A stretch of 64,000 bases of DNA. Origin: Rhodanobacter sp. C05. GTDB lineage: Bacteria > Pseudomonadota > Gammaproteobacteria > Xanthomonadales > Rhodanobacteraceae. The position numbers and the translations under genes were made by a program. The notes under the pieces were generated by a model. The model was given only the letters and a program-made list of their open reading frames with translations, was not told where the DNA came from and did no database searches. How positions within the stretch are numbered: the first letter of the stretch is position 1; each line of letters begins with the position of its first letter. The DNA is taken from NCBI RefSeq assembly GCF_002001165.1, contig NZ_MUNQ01000026.1:62001-126000 (forward strand), given 5' to 3'. Positions 1-64,000 of this stretch are shown here, piece after piece.

Positions 1-77
1 GCGGTGTCGTGGAAGCCATTGATATAGGTAAAGCCCAGTGCGATCAGCACTTCCGCCACGACCAGACTGAGACTCAT
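1..77 (-). CDS. Inorganic phosphate transporter, Pit family (N-terminal part only)
   Basis: Only the first 25 codons lie in the window; the gene continues beyond position 1. The N-terminus is hydrophobic and ends in NGFHDTA, the hallmark of the first repeat of PitA/PiT phosphate permeases, which import metal-phosphate by proton symport across the inner membrane. The ATG at 77-75 is preceded by a GGAG ribosome binding site eight bases upstream. It lies 89 bases downstream of the DUF47 gene on the same strand, the usual pit partner, so the two are probably cotranscribed. The assignment rests on a short motif plus context. Confidence 0.8.
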   Translation of the reverse strand, partial: MSLSLVVAEVLIALGFTYINGFHDT

Positions 78-166
78 GCGAAGTCTCCGGCGGCGACGAA
101 TTCAACCCGAGAGAGTGTCCGTGTCACGACCGGGCAACACGCGAGGGAGAGGATCACGGCAGGTCC

Positions 167-805
167 TCAGGAATTCTTCAGCACGATCGAATAGACGATG
201 TTGCCGACGTCGCGGCACTTGTCGATTGCCTTCTCGATCAGCTCGAACAGGTCCTTTGCCAGCACCGCACGCATCACATCGCCGCCCTCGACATACAGCG
301 TGCGGTACGGCGACAGCAGCATGCGATCACCTTCCGACTCCAGTGCCTGCAGGCGATCCTGCAGTTTCTTCACCGGGTCGATGCGCAGGCCGCGGCGCAG
401 TTCGCCGATCATTTCGGCGACCACTTCGCTGGAACGCTCCAGCACCAGCGCACGCTGGGCGAAATCCACCCCGTCGAGGCGCGCAGCCACGATCTCGTAG
501 CGTTCGGCGAATTTCTCGATCGTCTTGGGGATCTTGTACAGCGCGGAATTCAGCGCCTCGATGTCCTCGCGGTCGAGCGCCGTCACAAAGGTGTTCACCA
601 GCCCCTCGCTGATCTGCGCCGCCAGCTCCTTCTCGCGGGCACGGGTGGCGGTAAAGGCGGCCATCACCGAACCCTGGCCGGGCTTGGCCAGCAGTTCATG
701 CAGGGCTTTGGCGCTCTCGCAGACAGTGGCCGCGCTCTGTTCGAGCAAGCCGTAGAACTTGTCGCCTTTGCCAAAAATCGTCTGCAGTGAAAACATGTGA
801 GCCAT
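167..805 (-). CDS. DUF47 (PhoU-like) phosphate transport regulator
   Basis: A 212-residue all-helical protein of the DUF47/PhoU-like family (the old TIGR00153 group), recognisable from the opening FSLQTIFGKGDKFY and repeated PhoU-type helices such as GEVVAEMIGELRRGL-like segments near residues 120-140. Members sit next to pit genes and are thought to modulate Pit activity or phosphate signalling from the cytoplasm. No membrane segment or signal peptide is visible. An alternative ATG lies at 796. The gene is followed by pit on the same strand and preceded by a candidate Pho box at 821-838, which would make it phosphate-regulated. Confidence 0.88.
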   Translation of the reverse strand: MAHMFSLQTIFGKGDKFYGLLEQSAATVCESAKALHELLAKPGQGSVMAAFTATRAREKELAAQISEGLVNTFVTALDREDIEALNSALYKIPKTIEKFAERYEIVAARLDGVDFAQRALVLERSSEVVAEMIGELRRGLRIDPVKKLQDRLQALESEGDRMLLSPYRTLYVEGGDVMRAVLAKDLFELIEKAIDKCRDVGNIVYSIVLKNS

Positions 806-820
806 GCCTGATGGAACGGG

Positions 821-838
821 ATGACAGGCATGTTACAG
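821..838 (-). promoter_or_regulatory. Candidate Pho box (PhoB operator) upstream of DUF47-pit
   Basis: On the minus strand the sequence is CTGTAAC, four bases (ATGC), then CTGTCAT. Two 7-bp direct repeats spaced by 4 bp match the enterobacterial PHO box plan, CTGTCAT-N4-CTGTCAT, with two mismatches in one half. It lies 16 bases before the ATG at 805 (25 before the ATG at 796), so transcription would start very close to the start codon. Its orientation fits the DUF47-pit operon. This is a motif match only. Confidence 0.5.
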
Positions 839-904
839 GACTGCCGTGCTGCCCCGCACCACTGCGGCGATGCAGCGCGGATGTGAAGTGGAGGCCCGGC
901 TGCC

Positions 905-935
905 TTTACACTGCAGCCCATGGCCCACCTATCAT
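905..935 (+). promoter_or_regulatory. Candidate promoter for the CBS membrane protein gene
   Basis: TTTACA at 905-910 and TATCAT at 930-935 resemble -35 and -10 elements, with a long 19-base spacer. The predicted start of transcription, about seven bases past the -10, falls on or next to the ATG at 943, so the mRNA could be leaderless. Confidence 0.35.
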
Positions 936-942
936 TGCCGCG

Positions 943-2265
943 ATGCTGACCGAAATCGCACTCGTCCTCGTCCTGGCCCTGTGCAACGGCTTCTTCGCGC
1001 TTTCCGAGATGGCGCTGGTCGCCTCGCGCAAGAGCCGGCTCAAGCAGATGGCGAAAACCAGCCGTCGCGCCGCGCTGGCGCTGCGCCATGCCGAGGCGCC
1101 GGAGCACTTCCTGTCCACCGTGCAGGTCGGCATCACCCTGCTGATGCTGGTCACCGGCGCGATCGCCGGCGACGCGCTGGGCGGTCGCATCGCCGACGCA
1201 CTGCAAGGCGAGCCGGTGGCATGGCTGACGCCGTATACGCGGATCCTGGGCATCGCGCTCGGTTTCGTGCTGATCTCGTTCATCCAGATCGTGATCGGCG
1301 AACTGGTGCCGAAGCGACTGGCCCTGTCGGCGCCGGAGCGGTTCTCGACATACGCGGCGATTCCGATGCTGGTGCTGTCGCGGCTGACCGCGCCGTTCGT
1401 ATGGCTGCTGAACGTATCGAGCAACCTGCTGCTGCGGCTGCTGCGGGTCAACCAGCACGGTCAGGGCGTGGTCACCGAGGAGGAGATCCGCCTGCTGGTG
1501 GCCGAAAGCGCCGAACAGGGCGTGCTCGACCAGGACGAGCACAACATGGTCAACCGCGTGTTGCGCCTGGGCGACCGCACGGTGGACAGCGTGATGACCC
1601 CGCGCATGCGCATCGCCTGGCTGGACATGGCCGCCAGCCGCGAGGAGAACATCGAGGTGCTGCGCGAAACCCCGTACTCGCGTTACCCGGTCTACCGTGG
1701 TGACGAGAGCGACGTGGTCGGCGTGGTCGAGGTCAAGCGCCTGCTGCACAGTTTTGCCGAGGGCAAGCCGGAGCTGTTCGACCACCTGTCCAAACCGTTG
1801 TTCGTGCCTGCGACCGCACGTGCATTGGATCTGCTGGAAGAATTTCGCGATGCCGAAACGCCGCTGGCTCTGGTGGTCGACGAATACGGCGACATCGAGG
1901 GCGTGGTCACCGTCAACGACCTGCTGGCGGCGGTGGTCGGCGCCAGCCAGATCGGCCACAGCGGCGACGCCGAGGATGCCCCGATCGTGCAGCGCGCGGA
2001 CGGCAGCTGGCTGATCGACGGCAGCCTGTCCACCGACGACCTGCGCGAACTGCTGCACGTCGGCGAGTTGCCTGGCGAGCAGGAGCACGATTTCCGCACC
2101 GTCGCTGGCATGGTGATGACCGCGCTCGGCCATATCCCACAAACCGGCGAAGTGTTCGCCTGGCATGGCATCCGCTTCGAGGTGGTCGACCTCGACGGCG
2201 CACGCATCGACAAGCTGCTGGTCACCCCCGCACCGTCGCTGGAGCCGTCGGACGACGAGCAGTAG
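943..2265 (+). CDS. CorC/HlyC-type CNNM-CBS domain membrane protein
   Basis: A 440-residue protein with the order DUF21/CNNM membrane domain (about residues 1-190, opening with ALCNGFFALSEMAL), a CBS pair (about 205-330, including VDEYGDIEGVVT) and a C-terminal CorC_HlyC domain (about 345-430). Such proteins are linked to magnesium/cobalt efflux or homeostasis in the inner membrane; the old hemolysin name is historical. I start it at the ATG at 943, not further upstream, because the CNNM domain begins there at once and a promoter-like sequence lies just before it. It is divergent from the DUF47 gene. Confidence 0.9.
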   Translation: MLTEIALVLVLALCNGFFALSEMALVASRKSRLKQMAKTSRRAALALRHAEAPEHFLSTVQVGITLLMLVTGAIAGDALGGRIADALQGEPVAWLTPYTRILGIALGFVLISFIQIVIGELVPKRLALSAPERFSTYAAIPMLVLSRLTAPFVWLLNVSSNLLLRLLRVNQHGQGVVTEEEIRLLVAESAEQGVLDQDEHNMVNRVLRLGDRTVDSVMTPRMRIAWLDMAASREENIEVLRETPYSRYPVYRGDESDVVGVVEVKRLLHSFAEGKPELFDHLSKPLFVPATARALDLLEEFRDAETPLALVVDEYGDIEGVVTVNDLLAAVVGASQIGHSGDAEDAPIVQRADGSWLIDGSLSTDDLRELLHVGELPGEQEHDFRTVAGMVMTALGHIPQTGEVFAWHGIRFEVVDLDGARIDKLLVTPAPSLEPSDDEQ

Positions 2266-2277
2266 TTGAGCAATAAC

Positions 2278-2380
2278 TCCTCCCACTGCTTGCAGGGGGA
2301 GGCTGGGAGGGGGTTGTCCGGATTTACGGGAAAGATCAAAAGCCCCCTCCCTAAACCCTCCCCTGCGTGCAGGGGAGGGA
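2278..2380. repeat. REP-like GC-rich imperfect palindrome (two inverted arms)
   Basis: Two arms of about 38 bp face each other: 2278-2314 (purine-rich top strand, containing GCAGGGGGAGG) and 2343-2380 (containing CCCTCCCCTGC and GCAGGGGAGGG). They are imperfect inverted copies separated by about 28 bp. Each arm also holds a short internal hairpin around GC-NN-GC. A third copy of the same unit lies at 57853-57890. The location between two convergent genes suits a dispersed REP/MITE-like element that could also work as a bidirectional terminator. Confidence 0.75.
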
Positions 2381-2393
2381 ATCATCGCCGAGG

Positions 2394-3155
2394 CTACTTG
2401 TTGCCCTTCGCCAACCCCGCCATCCGCTGCGCATCGGCCAGGATGCCGTGTAGCACGCGCAGCTCGCGCTCGTCCGGCTGCGCGCGCTGGAACAGCTTGC
2501 GCAGGCGCAGCATGATCGTGGTGGGTTCGCGGCCCTTGTGGAATTCGATGTCGTCCAGCGTCTGTGCCAGATGCCGGTAGAACTGCTCCATCTGTGCAGC
2601 ATCCGCAGGCGGCTCCTCGCGCACCGGCGCGGATGCCGGCACCGCATCGCCAAGCATCGCCACGCGCAACTCGTAGGCCATCACCTGCACCGCCTGCGAC
2701 AGGTTGAGCGAGCTGAAATCGTCCACGCTGGGAATCCGCACCATCGCATGGCAGCGCGCCAGCTCGTCGTTCTCCAGCCCGGTGCGCTCGTTGCCGAACA
2801 CCAACGCCACCTGCTCGCCACGTGCAACCGCAGCCAGCGCCTGCTGCGCGGCTTCGCGCGGCGAGATTTCCGGCAAGGTCACGCCGCGCCGGCGCGCCGA
2901 CAGGCCCAGTGCGAGGCTGTTGCCGGCCAGGCTGTCGACCAGCTCGGCATGGATACCCGCGTTGGCCAACACCTCATCCGCACCGGCGGCCAGCGCATTC
3001 GCCTCGCGATCGGGGAATCGTGCGGGCGCCACCAGCTCCATCCGCTCGAAACCCATCGTGCGGATCGCCCGCGCCGCACTGCCGATATTGCCCGGATGCG
3101 AGGTACGCACCAGCACGTAGCGGATGCGGGCGGTAAGGTCTTGGAGGTCGGTCAT
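2394..3155 (-). CDS. trmJ: tRNA (cytidine/uridine-2'-O-)methyltransferase TrmJ
   Basis: A SPOUT-superfamily methyltransferase of 253 residues that 2'-O-methylates position 32 of certain tRNAs using S-adenosylmethionine. Family signatures are visible: IRYVLVRTSHPGNIGSAARA near residues 9-28, then VFGNERTGL and the trefoil-knot segment IPSVDDFSSLNLSQAVQVM near residues 110-160. The ATG at 3155 gives the family-typical N-terminus; upstream extension would add non-conserved sequence. It is divergent from suhB with about 125 bases between, as in many gammaproteobacteria. Confidence 0.93.
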   Translation of the reverse strand: MTDLQDLTARIRYVLVRTSHPGNIGSAARAIRTMGFERMELVAPARFPDREANALAAGADEVLANAGIHAELVDSLAGNSLALGLSARRRGVTLPEISPREAAQQALAAVARGEQVALVFGNERTGLENDELARCHAMVRIPSVDDFSSLNLSQAVQVMAYELRVAMLGDAVPASAPVREEPPADAAQMEQFYRHLAQTLDDIEFHKGREPTTIMLRLRKLFQRAQPDERELRVLHGILADAQRMAGLAKGNK

Positions 3156-3233
3156 GCGATGCTGGCTGAGTGGTAAACAAGTGGGCAAGGATAGTGGACA
3201 CGGGGCGTCTGCGGCCCGGTCCGGTCCCGGCTC

Positions 3234-3242
3234 TGCTAGAAT
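3234..3242 (+). promoter_or_regulatory. Extended -10 promoter element upstream of suhB
   Basis: TGC followed by TAGAAT (3237-3242) forms an extended -10 element. No convincing -35 lies 16-18 bases upstream. The same TGCTAGAAT string occurs before purM at 7138-7146. Predicted start near 3249, about 32 bases ahead of the suhB ATG. Confidence 0.45.
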
Positions 3243-3280
3243 CGCCGGCCGCAACCCCGCTCTTTTGCAAAGTCGAAGCC

Positions 3281-4084
3281 ATGCCCAGACCCCACGTTAC
3301 GATCGCGGCGCGCGCCGCGCGTTCTGCAGGCAACGTGATCCTGCGCTACATGAACCGCATCGACGGCCTCAACATCGTCGAGAAGCAGCAGCTGGACTTC
3401 GTCTCCGAGGTCGACAAGCTGGCCGAGGCGGAGATCATCAAGGAACTGCGCCGCGCCTATCCCGACCACGCGATCCTCGCCGAGGAAAGCGGCGCGACCG
3501 GCAAGGGCCCGCTGACCTGGGTGATCGACCCGCTCGACGGCACTCATAACTACCTGCGCGGCATCCCGCACTTCAGCGTATCCATCGCGCTGCTGGAAAA
3601 GGGTGTGCCGATCCACGCCGTGGTGTTCGACCCGCTGCGCGACGAGCTGTACACCGCCAGCAAGGGCGATGGCGCCTACATCAACGACCGCCGCATGCGC
3701 GTATCGAAGCGCGAAAATCTCGGCGGCGCGATGATCGCCACCGGCTTCCCGTTCCGTCAGCGCGAGCACCTCACCGCGCAGCTCGACATGACCCGCGCGA
3801 TCCTCGGCCAGGCCGAAGACATCCGTCGCTCCGGCTCCGCCGCACTCGACCTGGCCTATGTCGCCGCCGGTCGTTATGACGGCTATTTCGAGATTGGCCT
3901 GAAGCCGTGGGACATGGCTGCCGGCGTATTGCTGGTACACGAAGCCGGCGGCCGCTATTGCGATTTCGCCGGCCGCGACGGCATCCCCGCCAGCGGCAAC
4001 ATCATCGCCGGCAACCTCAATGTGGCGAAGGCGATGGTCGATGCGATCGGGCAGCAGGCGACACCGGCGCTGCTGAAGGCCTGA
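3281..4084 (+). CDS. suhB: Inositol-1-monophosphatase SuhB
   Basis: At 267 residues it has the exact family length of E. coli SuhB, a Mg-dependent inositol monophosphatase that also acts as a ribosomal RNA transcription/maturation factor. Metal-site motifs are intact: EESGA, then WVIDPLDGTHNY near residues 80-95, and the C-terminal KPWDMAAG near 210. The ATG at 3281 begins with MPRPHVTIA, matching the usual MHPMLNIAVRAAR-type start. It is the first of three IMPase-superfamily genes in the window and is divergent from trmJ, its common neighbour. Confidence 0.93.
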   Translation: MPRPHVTIAARAARSAGNVILRYMNRIDGLNIVEKQQLDFVSEVDKLAEAEIIKELRRAYPDHAILAEESGATGKGPLTWVIDPLDGTHNYLRGIPHFSVSIALLEKGVPIHAVVFDPLRDELYTASKGDGAYINDRRMRVSKRENLGGAMIATGFPFRQREHLTAQLDMTRAILGQAEDIRRSGSAALDLAYVAAGRYDGYFEIGLKPWDMAAGVLLVHEAGGRYCDFAGRDGIPASGNIIAGNLNVAKAMVDAIGQQATPALLKA

Positions 4085-4126
4085 GCACTCTCGATCTGTT
4101 GCACGAGCAAGGGCGCCTTTGCTGTT

Positions 4127-4834
4127 TCAGGGCGCGGCTTCGCCGGCCTCGCGCAAAAATTCACGCAGGAACGGAATCGTGATACGCCGTTGCGCCGCCA
4201 ACGATGCCACATCCAGCTTGTCCAGCAGATCGAGCAACGCCCCCAGGTCACGCGCATAACGCGAGAACAGCCAGTCCAGCACGCCGTCGTCCAGTTCGAT
4301 GCCACGCGAGGCCGCCTGCGCTTTCAGCACGACGCGGCGTTCGTCGTCGTCGAGCGGCTTCAGTGCGAACTGGGTACAGGCGCCGAGACGCGAGCGCAAA
4401 TCGGGCAAGCCGATACCCAACTGGGTCGGCGTGGTCTCGGCAGCGAACAGCAACCCGCTGCCTTCGGCGCGGGCGCGGTTGTAGAGGTCGAACAGCGCGT
4501 GTTCGGCTTCGCGGCTGCCGGCGATCGCGCCGAGATCATCCAGCGCCAGCAGCTCGCTACCGGCCACTCCGCGCAACGCCGCCGCATGATCGGCAATCGT
4601 TGCCAATGGCAGGTATTGCACGCGCCTTCCGGCAGAGTTCGCTGCCTGACACGCCGCCATCAGCAGATGACTGCGGCCGCTGCCGTTGGCGCCATGCAGG
4701 TAGACCCAAGGTGCGCCCGGTTCAAGCGCCAGTGCCTGCACGGCGGCCAGCGCAGCGGCATTGGCGCCGGCGTGGAAATGTTCGAAGCGCTGGCGACGGG
4801 GCCAGCGCAAGGCAAGCGGCAACTGCGGAATCAT
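4127..4834 (-). CDS. hda: DnaA regulatory inactivator Hda
   Basis: A 235-residue AAA+ protein. Hda binds the DNA-loaded sliding clamp and drives hydrolysis of DnaA-ATP after initiation of replication. Near the N-terminus IPQLPLAL fits the clamp-binding QLxLxL motif. The Walker A-like GANGSGRSHLL carries Arg in place of Lys, as in E. coli Hda. The Walker B segment ELLALDDLGAI and the sensor region DLRSRLGA follow. Its start overlaps the stop of the upstream permease by four bases, so the two are translationally coupled. Confidence 0.92.
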   Translation of the reverse strand: MIPQLPLALRWPRRQRFEHFHAGANAAALAAVQALALEPGAPWVYLHGANGSGRSHLLMAACQAANSAGRRVQYLPLATIADHAAALRGVAGSELLALDDLGAIAGSREAEHALFDLYNRARAEGSGLLFAAETTPTQLGIGLPDLRSRLGACTQFALKPLDDDERRVVLKAQAASRGIELDDGVLDWLFSRYARDLGALLDLLDKLDVASLAAQRRITIPFLREFLREAGEAAP

Positions 4835-6000
4835 GGGGCAGCCCGATCATCCTTGGGCGACATGACCGTGGTATCGGTCTCGACCTCGCCATCACGATGC
4901 ACGGTGACATCCACTTCGGCGATGACCGGATCGTCCGGTCCCTCCTCGTTGTACAACTCGCTCATGCGATAGCGCTCGACCAGGTAGCGCAGCAGCACCA
5001 TGATCACCGAGGCTGCCGGCAGCGCCAGCAACACGCCGAGGAAACCGAACAGCGAGCCGCCCGCAAGCACCGCGAAGATCACCGCCACCGGGTGCAGGCC
5101 GATCTTGTCGCCGACCAGTTTGGGCACCAGTACATAGCCTTCCAGCAGCTGGCCGACCGCGAATACGCCGCATACCAGCAGCACATGTGTCCAGTCGCCG
5201 TATTGCACCAGCGCGGCGATGATCGCGGCGATGAAGCCGATGATGAAGCCCAGATACGGTACGAAGCTGAGCAGTCCGGCGACCATGCCGATCAGCGGGC
5301 CCACGGTCAGCCCGATCGCGCCCAGAGTGGCGCCGTAAAACACGCCGAGTGCCAGCATCACCAGCAGCTGCCCGCGCACGAAGGCACCGAGTACCTTGTC
5401 CGATTCACGCGCCAGGTGCGCGATGGTCGGCTCGACCGAGCGCGGCAACATGCGGTCGATCGTGCCGACCAGCCGGTCCCAGTCGCGCAGCAGATAGAAC
5501 GCCACCACCGGGATCAGCACCAGGTTGGCCAGCCACTGCACGACACCCAGTCCGGAACGCGACACCTTGCCCAGCACGGTCGTGGCGATGTCGCCGATCG
5601 AACCCAGGTGCGCCTTGATCGCCACCAGCAGGCGATCGCTGTCGAACATGCGCGGATCCAGATGCAGCCGCGCCTGCAGCCACGGCCACGCGGTGTGCTG
5701 CGCCCAGTCGCCGTAGCGCGGCAGGTTCTCGATGAGATTTTCGACCTGCCGCGCAATCAGCGGGATCAGCAGCAGCAGTACGCCACCGACAGCCAGCAGC
5801 AGCACCGTGAAAACGATCGTGGCGGCCCAGTTGCGACTCAGTCCAACCCGTTCCAGCCGGTCGGCCAGTGGGTCCCCCAGATAAGCCAGCATGGCGGCAA
5901 CGGCGAATGGCATCAGCACCGGTGCCAGCAGCCAGACCACATAGACGATGGCCGCCACGATGGCGAGCATCTGCCAGCGCCGTGATGTGTCGTGATTCAC
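4831..6000 (-). CDS. AI-2E family transporter (PerM-like permease)
   Basis: A 389-residue polytopic protein with a predicted N-terminal helix pair (about residues 10-45), further helices near 65-85 and 150-180, and a cluster of helices at 215-345 typical of the AI-2E/PerM (UPF0118) family. Substrates are mostly unknown; some members export autoinducer-2 or Na+/H+. The C-terminal tail is charged and acidic. It starts with GTG at 6000, preceded by GAGGTG. It overlaps hda by four bases; the pairing with hda and the purMN cluster is common in xanthomonads. Confidence 0.85.
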   Translation of the reverse strand: MNHDTSRRWQMLAIVAAIVYVVWLLAPVLMPFAVAAMLAYLGDPLADRLERVGLSRNWAATIVFTVLLLAVGGVLLLLIPLIARQVENLIENLPRYGDWAQHTAWPWLQARLHLDPRMFDSDRLLVAIKAHLGSIGDIATTVLGKVSRSGLGVVQWLANLVLIPVVAFYLLRDWDRLVGTIDRMLPRSVEPTIAHLARESDKVLGAFVRGQLLVMLALGVFYGATLGAIGLTVGPLIGMVAGLLSFVPYLGFIIGFIAAIIAALVQYGDWTHVLLVCGVFAVGQLLEGYVLVPKLVGDKIGLHPVAVIFAVLAGGSLFGFLGVLLALPAASVIMVLLRYLVERYRMSELYNEEGPDDPVIAEVDVTVHRDGEVETDTTVMSPKDDRAAP

Positions 6001-6052
6001 CCGATCACCTCAGTCCGCACATCGAGTGCGTGATTTTGCGATGGGCCTGCAT

Positions 6053-7036
6053 TCAATGCACCCAGCGCAGGTTGGCGTCGGCATCCTGATGCGGCTCGCC
6101 CTGCAGCAGCATGCGGCCACTGGCGGCAAGGTTTGCGGCCAGTCCGCTCAGCGGCAGCGCCGCCTTGACGTACAACAGCACGCCGTCGTTCTGCGCACCT
6201 AGCGTCGCCACCTGACGTACCGACGGATCGGCGCGCAGGGTCGCCAGCAAATTCGCGAAGTCCATCGCCGAGTCCAGCCCGCTCACCCACAGCTTGCCCT
6301 CGCTGACGCCGGCGCCAACCACATTGAGCTGCTTGCCGATGCGATCGACCATGCTGTTGCCCGCCGCAACGAGCAAGGCGTCCGCGGTGGCACCCTGATC
6401 GCTCCAGCCCTGGGCCTGGCCACCTGAAATCAGTGTCCAGTCAGCACCACCAGCGTGCAGCTTGCCGAGCAGCACCAGTCCGGTGTGGTACTGCTGATTG
6501 ATCGCTGCCAGCGTGGCCGGATCGACCGCACCGATCTTCGCTGTGTCCAGCGTGTTGTCGGTGGCGGGATACACCACGTTGGTGCCACGTGCAGCGGCAG
6601 CCGAGGCCAGACTGGCGAGTGCCGACTGGTCCAGCAGGCCGCCATCGGCACCATGCACCAGCAGCAGTACCGGTGGCTTGATGCCCGAACTGGCCACACC
6701 CAGCTTCGATACCAGCCGGCGTACCGAACCTGGTTCGAAGTCCACCGCCACGGTCAGCCCAGTCGCGGCACGCTGATACTGGAATTTCTGCACCATCGAG
6801 CCCGCCTTGCCCAGCGCATCGGCGTAACCGGCGTTGCTGCGCAGGTCCTGACCGCCAGCGATCCGTGTAAGCACCTGGCCCAGCGCGGTAGCGAACGCCT
6901 GGTCACGCTGGGCGCCGCTGGTGTCGACAACCGGCACGGTGACCGAATAGGGCGAGCTCTCGGTCTGCGCATGCAACGATGGCAGCAAGGCAAAACCCAG
7001 CAGCAGGGTAACGATCAGCAGGCGGGACAGGCGCAT
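6053..7036 (-). CDS. DUF2066 domain-containing secreted protein
   Basis: A 327-residue protein with a clear signal peptide ([20 protein letters not shown] followed by LHAQ) and then a DUF2066 region beginning [20 protein letters not shown]. The function is unknown; it probably resides in the periplasm. I use the ATG at 7036 because the signal peptide starts there; the open frame upstream encodes no plausible extension. It is divergent from purM, and the same arrangement is common in xanthomonads and pseudomonads. Confidence 0.8.
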
Positions 7037-7137
7037 GGACGTGGGTGTCTTCAGGGGGAGCACGCGGGAAGTCTGCCCAATCGCGCCCGCAGCGTCCATC
7101 GGAGCCGTCGATGGCGGCCGGCAAGGATCGAACAAGC

Positions 7138-7146
7138 TGCTAGAAT
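7138..7146 (+). promoter_or_regulatory. Extended -10 promoter element upstream of purM
   Basis: TGC plus TAGAAT (7141-7146), identical to the element before suhB at 3234-3242. Predicted start near 7153, about 23 bases before the purM ATG. No PurR-like operator was recognised. Confidence 0.45.
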
Positions 7147-7175
7147 TGCGCGTTTCACCCTCGCCGGTTTCCACC

Positions 7176-8204
7176 ATGTCTGACGCCCTAACCTACCGCG
7201 CCGCCGGCGTCGATATCGATGCCGGCAATGCCGTGGTCGAACGCATCAAGCCGCTGGTCAAGCGCACTTTCCGTCCCGAAGTGATGGGTGGTCTGGGCGG
7301 CTTCGGCGGCCTGTTCGACCTCTCCGGCCGCTACAAGGAGCCGGTGCTGGTGTCCGGCACCGATGGCGTCGGCACCAAGCTGAAGCTGGCGCAGATCCTG
7401 AACCGGCACGACACGATCGGCATCGACCTGGTCGGCATGTGCGTCAACGACGTGCTGGTGCAGGGCGCCGAGCCGCTGTTCTTCCTCGACTACTTCGCCA
7501 CCGGCAAGCTCGACGTGGACACCACCGTGGCCGTGGTCGGCGGCATCGCGAAAGGCTGCGAACTGGCCGGCTGCGCACTGATCGGCGGCGAGACCGCCGA
7601 GATGCCGGACATGTATCCGCCGGGCGAATACGACCTGGCCGGCTTCACCGTCGGCGCCGTGGAAAAGTCGCAGATGCTCAGCGGCGACGCGATTGTCGCC
7701 GGCGACGTGATTCTCGGCGTGGCCTCGTCGGGTCCGCATTCGAACGGTTATTCTCTAATCCGCAAGATCCTCGAGCGCGCCGGCAATCCACTCGATCTCG
7801 ATCTCGGTGGTATCAAGCTGGCCGACGCCCTGATGGCACCGACCACGATCTACGTCAAGTCGATGCTGGAACTCCTGAAGTCGATCCCGGTACACGGCAT
7901 GGCCCATATCACCGGCGGCGGCCTCAAGGAAAACATCATCCGCGTGGTGCCGGAGGGTCTCGGCATCGCACTGGATGCCGGCGCCATCGTGCTGCCACCG
8001 GTATTCGACTGGCTGATGCGCGAAGGCAATGTGGCGCGCGAGGAAATGTGGCGCACGTTCAACTGCGGCATCGGCTTCACCGTGATCCTGCCGCGCGACG
8101 CTGTTGCCGCCGCTGCCGCCGCGCTGGCAAGGCATGGCCTGGCCAGTTCGGTGATCGGTGACGTGGTGCCCGCCCAGGGCGACGAGCGCGTGCACATCGG
8201 CTGA
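7176..8204 (+). CDS. purM: Phosphoribosylformylglycinamidine cyclo-ligase PurM
   Basis: A 342-residue AIR synthetase, the fifth step of purine synthesis, converting FGAM and ATP to aminoimidazole ribotide in the cytosol. Visible signatures: [12 protein letters not shown] at the N-terminus, [24 protein letters not shown] near residue 60-75, [11 protein letters not shown] near 140-150 and [13 protein letters not shown] near 190. The ATG at 7176 gives the usual family start. It is followed nine to eighteen bases later by purN, so the pair is an operon. Confidence 0.96.
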
Positions 8205-8221
8205 GCCAGCACGTGACAGTC

Positions 8222-8884
8222 ATGCATCCCCGGGTCGCCGTGCTCGCCTCCGGGCGTGGCAGCAACCTTGCCGCCCTGCTCGCTGCCCGTGACCGCGGCG
8301 AACTGCCGGTGGATTTCGTGCTGGTCGGCAGCGACAAGGCTACGGCCGGTGCCCTGCAACTGGCGGCAACGGCCGGCATCCCCACGCTGGCGCTCGATCC
8401 ACGCAACTACCCGGACCGGCGTACGTTCGACCTCGAACTGTTCGCCCGCATCGCCGCAAGTGGTGCCGAACTGCTGGTGCTGGCCGGTTACATGCGCATC
8501 ATCGACGGCGAGGCACTGCGTCCATGGGTCGGCCGGATGATCAACATCCACCCCTCGCTGCTGCCCAAATACCGCGGCCTGCATACCCATCGCCGCGCGC
8601 TGGAGGCAGGCGACCTCGAACATGGCGCCAGCGTGCATTTCGTCACTGCCGAGCTGGATGGCGGCCCGGTGATTGCGCAGGCACGCATGGCGATCGAAGC
8701 CGGTGACGACGAGCACCGGCTGGCGCAGCGGCTGTTGCCGCTGGAACACCGGCTGCTGCCGGCCGTACTGCGTCTGCTGGCCAGCCAGCAACTGCAGTGG
8801 GTTGGCGACGGTCCGCGGCTCGACGGCCAGCCGCTGCTGACGGCGTTGCAGCTGGGCGCTCACGGCCTGCTGCCGGCGGAGTGA
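8222..8884 (+). CDS. purN: Phosphoribosylglycinamide formyltransferase PurN
   Basis: A folate-dependent GAR transformylase of 220 residues, third step of purine synthesis. It carries VLASGRGSNLAALL at the N-terminus, the GYMRIID strand, the catalytic-region motif INIHPSLLPKYRGLHTHR around residues 105-122, and HFVTAELDGGPVI. An alternative GTG at 8213 would add three residues; neither start has a strong ribosome binding site and I prefer ATG. It directly follows purM. Confidence 0.94.
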   Translation: MHPRVAVLASGRGSNLAALLAARDRGELPVDFVLVGSDKATAGALQLAATAGIPTLALDPRNYPDRRTFDLELFARIAASGAELLVLAGYMRIIDGEALRPWVGRMINIHPSLLPKYRGLHTHRRALEAGDLEHGASVHFVTAELDGGPVIAQARMAIEAGDDEHRLAQRLLPLEHRLLPAVLRLLASQQLQWVGDGPRLDGQPLLTALQLGAHGLLPAE

Positions 8885-8919
8885 TCCACGGTTCAGCCCC
8901 GCACCGGCAGACTCGACCC

Positions 8920-9627
8920 ATGACTATCCGATCCCTGCTTGCCCCTGTCCTCGGCCTTGGTTTGCTGCTTGGCACGCAGGCCGCCCTGGCCGCCACGCCC
9001 ACCAGCTTCACCGCCACCTACAACGTGCTGCAAAGCGGTGAGCCAATGGGTGTGGCCACCGTAACCCTGCGTCCCGCCGGCAACGGCGAGTGGATCTATC
9101 GCAAGGATGTCAAAGGCACTGGCGGCATAGCCGCCATGCTTGGTGCCGACGTCACGGAAACCTCGCGTTTCCGCTGGAACGGCCATGTTCCCGAAGCGAT
9201 CAGCTACGACTACCGGCTGGTGGCGTCGATCAAGAACAAGCAACGCCACATGGCGGTCAACTGGGCCACCGGGCAGGTGACCGTCGACGAGGGCAAGGGC
9301 CCGCAAACCTACCCGGCCAGCCCCGGCATGGTGGAACGCAACACCACCCCGCTGGCACTGGGCCTGGCACTGCGCGATGGCAAGCAGTTGGTCGCGCTGC
9401 CGGTCGCGGTACGCCAGGCCGTGCAGACGCAGAATTTCAAGATCACCGGCCGGGAGGCCATCAAGGTACCGGCCGGCAGCTTCAATGCCGTGCGGGTCGA
9501 CCGCACCGATGCGGATCGCGGCTTCAGTGCATGGTACGCACCGGATCGCTATCCGCTGCCGGTGAAACTGTCCGAGCACGACGGCGGCGATTTGGAACTG
9601 GATCTGGTCAGCTATCGCCAGCAATGA
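8920..9627 (+). CDS. DUF3108 domain-containing exported protein
   Basis: A 235-residue protein with a signal peptide (hydrophobic residues 6-22 ending AALAATP) and then a DUF3108 domain: TYNVLQSGEPMGVATVTL, a SFRFRW-type strand region, and a C-terminal AWYAPDRYPLPVKLSEHD. The family is periplasmic or outer-membrane facing with no established biochemical role. It sits 35 bases after purN on the same strand and is a frequent neighbour of purMN in xanthomonads. I start at the ATG beginning the signal peptide. Confidence 0.8.
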   Translation: MTIRSLLAPVLGLGLLLGTQAALAATPTSFTATYNVLQSGEPMGVATVTLRPAGNGEWIYRKDVKGTGGIAAMLGADVTETSRFRWNGHVPEAISYDYRLVASIKNKQRHMAVNWATGQVTVDEGKGPQTYPASPGMVERNTTPLALGLALRDGKQLVALPVAVRQAVQTQNFKITGREAIKVPAGSFNAVRVDRTDADRGFSAWYAPDRYPLPVKLSEHDGGDLELDLVSYRQQ

Positions 9628-9665
9628 CCCGTAGCGCGGTATCAGCCAGGCCCAGGCTGACACCG

Positions 9666-10706
9666 CTACTGCTGCTGCGTATCCCTCACCGCCGTCTCGG
9701 GTAACGGCTGCGGAAAGTGGATGCGGGCGATGTTTTCACGCCCGGAGCGCGTCTGCAGTTCCAGCGGCCATCCGAATCGATCACTGATGCGCTGCGCGAT
9801 CGCCAGCTCAAAGCCATGCCGGTCGGCGCCGCGCACACGCAACATGTCTCCCGCCGCTGGCGAATCTGCGGGCCCGCTCACACTTACCGCGCCGGGCAAG
9901 ACGGTAACCACCACGCGACCTTGCTCGATCTGCTGGCAGGCATTGCGGATCAGTTGCCAGCACAGCACCGCAAACGCCCGCGACGATCCTTGCAGCGCGA
10001 AGTGCGCAGGCTCCTCCAGCTGCAGCTCGATCGGCCGCCCAACCAGCACTTCGCGTGCTGCCTCCAGTTCCTGCCGCAACACGTCGTTGGCGCTGAAACA
10101 CTCGCGATCGAGGCCGGCGTCCGACTCACGCGCAAGAATCAGCAACGCCTCGACCAGCGCCTCCATCTCCAGCGTGGCCCGCTTGATCCGGCGCACCGAG
10201 CGGGAGCCGAACTCGCTGATGTGCTCTTCATCGGCCAGCATGTCGACCGACATCTTGATGACCGTCAATGGACTGCGCAGCTCATGGCTGGCATCGCGGG
10301 TGAAGTTGCGCTCGCGCTGGTTGTAGCCGGCAATGCGGGTGGCAAAGCCTTGCAGTCCACGCGCCAGCGAAGCCACATCGGCGTCGGTGTGGGTGGTCAG
10401 TTGATCCAGACGCAGCGCCTCCGGACTGGGCTGCTGGCCATCCCAGCGACTGACCAGTCGGGCCAGCGCACGTACCGGCCGCCATTCGCGGCGAGTGGCG
10501 ATCCAGGCAAGCACGGTGGTGATCACGATCGCAGCGATCACCGCCGCGGTCGGTGCAACACCGTAAATGCCCATGATGCAGATAATCACCACTGCCACGA
10601 ATTGCAGCCCGAACACCCACGCGATGCGCCGGCGGAAGGCCCCTGCCCGAAAAGTGGCTGCTGTAACCCTACTGTCCATCGCCCGTTTTTGCCGCTCCGG
10701 TTTCAC
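9666..10706 (-). CDS. Sensor histidine kinase with short periplasmic loop and degenerate ATP-binding box
   Basis: A 346-residue membrane kinase. Two adjacent helices (about residues 27-47 and 52-68) are joined by a loop of only a few residues, so there is no periplasmic sensor domain. A HAMP-like linker follows, then the phosphoacceptor SHELRSPLTVIK with His141. In the catalytic domain the N box Asn is present (LIRNACQQ), but the G1 box reads VSVSGPADSP instead of D-x-G-x-G, and the G2 box reads HGFELAI. ATP binding may be weak or altered. GTG at 10706 overlaps the stop of the response regulator; an ATG at 10679 is an alternative. Confidence 0.85.
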   Translation of the reverse strand: MKPERQKRAMDSRVTAATFRAGAFRRRIAWVFGLQFVAVVIICIMGIYGVAPTAAVIAAIVITTVLAWIATRREWRPVRALARLVSRWDGQQPSPEALRLDQLTTHTDADVASLARGLQGFATRIAGYNQRERNFTRDASHELRSPLTVIKMSVDMLADEEHISEFGSRSVRRIKRATLEMEALVEALLILARESDAGLDRECFSANDVLRQELEAAREVLVGRPIELQLEEPAHFALQGSSRAFAVLCWQLIRNACQQIEQGRVVVTVLPGAVSVSGPADSPAAGDMLRVRGADRHGFELAIAQRISDRFGWPLELQTRSGRENIARIHFPQPLPETAVRDTQQQ

Positions 10707-11434
10707 GCTGTCTGGACGGTCGACGCCACCTCCGATTCAAGATCTGCGAGACGGTAACCGGCCGAATGGATGGTGTGTAACAGGGGCCGTGCGAAGGGTT
10801 TGTCTATGACCCGCCGCAGGTTGTACAGATGCGAGCGCAAGGTATCCGAGTCGGGCAGCGTGTCGCCCCAGATCTCGCGCTCGATGTCGCGCCGGCTGAC
10901 CACCCGTGGCGATTCGCGCATCAGGATCGCCAGAAGCTTCAACCCGATCGGCGATACGGTCAGCTCCTGACCTCCACGGGTCAGCCGCAGCGTGGCGGTA
11001 TCCAGGGTCATGTCGCCGACATTGAGCACCTCGGTGGACACCTGACGGCGGTCACGGCGGATCAGCGCACGCAGCCGCGCCTCCAGTTCACGCACCTCGA
11101 ACGGCTTCACCAGATAGTCGTCGGCGCCTGCCTCGAGGCCCGCCAATTTGTCTTCCAGTGTGTCGCGCGCGGTCAGCATCAGCACCGGCGTGGATTTCTT
11201 GGCTTCGCGGCGCAGCTTGCGACAGACCTCCAAGCCGTCCAGTCCGGGCAACATCAGGTCCAGCACGATCACGTCGTAGCTGTTCGCCACCGCCAGATGC
11301 AGGCCGCTGACGCCATCGGCGGCATAGTCGACCGAGTAGCCTCGACGCTCCAGGAACTCGCCGACCATTTCGGCTATCTGGCGGTTGTCCTCGACCAGAA
11401 GAATCAGTCCCGCTTGCTCATCATGCATGGTCAT
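10703..11434 (-). CDS. OmpR/PhoB-family response regulator
   Basis: A 243-residue regulator with an intact receiver domain (acidic pocket EDN at residues 15-17, phosphoacceptor Asp59 in VLDLMLPG, conserved TAR and KPF) and a C-terminal winged-helix domain (SPIGLKLLAILM, then RSHLYNLRRVIDKPF). It is partnered with the histidine kinase through a four-base overlap. A perfect 16-bp palindrome lies 20 bases upstream of its start. The stimulus and regulon cannot be read from the sequence. Confidence 0.9.
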   Translation of the reverse strand: MTMHDEQAGLILLVEDNRQIAEMVGEFLERRGYSVDYAADGVSGLHLAVANSYDVIVLDLMLPGLDGLEVCRKLRREAKKSTPVLMLTARDTLEDKLAGLEAGADDYLVKPFEVRELEARLRALIRRDRRQVSTEVLNVGDMTLDTATLRLTRGGQELTVSPIGLKLLAILMRESPRVVSRRDIEREIWGDTLPDSDTLRSHLYNLRRVIDKPFARPLLHTIHSAGYRLADLESEVASTVQTA

Positions 11435-11454
11435 GTCATCCCTACCTCGTTCGG

Positions 11455-11470
11455 CTTCACATATGTGAAG
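11455..11470. promoter_or_regulatory. Perfect 16-bp palindrome, candidate operator of the two-component operon
   Basis: CTTCACATATGTGAAG is self-complementary over all 16 bases and ends 20 bases before the response regulator ATG at 11434. Such dyads usually bind a dimeric helix-turn-helix protein. OmpR-type regulators more often use direct repeats, so the binder could be this regulator or a different factor. Confidence 0.5.
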
Positions 11471-11542
11471 AGCTAACCGGTTGCAGGGTGATGAACTCGT
11501 GAAATGGACCCTCGGCGGTTCAGAACACGTTCGGTTTGCCGC

Positions 11543-12154
11543 TCAATGCAGCAGCGGTTGCAGCTGCTTCCACACCGTATCCAGCACGCGCGGCTCAGCG
11601 CTGGCGACCGGATGCAGGCCATCGTCCTGCATCAATGCAGGATCGAGTGCGATGCCGTCGAGCAGGAACGGCACCAGCGCCGTGTGTCGGTCGCGTGCAA
11701 GATCTGCATAGATCGCACGCAGGCCATCACGATACTGTGGCCCGTAATTCACCGGCAATTCGATGCCGACCAGCAGCACCCGCGTCTTCGTCTGCTGCGC
11801 CATGTCGAGCATTGCCTTGAGGTTGTCGCGCAGGGCCGGCAACGGCAATCCCTGCAAACCGTCGTTGGCACCCAACTCCAGCACCAGCACGCTCGGGTGG
11901 TACTTCCCGAGCAGAGCCGCGAGACGGTTGCGTCCGCTCAACGAAGTTTCGCCACTGATGCTGGCATTGATCGCGGTCCACTTCGGCACCATCTTGCCTA
12001 GACGCGCATCCAGCAGATAAACCCAGCCGGACTCGACCGGTATGTTGTGCGCGGCGGACAGCGAATCACCCAGCACCAGCACGGTTTTCGGTTGCGCCGC
12101 CTGGGCGGTGCCGATGCCACACAGAAAGACCAACAGCCATAGGCATCGACGCAT
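11543..12154 (-). CDS. tesA: Arylesterase / acyl-CoA thioesterase I / lysophospholipase TesA
   Basis: A 203-residue SGNH hydrolase with a signal peptide ([19 protein letters not shown]), so periplasmic. Catalytic blocks are intact: GDSLSAAHN (Ser nucleophile) near residue 35, GANDG, and DGLHP with the Asp/His pair near the C-terminus. E. coli TesA hydrolyses fatty acyl thioesters, lysophospholipids and esters. Its ATG overlaps the start codon of the divergent ABC ATPase within the tetranucleotide CATG, the same divergent pairing as tesA-ybbA in E. coli. Confidence 0.93.
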   Translation of the reverse strand: MRRCLWLLVFLCGIGTAQAAQPKTVLVLGDSLSAAHNIPVESGWVYLLDARLGKMVPKWTAINASISGETSLSGRNRLAALLGKYHPSVLVLELGANDGLQGLPLPALRDNLKAMLDMAQQTKTRVLLVGIELPVNYGPQYRDGLRAIYADLARDRHTALVPFLLDGIALDPALMQDDGLHPVASAEPRVLDTVWKQLQPLLH

Positions 12155-12854
12155 GAGTGATTCTTCCCGTCCACTTCTTGAGGCCTGCGATGTTAGCAAG
12201 TCGGTCAGTGGCCCCGAGGGGAAACTGGAAATCCTCAGCAAGGTCAGCCTGCAGATCCAGCCGGGCGAGAGCTTCGCCATCGTCGGCGCCTCTGGCTCCG
12301 GCAAAACCACCTTGCTCGGCCTGCTGGCCGGACTGGACACACCGGATAGCGGCCGCATCGCACTGGATGGCCACGCGCTGGAGCAACTGGACGAGGAAGC
12401 GCGGGCCGACCTGCGTCGACGACTGGTCGGCTTCGTATTCCAGTCGTTCCATCTGCTGCCCGCGCTCACTGCCGAAGAGAACGTGATGCTGCCGCTGGAG
12501 CTGGAAGGCAGCAGCGCGGCGCGACAACGCGCGCGCGAAGCACTCGAAGCGGTCGGGCTGACTCCACGGCGCAGGCATTATCCGGCCCAGCTTTCCGGCG
12601 GCGAACAGCAGCGCGTGGCGATCGCACGCGCGTTCGTGCACGGCCCCCGCGTGCTGTTTGCCGACGAGCCCACCGGCAACCTCGACCAGCGCACCGGCCA
12701 TCACATCTGCGACCTGCTGTTTGCGCTGAACCGCGATCACCACACCACGCTGGTGCTGGTAACCCATGACGCCTCGCTGGCCGCGCGTTGCGATCGACGG
12801 ATCGAACTGGAGGAAGGCTGCGTGGTGTCGCCAAGCTTGGGCGCACGCGCATGA
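12153..12854 (+). CDS. ABC transporter ATP-binding protein, YbbA/LolD-like
   Basis: A 233-residue ATPase with Walker [12 protein letters not shown] near residue 47, signature [14 protein letters not shown] near 149 and Walker [13 protein letters not shown] near 170. The LolD/YbbA/MacB subfamily works with FtsX-type permeases on envelope substrates. It overlaps the permease gene by four bases (ATGA), and the pair sits opposite tesA as ybbA-ybbP does in E. coli. The ATG at 12153 sits exactly on the tesA start, leaving no leader, so regulatory signals must lie inside tesA. Confidence 0.9.
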
Positions 12855-15334
12855 AAATGTTGCTGCTCGCCCTGCGCAGCCTGCGCCGCGAATGGCACCT
12901 GCCTGAGCTGCGCACGCTGGCCGCGTCGCTGGTGCTGGCGGTGGTCGCGCTGGGCGTGGTTGCCACGCTGGCCACGCGGATCGAACGCGGCATGCTGGCC
13001 AGCGCCGCCGAACTGATCGGCGGGGATATCGGCGTGGCGTCGCCGCTGAGTGTGCCGGAAACCTTCGCCGCCGAGGGCCGTCAGCGCGGCTTGCAGCTCA
13101 CACGCACCGCCAGCTTCCCCAGCGTGGCCTTCGCGCATCAGCAAACCCAGTTGCTCGACGTGCAGGCCGCCGATCCGCACTATCCGCTGCGCGGCACGCT
13201 GGAGTTGGGCGACGCGAATGGACGTCCATACAATGGCCATGCACCCGTCGCAGGCGAGGTCTATCTCGATCATCGCGCGCTGGTCGCCCTGAATCTGAAA
13301 GTGGGCCAACCACTGCAACTGGGTGGGCACGACCTGGTCATCGCCGCCGAGTTGCTGCGCCAGCCTGATGGCGGCGAATTGTTCGCGCTGGCACCACGTG
13401 CGTTGATGAGCCTGAGCGATGCCGAAAAAGCGGGCCTGCTCGGCGTCGGCAGCCGTGCGCGCCATCGCCTGCTGCTGGCCGGCGAACCTGCAGCCGTGCA
13501 GGGTTGGCGCGACTGGGCGCAATCGACGAGCTTGCCGCAAGGTGCCGAATTGATCACGCCGGAACAGACGCAGGAACGCATGCGCTCGGCATTCGATCGG
13601 GCCGGCGCGTTCCTGCGCCTGACCGCGCTGCTGTCGGCGTTGCTGGCCGGCATCGCCATCGCGTTGTCCGCGCAACGCTACGCACGCCGCAAGACTTCCG
13701 AAGTGGCGTTGCTGCGTGCGCTGGGTACATCACGCCAGCGCGTGCTCGGCCTGCTGCTTGGCACGCTCGGCGCACTCGCGCTGCCCGCAACAGCGCTCGG
13801 TCTGTTGCTGGCGCTGGGGCTGGCGCAACTGGCGTGGTTGTTCGCCAGCTCGCTGTTCGGCAGCGTGCCGACCTTGCTGCCGCTGGCGCCATCGTTCGCC
13901 GCCGCTGCGATGGGCATCGCCGTGCTGGCCGGCTTCGCCCTGCCGCCGCTGGTGCGGCTGGCCGAGGTGCCGCCGGTAGCGGTGTTCCGCCAGAGCATGC
14001 AACGGCGTGTGCGGCGTTTCGATGCGCTATATCTGATTCCTGTGCTGGTCGCCTTGGGCCTGATCTGGAGTCAGAGCGATTCGCTGAAGCTGGCCGGCAT
14101 CCTCGCCGCCAGCCTCCTCGGCGTGGCGGTGATCGCGGCACTCCTGGCCGCCTTGTTGCTGTGGCTGGCTCGACGCATCGCACCCGGAGCTCATCCGGCG
14201 TTGCGACTCGGCCTCGCCGCGCTGGCGCGGCGACACACGCTGAGTCTGATCCAGGCCACCGCACTCAGCCTCGGCCTGTGCGCGCTGTTGTTGCTGGCGA
14301 TCGTCGCACCGGCCTTGCTGCAGGGCTGGCGGCAGGAACTGCCGGCGGATACGCCGAACTGGTTCGCGCTGAATCTGCAGGACGATCAGCGCGCCGGGTT
14401 CGAGCACGCGCTGGCCGGCATCGGTGGCGATCAGCTCAACATGCTGCCGCTCGCTGTAGGCAAACTCACCGCGATCAACGGCACACCGATCGACCAGCTG
14501 CATTTCGCCGACGAACGCGCGAAGGACTGGGCCGACCGGCAGTTGCGACTGTCGTGGGCCGATGCCTTGCCGCCGTCGAATCAGGTGATCGCCGGCCAAT
14601 GGCAAGGTGCGCATCAGGCCCAGGCCGAAGTGTCGATCGACACCATGTGGCGCGACATGTTTGCACTGAAAGTGGGCGACACGCTGAGCTTCAACGTCGG
14701 CGAAGGCAACATCGAGGCGAAGGTCGGCAGCGTCCGCAAGGTCGACTGGAGTTCGTTCCGGGTCAACTTCTTCCTGCTGCTGGATCCGGCCCACGCCGGC
14801 GACTTGCCGCACACCTGGCTGGCCAGCTTCCATCTGGCGCGCGGGCATGCCACCCAGCTGGCGCAGCTGTCGCGCGATTACTCCAACCTAAGCCTGGTCG
14901 ATGTCGATTCGCTGCTCGACCGCGTGCGCGAGATCGTCGACCGCGTCGGCAATGCAGTGCGCTGGATCCTCGGCTTCAGCCTGCTCGCCGGTGCATTGGT
15001 GCTGGCCGCCGCGCTCGCCGCCAGTGCGGCCGAACGCCGCCACGAGGCCGCGCTGTTGCGTACGCTCGGTGCACGTCGCAATCAACTGCGCGTCGCTGCC
15101 GCCTGCGAATTCGCCCTGCTCGGCCTGATCGCCGGCCTCACCGCCGCCCTCGGTGCTGCCGGCGCCGGATTTTGGCTGGGCCACACGGTGTTCCATATCG
15201 ACGGCTTCGTGCCGCCATTGTGGCCTCTCGCGTTCGCCGCGCTCGGCGCCGCCTTCGTGGTGATGTTGCTGGGGCTGGCCGGAACGCGGAAGGTGACACG
15301 AACATCGCCGATGCGCCTGTTGCGCGAAGGGTGA
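12851..15334 (+). CDS. ABC transporter permease, YbbP-like (FtsX family)
   Basis: An 827-residue integral membrane protein: one helix near residue 20-40, a large periplasmic domain, two clusters of FtsX-type helices (about 250-400 and 700-820) and central hydrophobic segments at 400-490. YbbP and MacB-like permeases have this arrangement. Ends with TRTSPMRLLREG, the short cytosolic tail typical of the family. It is translationally coupled to the ATPase. The likely job is export or repair of an envelope lipid or lipoprotein substrate, inferred from the family and the neighbouring tesA lysophospholipase. Confidence 0.88.
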   Translation: MKMLLLALRSLRREWHLPELRTLAASLVLAVVALGVVATLATRIERGMLASAAELIGGDIGVASPLSVPETFAAEGRQRGLQLTRTASFPSVAFAHQQTQLLDVQAADPHYPLRGTLELGDANGRPYNGHAPVAGEVYLDHRALVALNLKVGQPLQLGGHDLVIAAELLRQPDGGELFALAPRALMSLSDAEKAGLLGVGSRARHRLLLAGEPAAVQGWRDWAQSTSLPQGAELITPEQTQERMRSAFDRAGAFLRLTALLSALLAGIAIALSAQRYARRKTSEVALLRALGTSRQRVLGLLLGTLGALALPATALGLLLALGLAQLAWLFASSLFGSVPTLLPLAPSFAAAAMGIAVLAGFALPPLVRLAEVPPVAVFRQSMQRRVRRFDALYLIPVLVALGLIWSQSDSLKLAGILAASLLGVAVIAALLAALLLWLARRIAPGAHPALRLGLAALARRHTLSLIQATALSLGLCALLLLAIVAPALLQGWRQELPADTPNWFALNLQDDQRAGFEHALAGIGGDQLNMLPLAVGKLTAINGTPIDQLHFADERAKDWADRQLRLSWADALPPSNQVIAGQWQGAHQAQAEVSIDTMWRDMFALKVGDTLSFNVGEGNIEAKVGSVRKVDWSSFRVNFFLLLDPAHAGDLPHTWLASFHLARGHATQLAQLSRDYSNLSLVDVDSLLDRVREIVDRVGNAVRWILGFSLLAGALVLAAALAASAAERRHEAALLRTLGARRNQLRVAAACEFALLGLIAGLTAALGAAGAGFWLGHTVFHIDGFVPPLWPLAFAALGAAFVVMLLGLAGTRKVTRTSPMRLLREG

Positions 15335-15378
15335 GCCACCGCCAAGATCGCGTGTGCCGAACACGCTGAGGAAATCGC

Positions 15379-16008
15379 ATGTACACCCTCTACTACTCCC
15401 CCGGCACCGCCAGCATGGTGGTGCATCTGGCGCTGCTGGAGATCGGTGTACCGCATGAGTTGCGGCTGGTCGATTTCGATACGAAGGCGCAGCACGATCC
15501 GGCCTATCTCAAGCTCAATCCGCGTGGCGTGGTGCCGACCCTGGTGATCGACGGCCGGCCGTTGTCGGAATCGGCGGCGCTGCTGATGGTGCTGGCCGAG
15601 CGCCACCCGGAGGCGAAGCTGGCGCCGGCGCCGGGCACGCCCGAGCGCGAGGCATGGCAGCAGTGGATCGTCTATCTCAGCAATACGCTGATGTCGACGT
15701 ATCGTTTCTGGTTCTACCCACCGGAACTGGGTGCGGCAGAGCACACCCTGGAAGTGCGCGCCGCCCTGCAACGCAAGATCGAAGGCGTGTGGGTGCTGCT
15801 GGATGCGCAACTCGCCGCGCATGGCCCGTACCTGCTGGGCAAGGAGTTCTCCGGCACCGACCTGCTGCTGACCATGCTGATGCGATGGTCGCGCAACATG
15901 CCGCGTCCGGCCACCGAGTGGCCCGCACTGAAGCGGTTGGCCGACCTGGTGCGTGCACGTCCAAGCTGGCAGAAGCTTTACGAGATCGAAGGATTGAGCG
16001 AGTGGTGA
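15379..16008 (+). CDS. Glutathione S-transferase family protein
   Basis: A 209-residue cytosolic GST. The thioredoxin-like N-terminal domain shows LYYSPGTASMVVHLALLE (the Ser of SPGT in the position of the catalytic residue), NPRGVVPTLVIDG with the cis-Pro, and LSESAALLMVLAE, which binds the glutathione gamma-glutamyl group. A helical C-terminal domain follows, including LLGKEFSGTDLLLTML. The substrate is not predictable. It starts 45 bases after the ABC permease and is followed 26 bases later by the permease gene. Confidence 0.9.
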   Translation: MYTLYYSPGTASMVVHLALLEIGVPHELRLVDFDTKAQHDPAYLKLNPRGVVPTLVIDGRPLSESAALLMVLAERHPEAKLAPAPGTPEREAWQQWIVYLSNTLMSTYRFWFYPPELGAAEHTLEVRAALQRKIEGVWVLLDAQLAAHGPYLLGKEFSGTDLLLTMLMRWSRNMPRPATEWPALKRLADLVRARPSWQKLYEIEGLSEW

Positions 16009-16034
16009 TGCACATGCCGGCCGGGTGCTGATGC

Positions 16035-17177
16035 ATGGGTGATGCGAAGCCGTCATCCGGCGCATCATCGTGGATACAAAAACTGCAGGCCGAATGGCTG
16101 TTGTTGCTGTTCGCCGCGCTGACGATCATGCTGGCCCTGCTCGATCCGCAGCCGTTTGCGAAGTACCAGCACTGGCTGCAATTGCCGACGCTGGCCGGCC
16201 TGATGGGCCTGCTGATCGCGATCCAGGGCATCCGCGACAGCGGCCTGGTGCAGCATGCGGCGGGCGCCGTGGTGGCGCGGGCGCACTCGCTGCGCAGTCT
16301 TGGCTTGCTGCTGATCAGCGCAACGGCGTTGTTGTCGATGGTGCTGACCAACGACGTGAGCCTGTTCCTGATCGTGCCACTGACGCTGGCGATCAGCGGC
16401 ATCTCGAATCTGCCGGTGCTGCGCATGGTGGTGCTGGAAGCGCTCGCGGTGAACGCGGGTTCCACACTGAGCCCGATCGGCAATCCGCAGAACTTGCTGC
16501 TATGGCAGCACTCGTCGCTGCCGCTCCTGCATTTCGTGCTGGCGATGCTGCCGACGGCCTTCGTGATGTTCGTACTGGTGGCGGCATTCACGTGGCTGTG
16601 GCTGCCACGCGACCGGATCGAACTGACCCCGGACAAGATCGATGGACAGGTGACGTCGAACCGGCTCGGTGCATGGTCGACGGCGGCACTGGCCGGCATG
16701 GTGCTGCTGATGGAATACCACCGGGCGCCGCTAGGCGCCGCGCTGCTGCTGGTATTGTTCGCGCTGCTGGCGCGTTCGAGCCTGGCGCGGATCGACTGGC
16801 TCCTGCTGCTGACGTTCGCGGCGATCTTTCTGGGACTGGGCCACTTCGCCGAACTGCCGCTGGTGCGCAATGCGCTGGACCGGCTCGACTTCAGCCAGCC
16901 TCTGACCCTGTATGCCAGCGGCATCGTCGCCTCGCAGCTGATCAGCAATGTGCCGGCGACGGTGCTGCTGCTCGATCGCACGCCGGACGCGATCGCACTG
17001 GCGGTCGCGGTGAACGTGGGCGGCTTCGGCGTGGCGATCGGCTCACTCGCAAACCTGATCGCACTGCGTCTGGCGAAGCAGCCGCATGGCCTGCGGTTGC
17101 TGCACCTGGTGTCGATTCCGTTCCTGCTGGTGTGCGCGCCGCTGGTCTATCTGGCTTGGCGCTGGACCGCCCCGTAG
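16035..17177 (+). CDS. SLC13/ArsB-NhaD-type anion permease (YbiR-like)
   Basis: A 380-residue protein with about ten to eleven hydrophobic helices. The family motif GNPQNLL near residue 155, after the stretch AVNAGSTLSPI, and GSLANLIALRLAK near residue 338 match the Ion Transporter superfamily of citrate/arsenite/Na-H carriers, most like E. coli YbiR. The transported anion is unknown. The first residues are hydrophilic and probably cytosolic. It ends ten bases before the stop of the convergent DUF4097 gene. Confidence 0.82.
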   Translation: MGDAKPSSGASSWIQKLQAEWLLLLFAALTIMLALLDPQPFAKYQHWLQLPTLAGLMGLLIAIQGIRDSGLVQHAAGAVVARAHSLRSLGLLLISATALLSMVLTNDVSLFLIVPLTLAISGISNLPVLRMVVLEALAVNAGSTLSPIGNPQNLLLWQHSSLPLLHFVLAMLPTAFVMFVLVAAFTWLWLPRDRIELTPDKIDGQVTSNRLGAWSTAALAGMVLLMEYHRAPLGAALLLVLFALLARSSLARIDWLLLLTFAAIFLGLGHFAELPLVRNALDRLDFSQPLTLYASGIVASQLISNVPATVLLLDRTPDAIALAVAVNVGGFGVAIGSLANLIALRLAKQPHGLRLLHLVSIPFLLVCAPLVYLAWRWTAP

Positions 17178-17187
17178 GAGATCGCGA

Positions 17188-17961
17188 TCAATCGTCGTCT
17201 TTCGGCACGCTGACCTTGCCCTTGACGCCACTGTGGCTGACGTCGCCGCTGCCCTTGGCACCGAGACTGAAATCGCCAGCCACATCGCTTACGGTGAGAT
17301 CACCGGAACCGAGCGTATCCGCGCGCACGCTGCCGCCGACCTTGCGCAGCACCACATCGCCCGAGCCGATGCTGCCAACCTTGGCGTCGCCGGTGATGCC
17401 CGCAGCCTTGAAGTCACCCGAGCCGACCGACCCCAGTTCCAGGCTGCCCACATCGGTGGCATCGACATCGCCGGAACCCACGCTGGTGGCGAACTTGCCG
17501 GACACCTTGCGCACATGCAGATCGCCCGAGCCGACGTTGCTCTGCAGCTGCTGCAAGCCGCTGACATCGGCATCGCCGGAACCCACGCTGACGGTCGCCG
17601 GCAGGCTGGCCGGCATTTGCACGGTGACGTCGAGGTTCGCGTAGGAGCTGCCGAACAAGTTGAAGCTGACATGATTGTCGCCGCCGATGTCGAGCAGCAA
17701 CTGGTCGCCATCGCGCCGCTGGGTTACCTGCAGACCATCCAGCGCGGCCTTGTCCGAAGCGCAGGCACGGCCGGTGAGGGTCAGGCCCTTGCCATTGTCG
17801 CTGCCCGTCAGATGCAGGTTCTGGCTATGCACCTCGATCTGCACGGCACGAACACCGGCCAGGTCGAGCTGGAGATTGCGCGGCGCCTCGTACTTGCACG
17901 CAGTGGTGGCGAATGCAGCCAGCGGAGCCAGCAACAAAGCTGCAGCTAGAAGACGACGCAT
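17188..17961 (-). CDS. DUF4097-type beta-repeat exported protein with GSGD repeats
   Basis: A 257-residue protein with a signal peptide (LLAAALLLAPLAAFATTA) followed by an unremarkable beta domain (about residues 25-125) and then seven or so tandem repeats of about 18-21 residues, each containing GSGD (for example VGSGDADVSGL, VGSGDVDATDV, IGSGDVVLRKV, LGSGDLTVSDV). This is the pattern of GIN/DUF4097 proteins, which fold as a right-handed beta-helix. Function unknown; periplasmic or cell surface. GAGGAG lies ahead of the ATG at 17961. It is divergent from the His-rich protein gene at 18101. Confidence 0.8.
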   Translation of the reverse strand: MRRLLAAALLLAPLAAFATTACKYEAPRNLQLDLAGVRAVQIEVHSQNLHLTGSDNGKGLTLTGRACASDKAALDGLQVTQRRDGDQLLLDIGGDNHVSFNLFGSSYANLDVTVQMPASLPATVSVGSGDADVSGLQQLQSNVGSGDLHVRKVSGKFATSVGSGDVDATDVGSLELGSVGSGDFKAAGITGDAKVGSIGSGDVVLRKVGGSVRADTLGSGDLTVSDVAGDFSLGAKGSGDVSHSGVKGKVSVPKDDD

Positions 17962-18012
17962 GACGAACTCCTCAAATGGTAGATGGGTATGGGATGCCAC
18001 AAACGGCAAAAG

Positions 18013-18022
18013 GGTTGCAACC
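18013..18022. promoter_or_regulatory. 10-bp palindrome in the divergent DUF4097/His-rich promoter region
   Basis: GGTTGCAACC is perfectly self-complementary, in the 139-base gap between the divergent genes starting at 17961 and 18101. It may be a shared operator, but a 10-bp palindrome can arise by chance. No clear -35/-10 pair is visible. Confidence 0.25.
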
Positions 18023-18100
18023 ATCACCCCCGCATGTGTACCCATGTCAACGCGTGCAGTCTGGTCGCGTTTCCACGTCAACCTACCAAGGAGATTCACC

Positions 18101-18613
18101 ATGCATCGCAATACCCTGCTTGCTTCCACGCTGGCCGTGCTGATGGCCGGAGCAACTTCGTTCGCCATGGCCCAGGACGCGCCGCCACCGCCGCCTTCAG
18201 CCGGCCCCGCACCGTCCATGCATGCGGCGCCGAAGGCGCATGGCGATCATCATGGCTTCGACATGCATCAGCGCAGTTTCGGCAACGAGCACAGTGGCGT
18301 GATCGGTGACCTGCGTGGTCTTGAACGGTTGTACATGCAGGCCGGTCGCAGCAAGGATCTGACCGCGCTGTACAACGATGTGCTGGCGAAATCGCAGGAT
18401 CCGCGCGTGCGCGATTATGTCTACCAGCACCTGGCTCGCCTGCAGGCACGACCGACCAACGTGGATCAGGCGATCGCCACACTGCGCAAGGGACTGGACG
18501 AAAACCTCGCCAACGAGGCGAAAATGCGTGCCGAGCACGACAAGATGCGTGATGCCTGGAAGCAGCACGCTGGTGCACCGATGCCGCCAGCACCGGCACC
18601 AGCGGCCCAGTAA
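18101..18613 (+). CDS. Exported His/Pro-rich protein of unknown function
   Basis: A 170-residue protein with a signal peptide (hydrophobic residues 5-22, cut after SFAMA). A Pro-rich stretch (PPPPPS) follows, then a His-rich segment HGDHHGFDMH near residues 46-56, then a helical domain (RGLERLYMQAGRSKDLTALY and a TPR-like VDQAIATLRKG) and an Ala/Pro tail. The His cluster could bind metal. AAGGAG precedes the ATG by seven bases. I do not recognise a named family. A strong hairpin follows the stop codon. Confidence 0.7.
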   Translation: MHRNTLLASTLAVLMAGATSFAMAQDAPPPPPSAGPAPSMHAAPKAHGDHHGFDMHQRSFGNEHSGVIGDLRGLERLYMQAGRSKDLTALYNDVLAKSQDPRVRDYVYQHLARLQARPTNVDQAIATLRKGLDENLANEAKMRAEHDKMRDAWKQHAGAPMPPAPAPAAQ

Positions 18614-18635
18614 GGTTTGCGAGTTTCGGAACTGG

Positions 18636-18666
18636 CTGCGCGATGGCCTGAGCCATCGCGCAGTTT
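18636..18666. terminator. Bidirectional hairpin terminator between convergent genes
   Basis: CTGCGCGATGGC (18636-18647), a CTGA loop, and GCCATCGCGCAG (18652-18663) form a perfect 12-bp stem, followed by TTT on the plus strand. It lies between the ends of the His-rich gene (18613) and mazG (18666), so it can serve both. Confidence 0.75.
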
Positions 18667-19490
18667 CATGATCCGCGTTCGATTGCCTTGGCGCGTTGCC
18701 ACAGCTGCTCCTGCTCGGCGAGCGTATGCTCACCGAACGCACCACCCTCAGCCGTCGCCAGTTGCTCCATCTGCCGGAAACGCCGCTCGAACTTCGCGTT
18801 GGCATGGCGCAGCGCACGCGAGAAATCGACCTTGGCATGGCGCGCCAGATTCACCATCACGAACAGCACGTCGCCGATTTCATCTTCCAGCCGCGCCGGA
18901 TCGGCACCGTTGGCGAATTCAGCACGCACCTCGTCCACTTCCTCGGCCAGCTTGGCCAGTACCGGCTGCGGATCGGTCCAGTCGAAACCCGTGCTGGCTG
19001 CGCGTTGCTGCAGTTTCAATGCGCGTTTCCACTCAGGCAAGCCCGAAGAGACGCCAGCCAGTGCACTGGTATCGTCCGGCTCGCCCTTGGTCGCGCGTTC
19101 GGCTGTCTTGATGTCTTCCCATGCCTGCTTCTGTGCCTCGGCATCGGCATAGCGCACGTCACCGAACACATGCGGATGGCGTCGGCGCATCTTGCTGCTG
19201 ATCGCATCGGCGACGTCGGCGAAGTCGAACAGCCCAGCCTCCTGCGCCATCTGCGCATGGAACACTACCTGCAGCAGCAGATCGCCCAGCTCGTCGCGGA
19301 GGTCATCGAAATCGCCGCGATCGATCGCATCGGCGACCTCGTAGGCTTCCTCGATCGTATACGGCGCTATTGAAGCGAAATCCTGCTGTACGTCCCACGG
19401 ACAACCGCGCTCGGGATCTCGCAAACGCGCCATGATGGCGAGCAGGTCATCGAGGCTGTAGCGGCGGTCGTCGCTCATCAAATCATTCAC
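18666..19490 (-). CDS. mazG: Nucleoside triphosphate pyrophosphohydrolase MazG
   Basis: A 274-residue all-alpha NTP pyrophosphatase with two MazG repeats, each with the ExxE-x(n)-ExxD metal motif: EEAYEVADAIDRGDFDDLRDELGD near residues 39-62 and KLAEEVDEVRAEF with EDEIGD near residues 176-205. It hydrolyses (d)NTPs to monophosphates and lowers ppGpp in E. coli. It overlaps the upstream cysQ gene by eight bases. An internal ATG at 19478 could be used instead. First downstream member of a minus-strand run of housecleaning hydrolases. Confidence 0.93.
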   Translation of the reverse strand: MNDLMSDDRRYSLDDLLAIMARLRDPERGCPWDVQQDFASIAPYTIEEAYEVADAIDRGDFDDLRDELGDLLLQVVFHAQMAQEAGLFDFADVADAISSKMRRRHPHVFGDVRYADAEAQKQAWEDIKTAERATKGEPDDTSALAGVSSGLPEWKRALKLQQRAASTGFDWTDPQPVLAKLAEEVDEVRAEFANGADPARLEDEIGDVLFVMVNLARHAKVDFSRALRHANAKFERRFRQMEQLATAEGGAFGEHTLAEQEQLWQRAKAIERGS

Positions 19491-20298
19491 AACCAGCTGT
19501 ACGCAACCGCGCTGCCCAGTCGACCGAGGGATCGCCGACTGCGATGAATTCGGGATTGAGCAGCGACTCGCCGCGGTTGTAGCGAAACATCCGCCCCTGC
19601 AGGTCCATCACCGCGCCACCGGCTTCCTGCAGCACGCATTGTGCGGCGGCCGTATCCCACTCGCTGGTGGGTCCGAGCCGCAGATAGGCGTCCGCCGCGC
19701 CACGCGCGATCAGGCAGAACTTCAGCGAGGAACCCAGCGGCACCAGCTGATGATCCGCACCAAGCAGAGCCTGCAACATGGAGTCCTGCAGGCTGCCATG
19801 CGAACGGCTGCCGGCCAGCACCGGTGGCTGCGCCAGCGCGCGTGCATGGAGGCGTTGCCAGTCGCCACCGGCCTGCGCCTGCAACCACGCACCATGACCG
19901 CGCTCGGCGATATACAACTCGCCAGTCACAGGTGCCAGCACCACGCCCAGCACGGACTGGTGATCGTCGATCAACGCGATGTTGACGGTGAATTCGCCGT
20001 TGCGCTTCACGAATTCGCGGGTGCCATCGAGCGGGTCGACCAGCCAGTAGCGTGACCAGTGCTGGCGCTCGGACCAGGCCAGCGCCTTGGCCTCTTCCGA
20101 CAACACCGGCAGCGCCGGATCGAGCTTGGCCAGTGCGCTCATGATGACCTGCTGCGCCGCCAGATCCGCCGCCGTCAGTGGCGACGCGTCCGCCTTGGTC
20201 TGTACCGCGAAGTCGCTGTGATAGATCGCCAGGATGGCCTCACCGGCAGCGCGGGCGATCTCGCCGATCTGCCGGGCAAATGCAGGAGCCGTACTCAT
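19483..20298 (-). CDS. cysQ: 3'(2'),5'-bisphosphate nucleotidase CysQ
   Basis: A 271-residue IMPase-fold phosphatase that removes the 3'-phosphate of PAP/PAPS, products of sulfate assimilation. Signatures: VLSEEAKAL (Glu metal ligand), YWLVDPLDGTREFVKRNGEFTVNIAL near residues 83-108 and SEWDTAAAQCVLQEAGG near residues 210-226. The REFxxRNGEFTVNIAL string is typical of CysQ rather than SuhB. Gene ends overlap mazG (eight bases) and nudE (four bases), so the three are tightly coupled. Confidence 0.93.
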   Translation of the reverse strand: MSTAPAFARQIGEIARAAGEAILAIYHSDFAVQTKADASPLTAADLAAQQVIMSALAKLDPALPVLSEEAKALAWSERQHWSRYWLVDPLDGTREFVKRNGEFTVNIALIDDHQSVLGVVLAPVTGELYIAERGHGAWLQAQAGGDWQRLHARALAQPPVLAGSRSHGSLQDSMLQALLGADHQLVPLGSSLKFCLIARGAADAYLRLGPTSEWDTAAAQCVLQEAGGAVMDLQGRMFRYNRGESLLNPEFIAVGDPSVDWAARLRTAGCE

Positions 20299-20852
20299 GC
20301 GCGCTGAAAGCGCCCGGCGAGATATTCGCGGGCCATGAACAGCGCGGCGATCGAGCGCCCTTCGGTCACGTCATCGCGACCAAGCAAGGTATGCAGTTCT
20401 GACATCTTCCACGGCACCACATCGAGTTCCTCGGGTTCATCGCCGATCAGCCGCTCGGGATACAGATCCTGCGCCAGCACCACATGCGCCATATGCGTCA
20501 TGTACGAGGGCGACAACGACAGGTTGTGCAGGATTTTCAGCCGGCGCGCGCCGTAACCGATCTCTTCCTTCAACTCGCGCTCGGCGCCCTGCTCGGCCGT
20601 CTCGTCCTGATCCAGCCGGCCCTTCGGCAGGCCGAGTTCGTAACGGCCTACGCCGGCGCCGTATTCGCGCACCAGCAGCACGGTCTCGTCGTCGAGCATC
20701 GGCACGATGATCACCGCACCAAGGCCACCGCCCTTCAGACGCTCGTAGGTGCGGCGTTCGCCGTTGGAAAATTCCAGATCGAGCTGCTCGACATGCAGGA
20801 AGTGGCTGTTGTCGACGTCACGCGTGGCATGGATGATCGGTGGCTTGCGCAT
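20295..20852 (-). CDS. nudE: ADP compounds hydrolase NudE
   Basis: A 185-residue Nudix hydrolase. The Nudix box is complete: GLPKGRLDQDETAEQGAERELKEEIG, residues about 74-99, contains the Gx5Ex7REUxEExGU pattern. NudE hydrolyses ADP-ribose, NADH and Ap3A to AMP. Conserved cysQ-nudE linkage is well known in gammaproteobacteria. It overlaps cysQ by four bases. Confidence 0.93.
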   Translation of the reverse strand: MRKPPIIHATRDVDNSHFLHVEQLDLEFSNGERRTYERLKGGGLGAVIIVPMLDDETVLLVREYGAGVGRYELGLPKGRLDQDETAEQGAERELKEEIGYGARRLKILHNLSLSPSYMTHMAHVVLAQDLYPERLIGDEPEELDVVPWKMSELHTLLGRDDVTEGRSIAALFMAREYLAGRFQRA

Positions 20853-20891
20853 CCGGCCATTCTAGCGCGGCGGTCGCCTCGACGCAGGCAG

Positions 20892-21686
20892 TCATGGCGC
20901 CGTGCCGGCATCCCTGTGCAACCGCTGCAACGCCTGCCGGTGGATCGCCGGCGTGCCGGCCAGCACGCTGTGCGTATCGAGCGTCAAGGGTGCGCCGTCC
21001 AGATCGGTGAACACACCCCCGGCCTCGCGCACGATAACCGCCAGAGCAGCGATATCGAGGATATTCACGTCCGACTCGATCACCAGATCCAGCGAGCCAC
21101 GAGCGAGCAGGTGGTAATGGCAGAAATCGCCGTAGCCGCGGATACGGTTGCTGTCGCGGATCAGCGCGCCGAGTGCATCCCAGCGTGCATCGGCGGTCAG
21201 CGTCTTGACGTTGCCAGTGGAAATCGATGCCTCGCTGATCGCGCTGGTGTCCGCTACCCGCACACGCTCGCCATCGAGCCAAGCGCCGCCGCCTGCGCTG
21301 GCCCACATGGTCTCGCCGTAGATCGGCGCACTGGACACGCCAAGTACCAGTTCGTTGCCATCCATCAAGGCAATCTGGGTGGAGAAGAACGGCGTACGCC
21401 GCACAAAGCTCTTGGTTCCGTCGAGCGGATCGACCAGCCACAGCGGGCCACCACGCTCACCTTCGAGTCCGAACTCCTCGCCATAGATCGCCGCCTGCGG
21501 CAACGCCGCCTGCAGGATCTGCCGGATCGCGCGCTCGGCCTCACGATCGGCAACCGTCACCGGCGTGGCATCAGGTTTCAGCTCCACTTCGACACCGCGG
21601 TGCCAGTAGTGCCGGATCACTTCGGCGGCTGCGGAGGCCGCTTCGCGTGCGGCAGTCAGCGCCGATACGGCCGTCTCGGGATTCAT
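20892..21686 (-). CDS. Inositol monophosphatase family protein (possible histidinol-phosphatase)
   Basis: A 264-residue member of the IMPase superfamily and the third in this window. Motifs: YGEEFGLEG (metal Glu), LWLVDPLDGTKSFVRRTPFFSTQIAL near residues 84-110, and an IDIAALAVIVREAGG region where SuhB has WD-AAG; here the Asp of the WD pair appears as LDIAA. The substrate could be histidinol phosphate (HisN type), inositol phosphate or another sugar phosphate. Its start overlaps the gspN stop by four bases. Confidence 0.85.
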   Translation of the reverse strand: MNPETAVSALTAAREAASAAAEVIRHYWHRGVEVELKPDATPVTVADREAERAIRQILQAALPQAAIYGEEFGLEGERGGPLWLVDPLDGTKSFVRRTPFFSTQIALMDGNELVLGVSSAPIYGETMWASAGGGAWLDGERVRVADTSAISEASISTGNVKTLTADARWDALGALIRDSNRIRGYGDFCHYHLLARGSLDLVIESDVNILDIAALAVIVREAGGVFTDLDGAPLTLDTHSVLAGTPAIHRQALQRLHRDAGTAP

Positions 21687-22489
21687 CGTGGTTTCGTGCC
21701 CTGGTTGGTGGCAGCCGCGCCAGGCAAAGTGCCCGCCAGTCCGCCGCTGCGTTGGATATGTATATCGCCTTTGGCATCCGGCTGACCCAGCCCGGCCAGC
21801 CAATGGCGTAAAGCCGGATCAGGCTGTCGGGCATGCAGCGTCGCGTCCAGCCGCCAGCCCAGCGGACTCAGTTGCAGCTGGCCATCGACCTGCAGCGGTC
21901 CATGCCCGTCATCATGCCATTGCGCCTGGATCACGCCTTCCTGCGCCTGCGCCTGTCCCTGCAGATCGCCCAGGACCACATCGCCATTCCGTGTGTGCAT
22001 GATGGCGCTCTTCCATCGCACCTGCGCCTGCAGTTGCAGCGGCCAGCCACCCTGCAGCAAGGCATGGTCAACCGTCAGCAGCAGTTCACCACGCGGCTGA
22101 CCCTGCGGCAGATTCACTGGAGGCAGGAGTGCCGCGAGTTCGACGCGCATGTTCATCCCGCTCCATTCGATCCGGTGGTCGGGCAATCCCTGCATTTCGC
22201 CCGAAAAATCGAGCAGCGGTCCGTGCAGATTCAACTGTGTTTGCACTTGCCCGAACAGCGCTCGACGCGACAACGTCCATTCCAGTTGACCCAGTTGGTG
22301 ACCGGTGGGCATCACCACCTGGCCGGCGCGGCCCTCCCACAGCGAACCCTGCACTTGCTGCAGGCGCAACCCATGCAGTTGTGGCCCGATCCACGGCAGC
22401 ACCCAGCGTACCGGCAGAAACCACAGCACCAGTGCCAAGGCCAGGACCAGCACGCCGAGGCCGATCAAGAATTTTCGCAGGTACTTCAA
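21683..22489 (-). CDS. gspN: Type II secretion system protein N (GspN)
   Basis: A 268-residue protein with a single N-terminal membrane helix (about residues 8-26, FLIGLGVLVLALALVLWFLP) and a periplasmic beta-rich body of GspN type (VQGSLWEGRAGQV, LEWTLSRRALFG, GWRLDATLHAR). It belongs to the general secretion pathway apparatus, though no other gsp gene is in the window. No ATG gives a sensible N-terminus; I chose TTG at 22489, just before KYLRKFLIG. An ATG at 22642 would run past the bioA start on the other strand and is unlikely. Confidence 0.72.
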   Translation of the reverse strand: MKYLRKFLIGLGVLVLALALVLWFLPVRWVLPWIGPQLHGLRLQQVQGSLWEGRAGQVVMPTGHQLGQLEWTLSRRALFGQVQTQLNLHGPLLDFSGEMQGLPDHRIEWSGMNMRVELAALLPPVNLPQGQPRGELLLTVDHALLQGGWPLQLQAQVRWKSAIMHTRNGDVVLGDLQGQAQAQEGVIQAQWHDDGHGPLQVDGQLQLSPLGWRLDATLHARQPDPALRHWLAGLGQPDAKGDIHIQRSGGLAGTLPGAAATNQGTKPR

Positions 22490-22555
22490 CGTCGATTCCC
22501 GGGATGATCCATGTGCGGGCTTGAGCGCCCATCCTGGAGCGTCGATGATAGCCGC

Positions 22556-23920
22556 ATGACCATCCCCGCAAGCAGCAATGTCGCGCTCGCCGCACGCGAT
22601 CTGAAACACCTGTGGCATCCCTGTACCCAGATGCACGATCACGAGAGCGTACCCATGGTGCCGATCGTGCGCGGCGAAGGTGCCTGGCTGATCGACGCCG
22701 ACGGCCGTCGCTACCTCGATGGCATCAGCTCATGGTGGACGAACCTGTTCGGCCATGCCAACCCACGCATCGCCGCCGCGCTGGCTGCGCAGGCGACCAC
22801 GCTTGAGCACGTGATCTTCGCCGGCTTCACCCACAAGCCTGCAATCGAACTGGCCGAGGAACTGGTACGCATCACGCCGCCCGGGCTGGATCGCGTGTTC
22901 TACGCGGACAATGGCTCGGCGGCGATCGAAGTGGCGCTGAAGATGAGCTTCCATTACTGGCTCAACCAGGGCCATGGCGAGAAGACTCGCTTCATCGCGC
23001 TCAGCGGCAGTTACCACGGCGAGACGCTGGGCGCGCTGTCGGTCAGCGATGTTGCGCTATACCGCAAGACCTATGCACCGCTGCTGCTGACGCCATTTCT
23101 CGCGCCATCGCCAGATGCGTATTTGGGTGAACCTGGCGAGTCGCCTGAACAAACTGCCATGCGTCGGCTTGGCGAAATGCGCGCGCTGCTGGAAAGTCAC
23201 ACCCACGAGACCTGCGCGGTGATCGTCGAACCGCTGGTGCAGTGCGCTGGTGGCATGCGCATGTATCACCCCAGTTACCTGACAGGCTTGCGTGCGCTGT
23301 GCGACGAGTTCGCGGTGCACTTCATCGCGGACGAGATCGCCGTGGGCTTCGGCCGCACCGGCACGCTGTTCGCCTGCGGGCAGGCCAATGTAACGCCGGA
23401 TTTCATGTGCCTGTCGAAAGGGCTCACCGGTGGCTTCCTGCCATTGTCGGCGGTACTCACCACCACCGAAATCTACGAGGCGTTCTACGCGGAATACGGC
23501 GCCGGCAAGGCGTTTCTGCATTCGCATAGCTATACCGGCAACCCGCTGGCTTGCCGAGTGGCGCTGGAGACCTTGGCGATCTTCCGTGACGAACCGGTAC
23601 TCGAACGCAATCGCCAGCTCGCCGCGCACCTCGCCAGGCGCCTCGAACCATTTCGCGACCATCCAAATGTCGCTGACGTGCGTCAGGCCGGCATGATCGC
23701 CGCGATCGAACTGATCGCCGACAAAGCCCGTCGCCGCCCATTTCCGGTGGCGGAGCGGCGCGGTCTGCGCGTGTACTTGCATGGACTTCAGCATGGCGTG
23801 CTGCTGCGTCCACTCGGTGATGTGGTGTATTTCATGCCGCCCTACGTCGTCAGCGAGGCCGAGATCGACCTGCTGGTGGACGTGGCGATTGCCGGCATCG
23901 AACGCGCAGTGGCGAACTGA
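22556..23920 (+). CDS. bioA: Adenosylmethionine-8-amino-7-oxononanoate aminotransferase BioA
   Basis: A 454-residue class III PLP aminotransferase that makes 7,8-diaminopelargonate in biotin synthesis using SAM as amino donor. Motifs: HLWHPCTQM at the N-terminus, DGISSWWTNLFGH, SGSYHGETLGALS, FIADEIAVGFGRTG and the PLP-lysine region CLSKGLTGGFLPLS near residue 285. No other bio gene is adjacent. It is divergent from gspN with a 66-base gap; no BirA operator was recognised. Confidence 0.95.
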   Translation: MTIPASSNVALAARDLKHLWHPCTQMHDHESVPMVPIVRGEGAWLIDADGRRYLDGISSWWTNLFGHANPRIAAALAAQATTLEHVIFAGFTHKPAIELAEELVRITPPGLDRVFYADNGSAAIEVALKMSFHYWLNQGHGEKTRFIALSGSYHGETLGALSVSDVALYRKTYAPLLLTPFLAPSPDAYLGEPGESPEQTAMRRLGEMRALLESHTHETCAVIVEPLVQCAGGMRMYHPSYLTGLRALCDEFAVHFIADEIAVGFGRTGTLFACGQANVTPDFMCLSKGLTGGFLPLSAVLTTTEIYEAFYAEYGAGKAFLHSHSYTGNPLACRVALETLAIFRDEPVLERNRQLAAHLARRLEPFRDHPNVADVRQAGMIAAIELIADKARRRPFPVAERRGLRVYLHGLQHGVLLRPLGDVVYFMPPYVVSEAEIDLLVDVAIAGIERAVAN

Positions 23921-23944
23921 ACTGCAGCCTCACCGTCGAAAGCC

Positions 23945-23969
23945 TCACTGAGAAGTACGGCCTCAGTGA
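23945..23969. terminator. Small hairpin between convergent bioA and a secreted-protein gene
   Basis: TCACTGAG (23945-23952) and CTCAGTGA (23962-23969) form a perfect 8-bp stem that covers the stop codon of the minus-strand gene. No T run follows, so termination is uncertain. Confidence 0.3.
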
Positions 23970-24286
23970 ATGGACGGATCGAGCATGCGCAGGGCCTGCG
24001 CATTGTTGATCGCACCTGTGTTCCGCAACTCCTGCTGGGAATAGCTGCGCCCAGTTACCGCCTGCAGACATTGCCCTTTCTTCGCCGGAATCAGGCTGCC
24101 GGTATTGCGGATGCACAGACGATCACCCGGCTTGATGACTTGATGGTCCTGGCTGGCACTGGCTTGGCTGGAGGACATGTTGTCGCTCGGACTGGCCGCC
24201 TGCGCGGGTGCACTCTGGGCGACAGCCAGTGCGCTGACGCCGAGGCTGACAGCCAGTGCGAGCGAAATGACAGTTGTCTTGAGCAT
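23963..24286 (-). CDS. Small exported protein of unknown function
   Basis: A 107-residue protein with a signal peptide (MLKTTVISLALAVSLGVSAL ending before AVAQS). The mature part has a Ser/Ala/Gln-rich segment (about residues 30-50), then KPGDRLCIRNTGSLIPAKKGQCLQAV with two Cys that could form a disulfide, and a C-terminal SYSQQELRNTGAINNAQALRML. No family recognised. It is expected in the periplasm or outside. The ATG at 24286 has AGGTG a few bases upstream. It is divergent from rsmE. Confidence 0.6.
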   Translation of the reverse strand: MLKTTVISLALAVSLGVSALAVAQSAPAQAASPSDNMSSSQASASQDHQVIKPGDRLCIRNTGSLIPAKKGQCLQAVTGRSYSQQELRNTGAINNAQALRMLDPSIH

Positions 24287-24471
24287 GGCGTACACCTCGT
24301 TGATACCTGCATGAGTTGCTCCAGCATCCTGCCCCCACCGCAGCCGACAAGCAAGGCATGCCATGCGGGCATCTCGCCGGCATTCAGCTAACCGGTTGTC
24401 TGCTGCGTTTTGAACGCCTTCACCCCGTCGCCTCCGCTATGCTTGTGTTTTTGCACGATCGCGACGTCCGC

Positions 24472-25206
24472 ATGCGCACCATCCGTATTCATGTTGCCCT
24501 GCCACTTGCCGTCAATACCGAACTGGCGCTTCCACTACAGGCCAGCGAACACGTATCGCGCGTACTGCGCCTCACCGCAAGCGATCCACTGACCCTGTTC
24601 AATGGTGACGGCAGCGACTATCCGGCGACCATCCAGGCCGTCGGAAAACGCGAAGTTGTGGTACGGGTGGATGCACGACATGAACTCGCCAATGAATCCC
24701 CGCTGCCGTTGACCCTGGCGCAGGGAGTCGCCCGAGGCGAGAAGATGGATCTGATCGTGCAGAAAGCGACCGAGCTTGGCGTAGCGCGCATCGTGCCGTT
24801 GCTGACCGAGCGTTCGGAAGTGAAGCTGGATGCCACCCGGGCGGAAAAGCGGCTGGCGCACTGGCGCGCGGTGGCGGCCAGCGCCTGTGAGCAGAGTGGT
24901 CGTGCGCGTCTGCCCGAGATCATCCCGACACTGTCATTGCCGCTATGGCTGGACAGCCTGCGCAAAGATGACGCGCTGCGCCTGGCACTGCTGCCGGAGG
25001 CTGCATGCTCATCCCGCGAACTGCGCTTTACGTCAGCCGGAGGCCTGCTGGTGGTGGGCCCCGAGGGTGGTTTGGGCGAGCGCGACATTGGCGCCTTGAC
25101 TGCGGCAGGCTTTGAGGGGCTCAGGCTGGGGCCGCGAATCCTGCGCACCGAGACGGCCGGGCTGGCCGCACTCGCAGCGCTGCAGGCTCTGCACGGCGAC
25201 GGTTAA
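24472..25206 (+). CDS. rsmE: 16S rRNA (uracil(1498)-N(3))-methyltransferase RsmE
   Basis: A 244-residue SPOUT methyltransferase. After the PUA-like N-terminal domain (residues 1-75, with SEHVSRVLRLTASDPLTLFNG), the catalytic knot shows GVAR-KMDLIVQKATELGVARIVPL near residues 85-115 and GPEGGLGERDI with LGPRILRTETAG near residues 197-235. It methylates U1498 of 16S rRNA. A TATGCT -10-like string lies at 24438-24443. The chosen ATG precedes RIHVALPL, the family-typical opening. Confidence 0.93.
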   Translation: MRTIRIHVALPLAVNTELALPLQASEHVSRVLRLTASDPLTLFNGDGSDYPATIQAVGKREVVVRVDARHELANESPLPLTLAQGVARGEKMDLIVQKATELGVARIVPLLTERSEVKLDATRAEKRLAHWRAVAASACEQSGRARLPEIIPTLSLPLWLDSLRKDDALRLALLPEAACSSRELRFTSAGGLLVVGPEGGLGERDIGALTAAGFEGLRLGPRILRTETAGLAALAALQALHGDG

Positions 25207-25241
25207 GTCAGCCGTCGTCGGCATCACCCGGTGAAATGGCC

Positions 25242-25778
25242 TCAGCCTTCGATGCCGGTGGACTCGTCTGATCCTGCCGATTCTGCGGATTCCGCCGGAA
25301 CCGCCTGATCGGCGGCATCTTGCAAGCGGTGCAGCTCGGCCTCGATCCACTCCAGATCCGGAATCATGGCAACGTCATCGCGCACCAATACCTGCGCCCG
25401 CACACCCGGCGGCAACTCGCTGCCGTCGTGGGTGGGGATGATCAATTCGGCGTTCAACGTGGTAAGGCGCGGGAAACCCTGCGTCAACACTGCGATGAAC
25501 GGCAACTTGGGGTTGCCACCAAGCGCTTTCAGCACGGCCACGCGTACGCTCAGCTCGGCATCACCTTCCTCGGTACCAGCCAGTTGAGTAAACGACACCA
25601 GCGGCACACGCCAACCACGCCAGGCGATACGGCCAAGTACCCAGGCCGGCGCACCGGGCAACGGCTCGGGTTTGCTCTGGGTGATCACCTCGGCAATGGT
25701 GGCATTGGGCAGCAGCAGACGCTGGTTGCCGACCGGCACCAGTACGCAGCGGATTTCACGCGGCAGCGGATCACTCAT
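25242..25778 (-). CDS. chpC: CheW-like adaptor of the Chp system (ChpC)
   Basis: A 178-residue CheW-domain protein: REIRCVLVPVGNQRLLLPNATIAEVI opens the fold and VLGRIAWRGWRVPLVSF marks the conserved core. In Pseudomonas, ChpC is the second CheW-like protein at the distal end of the pilGHIJK-chpABC cluster and links additional receptors to ChpA. The C-terminal tail (about residues 155-178) is acidic/Ser-rich and disordered. It overlaps chpB by four bases and is the last gene of the operon. Confidence 0.82.
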   Translation of the reverse strand: MSDPLPREIRCVLVPVGNQRLLLPNATIAEVITQSKPEPLPGAPAWVLGRIAWRGWRVPLVSFTQLAGTEEGDAELSVRVAVLKALGGNPKLPFIAVLTQGFPRLTTLNAELIIPTHDGSELPPGVRAQVLVRDDVAMIPDLEWIEAELHRLQDAADQAVPAESAESAGSDESTGIEG

Positions 25779-27523
25779 GGAAACACCTCGATCAGGTGCG
25801 CCGCCAGCTCATGCGGCGTACCGGAAAAACTGACCAGTCGTTCGGCGAAAATACCGCTGACCATATCGGCAAAATGTTCACCGGACGACGACTCTACCCA
25901 AACCTGGCCGCCGCGATCATGGATCGCCTGCGATCCGGCGACCGCATCGTTGGCACGGCCCGCAAACACAATCGCCAATGCATCACGACCAAACGCATTC
26001 GCCGCCATCGTGAGGCTGGCATCAATCGATGGACCTTGTGCCTGATCCGAAGCGATCGCCTGCAGCTCGATCTTGCCATCGCGACGCAGCACCACCTGCT
26101 GTCCCGCCGGAACCATCAGCACCTCGCCAGCTGCAGCGCGTTCGCCTTGCACAGCAAGGCGTAGCGGCAATGGGCAATGCGCAGCCAATCGTTCCACCAA
26201 CGCGGTGTCGGACTGTTGCGCGCCCATATGCTGGGTATGCAGGAAAGTCAGCCGGCAGTTGGCCGGCAGCGCGGCGAGAAAATCGCAGACGGAATCCACA
26301 CCGCTTGGTGCTGCCCCGAGCAGCACGATCCGGCTCAAGGCACTCCCCAGTTCGTCGAGCAGCATTTCGTGATCATGTACATACTGCTTGGGTGCGATAG
26401 CCTCTTCCATCGACACCAGTTCAAGACTGAACACGGGCTCGACGCCAGCTGCGACCGGTTCGATATCCGGCGCCAGAAAATCCGCCGCGCTCACTTTCTC
26501 GATGCCAAACGCAGCAGCCTCGTTTTTCGCAGGCCCGGCAGGCAGCGTGTCCTCATCCAGCAATGCCCAGTTGTCCGGCGCACGAGCGGACACGGTCACT
26601 GGCGCAGCGTGAACGGGCTCATCCGCCGACGCCGGAATGGTCACAATCGACGGATCAGCCGGCGACTCCAGCTTCAGATCGTCAAATGGCGCGCCCACAA
26701 CCTTCGACAGTTCGGCATGTGCAGTGGCCGCGATGGACGGCGCCTCATGGTGGCTTACGGGTGCATCGAATGCAGCAGGTGCCACACCGAAGTTGCCGTC
26801 ATGCAATGGCGGCAACTCCTCGTCATCGGCGAAGCGCAAGCCGGAACCGGAGGCCTGCTCGTCATCGACCGGCAACTCACCCGAAGCCAGCAAGGCTTCC
26901 AGTTCTGCCGCCAGATTCTCCGATTCGGCACTGGCGATCATCTCGTGCTCGCCATCCAGATCGTCATGCGACAGGAAATCCGGCTCGGACGGCATGGACG
27001 CAAACTCCGGCTCGATATCGTGCCCGGGCGCATCAGCTTTTTCGATGACTGCAGCGGCCGGCGCTTCGGCATCCGTTGCGATGGCCTCGAACGGGGTCTC
27101 GGCCGGAGCATCTGCAACGGATTCGGTCGGCCCGGCCGGCACAGGAGTGTCGATGGCGCGTGATCCCAGCGGGCGCGGCGGATCGATATCGCCTGCAGCC
27201 AGCACCTTGACCGCGAGATGCCGCGCCCAGCGTGCGCGGTCCCACCCACTCAGGCCACGACTTACCTGCGCGTCGTTGAACACCACCCGTGGCTGGTCGC
27301 TGTCGATGAGCTCGTACAGATTGTCGAATACATCATCATCACCATCGTCCAGATTGACCACGACGACATCCGCACCCAATTGCCGCAGCAAATCACGGCT
27401 GAGACTGGAAACGCCTCCCTCATGAACGATCCGCGCGCCATGCTCATGCAGTGCTTCGCGTAACTGACTGCCCAGCTCAGTGTCGTCGAACAACAGCGCA
27501 ACCGCTGGAGTCGTTTCAGTCAT
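25775..27523 (-). CDS. chpB: Chp-system protein-glutamate methylesterase ChpB (CheB-like) with atypical nucleophile region
   Basis: A 582-residue protein: a degenerate receiver-like domain (residues 1-115, ALLFDDTELG and VVVNLDDGDDD), an acidic low-complexity linker (about 130-380), then a CheB methylesterase domain (about 395-582). In chemotaxis, CheB demethylates receptors. Expected catalytic residues are Ser, His and Asp. His is present (HTQHMG) and Asp is present (RANDAVAG), but the nucleophile motif reads GAAPSG (404-408 region) instead of GASTGG, placing Ala405 at the Ser position. It overlaps chpA by eight bases and chpC by four. Confidence 0.82.
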   Translation of the reverse strand: MTETTPAVALLFDDTELGSQLREALHEHGARIVHEGGVSSLSRDLLRQLGADVVVVNLDDGDDDVFDNLYELIDSDQPRVVFNDAQVSRGLSGWDRARWARHLAVKVLAAGDIDPPRPLGSRAIDTPVPAGPTESVADAPAETPFEAIATDAEAPAAAVIEKADAPGHDIEPEFASMPSEPDFLSHDDLDGEHEMIASAESENLAAELEALLASGELPVDDEQASGSGLRFADDEELPPLHDGNFGVAPAAFDAPVSHHEAPSIAATAHAELSKVVGAPFDDLKLESPADPSIVTIPASADEPVHAAPVTVSARAPDNWALLDEDTLPAGPAKNEAAAFGIEKVSAADFLAPDIEPVAAGVEPVFSLELVSMEEAIAPKQYVHDHEMLLDELGSALSRIVLLGAAPSGVDSVCDFLAALPANCRLTFLHTQHMGAQQSDTALVERLAAHCPLPLRLAVQGERAAAGEVLMVPAGQQVVLRRDGKIELQAIASDQAQGPSIDASLTMAANAFGRDALAIVFAGRANDAVAGSQAIHDRGGQVWVESSSGEHFADMVSGIFAERLVSFSGTPHELAAHLIEVFP

Positions 27524-30500
27524 GAATCGGCTCCGCCGCCCGCTGCTCGAGCACTTCACTGATCTGCACCAGCAACTCGGCTTCCTGATACGGCTTGCCC
27601 AGGTAGCGATCCACACCGATGTCGAACGCCCGCTGGCGATGTTTGTCTCCGCTGCGCGAGGTGATCATGATGATCGGCACATTGCGCAGGCGCGGGTCGG
27701 CCTTCATGTGGGTCGCCAGCTCGTAGCCGTCCATCCGCGGCATCTCGATATCCAGCAGCATCAGATCCGGCACACGCTCGTGCAGTTTCTCCAGCGCATC
27801 GACACCGTCCTTGGCCGTACTGACCTCGTATTCGTGGCGTTCCAGCACACGGCTGGTGACCTTGCGCATGGTGATCGAATCATCCACCACCATCACCAGC
27901 GGCTGCACCCGCACCTCTTCGATGATCGGCGCCTGCACTGCACTGAGGCCATCGGCCAGACGCTGCTGACGACGGGTGATGCCATGACGGACCAGCGGCG
28001 CCAGATCCAGAATGATCAGCACCGAGCCGTCACCCATGATCGTCGCACCGAGCAGGCCCGGCACCGAACTGATCTGCGGACCGACCGACTTGACCACGAT
28101 CTCGCGCGAACCGAGCACGGCGTCGATACGGATCGCCGCACGCAGATCGCCGGCGCGGGTCAGCAGCAGCGGCTGCTGTTCGCCCTCGGGCTGCAGCCCT
28201 GGTGGCAGACCCAGCAGTTCAGCCAGATCGTGGATGCCATAAGCCTCGTTGCCGTAGCGGAATGACGGCTCGTCCTCGGTCATCATGACCGCCAGATCTT
28301 CCGGATTGACCCGCGCCACACCCTGCACCGACGTCATCGGAATGGCGAAGGTCGCCTCGCCGATGCGTACCAGGATGGCCTGGGTTACGGCGAGCGTGAA
28401 TGGCAGTCGCAGCACGAAGGTGCTGCCCTTGCCCTCGTCCGAATCGATCGACAGCGAACCGCCAAGCTGCTTGATCTCGTTCGCCACCACGTCCATGCCG
28501 ACGCCGCGACCGGCAAGCTGGGTCACCTTGCTGGCAGTGGAGAAGCCCGGCTGGGTGATCAGCGAGAGCAGCTGGTTGTCGGTCGGCTTGATGTCGGCAC
28601 GCAGCAGCCCACGCTCGATGCCGCGCTTGCGGATCGCGGCGCGATTCAGGCCACGGCCATCATCACTGACTCGAATCACTACCTCGGTAGCCTCACGCGC
28701 CACCTGGATATGCACGGAGCCTTCGGCTGACTTGCCCGCCTTGCGGCGCTCGGTCGGAGTCTCGATGCCATGTGCGATGGCATTGCGCAGCATGTGCTCG
28801 AACGGTGCCTTGATGCGGTCGAGCAGGTTGCGATCCATTTCGCCGTGTGCGCCGTCCACGTACAGCTGGGCGCTCTTGCCTTCTTCCTGGGCAGCCTGAC
28901 GCAGCGTGCGGCGCAGGTTCGGCACCATCGTGTCGAACGGCAGCATGCGTGTGCGCAGCAAGCCTTCCTGCAACTCTGTACTGACGCGGGACTGCTGGAT
29001 CAGCAGGGTCTCGGCCTGCCGGGTCAGCTCGTCCAGCATGCTCTGGATCGACACCAGATCGGATACCGATTCGGCCAGTGCACGCGAATACTGCTGCAGT
29101 TGCGAGAAACGATCGAGCTCGAGCGGATCGAACGTCGCCATGCCCGCTTCGCGATGCTCGCGCTGGAAGCGCGCGATGATCTGCGCTTCGGTCTCGATTT
29201 CCAGCATGCGCAGCTGGCTGCGCAGACGCGCGACAGTCTGTTCGAGCTCGACCAGGTTGAAACGGTAGCCGGCCACCTGCTGTTCGAGGCGCGAACGGTA
29301 AATCGCCACCTCGCCGGCGTGGTTGACCAGGTTGTCGAGCAGATCGGCGCGGACACGGATCTGCTCCTGCGGAGAACGTACTTCCTCATCTTCTTCCGGC
29401 AGCAGCTCGGGTAGTTCCAGCCCTTCCAGCGTGCTCGGCACTACTGGTGCCGGTGTTGCCCGTACCGGTTTCGACACCTGCAGCGGCACGACGGCAGCAG
29501 CCAATACCTCGTCGTCGGCCAGCGTCTGCTCTCCTGCGAGACTCAGCAGCTGATCGATCATGGCTTGCGGGTACGCAGGCGTCTGTCCCTGTGAAACCTG
29601 CTGCGTCAGCGCGTGCAGCTGATCAAAGCTCGCCTCCAGCGCAGCAATCAGCGGGCCGGTCTTTTCCACATCGCGAATCGGCTTCTCGAGCAAGGTCTCG
29701 ATCGCGTGTGAAAGATCACCTACTGAAGACAACCCGGCGATTCGTGCACCGCCCTTCAGCGTATGCAGATCGCGCTGCAGCTCGGCCACATGAGCCAGTT
29801 CGGATGGCTCGGCATGCCAATGTGCCAACACGCCATCGGCATGATCGAGGAGTTCGTGGGCCTCTTCGATGAACACTTCGAGCAGATCGGCATCGATATG
29901 GCCGGAGCCCGCCAGCGCATATGCCGGCTCGTGTGCCGGCATTGCACTTGTTTCCACCGACACTGCATCGGCCGCAGCCTGCTCGGCAGCCAGCTTTTCG
30001 GCAGCAGCTTGTTCTGCGGCGAATTTCTCGGCTTCGGCATGTTCTGCTGCAAGCTTCTCGGCGGCAGCCTGTTCCGCCGCAAGTTTCTCGGCTTCGGCAT
30101 GTTCTGCTGCTGCATGCTCTGCTGCTGCATGCTCTGCTGCTGCATGCTCTGCTGCTGCCTTCTCTGCAGCTGCTTGTTCCGCGGCTGCATGTTCAGCAGC
30201 GAGCCTGTCGGCTTCGGCCTGCTCAGCTGCACGTTTCTCGGCAGCCGCCTGTTCCGCCACCGCCTTCTCTGCAGCTGCATGCTCTGCGGCAGCTTGCTCT
30301 GCTGCTGCCTGCTCCGCAGCCAGCTTCTCGGCCTCTGCCTGTTCCGCGGCCAGTCTTTCAGTCTCGGCCTGACGGGCCGCCTGTTCTGCCTTCTCTGCAA
30401 GTGCCTGCTCGGCAGCGGCGGCCTCGGGTTCGAACGCGCCCAGTGCGGCTACCAGCTCGGCAGCAAATTCGACATGGTGCACATCGTCCAGCGGAGCTCC

Positions 30501-33500
30501 TGCCTGCTGAGTTGCTTCCGTCGGCACTTCGGCGCCTGTCTCATCTGCATGTCCTGCGACGAGCTTGTCCATGCTGGCATCCAGCGATGCGGCCATTGCC
30601 GTTTCGTCGCCTGCTGCATGCGCCGGAGCGGCCGTTTCGGCAGCAGCTTCCTCCTCGTCGGGACGCGGCTCGAACACCACATGCGCCACCTGCGACTCGG
30701 GATAACGATCGCGCATGTCAATCAGCTGTGCGGTCAACGCATCCACGTTGGGCAACTGCGGCTCGGCGACATCGAACTGGCTCATCACGTGGTCGACGAC
30801 CTCGACCGACTGGCCAAGCAGATGCACACCCTCGGCCGGCAACGGCTGATTGGCGGCACGCAGACGCTTGAGCAGTCCCTCCAGCGGCGACAGCAGCTGA
30901 GTGAGCAGCAGGATGTCGACCATCGCGATGGCACCATGCAGTGTATGCACGGCACGCAGCAGCTCTTCCGTGATGGGCAATTCGCTACCGCCGCGCTGAA
31001 TCGCGGCGCGGATGGTCTGCAGGTATTGCGCAACTTCGCTGCGCAGGATCTCCAGCAGCACCGGATCGACCGGTGGCATTGCCGAAATCGCAATGAACGA
31101 TGCCGGCTCGACTGCCTCGTGCTCGGCAGCGGCAGTGTGGGCATCGGTTACGCCGGCTTCCGGGACGGCCTGCGCCGCTACATCAACGCGCGGCACACGC
31201 CGGCGTACCACACGACGAACTGTTTCGGTCGCACCCGATGCGTAATCCTCCACGCGTGCCGGCTGGCCAGCGGCCTGTTGCTCGGCGGCCTGCATGATGG
31301 CGCTGAGTGGCAGCGTCGGCGTACCGTCGCCCTTGAGTGCAGCCAGCAATTGTGGCAACGCATCGATAGCGTGACGAACGACTGCCTGTACACCCTCATT
31401 TGGCTGGATCGTGTTGTCCAGCACCCGATTGAGCATGTCCTCCACTTTCCACGCGAACTCGCCGAGCACGCCGGCACCGACCAGTCGGCCGGAGCCCTTG
31501 AGCGTATGGAACGAGCGGCGGATACCTACGAGCGAAGATTGCTGGGCGGGATCAGCCAGCCAGGTTTGTTCGGCAGCACGCAGGTTGTCGATTTCCTCCT
31601 GCATTTCTTCCAGGAAGATCTCGCGGATATCGTCGTCGATGCCTTCAGCATTCGCATTGAAGCCGGTGTTGGCCGCCAGCGCATCGCGCACGGGCACCTG
31701 CTCGACAATTTCTTCCTCGATTTCGATCCAGTCGTCCTGGCCATCCGACGCATTCGACTCCAGCATCGCGGGCGCAGTCGCTTCAGTCTGCGCCAGCCGC
31801 AGACCGTCCAGATCATGAACAGTGGTAGCTGGTGGAACCGTGTCGCCAATGAACACATGGCCCAGGTCGTCACCGGGCAGCAGGCTGACGGATTCGGAGA
31901 GCTCCGGATGCTCCTCATGCTCGAAGACGTGGCTAACGGGGGCAGCCACAACAGGCGTGGCTACGGTTGCCGTGGACACCGCACGTGCGGCAGGCAGTGG
32001 CCAGTAACCGAGCAAGCCAAGACTGTGCTCGGCCACATCCAGAATATGTTCCAGCCCACCACGATGTTCGCGCGCGGCCTCGAGATAGTACTCGAGTGCT
32101 GCGAGAGCATCGGCGAGATGATCCATCTGCGCCCCGCTGGGTACGCGCCGGTCATCCAGCAGTTCATAGCCGACGAAGCGACCCACGCCTTCCGCCAGTT
32201 CAGCCGGACGTGTTGCCGACAACATGCGCATGGCGCCAGCGACTTCGTCCATCAGGACTGATGCGCCCGCCAGACGATCGTGCTCCCAGCCGGATTCGAC
32301 AAAGGCAACGATCGCGTCCTTCACCTTGCCGGTGTTGCCGATCGCTTCCTGCATGAGGGTCGTGACGACGCCCAGCGCCTCGCTGCGCGGTAGTCCAGGT
32401 GCAACTCCACCTGCGGCCGACTCGTCCTCTGAGCCGAGGCTTTCGATGTGATCGTCCAGTGAAGCCTCGACGTACAACAATGCTCCAGCCACATCGAGCA
32501 AAGTATCTTCATCGGCCGGACGCAGACGGTTCGCGATCTCGTCGAGTACCCGTCGCTGTTCGCCGATCACACGGCGAGGTACCGTCAGCGCCAGCATGCC
32601 CAGCGTATCGCCCACGCGTTCGAGCACTTCACCCTGCACAGCCAGTTGCGCCGGGTCACCATCCTGCTGGCGCAGGAACAGATCCAGCGCTTCCTTGACA
32701 CGCAGCAGATCGTCCTTCAAGGCACGCGATACGGAGTCGAGCAGCGCGCGATTGTGTCCGGACATCGAACCGCGGGCATGCTCCAGCTCGCCGGCATCGG
32801 GCAACAGGCTGTCCAGCGCGTAGGTCGTGCGAAGCAGTTCCATCTGCGGACTGCGTTGCTTGGCCTGGGCCACGATGTAGAGCAGCTTGCAGGCCACCTC
32901 ATCCGCTTCGCCACCGCGCAGGCTGTTTTCACCCTGTTCGATCAGCAGGCGGATGTTGCGGTCAACCTTGCCGACCAGCTGGCGAATTTCGCCCGCCTGA
33001 GCCTTGAGTGCTCCCTGTTCCAGTCCCTCGAGGACACCGGCAGCTATCCACCACAAGCGTCGCCCATGTACATGGAAGCAGCGCGCCGTGATCGCCAGCA
33101 GCGTCTTGCGCATGCCGATCAACTGCTGCGATGCATTCTGTCCGCGGAACCAGGCAAGCAGTTGCTGCTGGAAACGCAGCCGCAGATCCACCAGTTCGCT
33201 GCGATGTGCTTCGGCATATGCCTCGCTCATCGCAGCCGGGGCTTGCTCCGGCAGGAACGCGTCGAGATTCGGATGGAACATCGCCGACTCGGGCAGCGGC
33301 GGCTGCTCGCGGCTGGCGCGCAAGTCATTCAGCAATGGCAGCAGCACCACCGGCACATCACGATGGCCGCTGGACAGGCGTTCGAGATAATCGGGAAGTT
33401 GCATCAAGCCACGCATCAACGCGGCATAGGCATCCTCGCGATGGGCGACGTGATCCCCAAGCAGCGCGATGACGAGCGTTTCCATCTCGGCGGTAACCAT

Positions 33501-33698
33501 CGCCGCGCCATACAGCTCGACCATCCGCAAGGTGCCATGCACCTGATGCAGATGATCCGCACAAGTGCGCATGTAGTCGCGCTTGGCTGGATTGTCAACA
33601 TAGGACTCCAGCGCCTCGCGGGCGATCGACAAGGTATCGTCGAGCTCCGGCTTGACCCACTGCAGTGTGGTGAAATCGATGTGGTCTTGAAGTCTCAT
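27516..33698 (-). CDS. chpA: ChpA hybrid chemosensory histidine kinase for type IV pili (Pil-Chp)
   Basis: A 2060-residue CheA-like kinase, the hub of twitching-motility signalling. Hpt-type domains centre on His54 (VHGTLRM), His731 (HTLKGSG), His918 (HTLHGA) and His1312 (HTLKGGA), with degenerate Hpt-like helices between 54 and 731. A repetitive Ala/Glu linker occupies about 1093-1245. The CheA dimerisation helices start near 1440 (DLLDNLVNHAGEVA), then an HATPase domain (RNAIAHGIE, DDGRGLN), a CheW-like domain and a C-terminal receiver (VVDDSITMRK, LLDIEMPRMDG, KPY). All kinase motifs look intact. GAGAGG precedes the ATG. It lies between pilJ and chpB. Confidence 0.95.
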   Translation of the reverse strand: MRLQDHIDFTTLQWVKPELDDTLSIAREALESYVDNPAKRDYMRTCADHLHQVHGTLRMVELYGAAMVTAEMETLVIALLGDHVAHREDAYAALMRGLMQLPDYLERLSSGHRDVPVVLLPLLNDLRASREQPPLPESAMFHPNLDAFLPEQAPAAMSEAYAEAHRSELVDLRLRFQQQLLAWFRGQNASQQLIGMRKTLLAITARCFHVHGRRLWWIAAGVLEGLEQGALKAQAGEIRQLVGKVDRNIRLLIEQGENSLRGGEADEVACKLLYIVAQAKQRSPQMELLRTTYALDSLLPDAGELEHARGSMSGHNRALLDSVSRALKDDLLRVKEALDLFLRQQDGDPAQLAVQGEVLERVGDTLGMLALTVPRRVIGEQRRVLDEIANRLRPADEDTLLDVAGALLYVEASLDDHIESLGSEDESAAGGVAPGLPRSEALGVVTTLMQEAIGNTGKVKDAIVAFVESGWEHDRLAGASVLMDEVAGAMRMLSATRPAELAEGVGRFVGYELLDDRRVPSGAQMDHLADALAALEYYLEAAREHRGGLEHILDVAEHSLGLLGYWPLPAARAVSTATVATPVVAAPVSHVFEHEEHPELSESVSLLPGDDLGHVFIGDTVPPATTVHDLDGLRLAQTEATAPAMLESNASDGQDDWIEIEEEIVEQVPVRDALAANTGFNANAEGIDDDIREIFLEEMQEEIDNLRAAEQTWLADPAQQSSLVGIRRSFHTLKGSGRLVGAGVLGEFAWKVEDMLNRVLDNTIQPNEGVQAVVRHAIDALPQLLAALKGDGTPTLPLSAIMQAAEQQAAGQPARVEDYASGATETVRRVVRRRVPRVDVAAQAVPEAGVTDAHTAAAEHEAVEPASFIAISAMPPVDPVLLEILRSEVAQYLQTIRAAIQRGGSELPITEELLRAVHTLHGAIAMVDILLLTQLLSPLEGLLKRLRAANQPLPAEGVHLLGQSVEVVDHVMSQFDVAEPQLPNVDALTAQLIDMRDRYPESQVAHVVFEPRPDEEEAAAETAAPAHAAGDETAMAASLDASMDKLVAGHADETGAEVPTEATQQAGAPLDDVHHVEFAAELVAALGAFEPEAAAAEQALAEKAEQAARQAETERLAAEQAEAEKLAAEQAAAEQAAAEHAAAEKAVAEQAAAEKRAAEQAEADRLAAEHAAAEQAAAEKAAAEHAAAEHAAAEHAAAEHAEAEKLAAEQAAAEKLAAEHAEAEKFAAEQAAAEKLAAEQAAADAVSVETSAMPAHEPAYALAGSGHIDADLLEVFIEEAHELLDHADGVLAHWHAEPSELAHVAELQRDLHTLKGGARIAGLSSVGDLSHAIETLLEKPIRDVEKTGPLIAALEASFDQLHALTQQVSQGQTPAYPQAMIDQLLSLAGEQTLADDEVLAAAVVPLQVSKPVRATPAPVVPSTLEGLELPELLPEEDEEVRSPQEQIRVRADLLDNLVNHAGEVAIYRSRLEQQVAGYRFNLVELEQTVARLRSQLRMLEIETEAQIIARFQREHREAGMATFDPLELDRFSQLQQYSRALAESVSDLVSIQSMLDELTRQAETLLIQQSRVSTELQEGLLRTRMLPFDTMVPNLRRTLRQAAQEEGKSAQLYVDGAHGEMDRNLLDRIKAPFEHMLRNAIAHGIETPTERRKAGKSAEGSVHIQVAREATEVVIRVSDDGRGLNRAAIRKRGIERGLLRADIKPTDNQLLSLITQPGFSTASKVTQLAGRGVGMDVVANEIKQLGGSLSIDSDEGKGSTFVLRLPFTLAVTQAILVRIGEATFAIPMTSVQGVARVNPEDLAVMMTEDEPSFRYGNEAYGIHDLAELLGLPPGLQPEGEQQPLLLTRAGDLRAAIRIDAVLGSREIVVKSVGPQISSVPGLLGATIMGDGSVLIILDLAPLVRHGITRRQQRLADGLSAVQAPIIEEVRVQPLVMVVDDSITMRKVTSRVLERHEYEVSTAKDGVDALEKLHERVPDLMLLDIEMPRMDGYELATHMKADPRLRNVPIIMITSRSGDKHRQRAFDIGVDRYLGKPYQEAELLVQISEVLEQRAAEPIHD
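29970..30420 (-). repeat. In-frame 15-bp tandem repeat encoding the ChpA Ala/Glu linker
   Basis: Within chpA, about 150 codons consist of pentapeptides of the form x-Ala-Ala-Glu-(Gln/Lys/His), for example LAAEQ, AAAEK, FAAEQ. At 30100-30165 the 15-base DNA unit (GCATGCTCTGCTGCT on the plus strand) is repeated nearly perfectly, so the array can change length by slippage while keeping frame. The protein product should be a long charged alpha-helix or coiled coil separating the third and fourth Hpt domains. Confidence 0.85.
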
Positions 33699-33772
33699 GC
33701 GCCTCTCTCAACGGTTGCGCAACGCAGGCATCACGCAACCAACGAGACTGCCCCCCGTCATAAATTCCAATG

Positions 33773-35803
33773 TCAACCCGGCAGCTTAAAGTGCGCCACC
33801 GAGCGTCGCAGATCACTCGCCAGCTGCGCCAGCGTACCGATCGAGTCGGCGGTCTGGCTCGCACCTTGCGAGGTTTGCGAAGTAATTTCCTGAATCGCGT
33901 TCATTGAATGCGAAATGTCCGTCGCCGCTGCGGATTGCTGTCGCGCTGCGCTGGAGATGTTCTGAATCAGCGCGGACAGATCGTGCGACACGCGCTCGAT
34001 GTCACCCAGTGCACTACCGGCGTCTTCCGCCTTGCGCGCACCGGCCACCACCTCGGCGGTGGTCTGCTCCATCGAGTTCACCGCTTCGTTGGTATCGGAC
34101 TGAATCGTCTGCACCAGTGTCTCGATTCGCTTGGTCGCGCTGGTCGAGCGTTCGGCCAATCGCTGCACTTCGTCCGCCACCACCGCGAAACCGCGGCCTG
34201 CCTCACCGGCCGAAGCCGCCTGGATCGCCGCGTTCAAGGCGAGGATGTTGGTCTGCTCGGCAATGTCGTTGATCAGTTCCACGATCGAGCCGATTTCCTG
34301 CGAGGATTCACCCAGCCGCTTGATGCGTTTGGAGGTCTCCTGGATCTGGTCACGGATCGAGTCCATCCCCGAGATCGTCTCGCGCACCACTTCGGCGCCG
34401 TGCGAGGCGATCTGCACCGAGCGCTCGGCCACGTCGGCCGACTCGGCGGAGTTCTTCGACACGTCATCCATCGAACTGGCGATCTGGTTGATGGCCGTGG
34501 TCGCCGTGCTGATCTGCTGCGCCTGCTGTTCTGCCGCGTTGGCCAGATGGCGTGCCGTGGTCTGGGTTTCCTGTGCTGACGACGACACCTGCTCCGAGGT
34601 CTCGTTGATGGTGGTCACCAGTGAACGCAGCTCATCGATGGCGTAGTTCACCGAGTCGGCGATCGCGCCGGTGATGTCTTCCGACACCGTGGTCTTCACC
34701 GTCAGGTCGCCTTCGGCGAGCGAGCCCATTTCGTCCAGCAGGCGCATGATCGCCTCCTGGTTACGCTGGTTCAGCTCGGTACTGCTGGCAAACCGGCGGC
34801 GCTGATCGCCCACCAGCGTGATGACCAGCAACAGGGCGAAGGCCACCGCGGCAATCGCGCCGAACAGGCCCCACCACACATTCGGGAACAGCCGCCGCAG
34901 CGGCAGCTTGCCGATCTGCTCGGACAGGTCGTTGGCGCGCAGGAGTACCGTCTGCGAGTCCAGCGAAGCCTGGTTGCCCGCGTGTTTCACGTCGGCGATG
35001 TTGCCTGCAGCAGCGACCAGTTTGGCCACCGGGTCGGCCAGCTTGGTCCAGCCGGCATCCATGTCGGTGAGAATCTTGTGCGCGTTGGCATCACTGATCG
35101 GCTTCACGCCACTGTCGGGGTTGCCGTCAAGCAGACCCTTCAGCACGCTGCCATAGAGCTGCGCATCGCGGGACAGGCCATCGGCCGCCGACTGTGCATT
35201 GTCGCCACCCTGCAACACTTCCTGCACTCGGCGGATGATGCGGTCAGCCGACAGCATCTGGCGGGAAGTGCCCAGCATCTGCTCGGAGCTGCCGTTGCGC
35301 TGCTGCAGGATGTTGACCACCTGCTCCATGCTCGAATTGAGCAACGGCATCTGCTGCGACAGCGTGTCGGCGCGCTGCGCCGAATCGAGCACCACGGCCT
35401 TGTTGGAAAGGATCTTGCCGATATCGCCATCGAGCTGCTGCCACGAGGCGTCAAGCGCACTCACAGCACGGCCAGCGGGGGACGCATTGTTGTCGGCGTA
35501 AGCCTGCATGCCGCTCGTCGGATCGCCCTTGCCCAGTTTCTGCACGGCGGAATCGATGGCGTTGCGGGTGCCCTCAAGCTCCTTGAAGGAGTCGGTATTG
35601 CCGTTTGCCGATTCCAGCGCGAACTTGGCCGTCTGCTGTGACAGCACCTGGATCTGCGTAGTCAGCGCGATGGCCTGGCGATCCTCATCGTTCTTGATGT
35701 TCAGTCGCCAGAAGTCAAACGCCGCAATGCCGATCGCAATCAGCAGCAGGACAATGAGTGCGGTGTAACCTCGTTCCCTGCTGACGCCCCCTGTAGTGCT
35801 CAT
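33773..35803 (-). CDS. pilJ: PilJ, methyl-accepting chemotaxis protein of the Pil-Chp system
   Basis: A 676-residue receptor: first helix about residues 13-32, periplasmic PilJ-type domain about 33-305 with repeated helical modules, second helix about 310-335, HAMP, then a methyl-accepting signalling domain ending near 660. The hairpin tip contains the conserved [32 protein letters not shown] stretch that contacts CheA and CheW proteins. In Pseudomonas PilJ senses pilus/surface contact. ATG at 35803 is preferred over GTG at 35809 because GAGG lies eight bases before it. No pilK gene lies between it and chpA; only 74 bases separate them. Confidence 0.95.
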
Positions 35804-35932
35804 GTTCACCTCATCCGTCTAACTGTACGTTGCCGGCTCCGCATCATCGCGCGGCTGCTGGCCAGGGATTTGTTGTTTCAACTCCGGCCGCAATCGGCAC
35901 CGGCCCTTCCATAATCTGTAACCGCGCTCAGC

Positions 35933-36472
35933 TCACGCTGCCGCCTGTCGGAAATCAGGTGCACGCACCAGCCGGCTCATGCTGAAAATCGCCAGTTGCT
36001 GCTCACCCACCCGGTTTTCGACGAAACGGGCCAGCCGCGGATCATCCTCGCGCTCGACCTCGCGTCGCTGCTGCTCATCCACCGTGCGCTGGCCAAACAC
36101 TTCGTCGACCAGCAGCGCCACATTGCCGCTGCCCTGACGCACGATCAGGAGACGGGTGCGATCGGAATGCAGTGTGCGCTCGCCAAACAGGAACCGGCCG
36201 AAGTCGATCACCGGCACCAGATTGCCGCGCACATTGGCTACCCCGAGCAGCCAGGACTGGGTACCCGGCACCGGCGTGAGCGTGGGCACAGCCAGCAATT
36301 CATTGATTTCGTCGATGCCGCTGACCAGCATGCGCGAACCGACGCGAAAACCGATGCCGCGCCACAATCCGGGCGCTTCCAGCTTGTCGCTCGTGTCGGA
36401 GGCATGCGCCAACGATAACCGCTCGTAGCGCGCCAGGATTTCGAACGGGGTGCGATTGACAGTCTGGTTCAT
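35933..36472 (-). CDS. pilI: PilI, CheW-like coupling protein
   Basis: A 179-residue CheW-domain protein that links PilJ to ChpA. The conserved core LLGVANVRGNLVPVIDFGRFLFGE (around residues 78-102) and LLVDEVFGQR match PilI. The start at 36472 overlaps the pilH stop by four bases, so translation is coupled. Its position, pilH-pilI-pilJ, is the same as in Pseudomonas. Confidence 0.93.
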   Translation of the reverse strand: MNQTVNRTPFEILARYERLSLAHASDTSDKLEAPGLWRGIGFRVGSRMLVSGIDEINELLAVPTLTPVPGTQSWLLGVANVRGNLVPVIDFGRFLFGERTLHSDRTRLLIVRQGSGNVALLVDEVFGQRTVDEQQRREVEREDDPRLARFVENRVGEQQLAIFSMSRLVRAPDFRQAAA

Positions 36473-36840
36473 GTTGCACTCGACAGCAGATCGTTGATAC
36501 AGGCCAGCAGTTCCTTCTCGTTCACCGGCTTGGTGATGAACGCACGGGCGCCCTGACGCAAACCCCACACCCGATCGGTTTCCATCGACTTGGTGGTAAT
36601 CATCACGATCGGTACCGCCGAAGTGACCGGATCACGGGTCAGCGTGCGGGTCGCCTGGAAGCCATTCATGCCGGGCATGATCACGTCCATGATGATCAGG
36701 TGCGGTGGCTCGGCGCGTGCGCGCTCGATGCCTTCCTCGGCTGTTCCGACAGCGACGACCTGATGGCCGGCACGCTCAAGCAGCGTGGTGAACACGCGCA
36801 CGTCGGTCGGCGAATCGTCGATGATGAGAATAGTGGCCAC
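36469..36840 (-). CDS. pilH: PilH, single-domain response regulator
   Basis: A 123-residue CheY-like protein. Receiver residues are in place: acidic pair DD at residues 8-9, phosphoacceptor Asp52 (LIIMDVIMPGMNG), Thr in MITTKS and Lys in ITKPVN. PilH is a ChpA phosphorylation target that counters PilG and tunes pilus retraction. It starts with GTG at 36840 preceded by GAGGGGGA. The pilG gene ends 22 bases upstream. Confidence 0.93.
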   Translation of the reverse strand: MATILIIDDSPTDVRVFTTLLERAGHQVVAVGTAEEGIERARAEPPHLIIMDVIMPGMNGFQATRTLTRDPVTSAVPIVMITTKSMETDRVWGLRQGARAFITKPVNEKELLACINDLLSSAT

Positions 36841-36862
36841 AGGTCCCCCTCAGAATCTGCAG

Positions 36863-37273
36863 TCAGCGGTTGGGTACCGTGCTGACATGGCGATGAATGG
36901 CACCAAGCAGCTCGTCTCGCGTGAACGGCTTGGTCAGATACTGTTCGGCACCCACGATGCGCCCGCGAGCCTTGTCGAACAGGCCATCTTTCGAGCTCAG
37001 CATGATCACCGGCGTGGCACGGAAAAGCGGATTGTTCTTGATCAGCGCGCAGGTCTGATAACCATCCAGCCGCGGCATCATGATGTCGACAAAGATGATC
37101 GCCGGCTTCTGATCGGAGATCTTGGCAAGCGCCTCGAATCCGTCGACCGCGGTCAACACCTCGCAGCCCTCTTTTTTAAGCAGGGTTTCCGCCGTGCGGC
37201 GGATGGTCTTCGAGTCATCGATCACCATGACCTTGAGACCAGCCAAGTCATTAGCACTCACGTTCAAATTCAC
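36863..37273 (-). CDS. pilG: PilG, single-domain response regulator
   Basis: A 136-residue CheY-like protein. Receiver signatures: VIDDSKTIRRTAETLLKK, phosphoacceptor Asp63 (FVDIMMPRLDG), MLSSKDG and LTKPF. PilG, phosphorylated by ChpA, promotes pilus extension and cAMP production in Pseudomonas. The start is unusual: no ATG exists. I give GTG at 37273; a TTG at 37267 is eight bases past a GGGGGAG ribosome binding site and is an equally good candidate. First gene of the operon. Confidence 0.9.
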   Translation of the reverse strand: MNLNVSANDLAGLKVMVIDDSKTIRRTAETLLKKEGCEVLTAVDGFEALAKISDQKPAIIFVDIMMPRLDGYQTCALIKNNPLFRATPVIMLSSKDGLFDKARGRIVGAEQYLTKPFTRDELLGAIHRHVSTVPNR

Positions 37274-37642
37274 TACTCCCCCTGCGGCCCGGCCCGAGCT
37301 CAGGATAGACACCAAGACATGCAACAGCCATGCCGTACGGTGCGCATGTAAAAAATTTCGAAACGAATCATCGGGAACCCGCTCTGCGGCAGAGTCCCCA
37401 AGGCTTTGCTGTTTACTGCCTGCCTGCCGAGACTGTCAAGCAATTGTTCGGATTCCCGCCCACGTGACCCATAGTGGCACCATCTGGCCGTCTGCGACAG
37501 CCATCGAATCATGGACAATCCTGTCGCCATGGGGATATCCCTGACGGGCTTCCCACTTACTATTAGGTACCAGGCGGGGACCAGCCGGACTACGCCTGCC
37601 TGTCAATCGACCTCATTCAGGTCGCCATATTGGAGATTCACC
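37274..37642. other. 369-base divergent intergenic region between pilG and gshB
   Basis: No gene is seen here. It must hold the promoters of the pilG-chpC operon (minus strand) and of gshB (plus strand). The only good match to a sigma-70 element is the TTGACA at 37434-37439 on the minus strand, described separately. An A-rich stretch (GTAAAAAATTT) lies around 37347-37357. Short open frames here lack coding character. Confidence 0.6.
37410..37439 (-). promoter_or_regulatory. Candidate promoter for the pilG-chpC operon
   Basis: On the minus strand a perfect TTGACA (37439-37434) is followed after 18 bases by TAAACA (37415-37410), a weak -10. It would give a leader of about 130 bases before pilG. 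This is a pattern match only. Confidence 0.35.
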
Positions 37643-38620
37643 ATGACCCTTTCGGTCGGCGTACTGATGGACCCCATCAGCACGATCAAGATCGCCAAGG
37701 ACACCAGCTTCGCGATGCTGCTGGAAGCCCAGCGGCGTGGCCATACGCTGCATTACTTCGAACAAGGCGATCTGGCGTTGCGCGACGGTGCCCCGTGGGC
37801 CCGGATCGCGCCGCTCAGCGTGCGTGAAGATCCGCAGCACTGGTACACGCTGGAACAGGCGCAGTGGCGCGACCTGCGTGAACTCGACGTGGTGCTGATG
37901 CGCAAGGATCCGCCGGTCGACGCCCAGTTCATCTACGACACCATGGTGCTCGAAGCGGCCCAGCACGCCGGCGTCAGCATCATCAACCATCCGCGCGCGC
38001 TACGTGATTGCAACGAGAAGCTGTTTGCACTGACTTTTCCGCAATGCATCGCACCCACCCTGGTTTCACGCGATGCCGGCGAACTGCGTCGCTTCGCGGC
38101 CGAACACGCCGAAATCGTGCTGAAACCGCTGGACGGCATGGGCGGGCGCGGCATCTTCCGGGTCAAGGCTGGCGACAGCAATCTCAACTCGATGCTGGAA
38201 ACCCTGCTCGGTGGCGATGCGCATGGCGAAGGGCGGCAGCTGACCATCGCACAGAAGTACATCCCCGAGATCACCACCGGCGACAAGCGCATCCTGGTCA
38301 TCGATGGCGAGCCGGTGCCTTATGCACTGGCGCGAATCCCGCAAGGTAACGAGTTCCGCGGCAATCTTGCCGCCGGTGGCCGCGGTGTCGGCATGCCACT
38401 GTCCGACCACGACCGCTGGATCGTGGCCCAGGTGGCACCCGAACTTCGCCGCCGCGGCCTGCTGTTTGTAGGTCTGGACGTGATCGGTGACTACCTGACC
38501 GAGATCAACGTCACATCCCCGACCTGCGTGCGCGAGCTGGATGCCCAGTTCGGGATTAACATTGCCGGCCAGTTGTTCGACGTCATCGAGCAGCACGTCA
38601 TCGGAAATCGCACCGCGTGA
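37643..38620 (+). CDS. gshB: Glutathione synthetase GshB
   Basis: A 325-residue ATP-grasp enzyme that joins gamma-glutamylcysteine and glycine. Family signatures: VGVLMDPISTIKIAKDTSFAML at the start, LVSRD, IVLKPLDGMGGRGIFRV near residues 153-169, and GLLFVGLDVIGDYLTEINVTSPT near the C-terminus. Ribosome binding site GGAG lies eight bases upstream. It is divergent from pilG and its stop overlaps the next gene, both also true in Pseudomonas. Confidence 0.95.
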   Translation: MTLSVGVLMDPISTIKIAKDTSFAMLLEAQRRGHTLHYFEQGDLALRDGAPWARIAPLSVREDPQHWYTLEQAQWRDLRELDVVLMRKDPPVDAQFIYDTMVLEAAQHAGVSIINHPRALRDCNEKLFALTFPQCIAPTLVSRDAGELRRFAAEHAEIVLKPLDGMGGRGIFRVKAGDSNLNSMLETLLGGDAHGEGRQLTIAQKYIPEITTGDKRILVIDGEPVPYALARIPQGNEFRGNLAAGGRGVGMPLSDHDRWIVAQVAPELRRRGLLFVGLDVIGDYLTEINVTSPTCVRELDAQFGINIAGQLFDVIEQHVIGNRTA

Positions 38621-39486
38621 GCACCACTGCAACCGCTTCCAGCGCCCCGGATCCCATCGGCGCCACCCTGCTGTTCTCGTTGCTGCTGCATGGTGTGCTG
38701 CTGCTCGGCATCACCTTTCACTTCGCGAAGTCCAGCCCCAGCCTGCCGACGCTGGATGTGACCCTGGTCAACGTGGCGAATCAGGAGGTGCCGGACAAGG
38801 CAGACTTCCTGGCACAAGCCAATAACCGTGGTGGCGGCCAGAGCGACAAGGCTGGGCGACCGTCGCAACCCTTTTCCGGCATGCTGCCCAAGCCTGATAC
38901 GGGCACGGCGGCGCAACCCGTCGAAGCTGCCACACCGCAGCCTCACGAAGCCACCCCGACCCGGATGGTCACTACCACCGGAGCAACCGACTTCAGTGTC
39001 ACCAGCGATACCGCGCAGACCCAGATCGATCCGCAGGATCAGGTCCCGACCGCGGCCGAGCTGCAAAATGAGCAGGAAGCAGCAAGGTTGGAAGCTGCGA
39101 TCCGTAAACAGCAGACGGAATACGCCAAGCGGCCCAAGGTCAAATACCTCACCGCGAATACCAAGTCGGACGTATATGCCGCCTACCTGAGCGGCTGGGC
39201 CGAGCGCGTCGAGCGGGTCGGCAATCTCAACTACCCGGAAGAGGCGCGTCGCCGCGGCCTGCACGGCGATGTACTGCTTACCGTGGTACTCAACCTCGAC
39301 GGCAGCATTGAGGACATCAAGGTGATCCGGGGCTCCGGCCAACCGCTGCTGGACGACGCTGCCAAGCAGATTGTGCGACTGGCAGCGCCATTTCCTCCCG
39401 CGCCACATACCAGCGAGGCGCTGGACCAGCTCAATATCACCCGGACCTGGGAATTCCAGCCGAACGACGTGCTGGAGACGCACTGA
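38617..39486 (+). CDS. TonB-family energy transducer (TonB3-like)
   Basis: A 289-residue protein: one N-terminal membrane helix (about residues 14-33, TLLFSLLLHGVLLLGITFHF), a Pro/Thr/Gln-rich periplasmic spacer, and a C-terminal TonB_C domain (about 190-289, with NYPEEARRRGLHGDVLLTVVLNLDGSI). TonB proteins transmit proton-motive force to outer-membrane receptors; the homologue at this location in Pseudomonas is tied to twitching motility. GTG start at 38617 overlaps gshB by four bases. No exbB/exbD is adjacent. Confidence 0.87.
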   Translation: MSTTATASSAPDPIGATLLFSLLLHGVLLLGITFHFAKSSPSLPTLDVTLVNVANQEVPDKADFLAQANNRGGGQSDKAGRPSQPFSGMLPKPDTGTAAQPVEAATPQPHEATPTRMVTTTGATDFSVTSDTAQTQIDPQDQVPTAAELQNEQEAARLEAAIRKQQTEYAKRPKVKYLTANTKSDVYAAYLSGWAERVERVGNLNYPEEARRRGLHGDVLLTVVLNLDGSIEDIKVIRGSGQPLLDDAAKQIVRLAAPFPPAPHTSEALDQLNITRTWEFQPNDVLETH

Positions 39487-39544
39487 AATCTGATCTAGTC
39501 AGTGGAATACGACGCGCTCACCACAGTGCGCATACAATGCAGAC

Positions 39545-40114
39545 ATGACTTCCGGGCAACTCGCCACCCTTACCGGGCACTTCCTCATCGCGATGCCGAA
39601 TCTGGCCGAACCGCCATTCTCGCGCGGTGTAGCGCTGCTGTGCCAGCACAGCGAGGACGGCGCAGTTGGCCTGCTGGTCAACCAGTTGTCCGAATACCGC
39701 TTCGGTGACGTGCTGGCGCAGATGCGGCTCGAATGCGTGGACAGCGAACTGGCCGATGCCCCGGTGCTGATCGGCGGCCCGGTGCAGCAAGAGCGCGGCT
39801 TCGTGCTGCACCGCGACCCTGGCGACTGGGAATCCAGTTATCGCGTCAATGACGACTGGTCGGTCACCACCTCGCGCGACATCCTGGTTGCGATGGCTGC
39901 CGGTGAAGGCCCGCGCCAGGCGATCATGGCGCTCGGTTACGCCGGCTGGGACGCCGGCCAGCTGGAACAGGAGCTGATGGCCAATGCCTGGCTTACCGCC
40001 GAAGCCTGCGGTCGGGTGGTGTTCGATACCCCGCTGGAAGAGCGCTGGAGCGCCGCCGCCGGACTGGTCGGGGTGGATCCACGCCAGCTGTCCGGCTATG
40101 CGGGCCACGCATGA
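39545..40114 (+). CDS. yqgE: YqgE/AlgH family protein
   Basis: A 189-residue protein of the UPF0301/AlgH family, recognisable by LTGHFLIAMPNLAEPPFSRGVALLCQHSEDGAVGLLVNQ near residues 8-46 and the GPVQQERGFVLH box near residue 78-90. AlgH was described as a transcriptional regulator but has a fold without obvious DNA-binding parts, so its role is unsettled. Its end overlaps ruvX by four bases, a conserved gene pair. Confidence 0.93.
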   Translation: MTSGQLATLTGHFLIAMPNLAEPPFSRGVALLCQHSEDGAVGLLVNQLSEYRFGDVLAQMRLECVDSELADAPVLIGGPVQQERGFVLHRDPGDWESSYRVNDDWSVTTSRDILVAMAAGEGPRQAIMALGYAGWDAGQLEQELMANAWLTAEACGRVVFDTPLEERWSAAAGLVGVDPRQLSGYAGHA

Positions 40115-40560
40115 GCTGTGTGCTCGGGTTCGACGTCGGCAGTCGCCTGACGGGTGTAGCCATCGGCAACTCGTTGACCGCCAGCGCGCGTGGACTGACC
40201 ACGATTCCCGTGCGTGATGGCGAACCGGACTGGCAGCAGCTCGATGGCCTGCGCAAGGAATGGCTGCCGGACACTCTCATCGTCGGCCTGCCGCTGGCGC
40301 TCGATGGCGGCGAGCAGGCTGCCAGCCGCAGTGCACGCCGTTTCGCCACCCAGCTGCAGCAACGCTACAGCCTGCCGGTGATGCTCGTCGACGAGCGCCA
40401 CAGCTCGCAGGAAGCCGCTGCACGATTCGCAGCTGCCCGTGCCGCCGGGCTCAAGCGCCGGCGCGATGCCGCAACGATCGACGCCGAAGCCGCGGCGATC
40501 ATCGTCGAGCGCTGGCTGGGTGGCGCAGAAGCATGGCCCGCTGTCGCTACCGGTCACTAA
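40111..40560 (+). CDS. ruvX: Holliday junction resolvase-like RNase RuvX (YqgF)
   Basis: A 149-residue RNase H-fold protein. Visible motifs: LGFDVGSRLTGVAIGNSLT with the first acidic residue (Asp) at the N-terminus, IVGLPLALDGGEQ, VDERHSSQEA and a terminal IDAEAAAIIVERWL with the third acidic residue. YqgF is required for 16S rRNA 5'-end processing. It follows yqgE with a four-base overlap and precedes pyrB by 32 bases. Confidence 0.93.
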   Translation: MSCVLGFDVGSRLTGVAIGNSLTASARGLTTIPVRDGEPDWQQLDGLRKEWLPDTLIVGLPLALDGGEQAASRSARRFATQLQQRYSLPVMLVDERHSSQEAAARFAAARAAGLKRRRDAATIDAEAAAIIVERWLGGAEAWPAVATGH

Positions 40561-40592
40561 CTTCCTATCCCCCCAATCTCAGACCTGCCGCC

Positions 40593-41519
40593 ATGAGCCC
40601 TCGCCTGCGTCACCTGACCACCCTGGAACATCTTCCGCGCGAGACGATCGAGCGCCTGCTCGACCGCGCCGAGGCGCTGCGCGATGCCTGCGCGCATGGC
40701 ACCCGCAAGCTCGACGTGCTGGCCGGACGCACCGTGCTGAACCTGTTTTTCGAGCCTTCCACCCGCACGCGCACTTCCTTCGAGCTGGCGGCACGCCGGC
40801 TTGGTGCCGATGTGATCAATTTTGACATCGGCTTCTCCTCGACCAGCAAGGGTGAGGAATTGTTCGACACGCTGCATACGCTGGAAGCCATGCATCTGGA
40901 TGCGATCATCGTGCGCCACAAGCACTCCGGCACGCCGGACGAGCTGGTGCGCCACGCCATGAGCGGCGTGTCAGTGATCAATGCCGGCGACGGCAACCGG
41001 GCGCACCCCACCCAGGGCCTGCTTGACGCGTTGACGATCCGCCAGCACCGGCCGGATTTCGAGAACCTCAGCGTCGTGATCTGCGGCGACATCCGGCATT
41101 CGCGGGTGGCGCGTTCGGACATCCACGCATTCAGCACCCTGGGCATCAAGCAGATCCGCCTGTGCGGACCGACCCCCCTGATGCCGACGGCAGAGGAATT
41201 CCCGCACTGCCAGCACTACGACGACTTTGATGCCGCCATCGACGGCGCCGATGCCGTGATCATGTTGCGCCTTCAGAAAGAGCGCATGGCCTCGATCGAC
41301 CTGCCCGACGAAGCGGCCTACTTCGACCATTACGGCCTTGATCAGCGCCGTCTGGCACGTGCCTCCAAGGGCTGCCTGGTCATGCATCCAGGCCCGATCA
41401 ACCGTGGCATCGAGATCGCCCCGGACGTGGCCGACGGCGCCCAGTCGCGCATTCTGGAGCAGGTCGGCAACGGCGTCTTCGTGCGCATGGCGGTATTGAA
41501 CGAAGTGCTGGCCCGCTGA
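40593..41519 (+). CDS. pyrB: Aspartate carbamoyltransferase catalytic subunit PyrB
   Basis: A 308-residue enzyme of pyrimidine synthesis condensing carbamoyl phosphate and aspartate. The carbamoyl-phosphate site FEPSTRTRTSFE is at residues 51-62; HPTQGLLDALTI near residues 134-145 and HPGPINRGIEI near the C-terminus are also intact. In Pseudomonas a pyrR homologue sits beside it; none is seen here. No pyrI regulatory-subunit gene or dihydroorotase-like pyrC gene follows in the window. Confidence 0.95.
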   Translation: MSPRLRHLTTLEHLPRETIERLLDRAEALRDACAHGTRKLDVLAGRTVLNLFFEPSTRTRTSFELAARRLGADVINFDIGFSSTSKGEELFDTLHTLEAMHLDAIIVRHKHSGTPDELVRHAMSGVSVINAGDGNRAHPTQGLLDALTIRQHRPDFENLSVVICGDIRHSRVARSDIHAFSTLGIKQIRLCGPTPLMPTAEEFPHCQHYDDFDAAIDGADAVIMLRLQKERMASIDLPDEAAYFDHYGLDQRRLARASKGCLVMHPGPINRGIEIAPDVADGAQSRILEQVGNGVFVRMAVLNEVLAR

Positions 41520-41666
41520 ACACAGTATCGGCGTCGAACAGCGCATTCCGGCAGTGACCGGGAATCCGTACATAGCCAGGCCGCACCAAACCACAGGTTG
41601 CCGCGCCGCAACAACCCACAAAGCGGCATAATAGCGGCGCAGTATTCATCAGCCATGGGGATCATC

Positions 41667-43454
41667 ATGCGATCGACGAAGCGCTTTATCGCGCTGGGCT
41701 TTGCTGGCGTCATGCTGGCGGCCTGCGGGCACAAGGACAAGGATGCACCGCTGGCTTTCGTGCCGGCAGACACGCCGTACGTGGTGGCCAATCTGGACGT
41801 ACTGGACGACGGCACCCGCGCGGCCCTGCTTGCCCAGGCCGACGCACAACTGCCCACGCAACTGGCCCAGCTGAATGCTGCGGCCGACCGTCTGGCAGCG
41901 AAGGATCCCGATGGTGCACGTCTGTTGCACGCACTGAGTGCGGAGTTCAACGGCAAGACCGTCGAGGGTTTCGCGCAAAGCGCCGGCGTGAATATCAAAG
42001 GCCTCTCGGCCTTCTACGGGCTCGGCCTGGCGCCGATCGCACGCTTCGAACTGAACGATCCGAAGGCATTCGAGGGTTTCGTCAGCCGGCTGGAAACCGC
42101 CTACGGCAAGAAGCTCGATATCGCCAGCATCGGCACACAGAGTTATCGCAAATATGGCTTCGCTGCCTCCGGTACCGAGGTGATCCTGGCCACGGTCGGC
42201 AAGCAGGCCGTGGCCGCGCTGCTGCCAGCCGATGTGTCGCCCGCCATGTTGCGCGAGGCACTGGGACTCGATCGGCCGCAAAAGAGCCTGCTGGATGACG
42301 GTCGTCTTGACGCACTGGCCAAGGCCAAGGGCTACCAGAAGTGGATGGTCGGCAACCTAGACCTGACCCGCGCCCTGCCGCTGGCCATCGGTGGCACGGA
42401 TCCCCTGCTGAGCGCCATCCTCAAGGCGCGAGCCGAGGCTGTCTCCGCCAAGACAGGCGAACCGGTGGCCAATCAGCTGCAGACTTCGCCAAGCTGCATG
42501 ACCGACGCCGCCCGTATCGCCGCCCGCGTACCGGCCGTGAATTTCGGCTATACCCGACTCGACACGAAGCACCAGGACATGCGGCTGGACGTGACGCTGG
42601 CCGACGACATCAGCAAAGCCTTTGCCGGCCTCAAGGTGGGTCTGCCTGGCCTGGGCAGCGCTGGCACCGCACCGTTTGATCTGAGCCTGGCACTGCCGAT
42701 CGCTCAGATGCGCACATTCTGGTCCGCTCAGGCCGATGCGGTGGCAGCCAAGCCATTCACCTGTCCGGCCCTGCTCGATCTCAACGACAGTTTCGCCAAG
42801 CTCGGCCCGGCGATGCAGAAAGCGGCCATCCCGCCCTTTGGCGACATGCTCGGTCTGCGCATTGCGCTGGACACCCTGGTTCCCGGCAAGGATTCCAGCA
42901 TGCCGACCTTCAGCGGGCGCATCGTGTTCGGTAGCAACAATCCCTCGGGCCTGCTCGCCAGCAGCCAGATGATGGTGCCCGCGCTCGCCCAGCTGAAACT
43001 TGGCAACGATGGCAAGCCGCTGCCGCTGCCAAAGGACATGACCAGCATGCTTGGCCAGCCCGCCTGGGTTGCGATGAGCGACAAGGCGCTCGCCCTGGGC
43101 ATCGGAGCCGGCGAGGATACCAAGCTCACCGACACGCTGAAGGATCCCGCTGGCGATGCCGGCGGCATGACCCGCATGCACCTGAGCGGCGCCATGTATC
43201 TGGACTGGTTGCAGCTGATGGAGCAAAAGGTCGACAGTCTGGCGGCTGCCACCGCAGCACTCAGCAAGACTGACGAGCCTTCGATCGATGGCGACAGCAC
43301 GGACGAAGCTGCGCAGGCTGCCGCCAATGCAGCACGTTCGAAAGCGCAGTTCGCCGCCATGAAAGCCCAGGCCGAGCGAGTCGACAGCATCGATGCCGAA
43401 ATGCATGTCGACGACAGCGGCATGGTGATCACCAGCCAGACGGCCCTGAAGTAA
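41667..43454 (+). CDS. Large exported lipoprotein of unknown function
   Basis: A 595-residue protein. A type II signal peptide is clear: RSTKRFIALGFAGVMLAAC with the lipobox LAAC and Cys20. The mature part begins KDKDAPLAFVPADTPYVVANLD, resembling DUF3352-like proteins, and continues with repeated alpha/beta segments; the last 70 residues are Ala/Lys-rich helix. No enzymatic motif was found. An ATG at 41655 would add four residues; GGGGA precedes 41667. A strong terminator follows. I could not assign a function. Confidence 0.72.
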   Translation: MRSTKRFIALGFAGVMLAACGHKDKDAPLAFVPADTPYVVANLDVLDDGTRAALLAQADAQLPTQLAQLNAAADRLAAKDPDGARLLHALSAEFNGKTVEGFAQSAGVNIKGLSAFYGLGLAPIARFELNDPKAFEGFVSRLETAYGKKLDIASIGTQSYRKYGFAASGTEVILATVGKQAVAALLPADVSPAMLREALGLDRPQKSLLDDGRLDALAKAKGYQKWMVGNLDLTRALPLAIGGTDPLLSAILKARAEAVSAKTGEPVANQLQTSPSCMTDAARIAARVPAVNFGYTRLDTKHQDMRLDVTLADDISKAFAGLKVGLPGLGSAGTAPFDLSLALPIAQMRTFWSAQADAVAAKPFTCPALLDLNDSFAKLGPAMQKAAIPPFGDMLGLRIALDTLVPGKDSSMPTFSGRIVFGSNNPSGLLASSQMMVPALAQLKLGNDGKPLPLPKDMTSMLGQPAWVAMSDKALALGIGAGEDTKLTDTLKDPAGDAGGMTRMHLSGAMYLDWLQLMEQKVDSLAAATAALSKTDEPSIDGDSTDEAAQAAANAARSKAQFAAMKAQAERVDSIDAEMHVDDSGMVITSQTALK

Positions 43455-43478
43455 CCACCGTCAAGGCTCGACTCAAGA

Positions 43479-43508
43479 ACCCGGAGCGCTGCGGCGCTCC
43501 GGGTTTTT
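43479..43508 (+). terminator. Rho-independent terminator after the lipoprotein gene
   Basis: ACCCGGAGCGC (43479-43489), a TGCG loop, and GCGCTCCGGGT (43494-43504) form a perfect 11-bp stem, followed by TTTTT. It lies 25 bases past the lipoprotein stop. Between it and the end of pilU at 43689, 180 bases hold nothing recognisable. Confidence 0.9.
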
Positions 43509-43688
43509 CATGCGTGATCAGATCGCATAACTCGAGTACGGCACTGCTGACCACCAAGACCTTTCCGTCATGCCAGTACCCACCCACCGACGCGGTTGTA
43601 TCGAGCTCGGCCTCAGGTGGTGCACGGATTGAACGACGGCATCCGCTAGTTCCTTAGTGGAGATCAACCCTGCGTGACAAGTACAGCC

Positions 43689-44861
43689 TCAGCGATTCAG
43701 CAGGTTGCTGCCGCCACCGAAGTTCTGCGCGTCGCGTGTCTCTTCCAGCTCCACACCCTCCAGCCCCTGGGACAAGGTATGCGCGTCGCCGCCCTGTGCG
43801 AGCTTGATGCGCAGGCGCACTTCGTTCGAGCTGTCGGCGTAGCGCAGCGCATCCTCGTAGCTGATCTCCCCGGCGTGATACAGCTCGACCAGAGCCTGGT
43901 CGAACGTCTTCATGCCGAGCAGGGTGGATTCCTTCATCAATTCCTTCAGCTTGTGGATCTCGCCCTGGCGGATGTAATCCTGTGCCAACGGCGTACCCAG
44001 CAATATTTCCACCGCAACCCGGCGCGCCTTGCCATCGGGTGTGGGTATCAGCATCTGCGCCACGATGCCCTTGAGGTTCAGCGACAGATCCATCAGCAGC
44101 TGCGTGCGACGATCTTCCGGGAAGAAATGCAGGATGCGGTCCATCGCCTGGTTGGCGTTGTTCGCATGCAACGTGCACAACACCAAGTGGCCGGTTTCGG
44201 CGAAGGCGATCGCGTGATCCATGCCTTCGCGTGTGCGCACCTCGCCGATCATGATCACGTCCGGTGCCTGGCGCAGCGTGTTCTTCAGCGCATTGTCCCA
44301 GCTGTCGGTGTCGATGCCGACTTCACGCTGGGTGATGATGCAGCCCTCGTGCTTGTGCACGTACTCGATCGGATCCTCGATCGTGATGATGTGGCCGGTC
44401 GAATTCTGGTTGCGATAACCGACCATCGCCGCCAGCGAGGTCGACTTGCCCGAGCCGGTGGCACCGACGAACACGATGATGCCGCGCTTGGTCATCGCCA
44501 GCTGCTTGATCACCGGTGGCAGATTCAACTCCTCCGGTGTCGGGATCTTCGACTCGATCCGGCGCAACACCATGCCGACGCAGTTGCGCTGGTAGAAGCA
44601 CGACACGCGGAAACGGCCGACGCCCTGCGCGGAAATCGCGAACTGGCATTCGTGGGTCTTCTCGAACTCCTCGCGCTGGCCCGGCGTCATCACGTTGAGC
44701 ACCATGTCGCGCGATTGCTGCACGCTGAGCGGGCTCTGGGTGATCGGCACGATGCGGCCCTGCACCTTCATCGACGGCGCCACACCCGCCGTGATGAACA
44801 GGTCGGAGGCCTTCTTGTGCACCATCAGTTTCAGGAACGAGGTGAAATCAAATTCGCTCAT
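43689..44861 (-). CDS. pilU: PilU, type IV pilus retraction ATPase
   Basis: A 390-residue PilT-like ATPase: KASDLFITAGVAPSMKVQGRI opens it, Walker A reads GATGSGKSTSLAAM near residue 140, the Asp box and Walker B (DPIEYVHKHEGCIITQREVG, PDVIMIGEVRTREGM) follow, and the His box HLVLCTLHANNANQAMDRI is intact. PilU assists PilT in retraction. It is longer than PilT at its C-terminus, typical of PilU. It follows pilT with 96 bases between. Confidence 0.95.
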   Translation of the reverse strand: MSEFDFTSFLKLMVHKKASDLFITAGVAPSMKVQGRIVPITQSPLSVQQSRDMVLNVMTPGQREEFEKTHECQFAISAQGVGRFRVSCFYQRNCVGMVLRRIESKIPTPEELNLPPVIKQLAMTKRGIIVFVGATGSGKSTSLAAMVGYRNQNSTGHIITIEDPIEYVHKHEGCIITQREVGIDTDSWDNALKNTLRQAPDVIMIGEVRTREGMDHAIAFAETGHLVLCTLHANNANQAMDRILHFFPEDRRTQLLMDLSLNLKGIVAQMLIPTPDGKARRVAVEILLGTPLAQDYIRQGEIHKLKELMKESTLLGMKTFDQALVELYHAGEISYEDALRYADSSNEVRLRIKLAQGGDAHTLSQGLEGVELEETRDAQNFGGGSNLLNR

Positions 44862-44957
44862 CGCGGGTCTCCTCCGGAGACAGGAAACGGAGTACAGGGG
44901 CGGAGAACAGAGGCGGGGTAGCAGTCGCTTCGCAACCCCGCTCCCCGCGTCCCGGTT

Positions 44958-45995
44958 TTACTTGAACGATTCCTTGTTCTTGGCATAGCTGGAAGCCTGC
45001 TGACGTGTCACCAGACCACGCTTGACCAGATCCTGCAGGCACTGATCCAGCGTCTGCATGCCGAACTGCTGACCGGTCTGGATCGACGAATACATCTGCG
45101 CCACCTTGTCCTCGCGGATCAGGTTGCGGATCGCCGGGATGCCGACCATGATCTCGTGCGCCGCGATGCGGCCGCCACCGACCTTCTTCAGCAGCGACTG
45201 CGAAATAACCGCGCGCAGGGACTCGGACAGCATCGAACGCACCATCGGCTTTTCGCCGGCGGGGAACACGTCGATGATGCGGTCGATCGTCTTGGCCGCC
45301 GAACTGGTATGCACGGTGGCAAAGACCAAGTGACCGGTTTCAGCGGCAGTCAGCGCGAGGCGGATCGTTTCCAGATCGCGCAACTCGCCGACCAGGATGT
45401 AATCCGGATCCTCGCGCAGTGCCGAGCGCAGCGCCTCGTTGAAGCCGAGCGTGTCGCGATGCACTTCGCGCTGGTTGACCAGGCACTTCTGCGAGGTATG
45501 CACAAACTCGATCGGATCCTCGATCGTGAGCATGTGGCCGTATTCGTTCTTGTTGATGTGGTCGACCATCGCCGCCAGCGTGGTCGACTTGCCCGAACCG
45601 GTCGGACCGGTCACCAGGATCAAGCCCTGCGGCTGTTCGATCAGTTCCTTGAAGATGCGCGGGCAACCAAGGTCCTCCAGCGTCAGCACTTCGGACGGAA
45701 TGGTGCGGAATACCGCGCCGGCGCCACGATTCTGGGTGAACGCATTGACGCGGAAACGCGCCAGCCCGGGAATCTCGAACGAGAAGTCGGTCTCGAGGAA
45801 CTCCTCGTAATCGCGCCGCTGCTTGTCCGACATGATGTCGTACACCAGCGAATGCACCTGCTTGTGCTCAAGCGCGGGGATGTTGATGCGGCGAACGTCG
45901 CCGTCAACGCGAATCATCGGCGGCAGTCCTGCGGACAGGTGCAAGTCCGAGGCCTTGTTCTTCACCGAGAAGGCAAGCAGTTCGGCAATGTCCAT
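44958..45995 (-). CDS. pilT: PilT, type IV pilus twitching motility retraction ATPase
   Basis: A 345-residue hexameric ATPase. Features: DIAELLAFSVKNKASDLHLSAG at the start, Walker A GPTGSGKSTTLAAM near residue 135, DPIEFVHTSQKCLVNQREVH, Walker B DPDYILVGELRDLETI, His box HLVFATVHTSSAAKTIDRI, and the AIRNLIREDK retraction motif near 290. It depolymerises the pilus. It lies upstream of pilU, next to the Pil-Chp signalling block in the wider neighbourhood, with proC on the other side. Confidence 0.96.
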   Translation of the reverse strand: MDIAELLAFSVKNKASDLHLSAGLPPMIRVDGDVRRINIPALEHKQVHSLVYDIMSDKQRRDYEEFLETDFSFEIPGLARFRVNAFTQNRGAGAVFRTIPSEVLTLEDLGCPRIFKELIEQPQGLILVTGPTGSGKSTTLAAMVDHINKNEYGHMLTIEDPIEFVHTSQKCLVNQREVHRDTLGFNEALRSALREDPDYILVGELRDLETIRLALTAAETGHLVFATVHTSSAAKTIDRIIDVFPAGEKPMVRSMLSESLRAVISQSLLKKVGGGRIAAHEIMVGIPAIRNLIREDKVAQMYSSIQTGQQFGMQTLDQCLQDLVKRGLVTRQQASSYAKNKESFK

Positions 45996-46360
45996 CTGTC
46001 GTTCCCCTCAACCGATCGTCTGGATGGCATGAATTGGATGCCGCAGCGGGAACCGGATGGGATCCACAGGCATGGTGCACCGCAGCGCATGGCGCAGTCA
46101 CCACTCGAGCCACCCTGTCGAACCACCGATTCCCCTTGCAGCCGCGTCGATACTACTCGCGCAACCGCCTGTGCGGCCAGTCTTTCCCACCGTCGACGTG
46201 CAAACTGTCGACCCGGTTCGCAACATTGCCTGCAAAGCCATCCTCCAACGGCTGTCCGGACCGGGCGCGCTTGTATCGGTGGACCGCCATACCCATGAAC
46301 CACCTTGCAACCGCGCCGGCTCCGGTAAGGTAGCGGCCTGGATGATCGAGGAACCCTTGC
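45996..46360. other. 365-base intergenic region between divergent pilT and proC
   Basis: No gene recognised. In Pseudomonas this slot holds yggS (a PLP-binding protein) between pilT and proC; no YggS-like translation is seen here on either strand, and the short open frames inside lack family motifs. It should carry the promoters of pilT-pilU and of proC-yggT. The ATG of proC follows GAGGAACC closely. Confidence 0.6.
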
Positions 46361-47185
46361 ATGACCCAACTTGCCTTCATCGGCGGCGGCAACATGGCGC
46401 GCAGCCTGATCGGCGGCCTGCTGAAAACCGGCGTGGCCGCGGCCACCATCAGCGTCGCCGAACCGCTGACCGAGGCCCGGCACGCGCTGGGTCGCGAATT
46501 CGGGGTTGCCTGCTACGCCGAAAACCGGCTTGCCGCTGCCCAGGCCGAGGTGATCGTACTGGCAGTCAAGCCGCAGATCATGCCGGCAATCCACGCCGAG
46601 CTGCGCGACACCTTGCAGCGCAACCGGCCACTGCTGATCTCGATCGCCGCCGGTGTGCGACTGGACCAGCTGGAACGCTGGTTCGGCGCCAGCCTGCCGA
46701 TCGTGCGCTGCATGCCGAACACGCCGGCGCTGATCGGCGCTGGCGCCACCGGCCTGTGCGCGAACAACCGGGTCAGCCCGTCGCAGAAAGCGCAGGCGCA
46801 GCACATCCTCGACACCGCCGGCATCACCCGCTGGATCGACGATGAAGTGCTGATGGACACCGTCACCGCACTGTCCGGCTCCGGTCCCGCTTACTTCTTC
46901 GCCTTGGTCGAAGCGCTGGAGGCCGCTGCCGTCGCACAAGGCCTGCCGCGCGACACTGCCCGCGCGCTGGCCACGCAGACCTGCCTCGGTGCCGGCCGCA
47001 TGCTGGTCGAGGGCGGTGAAGATCCTGCCGTGCTGCGCCAGCGCGTCACGTCGCCCAACGGCACCACCCAGGCCGCGCTGGAAAGTTTCAGCGCGGATGA
47101 CTTGCCGCGCATCGTCGCCCGCGCCGTCACGGCCGCCACCCGTCGTGGCGAAGAACTGGCCGCCCAACTGGACACACTCCCTTGA
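46361..47185 (+). CDS. proC: Pyrroline-5-carboxylate reductase ProC
   Basis: A 274-residue NAD(P)H-dependent enzyme, last step of proline synthesis. Rossmann motif FIGGGNMARSLIGGL lies at residues 5-19. VILAVKPQ-type strand (VIVLAVKPQIM), RCMPNTPALIGAGATGL near residue 118-134 and SGSGPAYFF-type helix (LSGSGPAYFFALVEAL) near 170 are intact. Ends overlap yggT by four bases. Confidence 0.95.
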   Translation: MTQLAFIGGGNMARSLIGGLLKTGVAAATISVAEPLTEARHALGREFGVACYAENRLAAAQAEVIVLAVKPQIMPAIHAELRDTLQRNRPLLISIAAGVRLDQLERWFGASLPIVRCMPNTPALIGAGATGLCANNRVSPSQKAQAQHILDTAGITRWIDDEVLMDTVTALSGSGPAYFFALVEALEAAAVAQGLPRDTARALATQTCLGAGRMLVEGGEDPAVLRQRVTSPNGTTQAALESFSADDLPRIVARAVTAATRRGEELAAQLDTLP

Positions 47186-47757
47186 GCTATTTGGTGAATG
47201 CCCTTTCCGTGCTGATCGAACTGGCTTTCGAGGCCGTGATCACGCTGCTGCTGCTGCGCGTGGCCGCTGAAGCCTGCCGTGCGGACTTCAACAACCCGCT
47301 GAGCCAGTTCATCTACCGCTATACCAACCCGGTACTGGCGCCGATCCGGCGCGTGCTGCCGAACTGGCGCCGGATCAATCTGGCGGCTCTGCTGCTGGCG
47401 TGGCTGGCGATGCTGCTGAAACGCCTGCTGCTGTTTGCCCTGATCGGCGTGATGCCACATCCCGTCGGCCTGCTGTTGCTGGCGCTGGCCGAGCTGCTCG
47501 ACTTCGCCCTGCTGTTCTACATCGTGCTGCTGTTCGGCTGGTCGTTGCTGAGCATGTTTGCGGTGGATCGGCGGCAACCCGTGCTGCGGCTGGCCGGCGT
47601 CATTGTGGAACCCGTGCTGCGTCCACTGCGTGGCCGACTCATCGCCGGCAATATCGACTTCGCGCCGATGGCAGTGATGATTGTGCTTTTGCTGGCCCGC
47701 TTGCTGGTCGCGGCACCGCTCCTCGACTTCGGCGCACAACTGGCGATGACCGGCTGA
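47182..47757 (+). CDS. yggT: YggT family inner-membrane protein
   Basis: A 191-residue protein with two YggT repeats (about residues 1-95 and 100-190), each with a helix pair around a conserved segment: DFNNPLSQFIYRYTNPVLAPIRRVLPNW in the first repeat and VEPVLRPLRGRL in the second. Members are linked to osmotic stress or potassium transport in some bacteria. The start is TTG at 47182, overlapping proC by four bases. The proC-yggT pair is conserved. Confidence 0.9.
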   Translation: MSYLVNALSVLIELAFEAVITLLLLRVAAEACRADFNNPLSQFIYRYTNPVLAPIRRVLPNWRRINLAALLLAWLAMLLKRLLLFALIGVMPHPVGLLLLALAELLDFALLFYIVLLFGWSLLSMFAVDRRQPVLRLAGVIVEPVLRPLRGRLIAGNIDFAPMAVMIVLLLARLLVAAPLLDFGAQLAMTG

Positions 47758-47779
47758 CCCTGCCTTAAGTCATGGCGCA

Positions 47780-47802
47780 CGCCGCCATCCGCCATGGCGG
47801 CG
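47780..47802. terminator. Hairpin downstream of yggT
   Basis: CGCCGCCAT (47780-47788) and ATGGCGGCG (47794-47802) form a perfect 9-bp stem with a 5-base loop. No T run follows, so it may only attenuate. A TAGCAT -10-like string at 47809-47814 follows directly and would serve the M13 peptidase gene. Confidence 0.4.
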
Positions 47803-47842
47803 ATCCGCTAGCATGCGCCCTCACCTACACGGAACCCGGCAC

Positions 47843-49957
47843 ATGAAAGCGAACCGGCATTGCCTGCCCCTCTGTCTGCTGGTAGCCGCCATCGTCACCA
47901 CCATCGGTGGCTGTGACCAGACGCCGTCCCAGGCATCGCAGACAACCGCACCCGCGGCAACGGCATCGACGACAACGGCGACCGCGACCGCGGCTAAGCC
48001 CGACGTGATTGCCGTCAATATCGACAGTTCGGTGAAGCCCGGCGACGACTTCTTCAGCTACGCCAACGGTGCCTGGCTCAAGAGCCATCCGATTCCTGCC
48101 TCCGAGGCCTATTGGGGCATCGGCAAGCTGGTGCAGGAGGACCTCTACGACAAGCTGCGCAAGATCAGCGAGGACGCCGCCGCGACGAAGAATGCAGCCA
48201 GCGGCAGCGACGAGCAGAAGATCGGCGACTTCTGGAACACCGCAATGGACAGCAGCCTGGCCGAACAACAAGGCATCACGCCGCTGAAATCCGAGCTTGC
48301 GCGCATCGATGCCGTCACCGACGTGACCAGTGCGCTCGATGCCGCCTTTGCGCTGCAACCGCTCGGCGTCGATGCCTTCTTCGATTTCGGCGTGCAGCAG
48401 GACGAGAAGCAGAGCGACGTGATGGCCGTCCATGTCGGACAAGGCGGACTCGGCCTGCCCGATCGCGACTACTACTTCAACAGCGAGGCCGGGGTTGCCA
48501 AGGCACGCACCGCCTATGTCGAACATCTGCAGCGGATGTTCAAGCTGCTCGGCGCCGATGACGCCGCCGCGAAGACCAGCGCCACCCAGGTGATGAATTT
48601 CGAGACGGCGCTGGCCAAGGTCTCGCGGCCGCTGGCCGATCTGCGCGATCCGCAGAAGAACTACAACAAGATGGCACCGGCCGAACTGACCCTGAAGTTC
48701 ACCCCGGACATCGCCTGGAAGCAGCGTCTGCTGACATGGAAACTCGACGCGCCCTACCTCATCGTGGGCCAGCCGGAGTTTTTCGGCGGGCTGCAGAAAC
48801 TGCTTCGACAAACGCCGGCGCCAGTGTTGCGCGATTACCTGCGCATGCATCTGATCGACAGCTACGCATCCACCCTGGGCAAGTCGCTCGACGACGAGCA
48901 CTTCGATTTCTACGGCCGCGTGCTGACCGGCCAGAAGGAACAGCGACCACGCTGGAAGCGCACACTCGACGCCGAGAACGAGGCAATCGGCATGATCCTT
49001 GGCCGCATCTTCGTCAAGGAATATTTCCCCGAGAAAACCAAGCAGCGTTACAACGATCTGGTCGAGGCGATCCGCACCGCCTATGGCGAGCGGATCGACC
49101 AGCTCGACTGGATGAGCGCCGCCACCAAGGCCAAGGCACACGAGAAGCTGGCCGCCGTAACCAAAAAGGTCGGCTATCCGGACAAGTGGAAGGACTATTC
49201 CGCCCTGCAGATCGGCCGCGACTCGTACGCGCAGAACGAGATGAACGCCCGTCGCTGGGCCTTCGACGACCAGCTCTCGAAATTCGGCAAGCCGGTCGAC
49301 CGCAGCGAATGGGACATGACCCCGCAGACCTACAACGCCTACTACAACCCGTCCAACAACGAGATCGTGCTGCCGGCAGCGCAGTTCGCCATCCCTGGTT
49401 ACAAGGACGACGAGGTGGACGACGCCGTGGTCTACGGCTATGCCGCCGCCTCGACCATCGGCCACGAGATCACCCACGGCTTCGACGACGAAGGGCGCCA
49501 GTTCGATGCGAAAGGCAACCTGTCCGACTGGTGGACCAAGGACGACGCGAAGAAATTCGGTGAACGCGCCGACGTCCTGGTCAAGCAGTTCGATGCGTAC
49601 GAGCCGCTGCCCGGCCTGCATATCAACGGACGCGCCAGCTTGGGCGAGAACATGGCCGACTTCGGTGGCGTGCTGATCGGTCTGGATGCGTTCAAGAAGA
49701 CCGAGCAATACAGGAAGGGCGGAAAAATTGCCGGCTACACGCCGCTGCAGCGCTTCTTCCTCGGCTACGCGCTGTCGTGGATCTTCGAGGAACAGGACGC
49801 CCTGTTGCGCCGCGGCCTGCTCAGCGACGTGCATGCCCCAGCCAAGTGGCGTGTGAACGGGCCGCTGTCGAACATCCCGGAGTTCTACCAGGCCTTCGAC
49901 ATCAAGCCCGGCCAGCCGATGTGGCGCGACGAGAAGGATCGCGCGCGCATCTGGTAA
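47843..49957 (+). CDS. M13 family zinc metallopeptidase (neprilysin-like), lipoprotein
   Basis: A 704-residue M13 peptidase with a lipoprotein signal (residues 1-24, lipobox ending GGC, Cys24), so probably outer-membrane or periplasm anchored. The zinc motif HEITH is at residues 541-545, and the third ligand is Glu602 in GENMADFGG. PGDDFFSYANGAWLKSHPIP near residues 65-85 and NAYYNPSNNEIVLPAAQF near 495-515 are family landmarks. Thr/Ala-rich linker follows the signal. An ATG at 47813 would place extra residues ahead of the signal and is unlikely. Confidence 0.93.
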   Translation: MKANRHCLPLCLLVAAIVTTIGGCDQTPSQASQTTAPAATASTTTATATAAKPDVIAVNIDSSVKPGDDFFSYANGAWLKSHPIPASEAYWGIGKLVQEDLYDKLRKISEDAAATKNAASGSDEQKIGDFWNTAMDSSLAEQQGITPLKSELARIDAVTDVTSALDAAFALQPLGVDAFFDFGVQQDEKQSDVMAVHVGQGGLGLPDRDYYFNSEAGVAKARTAYVEHLQRMFKLLGADDAAAKTSATQVMNFETALAKVSRPLADLRDPQKNYNKMAPAELTLKFTPDIAWKQRLLTWKLDAPYLIVGQPEFFGGLQKLLRQTPAPVLRDYLRMHLIDSYASTLGKSLDDEHFDFYGRVLTGQKEQRPRWKRTLDAENEAIGMILGRIFVKEYFPEKTKQRYNDLVEAIRTAYGERIDQLDWMSAATKAKAHEKLAAVTKKVGYPDKWKDYSALQIGRDSYAQNEMNARRWAFDDQLSKFGKPVDRSEWDMTPQTYNAYYNPSNNEIVLPAAQFAIPGYKDDEVDDAVVYGYAAASTIGHEITHGFDDEGRQFDAKGNLSDWWTKDDAKKFGERADVLVKQFDAYEPLPGLHINGRASLGENMADFGGVLIGLDAFKKTEQYRKGGKIAGYTPLQRFFLGYALSWIFEEQDALLRRGLLSDVHAPAKWRVNGPLSNIPEFYQAFDIKPGQPMWRDEKDRARIW

Positions 49958-49973
49958 ACCAGCGTCCGATCGG

Positions 49974-49998
49974 GATCCGCGCCAGCTCGGCGCGGATC
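49974..49998. terminator. Hairpin between convergent M13 peptidase and BtuF-like genes
   Basis: GATCCGCGCC (49974-49983), a 5-base loop AGCTC, and GGCGCGGATC (49989-49998) form a perfect 10-bp stem. It overlaps the last bases of the minus-strand gene. No T run is present on either side. Confidence 0.5.
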
Positions 49999-50830
49999 AT
50001 CCCTGCCGCGCCGACCAGTCGAGGATGATCCGGTGGATCGCATCCAGTCCGTCGGACAGCGCGGCCGGTCCGGGCTGCAGGATGATCGGTGACTTGATCT
50101 CGTACAGGTCACCGTTTCTCACTGCCGGGATCGCATCCCAGCCCGGCCGCGCAGCAACTTTCTCCGGCCGGAAGCGCTTGCCGCACCATGAGCCGAGGAT
50201 GATGTCCGGCGCACGTCGCACCACTTCGTCGCCATTCGGCAGGATGCGCTGCTTCGCCAGTGGCTCGCGGGCGAGTTCGGGAAAACAGTCGTCGCCGCCA
50301 GCAATGCCGACGATCTCGGCGACCCAGCGGATGCCGGTGATGATCGGTTCGTCCCATTCCTCGAAATACACTTTCGGCCGACGCGGCAATTGCGCGACGG
50401 CCGCACGAACCTCGGCAAGATGCCGCTCGGCGCGCTGTGCATAGGCCTCGGCCTTTTCATATGCGCCGACCATCGCGCCAAGCCGGCGGATGTACGCGAG
50501 GATGCCATCCACACTGCGATGGTTGCTGATCCACACCTCGACACCGGACTTGATCAGCTCGCGCGCGATATCGGCCTGGATATCGGAGAAACCGATCGCC
50601 AAGTCCGGTTCTAGCTTCAGGATCTCGCCGATCTTGGCGTTGATGAACGCCGATACCTTCGGCTTCTCCTTGCGCGCCCGCGGCGGTCGCACCGTGAAGC
50701 CGGAAATACCGACGATGCGATCCTGCTCACCGAGCGCATACAGCACCTCGGTCGGCTCCTCGGTGAGGCAGACGATGCGCTGCGGATAGTGATCTGGCCG
50801 GCGGGAATCGGTCACGACGTATTCGGTCAC
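49997..50830 (-). CDS. Cobalamin-binding protein-like (BtuF fold), lacking a signal peptide
   Basis: A 277-residue periplasmic-binding-protein-fold protein with the cobalamin/iron-siderophore PBP layout: RIVCLTEEPTEVLYALGEQDRIVGISGF at the start, LEPDLAIGF, SVDGILAYIRRLG helix region and AARPGWDAIPAVRNGDLYEI near residues 225-245. Unusually there is no signal peptide; the start (GTG at 50830) leads straight into TEYVVTDSRR, so it is probably cytoplasmic and not part of a classic ABC importer. It lies four bases after yjbQ and in the same run as pdxH. Confidence 0.78.
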   Translation of the reverse strand: MTEYVVTDSRRPDHYPQRIVCLTEEPTEVLYALGEQDRIVGISGFTVRPPRARKEKPKVSAFINAKIGEILKLEPDLAIGFSDIQADIARELIKSGVEVWISNHRSVDGILAYIRRLGAMVGAYEKAEAYAQRAERHLAEVRAAVAQLPRRPKVYFEEWDEPIITGIRWVAEIVGIAGGDDCFPELAREPLAKQRILPNGDEVVRRAPDIILGSWCGKRFRPEKVAARPGWDAIPAVRNGDLYEIKSPIILQPGPAALSDGLDAIHRIILDWSARQG

Positions 50831-50834
50831 GCGC

Positions 50835-51275
50835 TCAATGCCCCAGCACGGTCACCGTGACCTTGCGCTGATGCGGGTCGATACGGTGCTCCCACAGATA
50901 AATGCCCTGCCAGGTGCCCAGCAGCAGCTTGCCGCCATGCACCGGTACGGTGAGGCTGACCCCGGTGAGAATTGAACGCACATGCGCGGGCATGTCGTCC
51001 GGGCCTTCCGCATCGTGCCGGAAGATCGCATCGCCATCGGGTACCGCGCGGGCGAACCAGCGTTCCAGATCCTCACGCACCGCCGGGTCGGCATTTTCGC
51101 CGAGCAGCAGCGAGCAGCTGGTATGCGCCGTGAAAATGCTCGCGATGCCGGTCTGCACGCGACTGGCAGTCACCGCATTGCCGGCCTGTGCGGTGATCTC
51201 GCTGAAGCCGCGGCCGCGCGTGTGCACGATGAAACCATCCTGCGCGACATGTTCCGCGAGCAACGGCCTGGTCAT
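50835..51275 (-). CDS. yjbQ: Secondary thiamine-phosphate synthase-like YjbQ (UPF0047)
   Basis: A 146-residue UPF0047 protein. Conserved sites: GIASIFTAHTSCSLLLGENADP near residues 42-65, DAEGPDDMPAHVRSILTGVSLTVPVHGGKLLLGTWQGIYLWEHR from about residue 88 to the end. Members show weak thiamine-phosphate synthase activity and can bind metal through the His residues. It overlaps pdxH by four bases and precedes the BtuF-like gene. Confidence 0.9.
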   Translation of the reverse strand: MTRPLLAEHVAQDGFIVHTRGRGFSEITAQAGNAVTASRVQTGIASIFTAHTSCSLLLGENADPAVREDLERWFARAVPDGDAIFRHDAEGPDDMPAHVRSILTGVSLTVPVHGGKLLLGTWQGIYLWEHRIDPHQRKVTVTVLGH

Positions 51276-51859
51276 GGGTACAGCAGCCGGCTGGTCCAGG
51301 TCTGACCGTGGCGATTCCAGCGGACACGCTCGTGCCAGCGGAATTCGGCGCCGTACCAGAACTCCAGCGTGTCCGGCTCCACCACGTAACCACCCCAGTG
51401 CGGCGGGCGGGTTACTTCGCGCCCATCGAACTCGTGTTCGTAGCGTGCCAGGCGCTGCTCGAACGTCTCGCGGTCCGGCAGCGTCTGCGACTGCAGCGAG
51501 GCCCAGGCACCGATCTGGCTGCCGCGCGGGCGACTGGCGAAATACGCATCCGACTCCTCATCCTGCAGTTTGCGTGCGGCGCCTTCCACGCGTACCTGCA
51601 CACCCTCGCGCAACTGCTTCCAGTGAATGCACAGCGCAACCTGGGGATGCACTTCCAACTGGCTACCCTTGTCGCTCTGGTAATTGGTGTAAAAGCGAAA
51701 GCCACGTTCGTCGACACCCTTGAGCAACACGATGCGCGAGGCAACCCGGCCGGAACTATCGACCGTGGCCAGATTCATTGCCGTCGGTTCGCGTTCGCCG
51801 CTGGCCTTGGCCTCATCCAGCAGTCGCCGAAAGGTATCCAGGATCTCGTGTGTGAGCAT
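51272..51859 (-). CDS. pdxH: Pyridoxine/pyridoxamine 5'-phosphate oxidase PdxH
   Basis: A 195-residue FMN flavoprotein making pyridoxal 5'-phosphate. Motifs: REPTAMNLATVDSSGRVASRIVLLKGVDERGFRFYTNYQSDKG near residues 22-65 and the C-terminal signature WNRHGQTWTSRLLYP. Its four-base overlap with yjbQ indicates a coupled operon pdxH-yjbQ-BtuF-like. A perfect IR (CGCGCCAT..ATGGCGCG at 51896-51912) lies in its upstream region. Confidence 0.95.
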   Translation of the reverse strand: MLTHEILDTFRRLLDEAKASGEREPTAMNLATVDSSGRVASRIVLLKGVDERGFRFYTNYQSDKGSQLEVHPQVALCIHWKQLREGVQVRVEGAARKLQDEESDAYFASRPRGSQIGAWASLQSQTLPDRETFEQRLARYEHEFDGREVTRPPHWGGYVVEPDTLEFWYGAEFRWHERVRWNRHGQTWTSRLLYP

Positions 51860-52026
51860 GGTGTCTGAAACTTTCCTTTTGCATCGTTACCGGCACGCGC
51901 CATCATGGCGCGGATGAACATGAGCGATCATAGTGCAATGTCCTACCCATCCTGTATCGCCTTGACGAATCGGCCGCTGGCGCGATTCCCTGCCGTGGCC
52001 TGTTCTTGCGGCGAACTGGACAGGAC

Positions 52027-52050
52027 TGCCGGCCTGGTACCCGGCCGGCA
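52027..52050. other. Hairpin in the leader of the P-loop kinase gene
   Basis: TGCCGGCC (52027-52034) and GGCCGGCA (52043-52050) make a perfect 8-bp stem with an 8-base loop, about 50 bases before the kinase ATG. In the remaining upstream 239-base gap there is one further short dyad at 51896-51912. Function unknown. Confidence 0.3.
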
Positions 52051-52098
52051 TGGCATGGCAGTTGTCGATTTACCTTCGTGCAACACGGTACGACGCTG

Positions 52099-52929
52099 AT
52101 GATGTCTTTCGCCAGCCAGCAGAACGAAGCCCTCGCCGGTCATCTGCTCGACCAGTACGCCGGACGCATTGCCCGTTCGCGGCGACCATACATCCTGGGA
52201 CTGTCCGGCCTGCAGGGCAGCGGCAAGAGCACGCTGGCGCGCGTGATGAAGCTGCAGGCCGAAGCACGCGGGTGGGCCACCGAAGTGCTTTCGCTGGATG
52301 ATTTCTATTACTCCCGCAGCGACCGCGAAGCACTGGCGCAGCAGGTTCACCCCTTGCTGCGCACACGCGGCGCGCCGGGTACGCACGAGATCGAGCTGCT
52401 GCTGTCGGTGCTGGCTGCACTGCCGCACGCCTCCGACAAACTGCCGGTAATGCATCCGCGTTTCAACAAGGGCCGCGATACGCGTATTCCGCCGTCACGC
52501 TGGCCCCGCGTCACAAGGCCACCGAAACTGGTGATCGTGGAAGGCTGGGCCCTGGGCATCCGGCCACAGCTGCAGGCCACACTCGACGATCCGGTCAATG
52601 AACTGGAACGCACCGAAGATGCCGACGGCAGCTGGCGGCACTGGGTCAACAAGCAGTTGCGCGGCTACCAGCCGCTATGGCGCAAGTTCGATGCGCTGAT
52701 CGTGCTGCAGGCGCCGAGCTGGGAAATCGTGCGCGACTGGCGCGGTGAACAGGAACAGGACCTGCTGGCACGTCATGCTCCGCTGGCGATGGACACGGCA
52801 GCCATGCAACGGTTTCTGGCGCACTTCGAGCGACTCAGCCGGCACGCACTCGCCACGCTGCCGGCACAGGCCGACAGCTGTGTGGAATACGACGAGGAGC
52901 GGCATGTGACCGGGCTCAGTCACGCCTGA
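52099..52929 (+). CDS. P-loop kinase, D-glycerate 3-kinase-like
   Basis: A 276-residue cytosolic kinase of the uridine kinase/PRK superfamily, most like plant-type D-glycerate 3-kinase (YggC/GlyK-like). Walker A is GLSGLQGSGKSTLARV near residues 33-48, then SLDDFYYSRSDRE (substrate Asp), VMHPRFNKGRDTR and the VIVEGWALGIRPQ strand. The exact substrate is inferred from family resemblance. Either of two adjacent ATGs (52099, 52102) may start it. Confidence 0.78.
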   Translation: MMSFASQQNEALAGHLLDQYAGRIARSRRPYILGLSGLQGSGKSTLARVMKLQAEARGWATEVLSLDDFYYSRSDREALAQQVHPLLRTRGAPGTHEIELLLSVLAALPHASDKLPVMHPRFNKGRDTRIPPSRWPRVTRPPKLVIVEGWALGIRPQLQATLDDPVNELERTEDADGSWRHWVNKQLRGYQPLWRKFDALIVLQAPSWEIVRDWRGEQEQDLLARHAPLAMDTAAMQRFLAHFERLSRHALATLPAQADSCVEYDEERHVTGLSHA

Positions 52930-52975
52930 ACAGCACGACGCTCATCTTCCAACTAGGCTCAAGTCCGTCAGGTAC

Positions 52976-53320
52976 TCACACCGTTGGTTCCACCTGCACC
53001 GCGGTGCCATATGCCAGCACCTCGGTGACACCTTGAGCTACTTCGTTGGCGTCGTAGCGCATCGCCACTACTGCGTTTGCGCCCATCACGGCCGCGTGCT
53101 GCAGCATCAGCTCGAACGCCTCCTCACGTGCCTTCTCGCACAGCTCGGTGTAGATCGAGATGTTGCCGCCGACGATCGTCTGCAACGCCGCCCCGAGATT
53201 GCCGACCACGCTGCGCGAGCGCACCGTGATGCCACGCACGATGCCGAATGAGCGCACGATCCGGCAGCCGATGATCTCGTTGCTGGTGCTGACCTGATGG
53301 TGCGGGATGGGATTGGCCAT
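52976..53320 (-). CDS. YbjQ (UPF0145) family heavy-metal-binding-domain protein
   Basis: A 114-residue protein with the family strands VRSFGIVRGITVRSRSVVGNLGAALQTIVGGNISIYTELCEKAREEAFELM and GANAVVAMRYDANEV. These small proteins form pentameric rings and have been named heavy metal-binding, without a proven role. It is preceded at 53321-53347 by the end of the epimerase gene on the same strand. Confidence 0.87.
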   Translation of the reverse strand: MANPIPHHQVSTSNEIIGCRIVRSFGIVRGITVRSRSVVGNLGAALQTIVGGNISIYTELCEKAREEAFELMLQHAAVMGANAVVAMRYDANEVAQGVTEVLAYGTAVQVEPTV

Positions 53321-53347
53321 GCGGGTTCTCCGTGAGTTGAGGAATGA

Positions 53348-54214
53348 TCAGGCATCAAGCAGGGCCGCATAACCATCGCGCGAATCCGGCCATTGCGGCA
53401 CGAAGCCACTGGCACGCAACCGTGCATTGCTGAGCCGCTTGCTGCCGATGCCGCCAGGCGCCGGACCATCGGCGACTGGCGAAACACCGATCAAGCCGGA
53501 CAGGTGGTCGTACAGCACATCAAGCGGCAACGGTGTGTCATCCACGCCAAGGTACAGCGACAGCGGATCGGCCAACGGCAACAGATGCACGATCGCCGCC
53601 GCGGCATCGTCGACATGGATGCGGTTGGCCCAATGCGGTTGCGCGCGCGGCACCTTGAGCTGGCCGGCGCGCAGGCGTTCGATCAACTGCAATCGGCCCG
53701 GCCCGTACAAGCCGGCCAGTCGCAACACGACTGAGGGAGTTTGCTGCGTGGCGAGCCACTGCTCCGCCTCCAGCAACACGCTGCCGTTGAATCCCGGCGG
53801 TGCCGGCGGCGTCCCTTCATCTACCCAGTCGCCAGCGTGCTCGCCATACACCGCGCTGGAGGAAATCAGCAGCGCGCGTTGCAAGTGCGCCTGATCGAGT
53901 GCGCCAAGCAGGTGCCGCAAGCCGTCCACAAACGTGCTGCGATAGGCTGCTTCATCACGCCGATCCGGCGTCGGCAGATAGACCACCCGGGTGATGCCGA
54001 CAGGCAGTTCACGCAGGGTCTCGGGTCGAGTCAGATCACCGCGCAGCCAGCGGATGCCGCTGTCGTCTGGGATCGGTGGCTCGCGCCGCAACGCCCACAC
54101 CTCGGCGCCGCGTGCCCGCAAACGCTGCGCCGCGCGCAGGCCCAGGTCGCCACAGCCGGCCAGCAATACCTGTTCGTTCACCACAGCTTTCTTCACCACA
54201 GCCGTTGAATCCAC
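53348..54214 (-). CDS. NAD-dependent epimerase/dehydratase family protein (YeeZ-like SDR)
   Basis: A 288-residue extended SDR with Rossmann motif LLAGCGDLGLRAAQRL near residues 16-32, a Ser-Ser-Ala-Tyr catalytic-type segment ISSSAVYGEHAGDW near residue 115-130, and a C-terminal substrate domain. The catalytic Lys of the YxxxK pair is not seen (YGEHA). Function unknown. GTG at 54214 is the longest start; a GTG at 54181 leads directly into NEQVLLAGCG and leaves more room for the divergent aroK promoter. Confidence 0.78.
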   Translation of the reverse strand: MDSTAVVKKAVVNEQVLLAGCGDLGLRAAQRLRARGAEVWALRREPPIPDDSGIRWLRGDLTRPETLRELPVGITRVVYLPTPDRRDEAAYRSTFVDGLRHLLGALDQAHLQRALLISSSAVYGEHAGDWVDEGTPPAPPGFNGSVLLEAEQWLATQQTPSVVLRLAGLYGPGRLQLIERLRAGQLKVPRAQPHWANRIHVDDAAAAIVHLLPLADPLSLYLGVDDTPLPLDVLYDHLSGLIGVSPVADGPAPGGIGSKRLSNARLRASGFVPQWPDSRDGYAALLDA

Positions 54215-54219
54215 CCTGT

Positions 54220-54225
54220 TAGCAT
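54220..54225 (+). promoter_or_regulatory. Candidate -10 element of aroK; leaderless transcript possible
   Basis: TAGCAT ends seven bases before the aroK ATG at 54232, placing the predicted transcription start on the start codon itself. No convincing -35 lies 17 bases upstream. Similar TAGNAT strings lie before suhB, purM and the WGR gene. Confidence 0.35.
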
Positions 54226-54231
54226 CTGCGC

Positions 54232-54789
54232 ATGAATCCGTCGCACAACCTTTTCATCATCGGCCCGACCGGCGCCGGCAAGACCTCGATCGGGCGACGG
54301 CTTGCCATGCATTATGGCCTGCCGTTCGCCGATCTCGACCAGGAGATCGAACGGCACTGCGGCGTGGACGTGAACACCGTTTTCGAGATCGAGGGCGAAG
54401 CGGGTTTCCGCCAGCGCGAAAGCCTGTTGCTGGACGAATGCAGCCAGCGCGGCGGCGTGCTGCTCGCGACCGGTGCCGGCGTCGTGCTGGCCGAACACAA
54501 TCGTCAGCTGCTGCGCGAACGCGGCTACGTGATGTGGCTGCAGACCAGCATCGAGCAGCAGCTGGAACGGCTGGAACGCGACCATCGTCGCCCGCTGCTT
54601 GCCGTGCCGAACCGGCGCGAGCGGCTGCAGACGATGGCGCAGATCCGCGAGCCGCTGTACCGCGACCTCGCCGATCTGGCCATCCCCGGCGAACACGGCA
54701 GCGTCGCGGCCGCCACTGACCGCTGCATCGCGCTGATCGATCATCATTGGCAGCGTCCACCTCATCCATGGCAGCAACAGAGCGCATGA
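54232..54789 (+). CDS. aroK: Shikimate kinase AroK
   Basis: A 185-residue NMP-kinase-fold enzyme phosphorylating shikimate. Walker [19 protein letters not shown] is at residues 7-24, the shikimate site includes LDQEIER and the GEAGFRQRE box (residue 55-65), and the LATGAGVVL strand follows. It overlaps aroB by four bases, the universal aroK-aroB pair. Confidence 0.95.
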
Positions 54790-55883
54790 ACCAGCCGGCA
54801 ATCCAGACCATCACCGTCGCACTGGGCCAGCGCAGCTATCCGGTATGGATCGGCGCCGGCCTGCTCACCAACCACGCCCGCTGGCGCGCCATGCTGCGCG
54901 GCCGGCATGCGCTGGTGATCAGCAATACCACGGTGGCGCCACTGTACCTGCCGCGCATCGAACAGGGGCTGCACGGCCTGCGCTGGTCGTCGTTCCTGCT
55001 CGATGACGGCGAAGCACACAAAAGCTTTGCCAATGTCGGGTACGCCTTGGAAGCGCTGGGCCAGCTCGGCGCCACCCGCGATGCCTGCGTGATCGCGCTC
55101 GGCGGTGGCGTGGTCGGTGATCTGGCCGGCTTTACGGCCGCCTGCTGGATGCGCGGCATCGACTTCATCCAGATGCCGACCACCCTGCTGGCGATGGTCG
55201 ATTCCTCGGTCGGCGGCAAGACCGGCGTCAACCTGCCGGTCGGCAAGAACCTCGCCGGTGCATTCCACCAGCCGCGCGCGGTAATCGCCGACATCGACAC
55301 ATTGGCCACCCTGCCCGTGCGCGAATACCGCGCCGGACTCGCCGAAGTGATCAAGGGCGCAGCGATCGGCGACGAACCGTTCTTTGCGTGGCTGGAACAG
55401 CATGTCGACGCACTGGTGGCACGCGATCCCGCCACCGTGCCGGAAGCGATCGCGCGGAAGGTACGCTACAAGGCCGGCGTGGTCGCTCGCGACGAAACCG
55501 AGCAGGGCGAGCGCGCCCTGCTCAACCTCGGCCATACCTTCGGCCATGCCTTGGAAACCGCCGGGCACTACACCACCCTGCTGCACGGCGAAGGCGTGGC
55601 GATCGGCATGCTGCTGGCTGCGCAGTTGTCCGAGCGATTGGGCATGAGCACCGCCGCCGATACCTCGCGGCTACGGCACTTGCTGGAAAAACTTGGCCTG
55701 CCTACCACGATCCCACCCGGCATGGAAACGCAGCAATTGCTGGTGCTGATGCGACTGGACAAGAAGAACACCGCCGGCGTGTTGCGGCTGATCCTGTGGC
55801 GCGGCATTGGCCGTGCCGAGATCGTCGCGGGCGTCGCCGAAGCCGATGTACTGGCCGTGTTGCAAGCTGCCATGCCGGCATAA
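54786..55883 (+). CDS. aroB: 3-dehydroquinate synthase AroB
   Basis: A 365-residue NAD- and metal-dependent enzyme, second step of the shikimate pathway. Motifs: [18 protein letters not shown] near residue 98-115, [19 protein letters not shown] near residue 128-147, and zinc ligands around GHTFGHALE (residue 248) and [11 protein letters not shown]. It begins with ATG overlapping the aroK stop. Followed 94 bases later by the WGR gene, then hemE. Confidence 0.95.
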
Positions 55884-55931
55884 CCGATCACCTGCGTCAC
55901 CGGCGCGCTCGCTACCCGGCCGCCAGCCTTC

Positions 55932-55937
55932 TAGAAT
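55932..55937 (+). promoter_or_regulatory. -10-like TAGAAT before the WGR gene
   Basis: TAGAAT at 55932-55937 lies 41 bases before the WGR start. No -35 is clear, and the preceding bases are TTC rather than TGN. It would give transcription of WGR-hemE independent of aroKB. Confidence 0.35.
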
Positions 55938-55977
55938 GCTCACGTTTGCGGCGTGCCGCACAGTCCATCCGGAACCC

Positions 55978-56238
55978 ATGCGCCTCTATCTGCAAACCGT
56001 GCCCGGCAGCTCCGACGCACCCCGCTACGTCCAGATCACGCTGGAGCAGGATCTGCTGGGCGGCTGGACGCTGTATCGCGAGTCCGGCACCCAGGGCGGC
56101 CGCGCGACCATGAAGCGCGAGCAGTACCTGGAGCGCGATGAGGCGGTCAGCGCCTTCGAGAAAGCCCGCGATGCCCAGCTCAAGCGCGGCTTCCGCCTGA
56201 TGTTTGCCCAGGGGCTGGAAGGCCCGTACGGACGTTGA
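55978..56238 (+). CDS. WGR domain-containing small protein
   Basis: An 86-residue protein consisting of a single WGR domain, with [40 protein letters not shown] as the core and an alpha-helical ending. WGR domains occur in PARPs and in bacterial proteins of unknown role, possibly nucleic-acid binding. It ends four bases before hemE, so cotranscription is likely. Confidence 0.82.
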
Positions 56239-56242
56239 TTTG

Positions 56243-57313
56243 ATGAATGCCACGCTGAAGAACGATCGCTTCCTGCGCGCCCTGCGTCGCGAACCCACCG
56301 ATACCACGCCGATCTGGGTCATGCGCCAGGCAGGCCGTTATCTGCCCGAGTATCGCGCCACCCGCGAACGCGCCGGCAGCTTCATGGGCCTCGCGCAGAA
56401 CCCCGAGTTCGCCTGCGAAGTCACCCTGCAGCCGCTGGAACGCTTCGAACTCGACGCCGCGATCCTGTTCTCCGACATCCTCACCATCCCCGACGCGATG
56501 GGCCTGGGCCTGTCGTTCGCTCAGGGCGAAGGCCCGCAATTCGCGCACCCGGTACGTACGGCGGCCGATATCGCGAGACTCGCCGTGCCCGACATGGACG
56601 GCGAACTGCGCTACGTGATGGATGCCGTGCGACTGATCCGTCAGGAACTGCACGGACGCGTGCCGTTGATCGGCTTCTCCGGCAGCCCGTGGACGCTTGC
56701 CTGCTACATGGTCGAGGGCCACGGCTCCAAGGATTTCGCCACGCTCAAGGCGATGTGCTGGAACGAACCGAAGCTCGCCCACCAGCTGCTCGACACGCTG
56801 GCGCAGTCCGTGGCGCACTACCTGATCGCCCAAGCCGCCGCGGGCGCACAGGCGCTGATGATCTTCGACACCTGGGGCGGTCTGCTCGGCCCCGTGCCGT
56901 TCCGCGAATTCTCGCTGCGCTACATGGCGCAGATCGTCGCCGCGCTGAAGGCCGACCCGCACGCCCGCGAGCTGCCGGTGATCCTGTTCTCCAAGGGCGC
57001 CGGCCGGAACCTCGCCGAGATGGCCGACACCGGCTGCACCTCGCTAGGCGTCGACTGGACCATGGATCTGGCCGACGCGCGCCGCGCCGTCGCCGGCAAG
57101 GTCGCCCTGCAAGGCAACCTCGACCCCGCGATCCTGCGTGCCAGCCCCGACGTGATCCGCCGCGAAGCCCGCGCCGTGCTCGACAGCTACGGCAACCATC
57201 CCGGCCACGTGTTCAACCTCGGCCATGGCATCACGCCGGAAGTCGATCCGGAGCATGTGAAAGTGCTGGTGGATGAGGTGCACGCTTACGGGCGCAAGTT
57301 GCGCGGCAGTTGA
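56243..57313 (+). CDS. hemE: Uroporphyrinogen decarboxylase HemE
   Basis: A 356-residue enzyme of haem synthesis that decarboxylates uroporphyrinogen III to coproporphyrinogen III. Signatures: [18 protein letters not shown] near residues 24-42, the [13 protein letters not shown] strand near 85 with the catalytic Asp, [16 protein letters not shown] near 145-160 and [10 protein letters not shown] near 290. The ATG at 56243 gives the family-typical [14 protein letters not shown] start. It follows WGR by four bases. Confidence 0.95.
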
Positions 57314-57351
57314 GCCCCACTGCAAGACCGATTGAAAACCCGGAGGAACCC

Positions 57352-57768
57352 ATGCGCGCCAATCGCTCCATACCCTCCAGCACAATCATCCCGGTGCTCC
57401 GTTACTCCGACGTGCCGCAGGCTGCCGCTTGGCTATGTCGCACCTTCGGTTTTACGGAACGGTTGCGTATCGGCGACCATCGCGTCCAACTGCACGTGGG
57501 TGACGGAGCTGTCGTCGTCGCCGATAGCGGCACGGAAAACACCGCGCCATTGCCAACCCACGCGATCATGGTTCGAGTCGCAGACGTGGATGCCCACCAC
57601 ATCCAGGCAGACGCTGCCGGCGCAGTCATCCTCCACCTGCCCACGAGCTACCCGTACGGTGAGCGCCAGTACACAGCGGTGGATATTGGCGGGCACATCT
57701 GGACGTTTTCGCAGACCGTTGAAGATGTGGAGCCGGCCGACTGGGGTGGAGAGTTGCTTACTCCCTGA
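57352..57768 (+). CDS. VOC/glyoxalase-fold protein
   Basis: A 138-residue VOC-superfamily protein. Two halves of beta-alpha-beta-beta-beta are visible: [23 protein letters not shown] at the start and [20 protein letters not shown] in the middle, with [21 protein letters not shown] strand ([17 protein letters not shown]) near the end. The substrate is unknown. A GGAGG lies eight bases before the ATG at 57352, which decides this start over TTG at 57310, which overlaps hemE. Confidence 0.85.
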
Positions 57769-57852
57769 GCGATTGGGTCACGACCAGGAATAAATATGAT
57801 CGCAGCCATGGCAGGTCGTGGCTGCAAAGCTATGGGGTTGAGAGCAAGAGCA

Positions 57853-57890
57853 CCCCTCCCTCAACCCTCCCCTGCAAGCAGGGGAGGGAG
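57853..57890. repeat. REP-like GC-rich hairpin, third copy of the 2278-2380 element
   Basis: The unit (CCCTCCCTCAACCCTCCCCT then GCAAGCAGGGGAGGG) matches the arm at 2343-2380 in nearly all positions and in the same orientation. CCCTCCCCTGC (57865-57875) and GCAGGGGAGGG (57878-57888) form a perfect 11-bp hairpin. It sits between the VOC gene and the valS promoter. Confidence 0.78.
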
Positions 57891-57902
57891 AAAAGCGCGG
57901 TT

Positions 57903-57931
57903 TTGGCAGCCCAGCCCCCTCCCCGTACAAT
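57903..57931 (+). promoter_or_regulatory. Sigma-70-type promoter of valS
   Basis: TTGGCA at 57903-57908 and TACAAT at 57926-57931 are separated by 17 bases; each matches the consensus at five of six positions. Predicted start near 57938, giving a leader of about 50 bases. This rules out the in-frame ATG at 57930 as the translation start. Confidence 0.65.
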
Positions 57932-57989
57932 GGCCCGCTATCCCCATGACAAAGCGCGCGCCTTGCGCGCGCCACCGAGCCCAATCCCG

Positions 57990-60833
57990 ATGGAAAAGAG
58001 TTTCGAACCCGCCCAGATCGAGTCGACGTGGTATGCACGCTGGGAAGCCAGTGGTGCGTTCAAGCCATCGGGCAAGGGCGATCCGTATTGCATCCTGCTG
58101 CCGCCGCCGAATGTCACCGGCACGTTGCATATGGGGCATGCGTTCCAGCAGACCGTGATGGACATGCTGGTGCGCTACCAGCACATGCGTGGGATGAACA
58201 CGCTGTGGCAGGTCGGTACCGATCATGCGGGTATCGCTACCCAGAAGATCGTGGAGAACCAGCTGGCGGTTGAGGACAAGACGCGGCATGACCTGGGCCG
58301 CGATGCCTTTGTCGAGCGCGTGTGGAAGTGGAAGGAGGAGTCCGGCTCCACCATCACCAACCAGATGCGCCGCATCGGCGCCGCCGCGGACTGGTCGCGC
58401 GAGCGCTTCACCATGGACGAGGGACTCTCGGCCGCGGTGCGCAAGGTGTTCATCGACTGGTATCGCGCGGGGCTGATTTATCGCGGCAACCGGCTGGTGA
58501 ACTGGGACCCGGTACTGGGCACCGCCGTGTCCGATCTGGAAGTGAACAATGTCGAGCGCGACGGCCATATGTGGTCGATCCGCTACCCGGTCGTGGGCAG
58601 CGACGAGAGCGTGGTAGTCGCCACCACCCGCCCGGAGACCATGCTGGGCGACGTCGCCGTGGCCGTGCATCCGGAAGACGAGCGCTATGCGCATCTGGTC
58701 GGCAAGACGCTGAAGCTGCCGTTGACGGATCGCGAGATTCCGGTCATCGCAGATGACTATGTCGACAAGGATTTCGGCACCGGCTGCGTGAAGATCACCC
58801 CGGCGCACGACTTCAACGACTACGCGATCGGCCAGCGCCACAAGTTGGCGCCGATCACCATCTTCACGCTGGCCGCTAAGGTCAACGACAACGCACCGGA
58901 AAAATATCGCGGCCTCGACCGCTACGACGCGCGCAAGCGCGTGCTGGCCGATCTCGAAGCCGCCGGCCTGCTGGTCGAAACCAAGCCGCACAAGCTGCAG
59001 GTGCCGGTGAGCGATCGCTCGGACGCGGTGATCGAGCCGATGCTGACCGACCAGTGGTTCGTCGACCTCACCTCCGACACGCTGGCCGATGGACGTCCGG
59101 GCGGCCGCAAGGCAATCACCCAGCCGGCGCTGGACGCCGTGCGTTCGGGCGAGATCAAGTTCGTGCCGGAGAACTGGGCCACCACGTATTCGCAATGGTT
59201 GGACAACATCCAGGACTGGTGCATCAGCCGCCAGCTGTGGTGGGGTCATCGCATCCCGGCGTGGTACGACGAGGCCGGCAACATCTTCGTGGGCGAGGAC
59301 GAGGCGGACGCACGCAAGTCCGCCACCACGGCACCGATCGGCGCGCTGCGCCAGGACGACGACGTACTCGACACCTGGTTCAGCTCGGCACTGTGGCCGT
59401 TCTCCACCCTCGGCTGGCCGGCGAACGGGCCGGTGAAGAACGAGCGCGGCGAAGTCGTGGCGAACTGGGAGCAGGACAAGATCTTCCTGCCCAGCGCCGT
59501 GCTGGTCACCGGCTTCGACATCATCTTCTTCTGGGTCGCCCGCATGGTGATGGCGACCAAGTACTTCACCGGCGAGGTCCCGTTCCGCGAGGTCTACATC
59601 AACGCCATCGTGCGCGATGCCGAAGGCCAGAAGATGTCCAAGTCCAAGGGCAACACGCTGGACCCGCTGGACCTGATCGACGGCATCGAGCTGGAGCCGC
59701 TGGTGGCGAAATCCACCAGGTCACTGCTGATTCCGCAGGTGCGCGAGAAGGTCGAGAAGCGCGTCCGCAAGGATTACCCCGACGGCATCCCGGCGATCGG
59801 CACCGATGCACTGCGTTTCACCTTCGCCGCGCTGGCCAGCTACAGCCGCACGATCAACTTCGACATCAAGCGCGCCGAAGGCTACAAGGCGTTCTGCAAC
59901 AAGCTGTGGAATGCCGCGCGGTTTGTGCTGATGAATATGCCCGATGAGAGCGGGCTGGAAGGCAAGATCGCCGCGCTGGCTGGTGCACCGGTGACCGAGG
60001 CGGAGCGCTGGATCCTTACCCGCCTGAAGCAGACCCTGGGCGAAGTCGAACAGCACTTCATCACCTACCGCTTCGATCTGCTGGCGCAGTCACTCTATGA
60101 GTTCGTCTGGAACGAATATTGCGACTGGTTCCTGGAACTGTCCAAGCCAGCATTGAACGGTGATGACGCGAACGCCGCGGCATCCACCCGCCATACCCTG
60201 CTGGTGGTACTTGAAAGTGTGTTGCGCGCCCTGCACCCGATCATTCCGTTCATCACCGAAGAAATCTGGCAATCGGTGGCGCCGAAACTCAAGCTCACTG
60301 ACAACAGCCTGATGCAGCGGCCGTGGCCGCGCGCTGACGAGATCGCTGCGGATGATGCCGCGACAGCCGAAATCGAGTGGTTCAAGAACGTACTGAACGG
60401 TATCCGCAAGATCCGCTCTGAAATGAACATCTCCCCCGCCAAGACGATCCCGCTGCTGCTCGCCGACGGCGACGCCAGCGATCGTGCCCGCGTGGCGAAG
60501 TTCGCTGCGCAAATCGCCTTCCTTGGCCGCACCGAAACACCACGGTGGATCGAAAGTGGTGCCGACGAACCGGCCGCCGCCGCTGCCGTGGTCGGCACGC
60601 TGCGCGTGATGATCCCGCTCGCTGGACTGATCGACCTCGGCGCCGAAAAGACGCGCCTGGCCAAGGAAATCAGCCGCATCGAAGTCGAGATCAAAAAGTG
60701 CGAAGGCAAACTCGGCAACGCCAACTTCGTCGCCAACGCACCAGCCGAAGTCGTCACCCAGGAACGCCAGCGCATCGCCGACTGGAACATCACCCTCACG
60801 GCACTGCGCGAGCAGTCGCAAAAGCTGGGCTGA
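57990..60833 (+). CDS. valS: Valyl-tRNA synthetase ValS
   Basis: A 947-residue class I aminoacyl-tRNA synthetase, close to E. coli ValS (951). The HIGH box is in [15 protein letters not shown] near residues 38-52 and the KMSKSKGN box is near residues 547-554. The CP1 editing domain contains [20 protein letters not shown]-terminal coiled coil from about residue 880 ([15 protein letters not shown]) is typical. The ATG at 57990 starts [11 protein letters not shown]; earlier in-frame ATGs precede the likely transcription start. Confidence 0.96.
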
Positions 60834-60913
60834 TTGCCTGGAGAGCATGCCCCGCTATTGTTGTCGACACGAATGCGCTACGCCGAACACCCCATCACCG
60901 CCCAGGCCCAATC

Positions 60914-61840
60914 ATGAAAGAGCCCGAAGTCGCCGTACTTATCCCCTGCTATAACGAGGCAGGTACGGTGGCGCAGGTGGTCTCCGACTTTCGTGCTGCG
61001 CTGCCAGGCGCGACGATCTATGTCTACGACAACAATTCGACCGATGGCACGGCAGAAATAGCAACCGCTGCTGGTGCGGTAGTGCGGACCGAGCCCGACC
61101 AGGGCAAGGGCGCCGTGGTGCAACGCATGTTTCGTGACATCGAGGCGGACTTCTACGTGATGGTGGATGGCGACCACACCTATGACGCGCAGCGCGCCCC
61201 GGAGATGCTGCGGATCGCCCGGGAAAACCTCTGCGACCTCGTCAACTGTGTCCGCCAGGAAACCGGCTTGGCCTATCGAACCGGCCATCGCTTCGGCAAC
61301 CTGCTGCTCACCAGTGCGGTGCGCAGGATTTTCGGCAACCGGGTGGAAGACATGCTGTCCGGTTACAAGGTCTTTTCGCGGCGATTCGTCAAATCGTTTC
61401 CGGCCACCTCCACCGGATTCGGCATCGAGACCGAATTGACCGTGCATGCGCTGGCACTGCGCATGCCGGTAGCCCACACGACGGGCGACTACCGTGGCCG
61501 GCCCGATGGTTCGGCCAGCAAGCTGAATACCTACCGGGATGGCTTTCGCATTCTCCTGCTGATCTTCCAGTTGTTCCGATACGAACGGCCGCTGACTTTC
61601 TTCTCGGTGATCGGGCTGCTCTGTGTGCTGTCCTCGGTCGCACTCGGCATACCGCTGGTCGACGAGTATCTGCGAACGGGACTGGTGCCACGATTTCCCA
61701 CTGCGATCCTGGCCACCGGCATCATGCTTACCGGGTTCCTCAGTTTCGTGACCGGCATGGTGCTCGACACGGTCACTCGCGGACGGCGCGAAATGAAGTT
61801 GCTGGCCTATCTCAGCCATCCGGCCTTCGGGCAGCGTTGA
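60914..61840 (+). CDS. GT2 polyprenyl-phosphate glycosyltransferase with two C-terminal helices
   Basis: A 308-residue family 2 glycosyltransferase. The N-terminal catalytic domain shows VAVLIPCYNEAGTVAQVV, YVYDNNSTDGT, and DGDHTYD as the metal-binding DxD near residue 85; GYKVFSRR lies near residue 155. Two hydrophobic helices at about 220-245 and 255-285 anchor it. This layout matches DPM/CsbB-type enzymes that load a sugar onto undecaprenyl phosphate. It lies 34 bases before a YfhO-like gene, suggesting joint action. Confidence 0.82.
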   Translation: MKEPEVAVLIPCYNEAGTVAQVVSDFRAALPGATIYVYDNNSTDGTAEIATAAGAVVRTEPDQGKGAVVQRMFRDIEADFYVMVDGDHTYDAQRAPEMLRIARENLCDLVNCVRQETGLAYRTGHRFGNLLLTSAVRRIFGNRVEDMLSGYKVFSRRFVKSFPATSTGFGIETELTVHALALRMPVAHTTGDYRGRPDGSASKLNTYRDGFRILLLIFQLFRYERPLTFFSVIGLLCVLSSVALGIPLVDEYLRTGLVPRFPTAILATGIMLTGFLSFVTGMVLDTVTRGRREMKLLAYLSHPAFGQR

Positions 61841-61874
61841 TGCGCGCACGGCCCCGACGGATGTTGGATATCGC

Positions 61875-64000
61875 ATGAACTTATCCAGCGGCCGCCTCCG
61901 CGAACATGCCCCACTGCTGATACTGCTGGCGCTGCCGATTCTGCTCAATTTCCCTGCCCTGACGGGGATCCTCAGTCCGGATCCGATGGCTTTCGTGGGT
62001 GCGGTGGGTATTGCAGGAAAACACTTCCTGCCAGGTACGCCGTGGATCGATCCCAACGTCGGATTCCAGGGCCAGGCTCTGGGGAAACTCTCGGCGGACA
62101 TGTGGCTGTCAGGGCATATCCCCTGGTGGAATTCCTATAACGGGGTTGGTCTGCCGCTGGCGGCCGAGGCGCAGCCGGCTTCGTTGTTCCTGCCATTCGT
62201 CCTGCTCATGCATTTCCAGGCGGGCGGCGCATGGGTCGAGATGCTGATGCAGATCATCGCGGGCCTCTGCGCGTACGCCCTGCTGCGCCGGCTCGAGCTG
62301 ACCCGCCTGGCCGCCTTTGCCGGCGCCATGGTGTTCGAGTTGAACGGCACGTTTGGCTGGCTCGGGGCACCGATCACCACGCCGGTAGCTTTCCTGCCCA
62401 TGCTGATCCTGGGTATCGAACACCTGCGCGCACGCGTGGCCGCGGATGCCCGCGGAGGCTGGCTGCTCATTCCGGTGGCGCTGGCCTGGTCGATCTATGC
62501 CGGCTTCCCCGAGACCGCCTATATCGACGGCCTGTTCGCCGGCTTCTGGAGCATGAGCCGGCTGGTTGGCCTGACCACGCCCCGCAAAACGGCCTTCCTG
62601 CGCCGACTTTGCATGGCCGCCTTCGTCGGGATCCTGTTGGCCACGCCGCTCATCGTGCCTTTCGCCGAATACGTCGGTCGTGCCTACGTGGGCGGACACG
62701 ACAACGTCTTTGCGCATGCGCGGCTTGCCGGCTCCACGCTGGCCCAGATGCTGGCCCCGGGCCTGTATGGGCCGATCTTCGCGTTCGACGATCCAGGCCA
62801 CCAGATCGCGGCCAACTGGGGCAACATCGGCGGCTATTTCACGGCGCTGGAATTTTTCGTCGTCCTGCTCGGGTTCGTGTTCTGCAGGCGCTGGCTGTAT
62901 GCCGCGCTCCTGACCTGGATGCTGCTCTGCGTGGCCAAGACGTTCGACGTGCGTCCGCTCAGCGACCTGATCAACCTGGTTCCGATGATCAAGTCGGCCG
63001 CGTTCTATCGTTACTCACCGCCCTCATGGGAGTTCGCCGGGGCTGTGCTGATCGCACTGACGATCGACGGGATGCAGCGCCGGACATCCGTGTCGAACGG
63101 TGGCCTGATGGCATGTTTCGCGATGATCGGCATCGCGATCATGGCGGCGCTCGGCCCCGCGCGGGAACTCGTCAAGACCCTGCTGGGCAATCCTGCCTAC
63201 GCACCCTTTCACAGCATGGCGATCGGCTGGCTTGCCTTGTCGGTGACCGCGGCCGTCCTGGTCGCCATGCTTCACGGTCGCTGGCGGCATGTACCTCTCG
63301 CGTTCGTCGCCTTGCTGACGCTGGATGCCTGCGTGGCTTTCGCGCTGCCCGTCGGCAGCGGCCTTGGCAGATTGTCATCGCATCAGGGCGGCGTGGCCTT
63401 TCTGCAGGCGCATGCCGGGCAGCAGCGTGTCTACTCGATCGGTCCGCTCGCACCGAACTACGGTGGCTATTTCAGGATCGCGCAGATCAACCACAACTAC
63501 CTGCCGGTTTCCCTTGATTGGACGCAGTACGTCCACGACCAGCTGGATCCTGATGCCCATCCAATTCTGTTCACCGGCAATTTCGGCGGGACCGCCGGAA
63601 ACCATGCAGCGATGCTGCTGAATACGAAGCAGGCCGCACTTGAGGAGCTGGGCGTACGCTATGTGCTCGCGCCTGCCGGCGACGATCCCTTCCTGTCGGC
63701 CACAACGCCAACAGCTTCCCGGCAGGATCCAGCCCAACCGATGCCGCTGGCGAATGGCGCGTCAGCAACGATCCGCTGGTCGCTTCCTGCCCTGCCGGAA
63801 GAGGTGACTGTGCATCAGGCCTCCGTGTTCATTGGCAACTATGCCGGCCGCGCCAATGGCCTGTTGCACATGAAGGTCTGCAACGCAGCGGGAAACTGCG
63901 CGGAAGGTGCGCGCTCCCTGGCGGGATCCGTCGACAACGCAGCTTTCCTGGTGGAACTCGACAAGCCACTGGCACTGCTACCCGCGCAGGCAAATGTCAT
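61875..64000 (+). CDS. Large polytopic membrane protein, YfhO/GT-C-like (incomplete)
   Basis: The frame is open from ATG 61875 past the window end (at least 708 codons). About 11-13 hydrophobic helices precede a non-membrane C-terminal part from about residue 490. A polar loop after the first helix contains SPDPMAF, where GT-C enzymes keep an acidic active-site residue. The late segment ALEELGVRYVLAPAGDD resembles YfhO-family proteins, which transfer sugars from lipid carriers on the outer face. The assignment is by topology and short motifs. It follows the GT2 gene by 34 bases and its 3' end is outside the window. Confidence 0.65.
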   Translation, partial: MNLSSGRLREHAPLLILLALPILLNFPALTGILSPDPMAFVGAVGIAGKHFLPGTPWIDPNVGFQGQALGKLSADMWLSGHIPWWNSYNGVGLPLAAEAQPASLFLPFVLLMHFQAGGAWVEMLMQIIAGLCAYALLRRLELTRLAAFAGAMVFELNGTFGWLGAPITTPVAFLPMLILGIEHLRARVAADARGGWLLIPVALAWSIYAGFPETAYIDGLFAGFWSMSRLVGLTTPRKTAFLRRLCMAAFVGILLATPLIVPFAEYVGRAYVGGHDNVFAHARLAGSTLAQMLAPGLYGPIFAFDDPGHQIAANWGNIGGYFTALEFFVVLLGFVFCRRWLYAALLTWMLLCVAKTFDVRPLSDLINLVPMIKSAAFYRYSPPSWEFAGAVLIALTIDGMQRRTSVSNGGLMACFAMIGIAIMAALGPARELVKTLLGNPAYAPFHSMAIGWLALSVTAAVLVAMLHGRWRHVPLAFVALLTLDACVAFALPVGSGLGRLSSHQGGVAFLQAHAGQQRVYSIGPLAPNYGGYFRIAQINHNYLPVSLDWTQYVHDQLDPDAHPILFTGNFGGTAGNHAAMLLNTKQAALEELGVRYVLAPAGDDPFLSATTPTASRQDPAQPMPLANGASATIRWSLPALPEEVTVHQASVFIGNYAGRANGLLHMKVCNAAGNCAEGARSLAGSVDNAAFLVELDKPLALLPAQANV

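Follow-up and report, generated by a model that had tools for sequence, protein, structure and literature searches.

We propose that the ChpB protein encoded by the Pil-Chp locus of Rhodanobacter sp. C05 is a pseudo-methylesterase that outlasted the loss of its partner methyltransferase PilK, that the methylation cycle of the receptor PilJ is gone, and that ChpB is kept for a non-catalytic role, probably in receptor binding or scaffolding; we regard this reading as likely. Direct support comes from the loss of the catalytic nucleophile across the clade, the absence of PilK, the CheB fold kept in the predicted structure, and purifying selection on the protein, and we infer that ChpB lacks esterase activity, that PilJ is unmethylated, and that binding is the remaining function of ChpB.

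The window, a stretch of 64,000 nucleotides that is part of one contig of a 4.25 Mb assembly in 30 contigs, carries pilG, pilH, pilI, pilJ, chpA, chpB, and chpC on the minus strand, running from 37324 to 25242 as read from open reading frames and Pfam matches (Table 1), so that the Pil-Chp set of pilG-pilH-pilI-pilJ-chpA plus chpC is present in order. The two receiver genes are presumably PilG and PilH, names that we give them from gene order. ChpB lies between ChpA and ChpC and consists of an N-terminal domain, a long linker, and a C-terminal domain that matches CheB_methylest (PF01339) at 6.6e-27 and 94.8 bits, against a cut-off of 24, and adopts a CheB fold in the predicted structure. The N-terminus gives no Pfam receiver match, and a Foldseek search with the full-length model returned weak matches outside the CheB domain, with receiver domains at E values of 4e-3 and worse; the label "receiver-like" is therefore owed mainly to the predicted succession of secondary-structure elements. 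Of the 120 homologues listed (660 were found), the nearest named ones belong to Rhodanobacter and Dyella.

Table 1. Pil-Chp genes and ChpB features in the window (all coordinates refer to the window)
Feature	Coordinates	Strand	Description
chpC	25242..25778	-	CheW-like; Pfam CheW 1.3e-15
chpB	25775..27523	-	582 aa; ORF; Pfam CheB_methylest at residues 400-577
CheB-like domain of ChpB	25793..26326	-	residues 400-577
Asp526	25946..25948	-	catalytic Asp column (ND motif), retained
His432	26228..26230	-	catalytic His column (QH motif), retained
Ser407 codon AGC	26303..26305	-	proposed alternative nucleophile; poorly conserved
Ala405 codon GCA	26309..26311	-	CheB nucleophile (Ser) position
N-terminal receiver-like domain of ChpB	27194..27523	-	residues 1-110; strands alternate with helices in the model
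chpA	27516..33698	-	CheA-type kinase; Hpt, CheW, and receiver domains (Pfam)
pilJ-chpA gap	33699..33772		74 bases; site of pilK in PilK-positive relatives
pilJ	33773..35809	-	Pfam MCPsignal and PilJ
pilI	35933..36568	-	CheW-like; CheW match
pilH	36469..36840	-	receiver protein; same order in relatives
pilG	36863..37324	-	receiver protein; same order in relatives

Two other features of the locus deserve a record. ChpA contains a long imperfect Ala/Glu-rich repeat (window 29968-30371, minus strand) with periods of 15, 30, 45, 60, and 150 bases, and the ChpA proteins of loci L066 and L103 have other repeats of a charged kind. The N-terminal domain of ChpB bears a W-x(3-5)-R-W-x-R-H motif at residues 94-102 (window 27218-27244), which within the order Xanthomonadales recurs in 59/60 ChpBs with a broken active site (defined below), 19/29 ChpBs from PilK-positive loci, and 7/7 intact ChpBs from PilK-negative loci, and in 0/20 ChpBs outside the order.

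The initial annotation had placed an Ala at the expected catalytic Ser of ChpB with the catalytic His and Asp regions kept, and both statements are borne out. The codons on the reverse of plus-strand positions 26300-26317 read GGG GCA GCA CCA AGC GGT, that is G403-A404-A405-P406-S407-G408, and phmmer aligns ChpB without a gap to the GASTGG/GSSTGG motifs of four solved CheBs (6ymz, 1a2o, 1chd, and 3sft), with Ala405 on the Ser. Among the 120 homologues listed of 660, the Ser column holds Ala in 117, Ser in 2, and Thr in 1, so Ala405 is no sequencing error, and the catalytic columns represented here by His432 and Asp526 hold His in 120/120 and Asp in 120/120. ChpB has thus lost the Ser of the CheB triad and retains its His and Asp. 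The annotation had also raised a shifted nucleophile, Ser407, which lies two residues downstream of Ala405 and, given the retained His and Asp, would make ChpB an active esterase. The CheB nucleophile is located at a strand-helix elbow, and in the ChpB model this elbow holds Ala405, while Ser407 (model residue 19) falls past it, inside the helix of model residues 18-29; moreover, column 407 is variable (Ser in 81, Asp in 32, and other letters in 7 of the 120 homologues listed of 660), and the alignment to the solved CheBs has no gap at this site. We therefore rejected Ser407 on its variable column and its position within the modelled helix, and catalysis by this residue is hardly credible. That ChpB is catalytically dead is well supported by its sequence, and it would accordingly be devoid of esterase activity. 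The 2 homologues with Ser at the nucleophile position, the Rhodanobacter-like ChpBs P0071 and P0072 (GASVDG), also retain His and Asp; they are possible reversions or relics, and esterase activity may persist or return in them.

The second half of the proposal concerns the methyltransferase. The annotation's statement that pilK is missing between pilJ and chpA was confirmed by the 74-base gap, compared with a pilJ-chpA spacing of about 740-1085 bases in 16 relatives with pilK. These 16 loci, each with a CheR-type gene in the pilJ-chpA interval (L061 was verified in Pfam, with CheR at 4.4e-50), supplied a PilK alignment, and the resulting profile divided 200 genomes of the order Xanthomonadales into two clean classes: 40 genomes score at least 387 bits, and no other listed match exceeds 177 bits. 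The profile search did not find PilK in the C05 assembly, where the best match (8.6e-33) belongs to the lower-scoring class; given the clear score gap, we rejected a PilK elsewhere in the genome, and the system lacks the PilK methyltransferase of the Pseudomonas form.

A genome-wide search for pilK or cheR, which the annotation had called for, hence upheld the absence of pilK and did not uphold that of cheR, since contig C2 carries two CheR-domain genes together with two further CheB-domain genes whose products have Ser, His, and Asp. These domains could in principle still cycle PilJ. One set, however, is a 1228-aa CheB-CheR-PAS-HWE kinase fusion (locus L120, 5761-9444), and the other, as read by eye, belongs to a cluster of hybrid kinase, CheR, CheB, and receiver-GGDEF genes (locus L121, 2628-8746), while G148 and G192, two genomes of the same genus that share this ChpB type, each give a single CheB match and none for CheR. 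A cheR elsewhere in the genome, named in the annotation as an argument against loss of the methylation arm, is thus present in letter only, because these genes have hybrid kinases as neighbours and G148 and G192 lack them, and we think it very improbable that they serve PilJ. The assembly encodes one MCP, PilJ (a single PF00015 match genome-wide), and CheW domains occur only in PilI, ChpA, and ChpC. We also considered CheD as a substitute receptor deamidase and rejected it, as PF03975 was absent from 8/8 genomes tested, this one included, and was found in 5/14 control genomes.

The fates of PilK and ChpB were then compared across 120 ChpA loci of the order, which were hand-picked rather than random (80 spanning the genera, the remaining 23 PilK-positive genomes, and 17 more). 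ChpB could be read in 29 of the 40 PilK-positive loci, the contig ending before the chpB position in the other 11, and Ser, His, and Asp were intact in 29/29. The 80 PilK-negative loci comprise 60 with a broken ChpB, defined as the loss of at least one triad residue, 12 with no chpB, 7 with an intact ChpB, and 1 cut by a contig end; the window is one more broken case beyond the 60. Seven misaligned rows of the residue alignment (L048, L073, L078, L081, L083, L097, and L102) were read from a separate comparison. Three of the 60 broken proteins (L059, L065, and L103) retain Ser and lack His and/or Asp. The seven intact PilK-negative loci (L062, L063, L064, L118, L119, L145, and L146) show that ChpB need not decay once PilK is lost. 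In three of them (L063 in genome G101, L064 in G170, and L119 in G029) an intact triad occurs in a genome with no CheR match, a methylesterase for which no methyltransferase was found, possibly acting as a deamidase or in transition.

Two families of the order have broken ChpB in different ways. In the crown Rhodanobacteraceae clade, 31 rows including the window, all 31 have another residue in place of Ser, while His persists in 30 and Asp in 31. Most sampled Xanthomonadaceae (Lysobacteraceae in NCBI) have lost all three catalytic residues, and a further 80 titled loci, nearly all from Xanthomonas, Stenotrophomonas, or Pseudoxanthomonas, have Gly at the Ser column in 79 (one is unaligned) and no His at the His column in any of the 78 rows bearing a letter. 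Retention of His and Asp in the former clade might mean that they serve another reaction or another substrate, an idea that we hold to be improbable, as the parallel Xanthomonadaceae set has dropped His throughout and no alternative nucleophile is conserved among the 120 homologues listed of 660. PilK had 0 matches in the 80 titled stretches, 79 of which contain pilJ. This is at odds with a pilG-pilH-pilI-pilJ-pilK operon named for both P. aeruginosa and Xanthomonas campestris pv. campestris in the cited section of PMC7698356, a pathovar that we did not pinpoint among the 80. One of the titled loci, L214 (JAHREJ010000001.1), is labelled Bacillus subtilis SK7B5 and carries a Stenotrophomonas-like Pil-Chp locus; it is probably a mislabelled or mixed assembly.

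Outside the order we took a hand-picked set of 20 of 39 PilK-positive genomes and 40 PilK-negative genomes with strong ChpA matches. Ser, His, and Asp are present in 18 of the 20 PilK-positive cases; at L254 the chpB frame stops short of the Ser, and chpA is split as well, and L259 (genome G606) has PilK with no chpB beside chpA. In 37 of the 40 PilK-negative loci there is no chpB between chpA and chpC, L268 and L272 are not assignable, and at L291 (G597) an intact ChpB stands beside a PilK fragment; loss of chpB thus emerges as a common, and in this hand-picked sample the usual, fate after PilK loss. A dead ChpB is retained, among the loci sampled, in two families of the order and in two single lineages (L065 and L103).

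A tree of 114 ChpA C-termini, from which seven loci with too little ChpA were omitted, implies 4 or more changes on well-supported branches for the combination of absent PilK and broken ChpB, and 6 changes in PilK status, with the reservation that long branches meet in several places and the deep joins are unsure. PilK-positive members with an intact ChpB occur in both the Xanthomonadaceae (L070 and L071) and the Rhodanobacteraceae (L061 and L066), and the losses in the two families therefore look separate. A phylogenetic test on five independent pairs gave 3-5 in the expected direction and 0 in the opposite one (sign-test p 0.0625-0.25, not significant). Together, these comparisons suggest that PilK goes first and the chemistry of ChpB after it, and that the body of ChpB may outlive its chemistry.

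A protein that has lost its nucleophile could simply be a remnant on its way out by neutral decay, in accordance with the loss of all three catalytic residues in most sampled Xanthomonadaceae, the usual absence of chpB elsewhere in the class, and the putative chpB loss reported for one Xylella strain, Salento-1 (PMC8176220). The substitution pattern argues against this. Specifically, in comparisons of the window with ten Rhodanobacteraceae ChpBs, in most of which synonymous change is high, dN/dS is 0.08-0.24 for the CheB domain, 0.06-0.16 for the N-terminal domain, and 0.16-0.43 for the linker, the CheB domain being below the linker in 10/10 pairs. Subject to the same high synonymous change, the CheB domain gives 0.08-0.47 in six Xanthomonadaceae pairs and 0.04-0.44 in five intact-ChpB pairs; the pair L128/L132 has no readable ChpB, and saturation precluded a ratio for the intact pairs L118/L145 and L122/L123. 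Among the 120 homologues listed of 660, the mean consensus fraction of the linker (0.65) is below those of the N-terminal domain (0.89) and the CheB domain (0.87), and a C-terminal stretch is near-invariant; chpB is a single open frame in 20/20 loci examined (L040-L059). Furthermore, deletion of chpB in Xylella fastidiosa is described as decreasing twitching with natural competence unchanged (PMC9956873), Xylella ChpB being known here by phenotype alone. By these measures ChpB is evidently kept under purifying selection and is no wreck, and decay seems quite unlikely.

The suggestion in the initial annotation that the methylation/demethylation arm is lost or reworked thus agrees with the absence of PilK genome-wide, the clade-wide disappearance of the nucleophile, and the genomes G148 and G192 without CheR; since ChpB is kept under purifying selection, "reworked" suits it better than "lost". 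In the mechanism that we put forward for the pseudo-methylesterase, PilK was lost and ChpB in this lineage then lost its catalytic Ser. PilJ would thereby leave the methylation cycle, its Gln/Glu adaptation sites remaining as encoded. ChpB would dock on PilJ (or on ChpA/PilG) through its kept CheB fold and N-terminal receiver-like domain, and the docked protein would tune kinase output or polar assembly through binding. An engineered precedent is the S164A form of Salmonella CheB, in which, in the experiments cited from PMC8609364, catalysis is abolished and the binding constant for the receptor body is unchanged within error, with an affinity about 2.5-fold lower in another setting; the same Ser-to-Ala change is natural in Rhodanobacter and fixed across the clade.

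The proposed docking can be set beside the adaptation sites of PilJ, where QE at 413/414 is probably the published Q412/E413 motif. Within the order, QE is found in 40/40 PilK-positive loci, 60/61 with a broken ChpB, 7/7 PilK-negative loci with an intact ChpB, and 9/12 without chpB, counts for which lineage is a confounder; the rest of the PilJ domain is equally conserved in the order's PilK-positive and broken-ChpB groups. Outside the order it is found in 10/20 PilK-positive loci (QQ in 6 more) and in 7/37 without chpB. The contrast between loci with a broken ChpB and those without chpB fits a docking role, but given equal conservation throughout the domain in the former we do not treat it as a test.

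Parts of this arrangement are already in print. The Acinetobacter Pil-Chp system is described without pilK and chpB (PMC9596432, PMC8088505); the methylation arm is absent there as here, but in Acinetobacter chpB and chpC are gone whereas here a dead chpB is retained. The pilGHIJ-chpABC locus of Lysobacter capsici is reported to lack pilK and to contain chpB, as in Rhodanobacter, and the description in the cited part of PMC4960238, on which our comparison is based, makes no remark on the active site. Directional twitching of P. aeruginosa is stated to require PilK as well as ChpB (PMC10896506; reviewed in PMC12632253), with ChpB acting together with PilK on PilJ in the same Pil-Chp system; in Rhodanobacter, by contrast, PilK is absent and Ala stands at the nucleophile position, the P. 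aeruginosa ChpB being compared by description. The absence of pilK in L. capsici and of both genes in Acinetobacter is thus known, and what the present analysis adds is a Pil-Chp system that has kept its ChpB as a pseudoenzyme; a search of the open-access literature found no prior report of a catalytically broken ChpB in these families.

The proposed mechanism can be extended, tentatively and with rather less than even expectation that it holds, to the ChpBs of the two families as binding-only adaptation proteins. ChpB might read or lock the Gln/Glu sites of PilJ in their unmodified state and, by its occupancy, set the kinase gain, providing adaptation or a pole bias in the absence of covalent receptor modification, and this form might have arisen at least twice by two routes, by loss of Ser with His and Asp kept in Rhodanobacteraceae, and by loss of Ser, His, and mostly Asp with the gain of new invariant stretches in Xanthomonadaceae. 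The annotation "methylesterase" is very probably wrong for the ChpBs of Rhodanobacter, Dyella, Xanthomonas, Stenotrophomonas, and Pseudoxanthomonas, as judged from their active-site residues. A non-catalytic role of ChpB, which would be masked by the enzyme in P. aeruginosa, could be tested by removal of the gene in species that lack the enzyme, and these organisms raise the question of how a surface-sensing system with one receptor may adapt without methylation.
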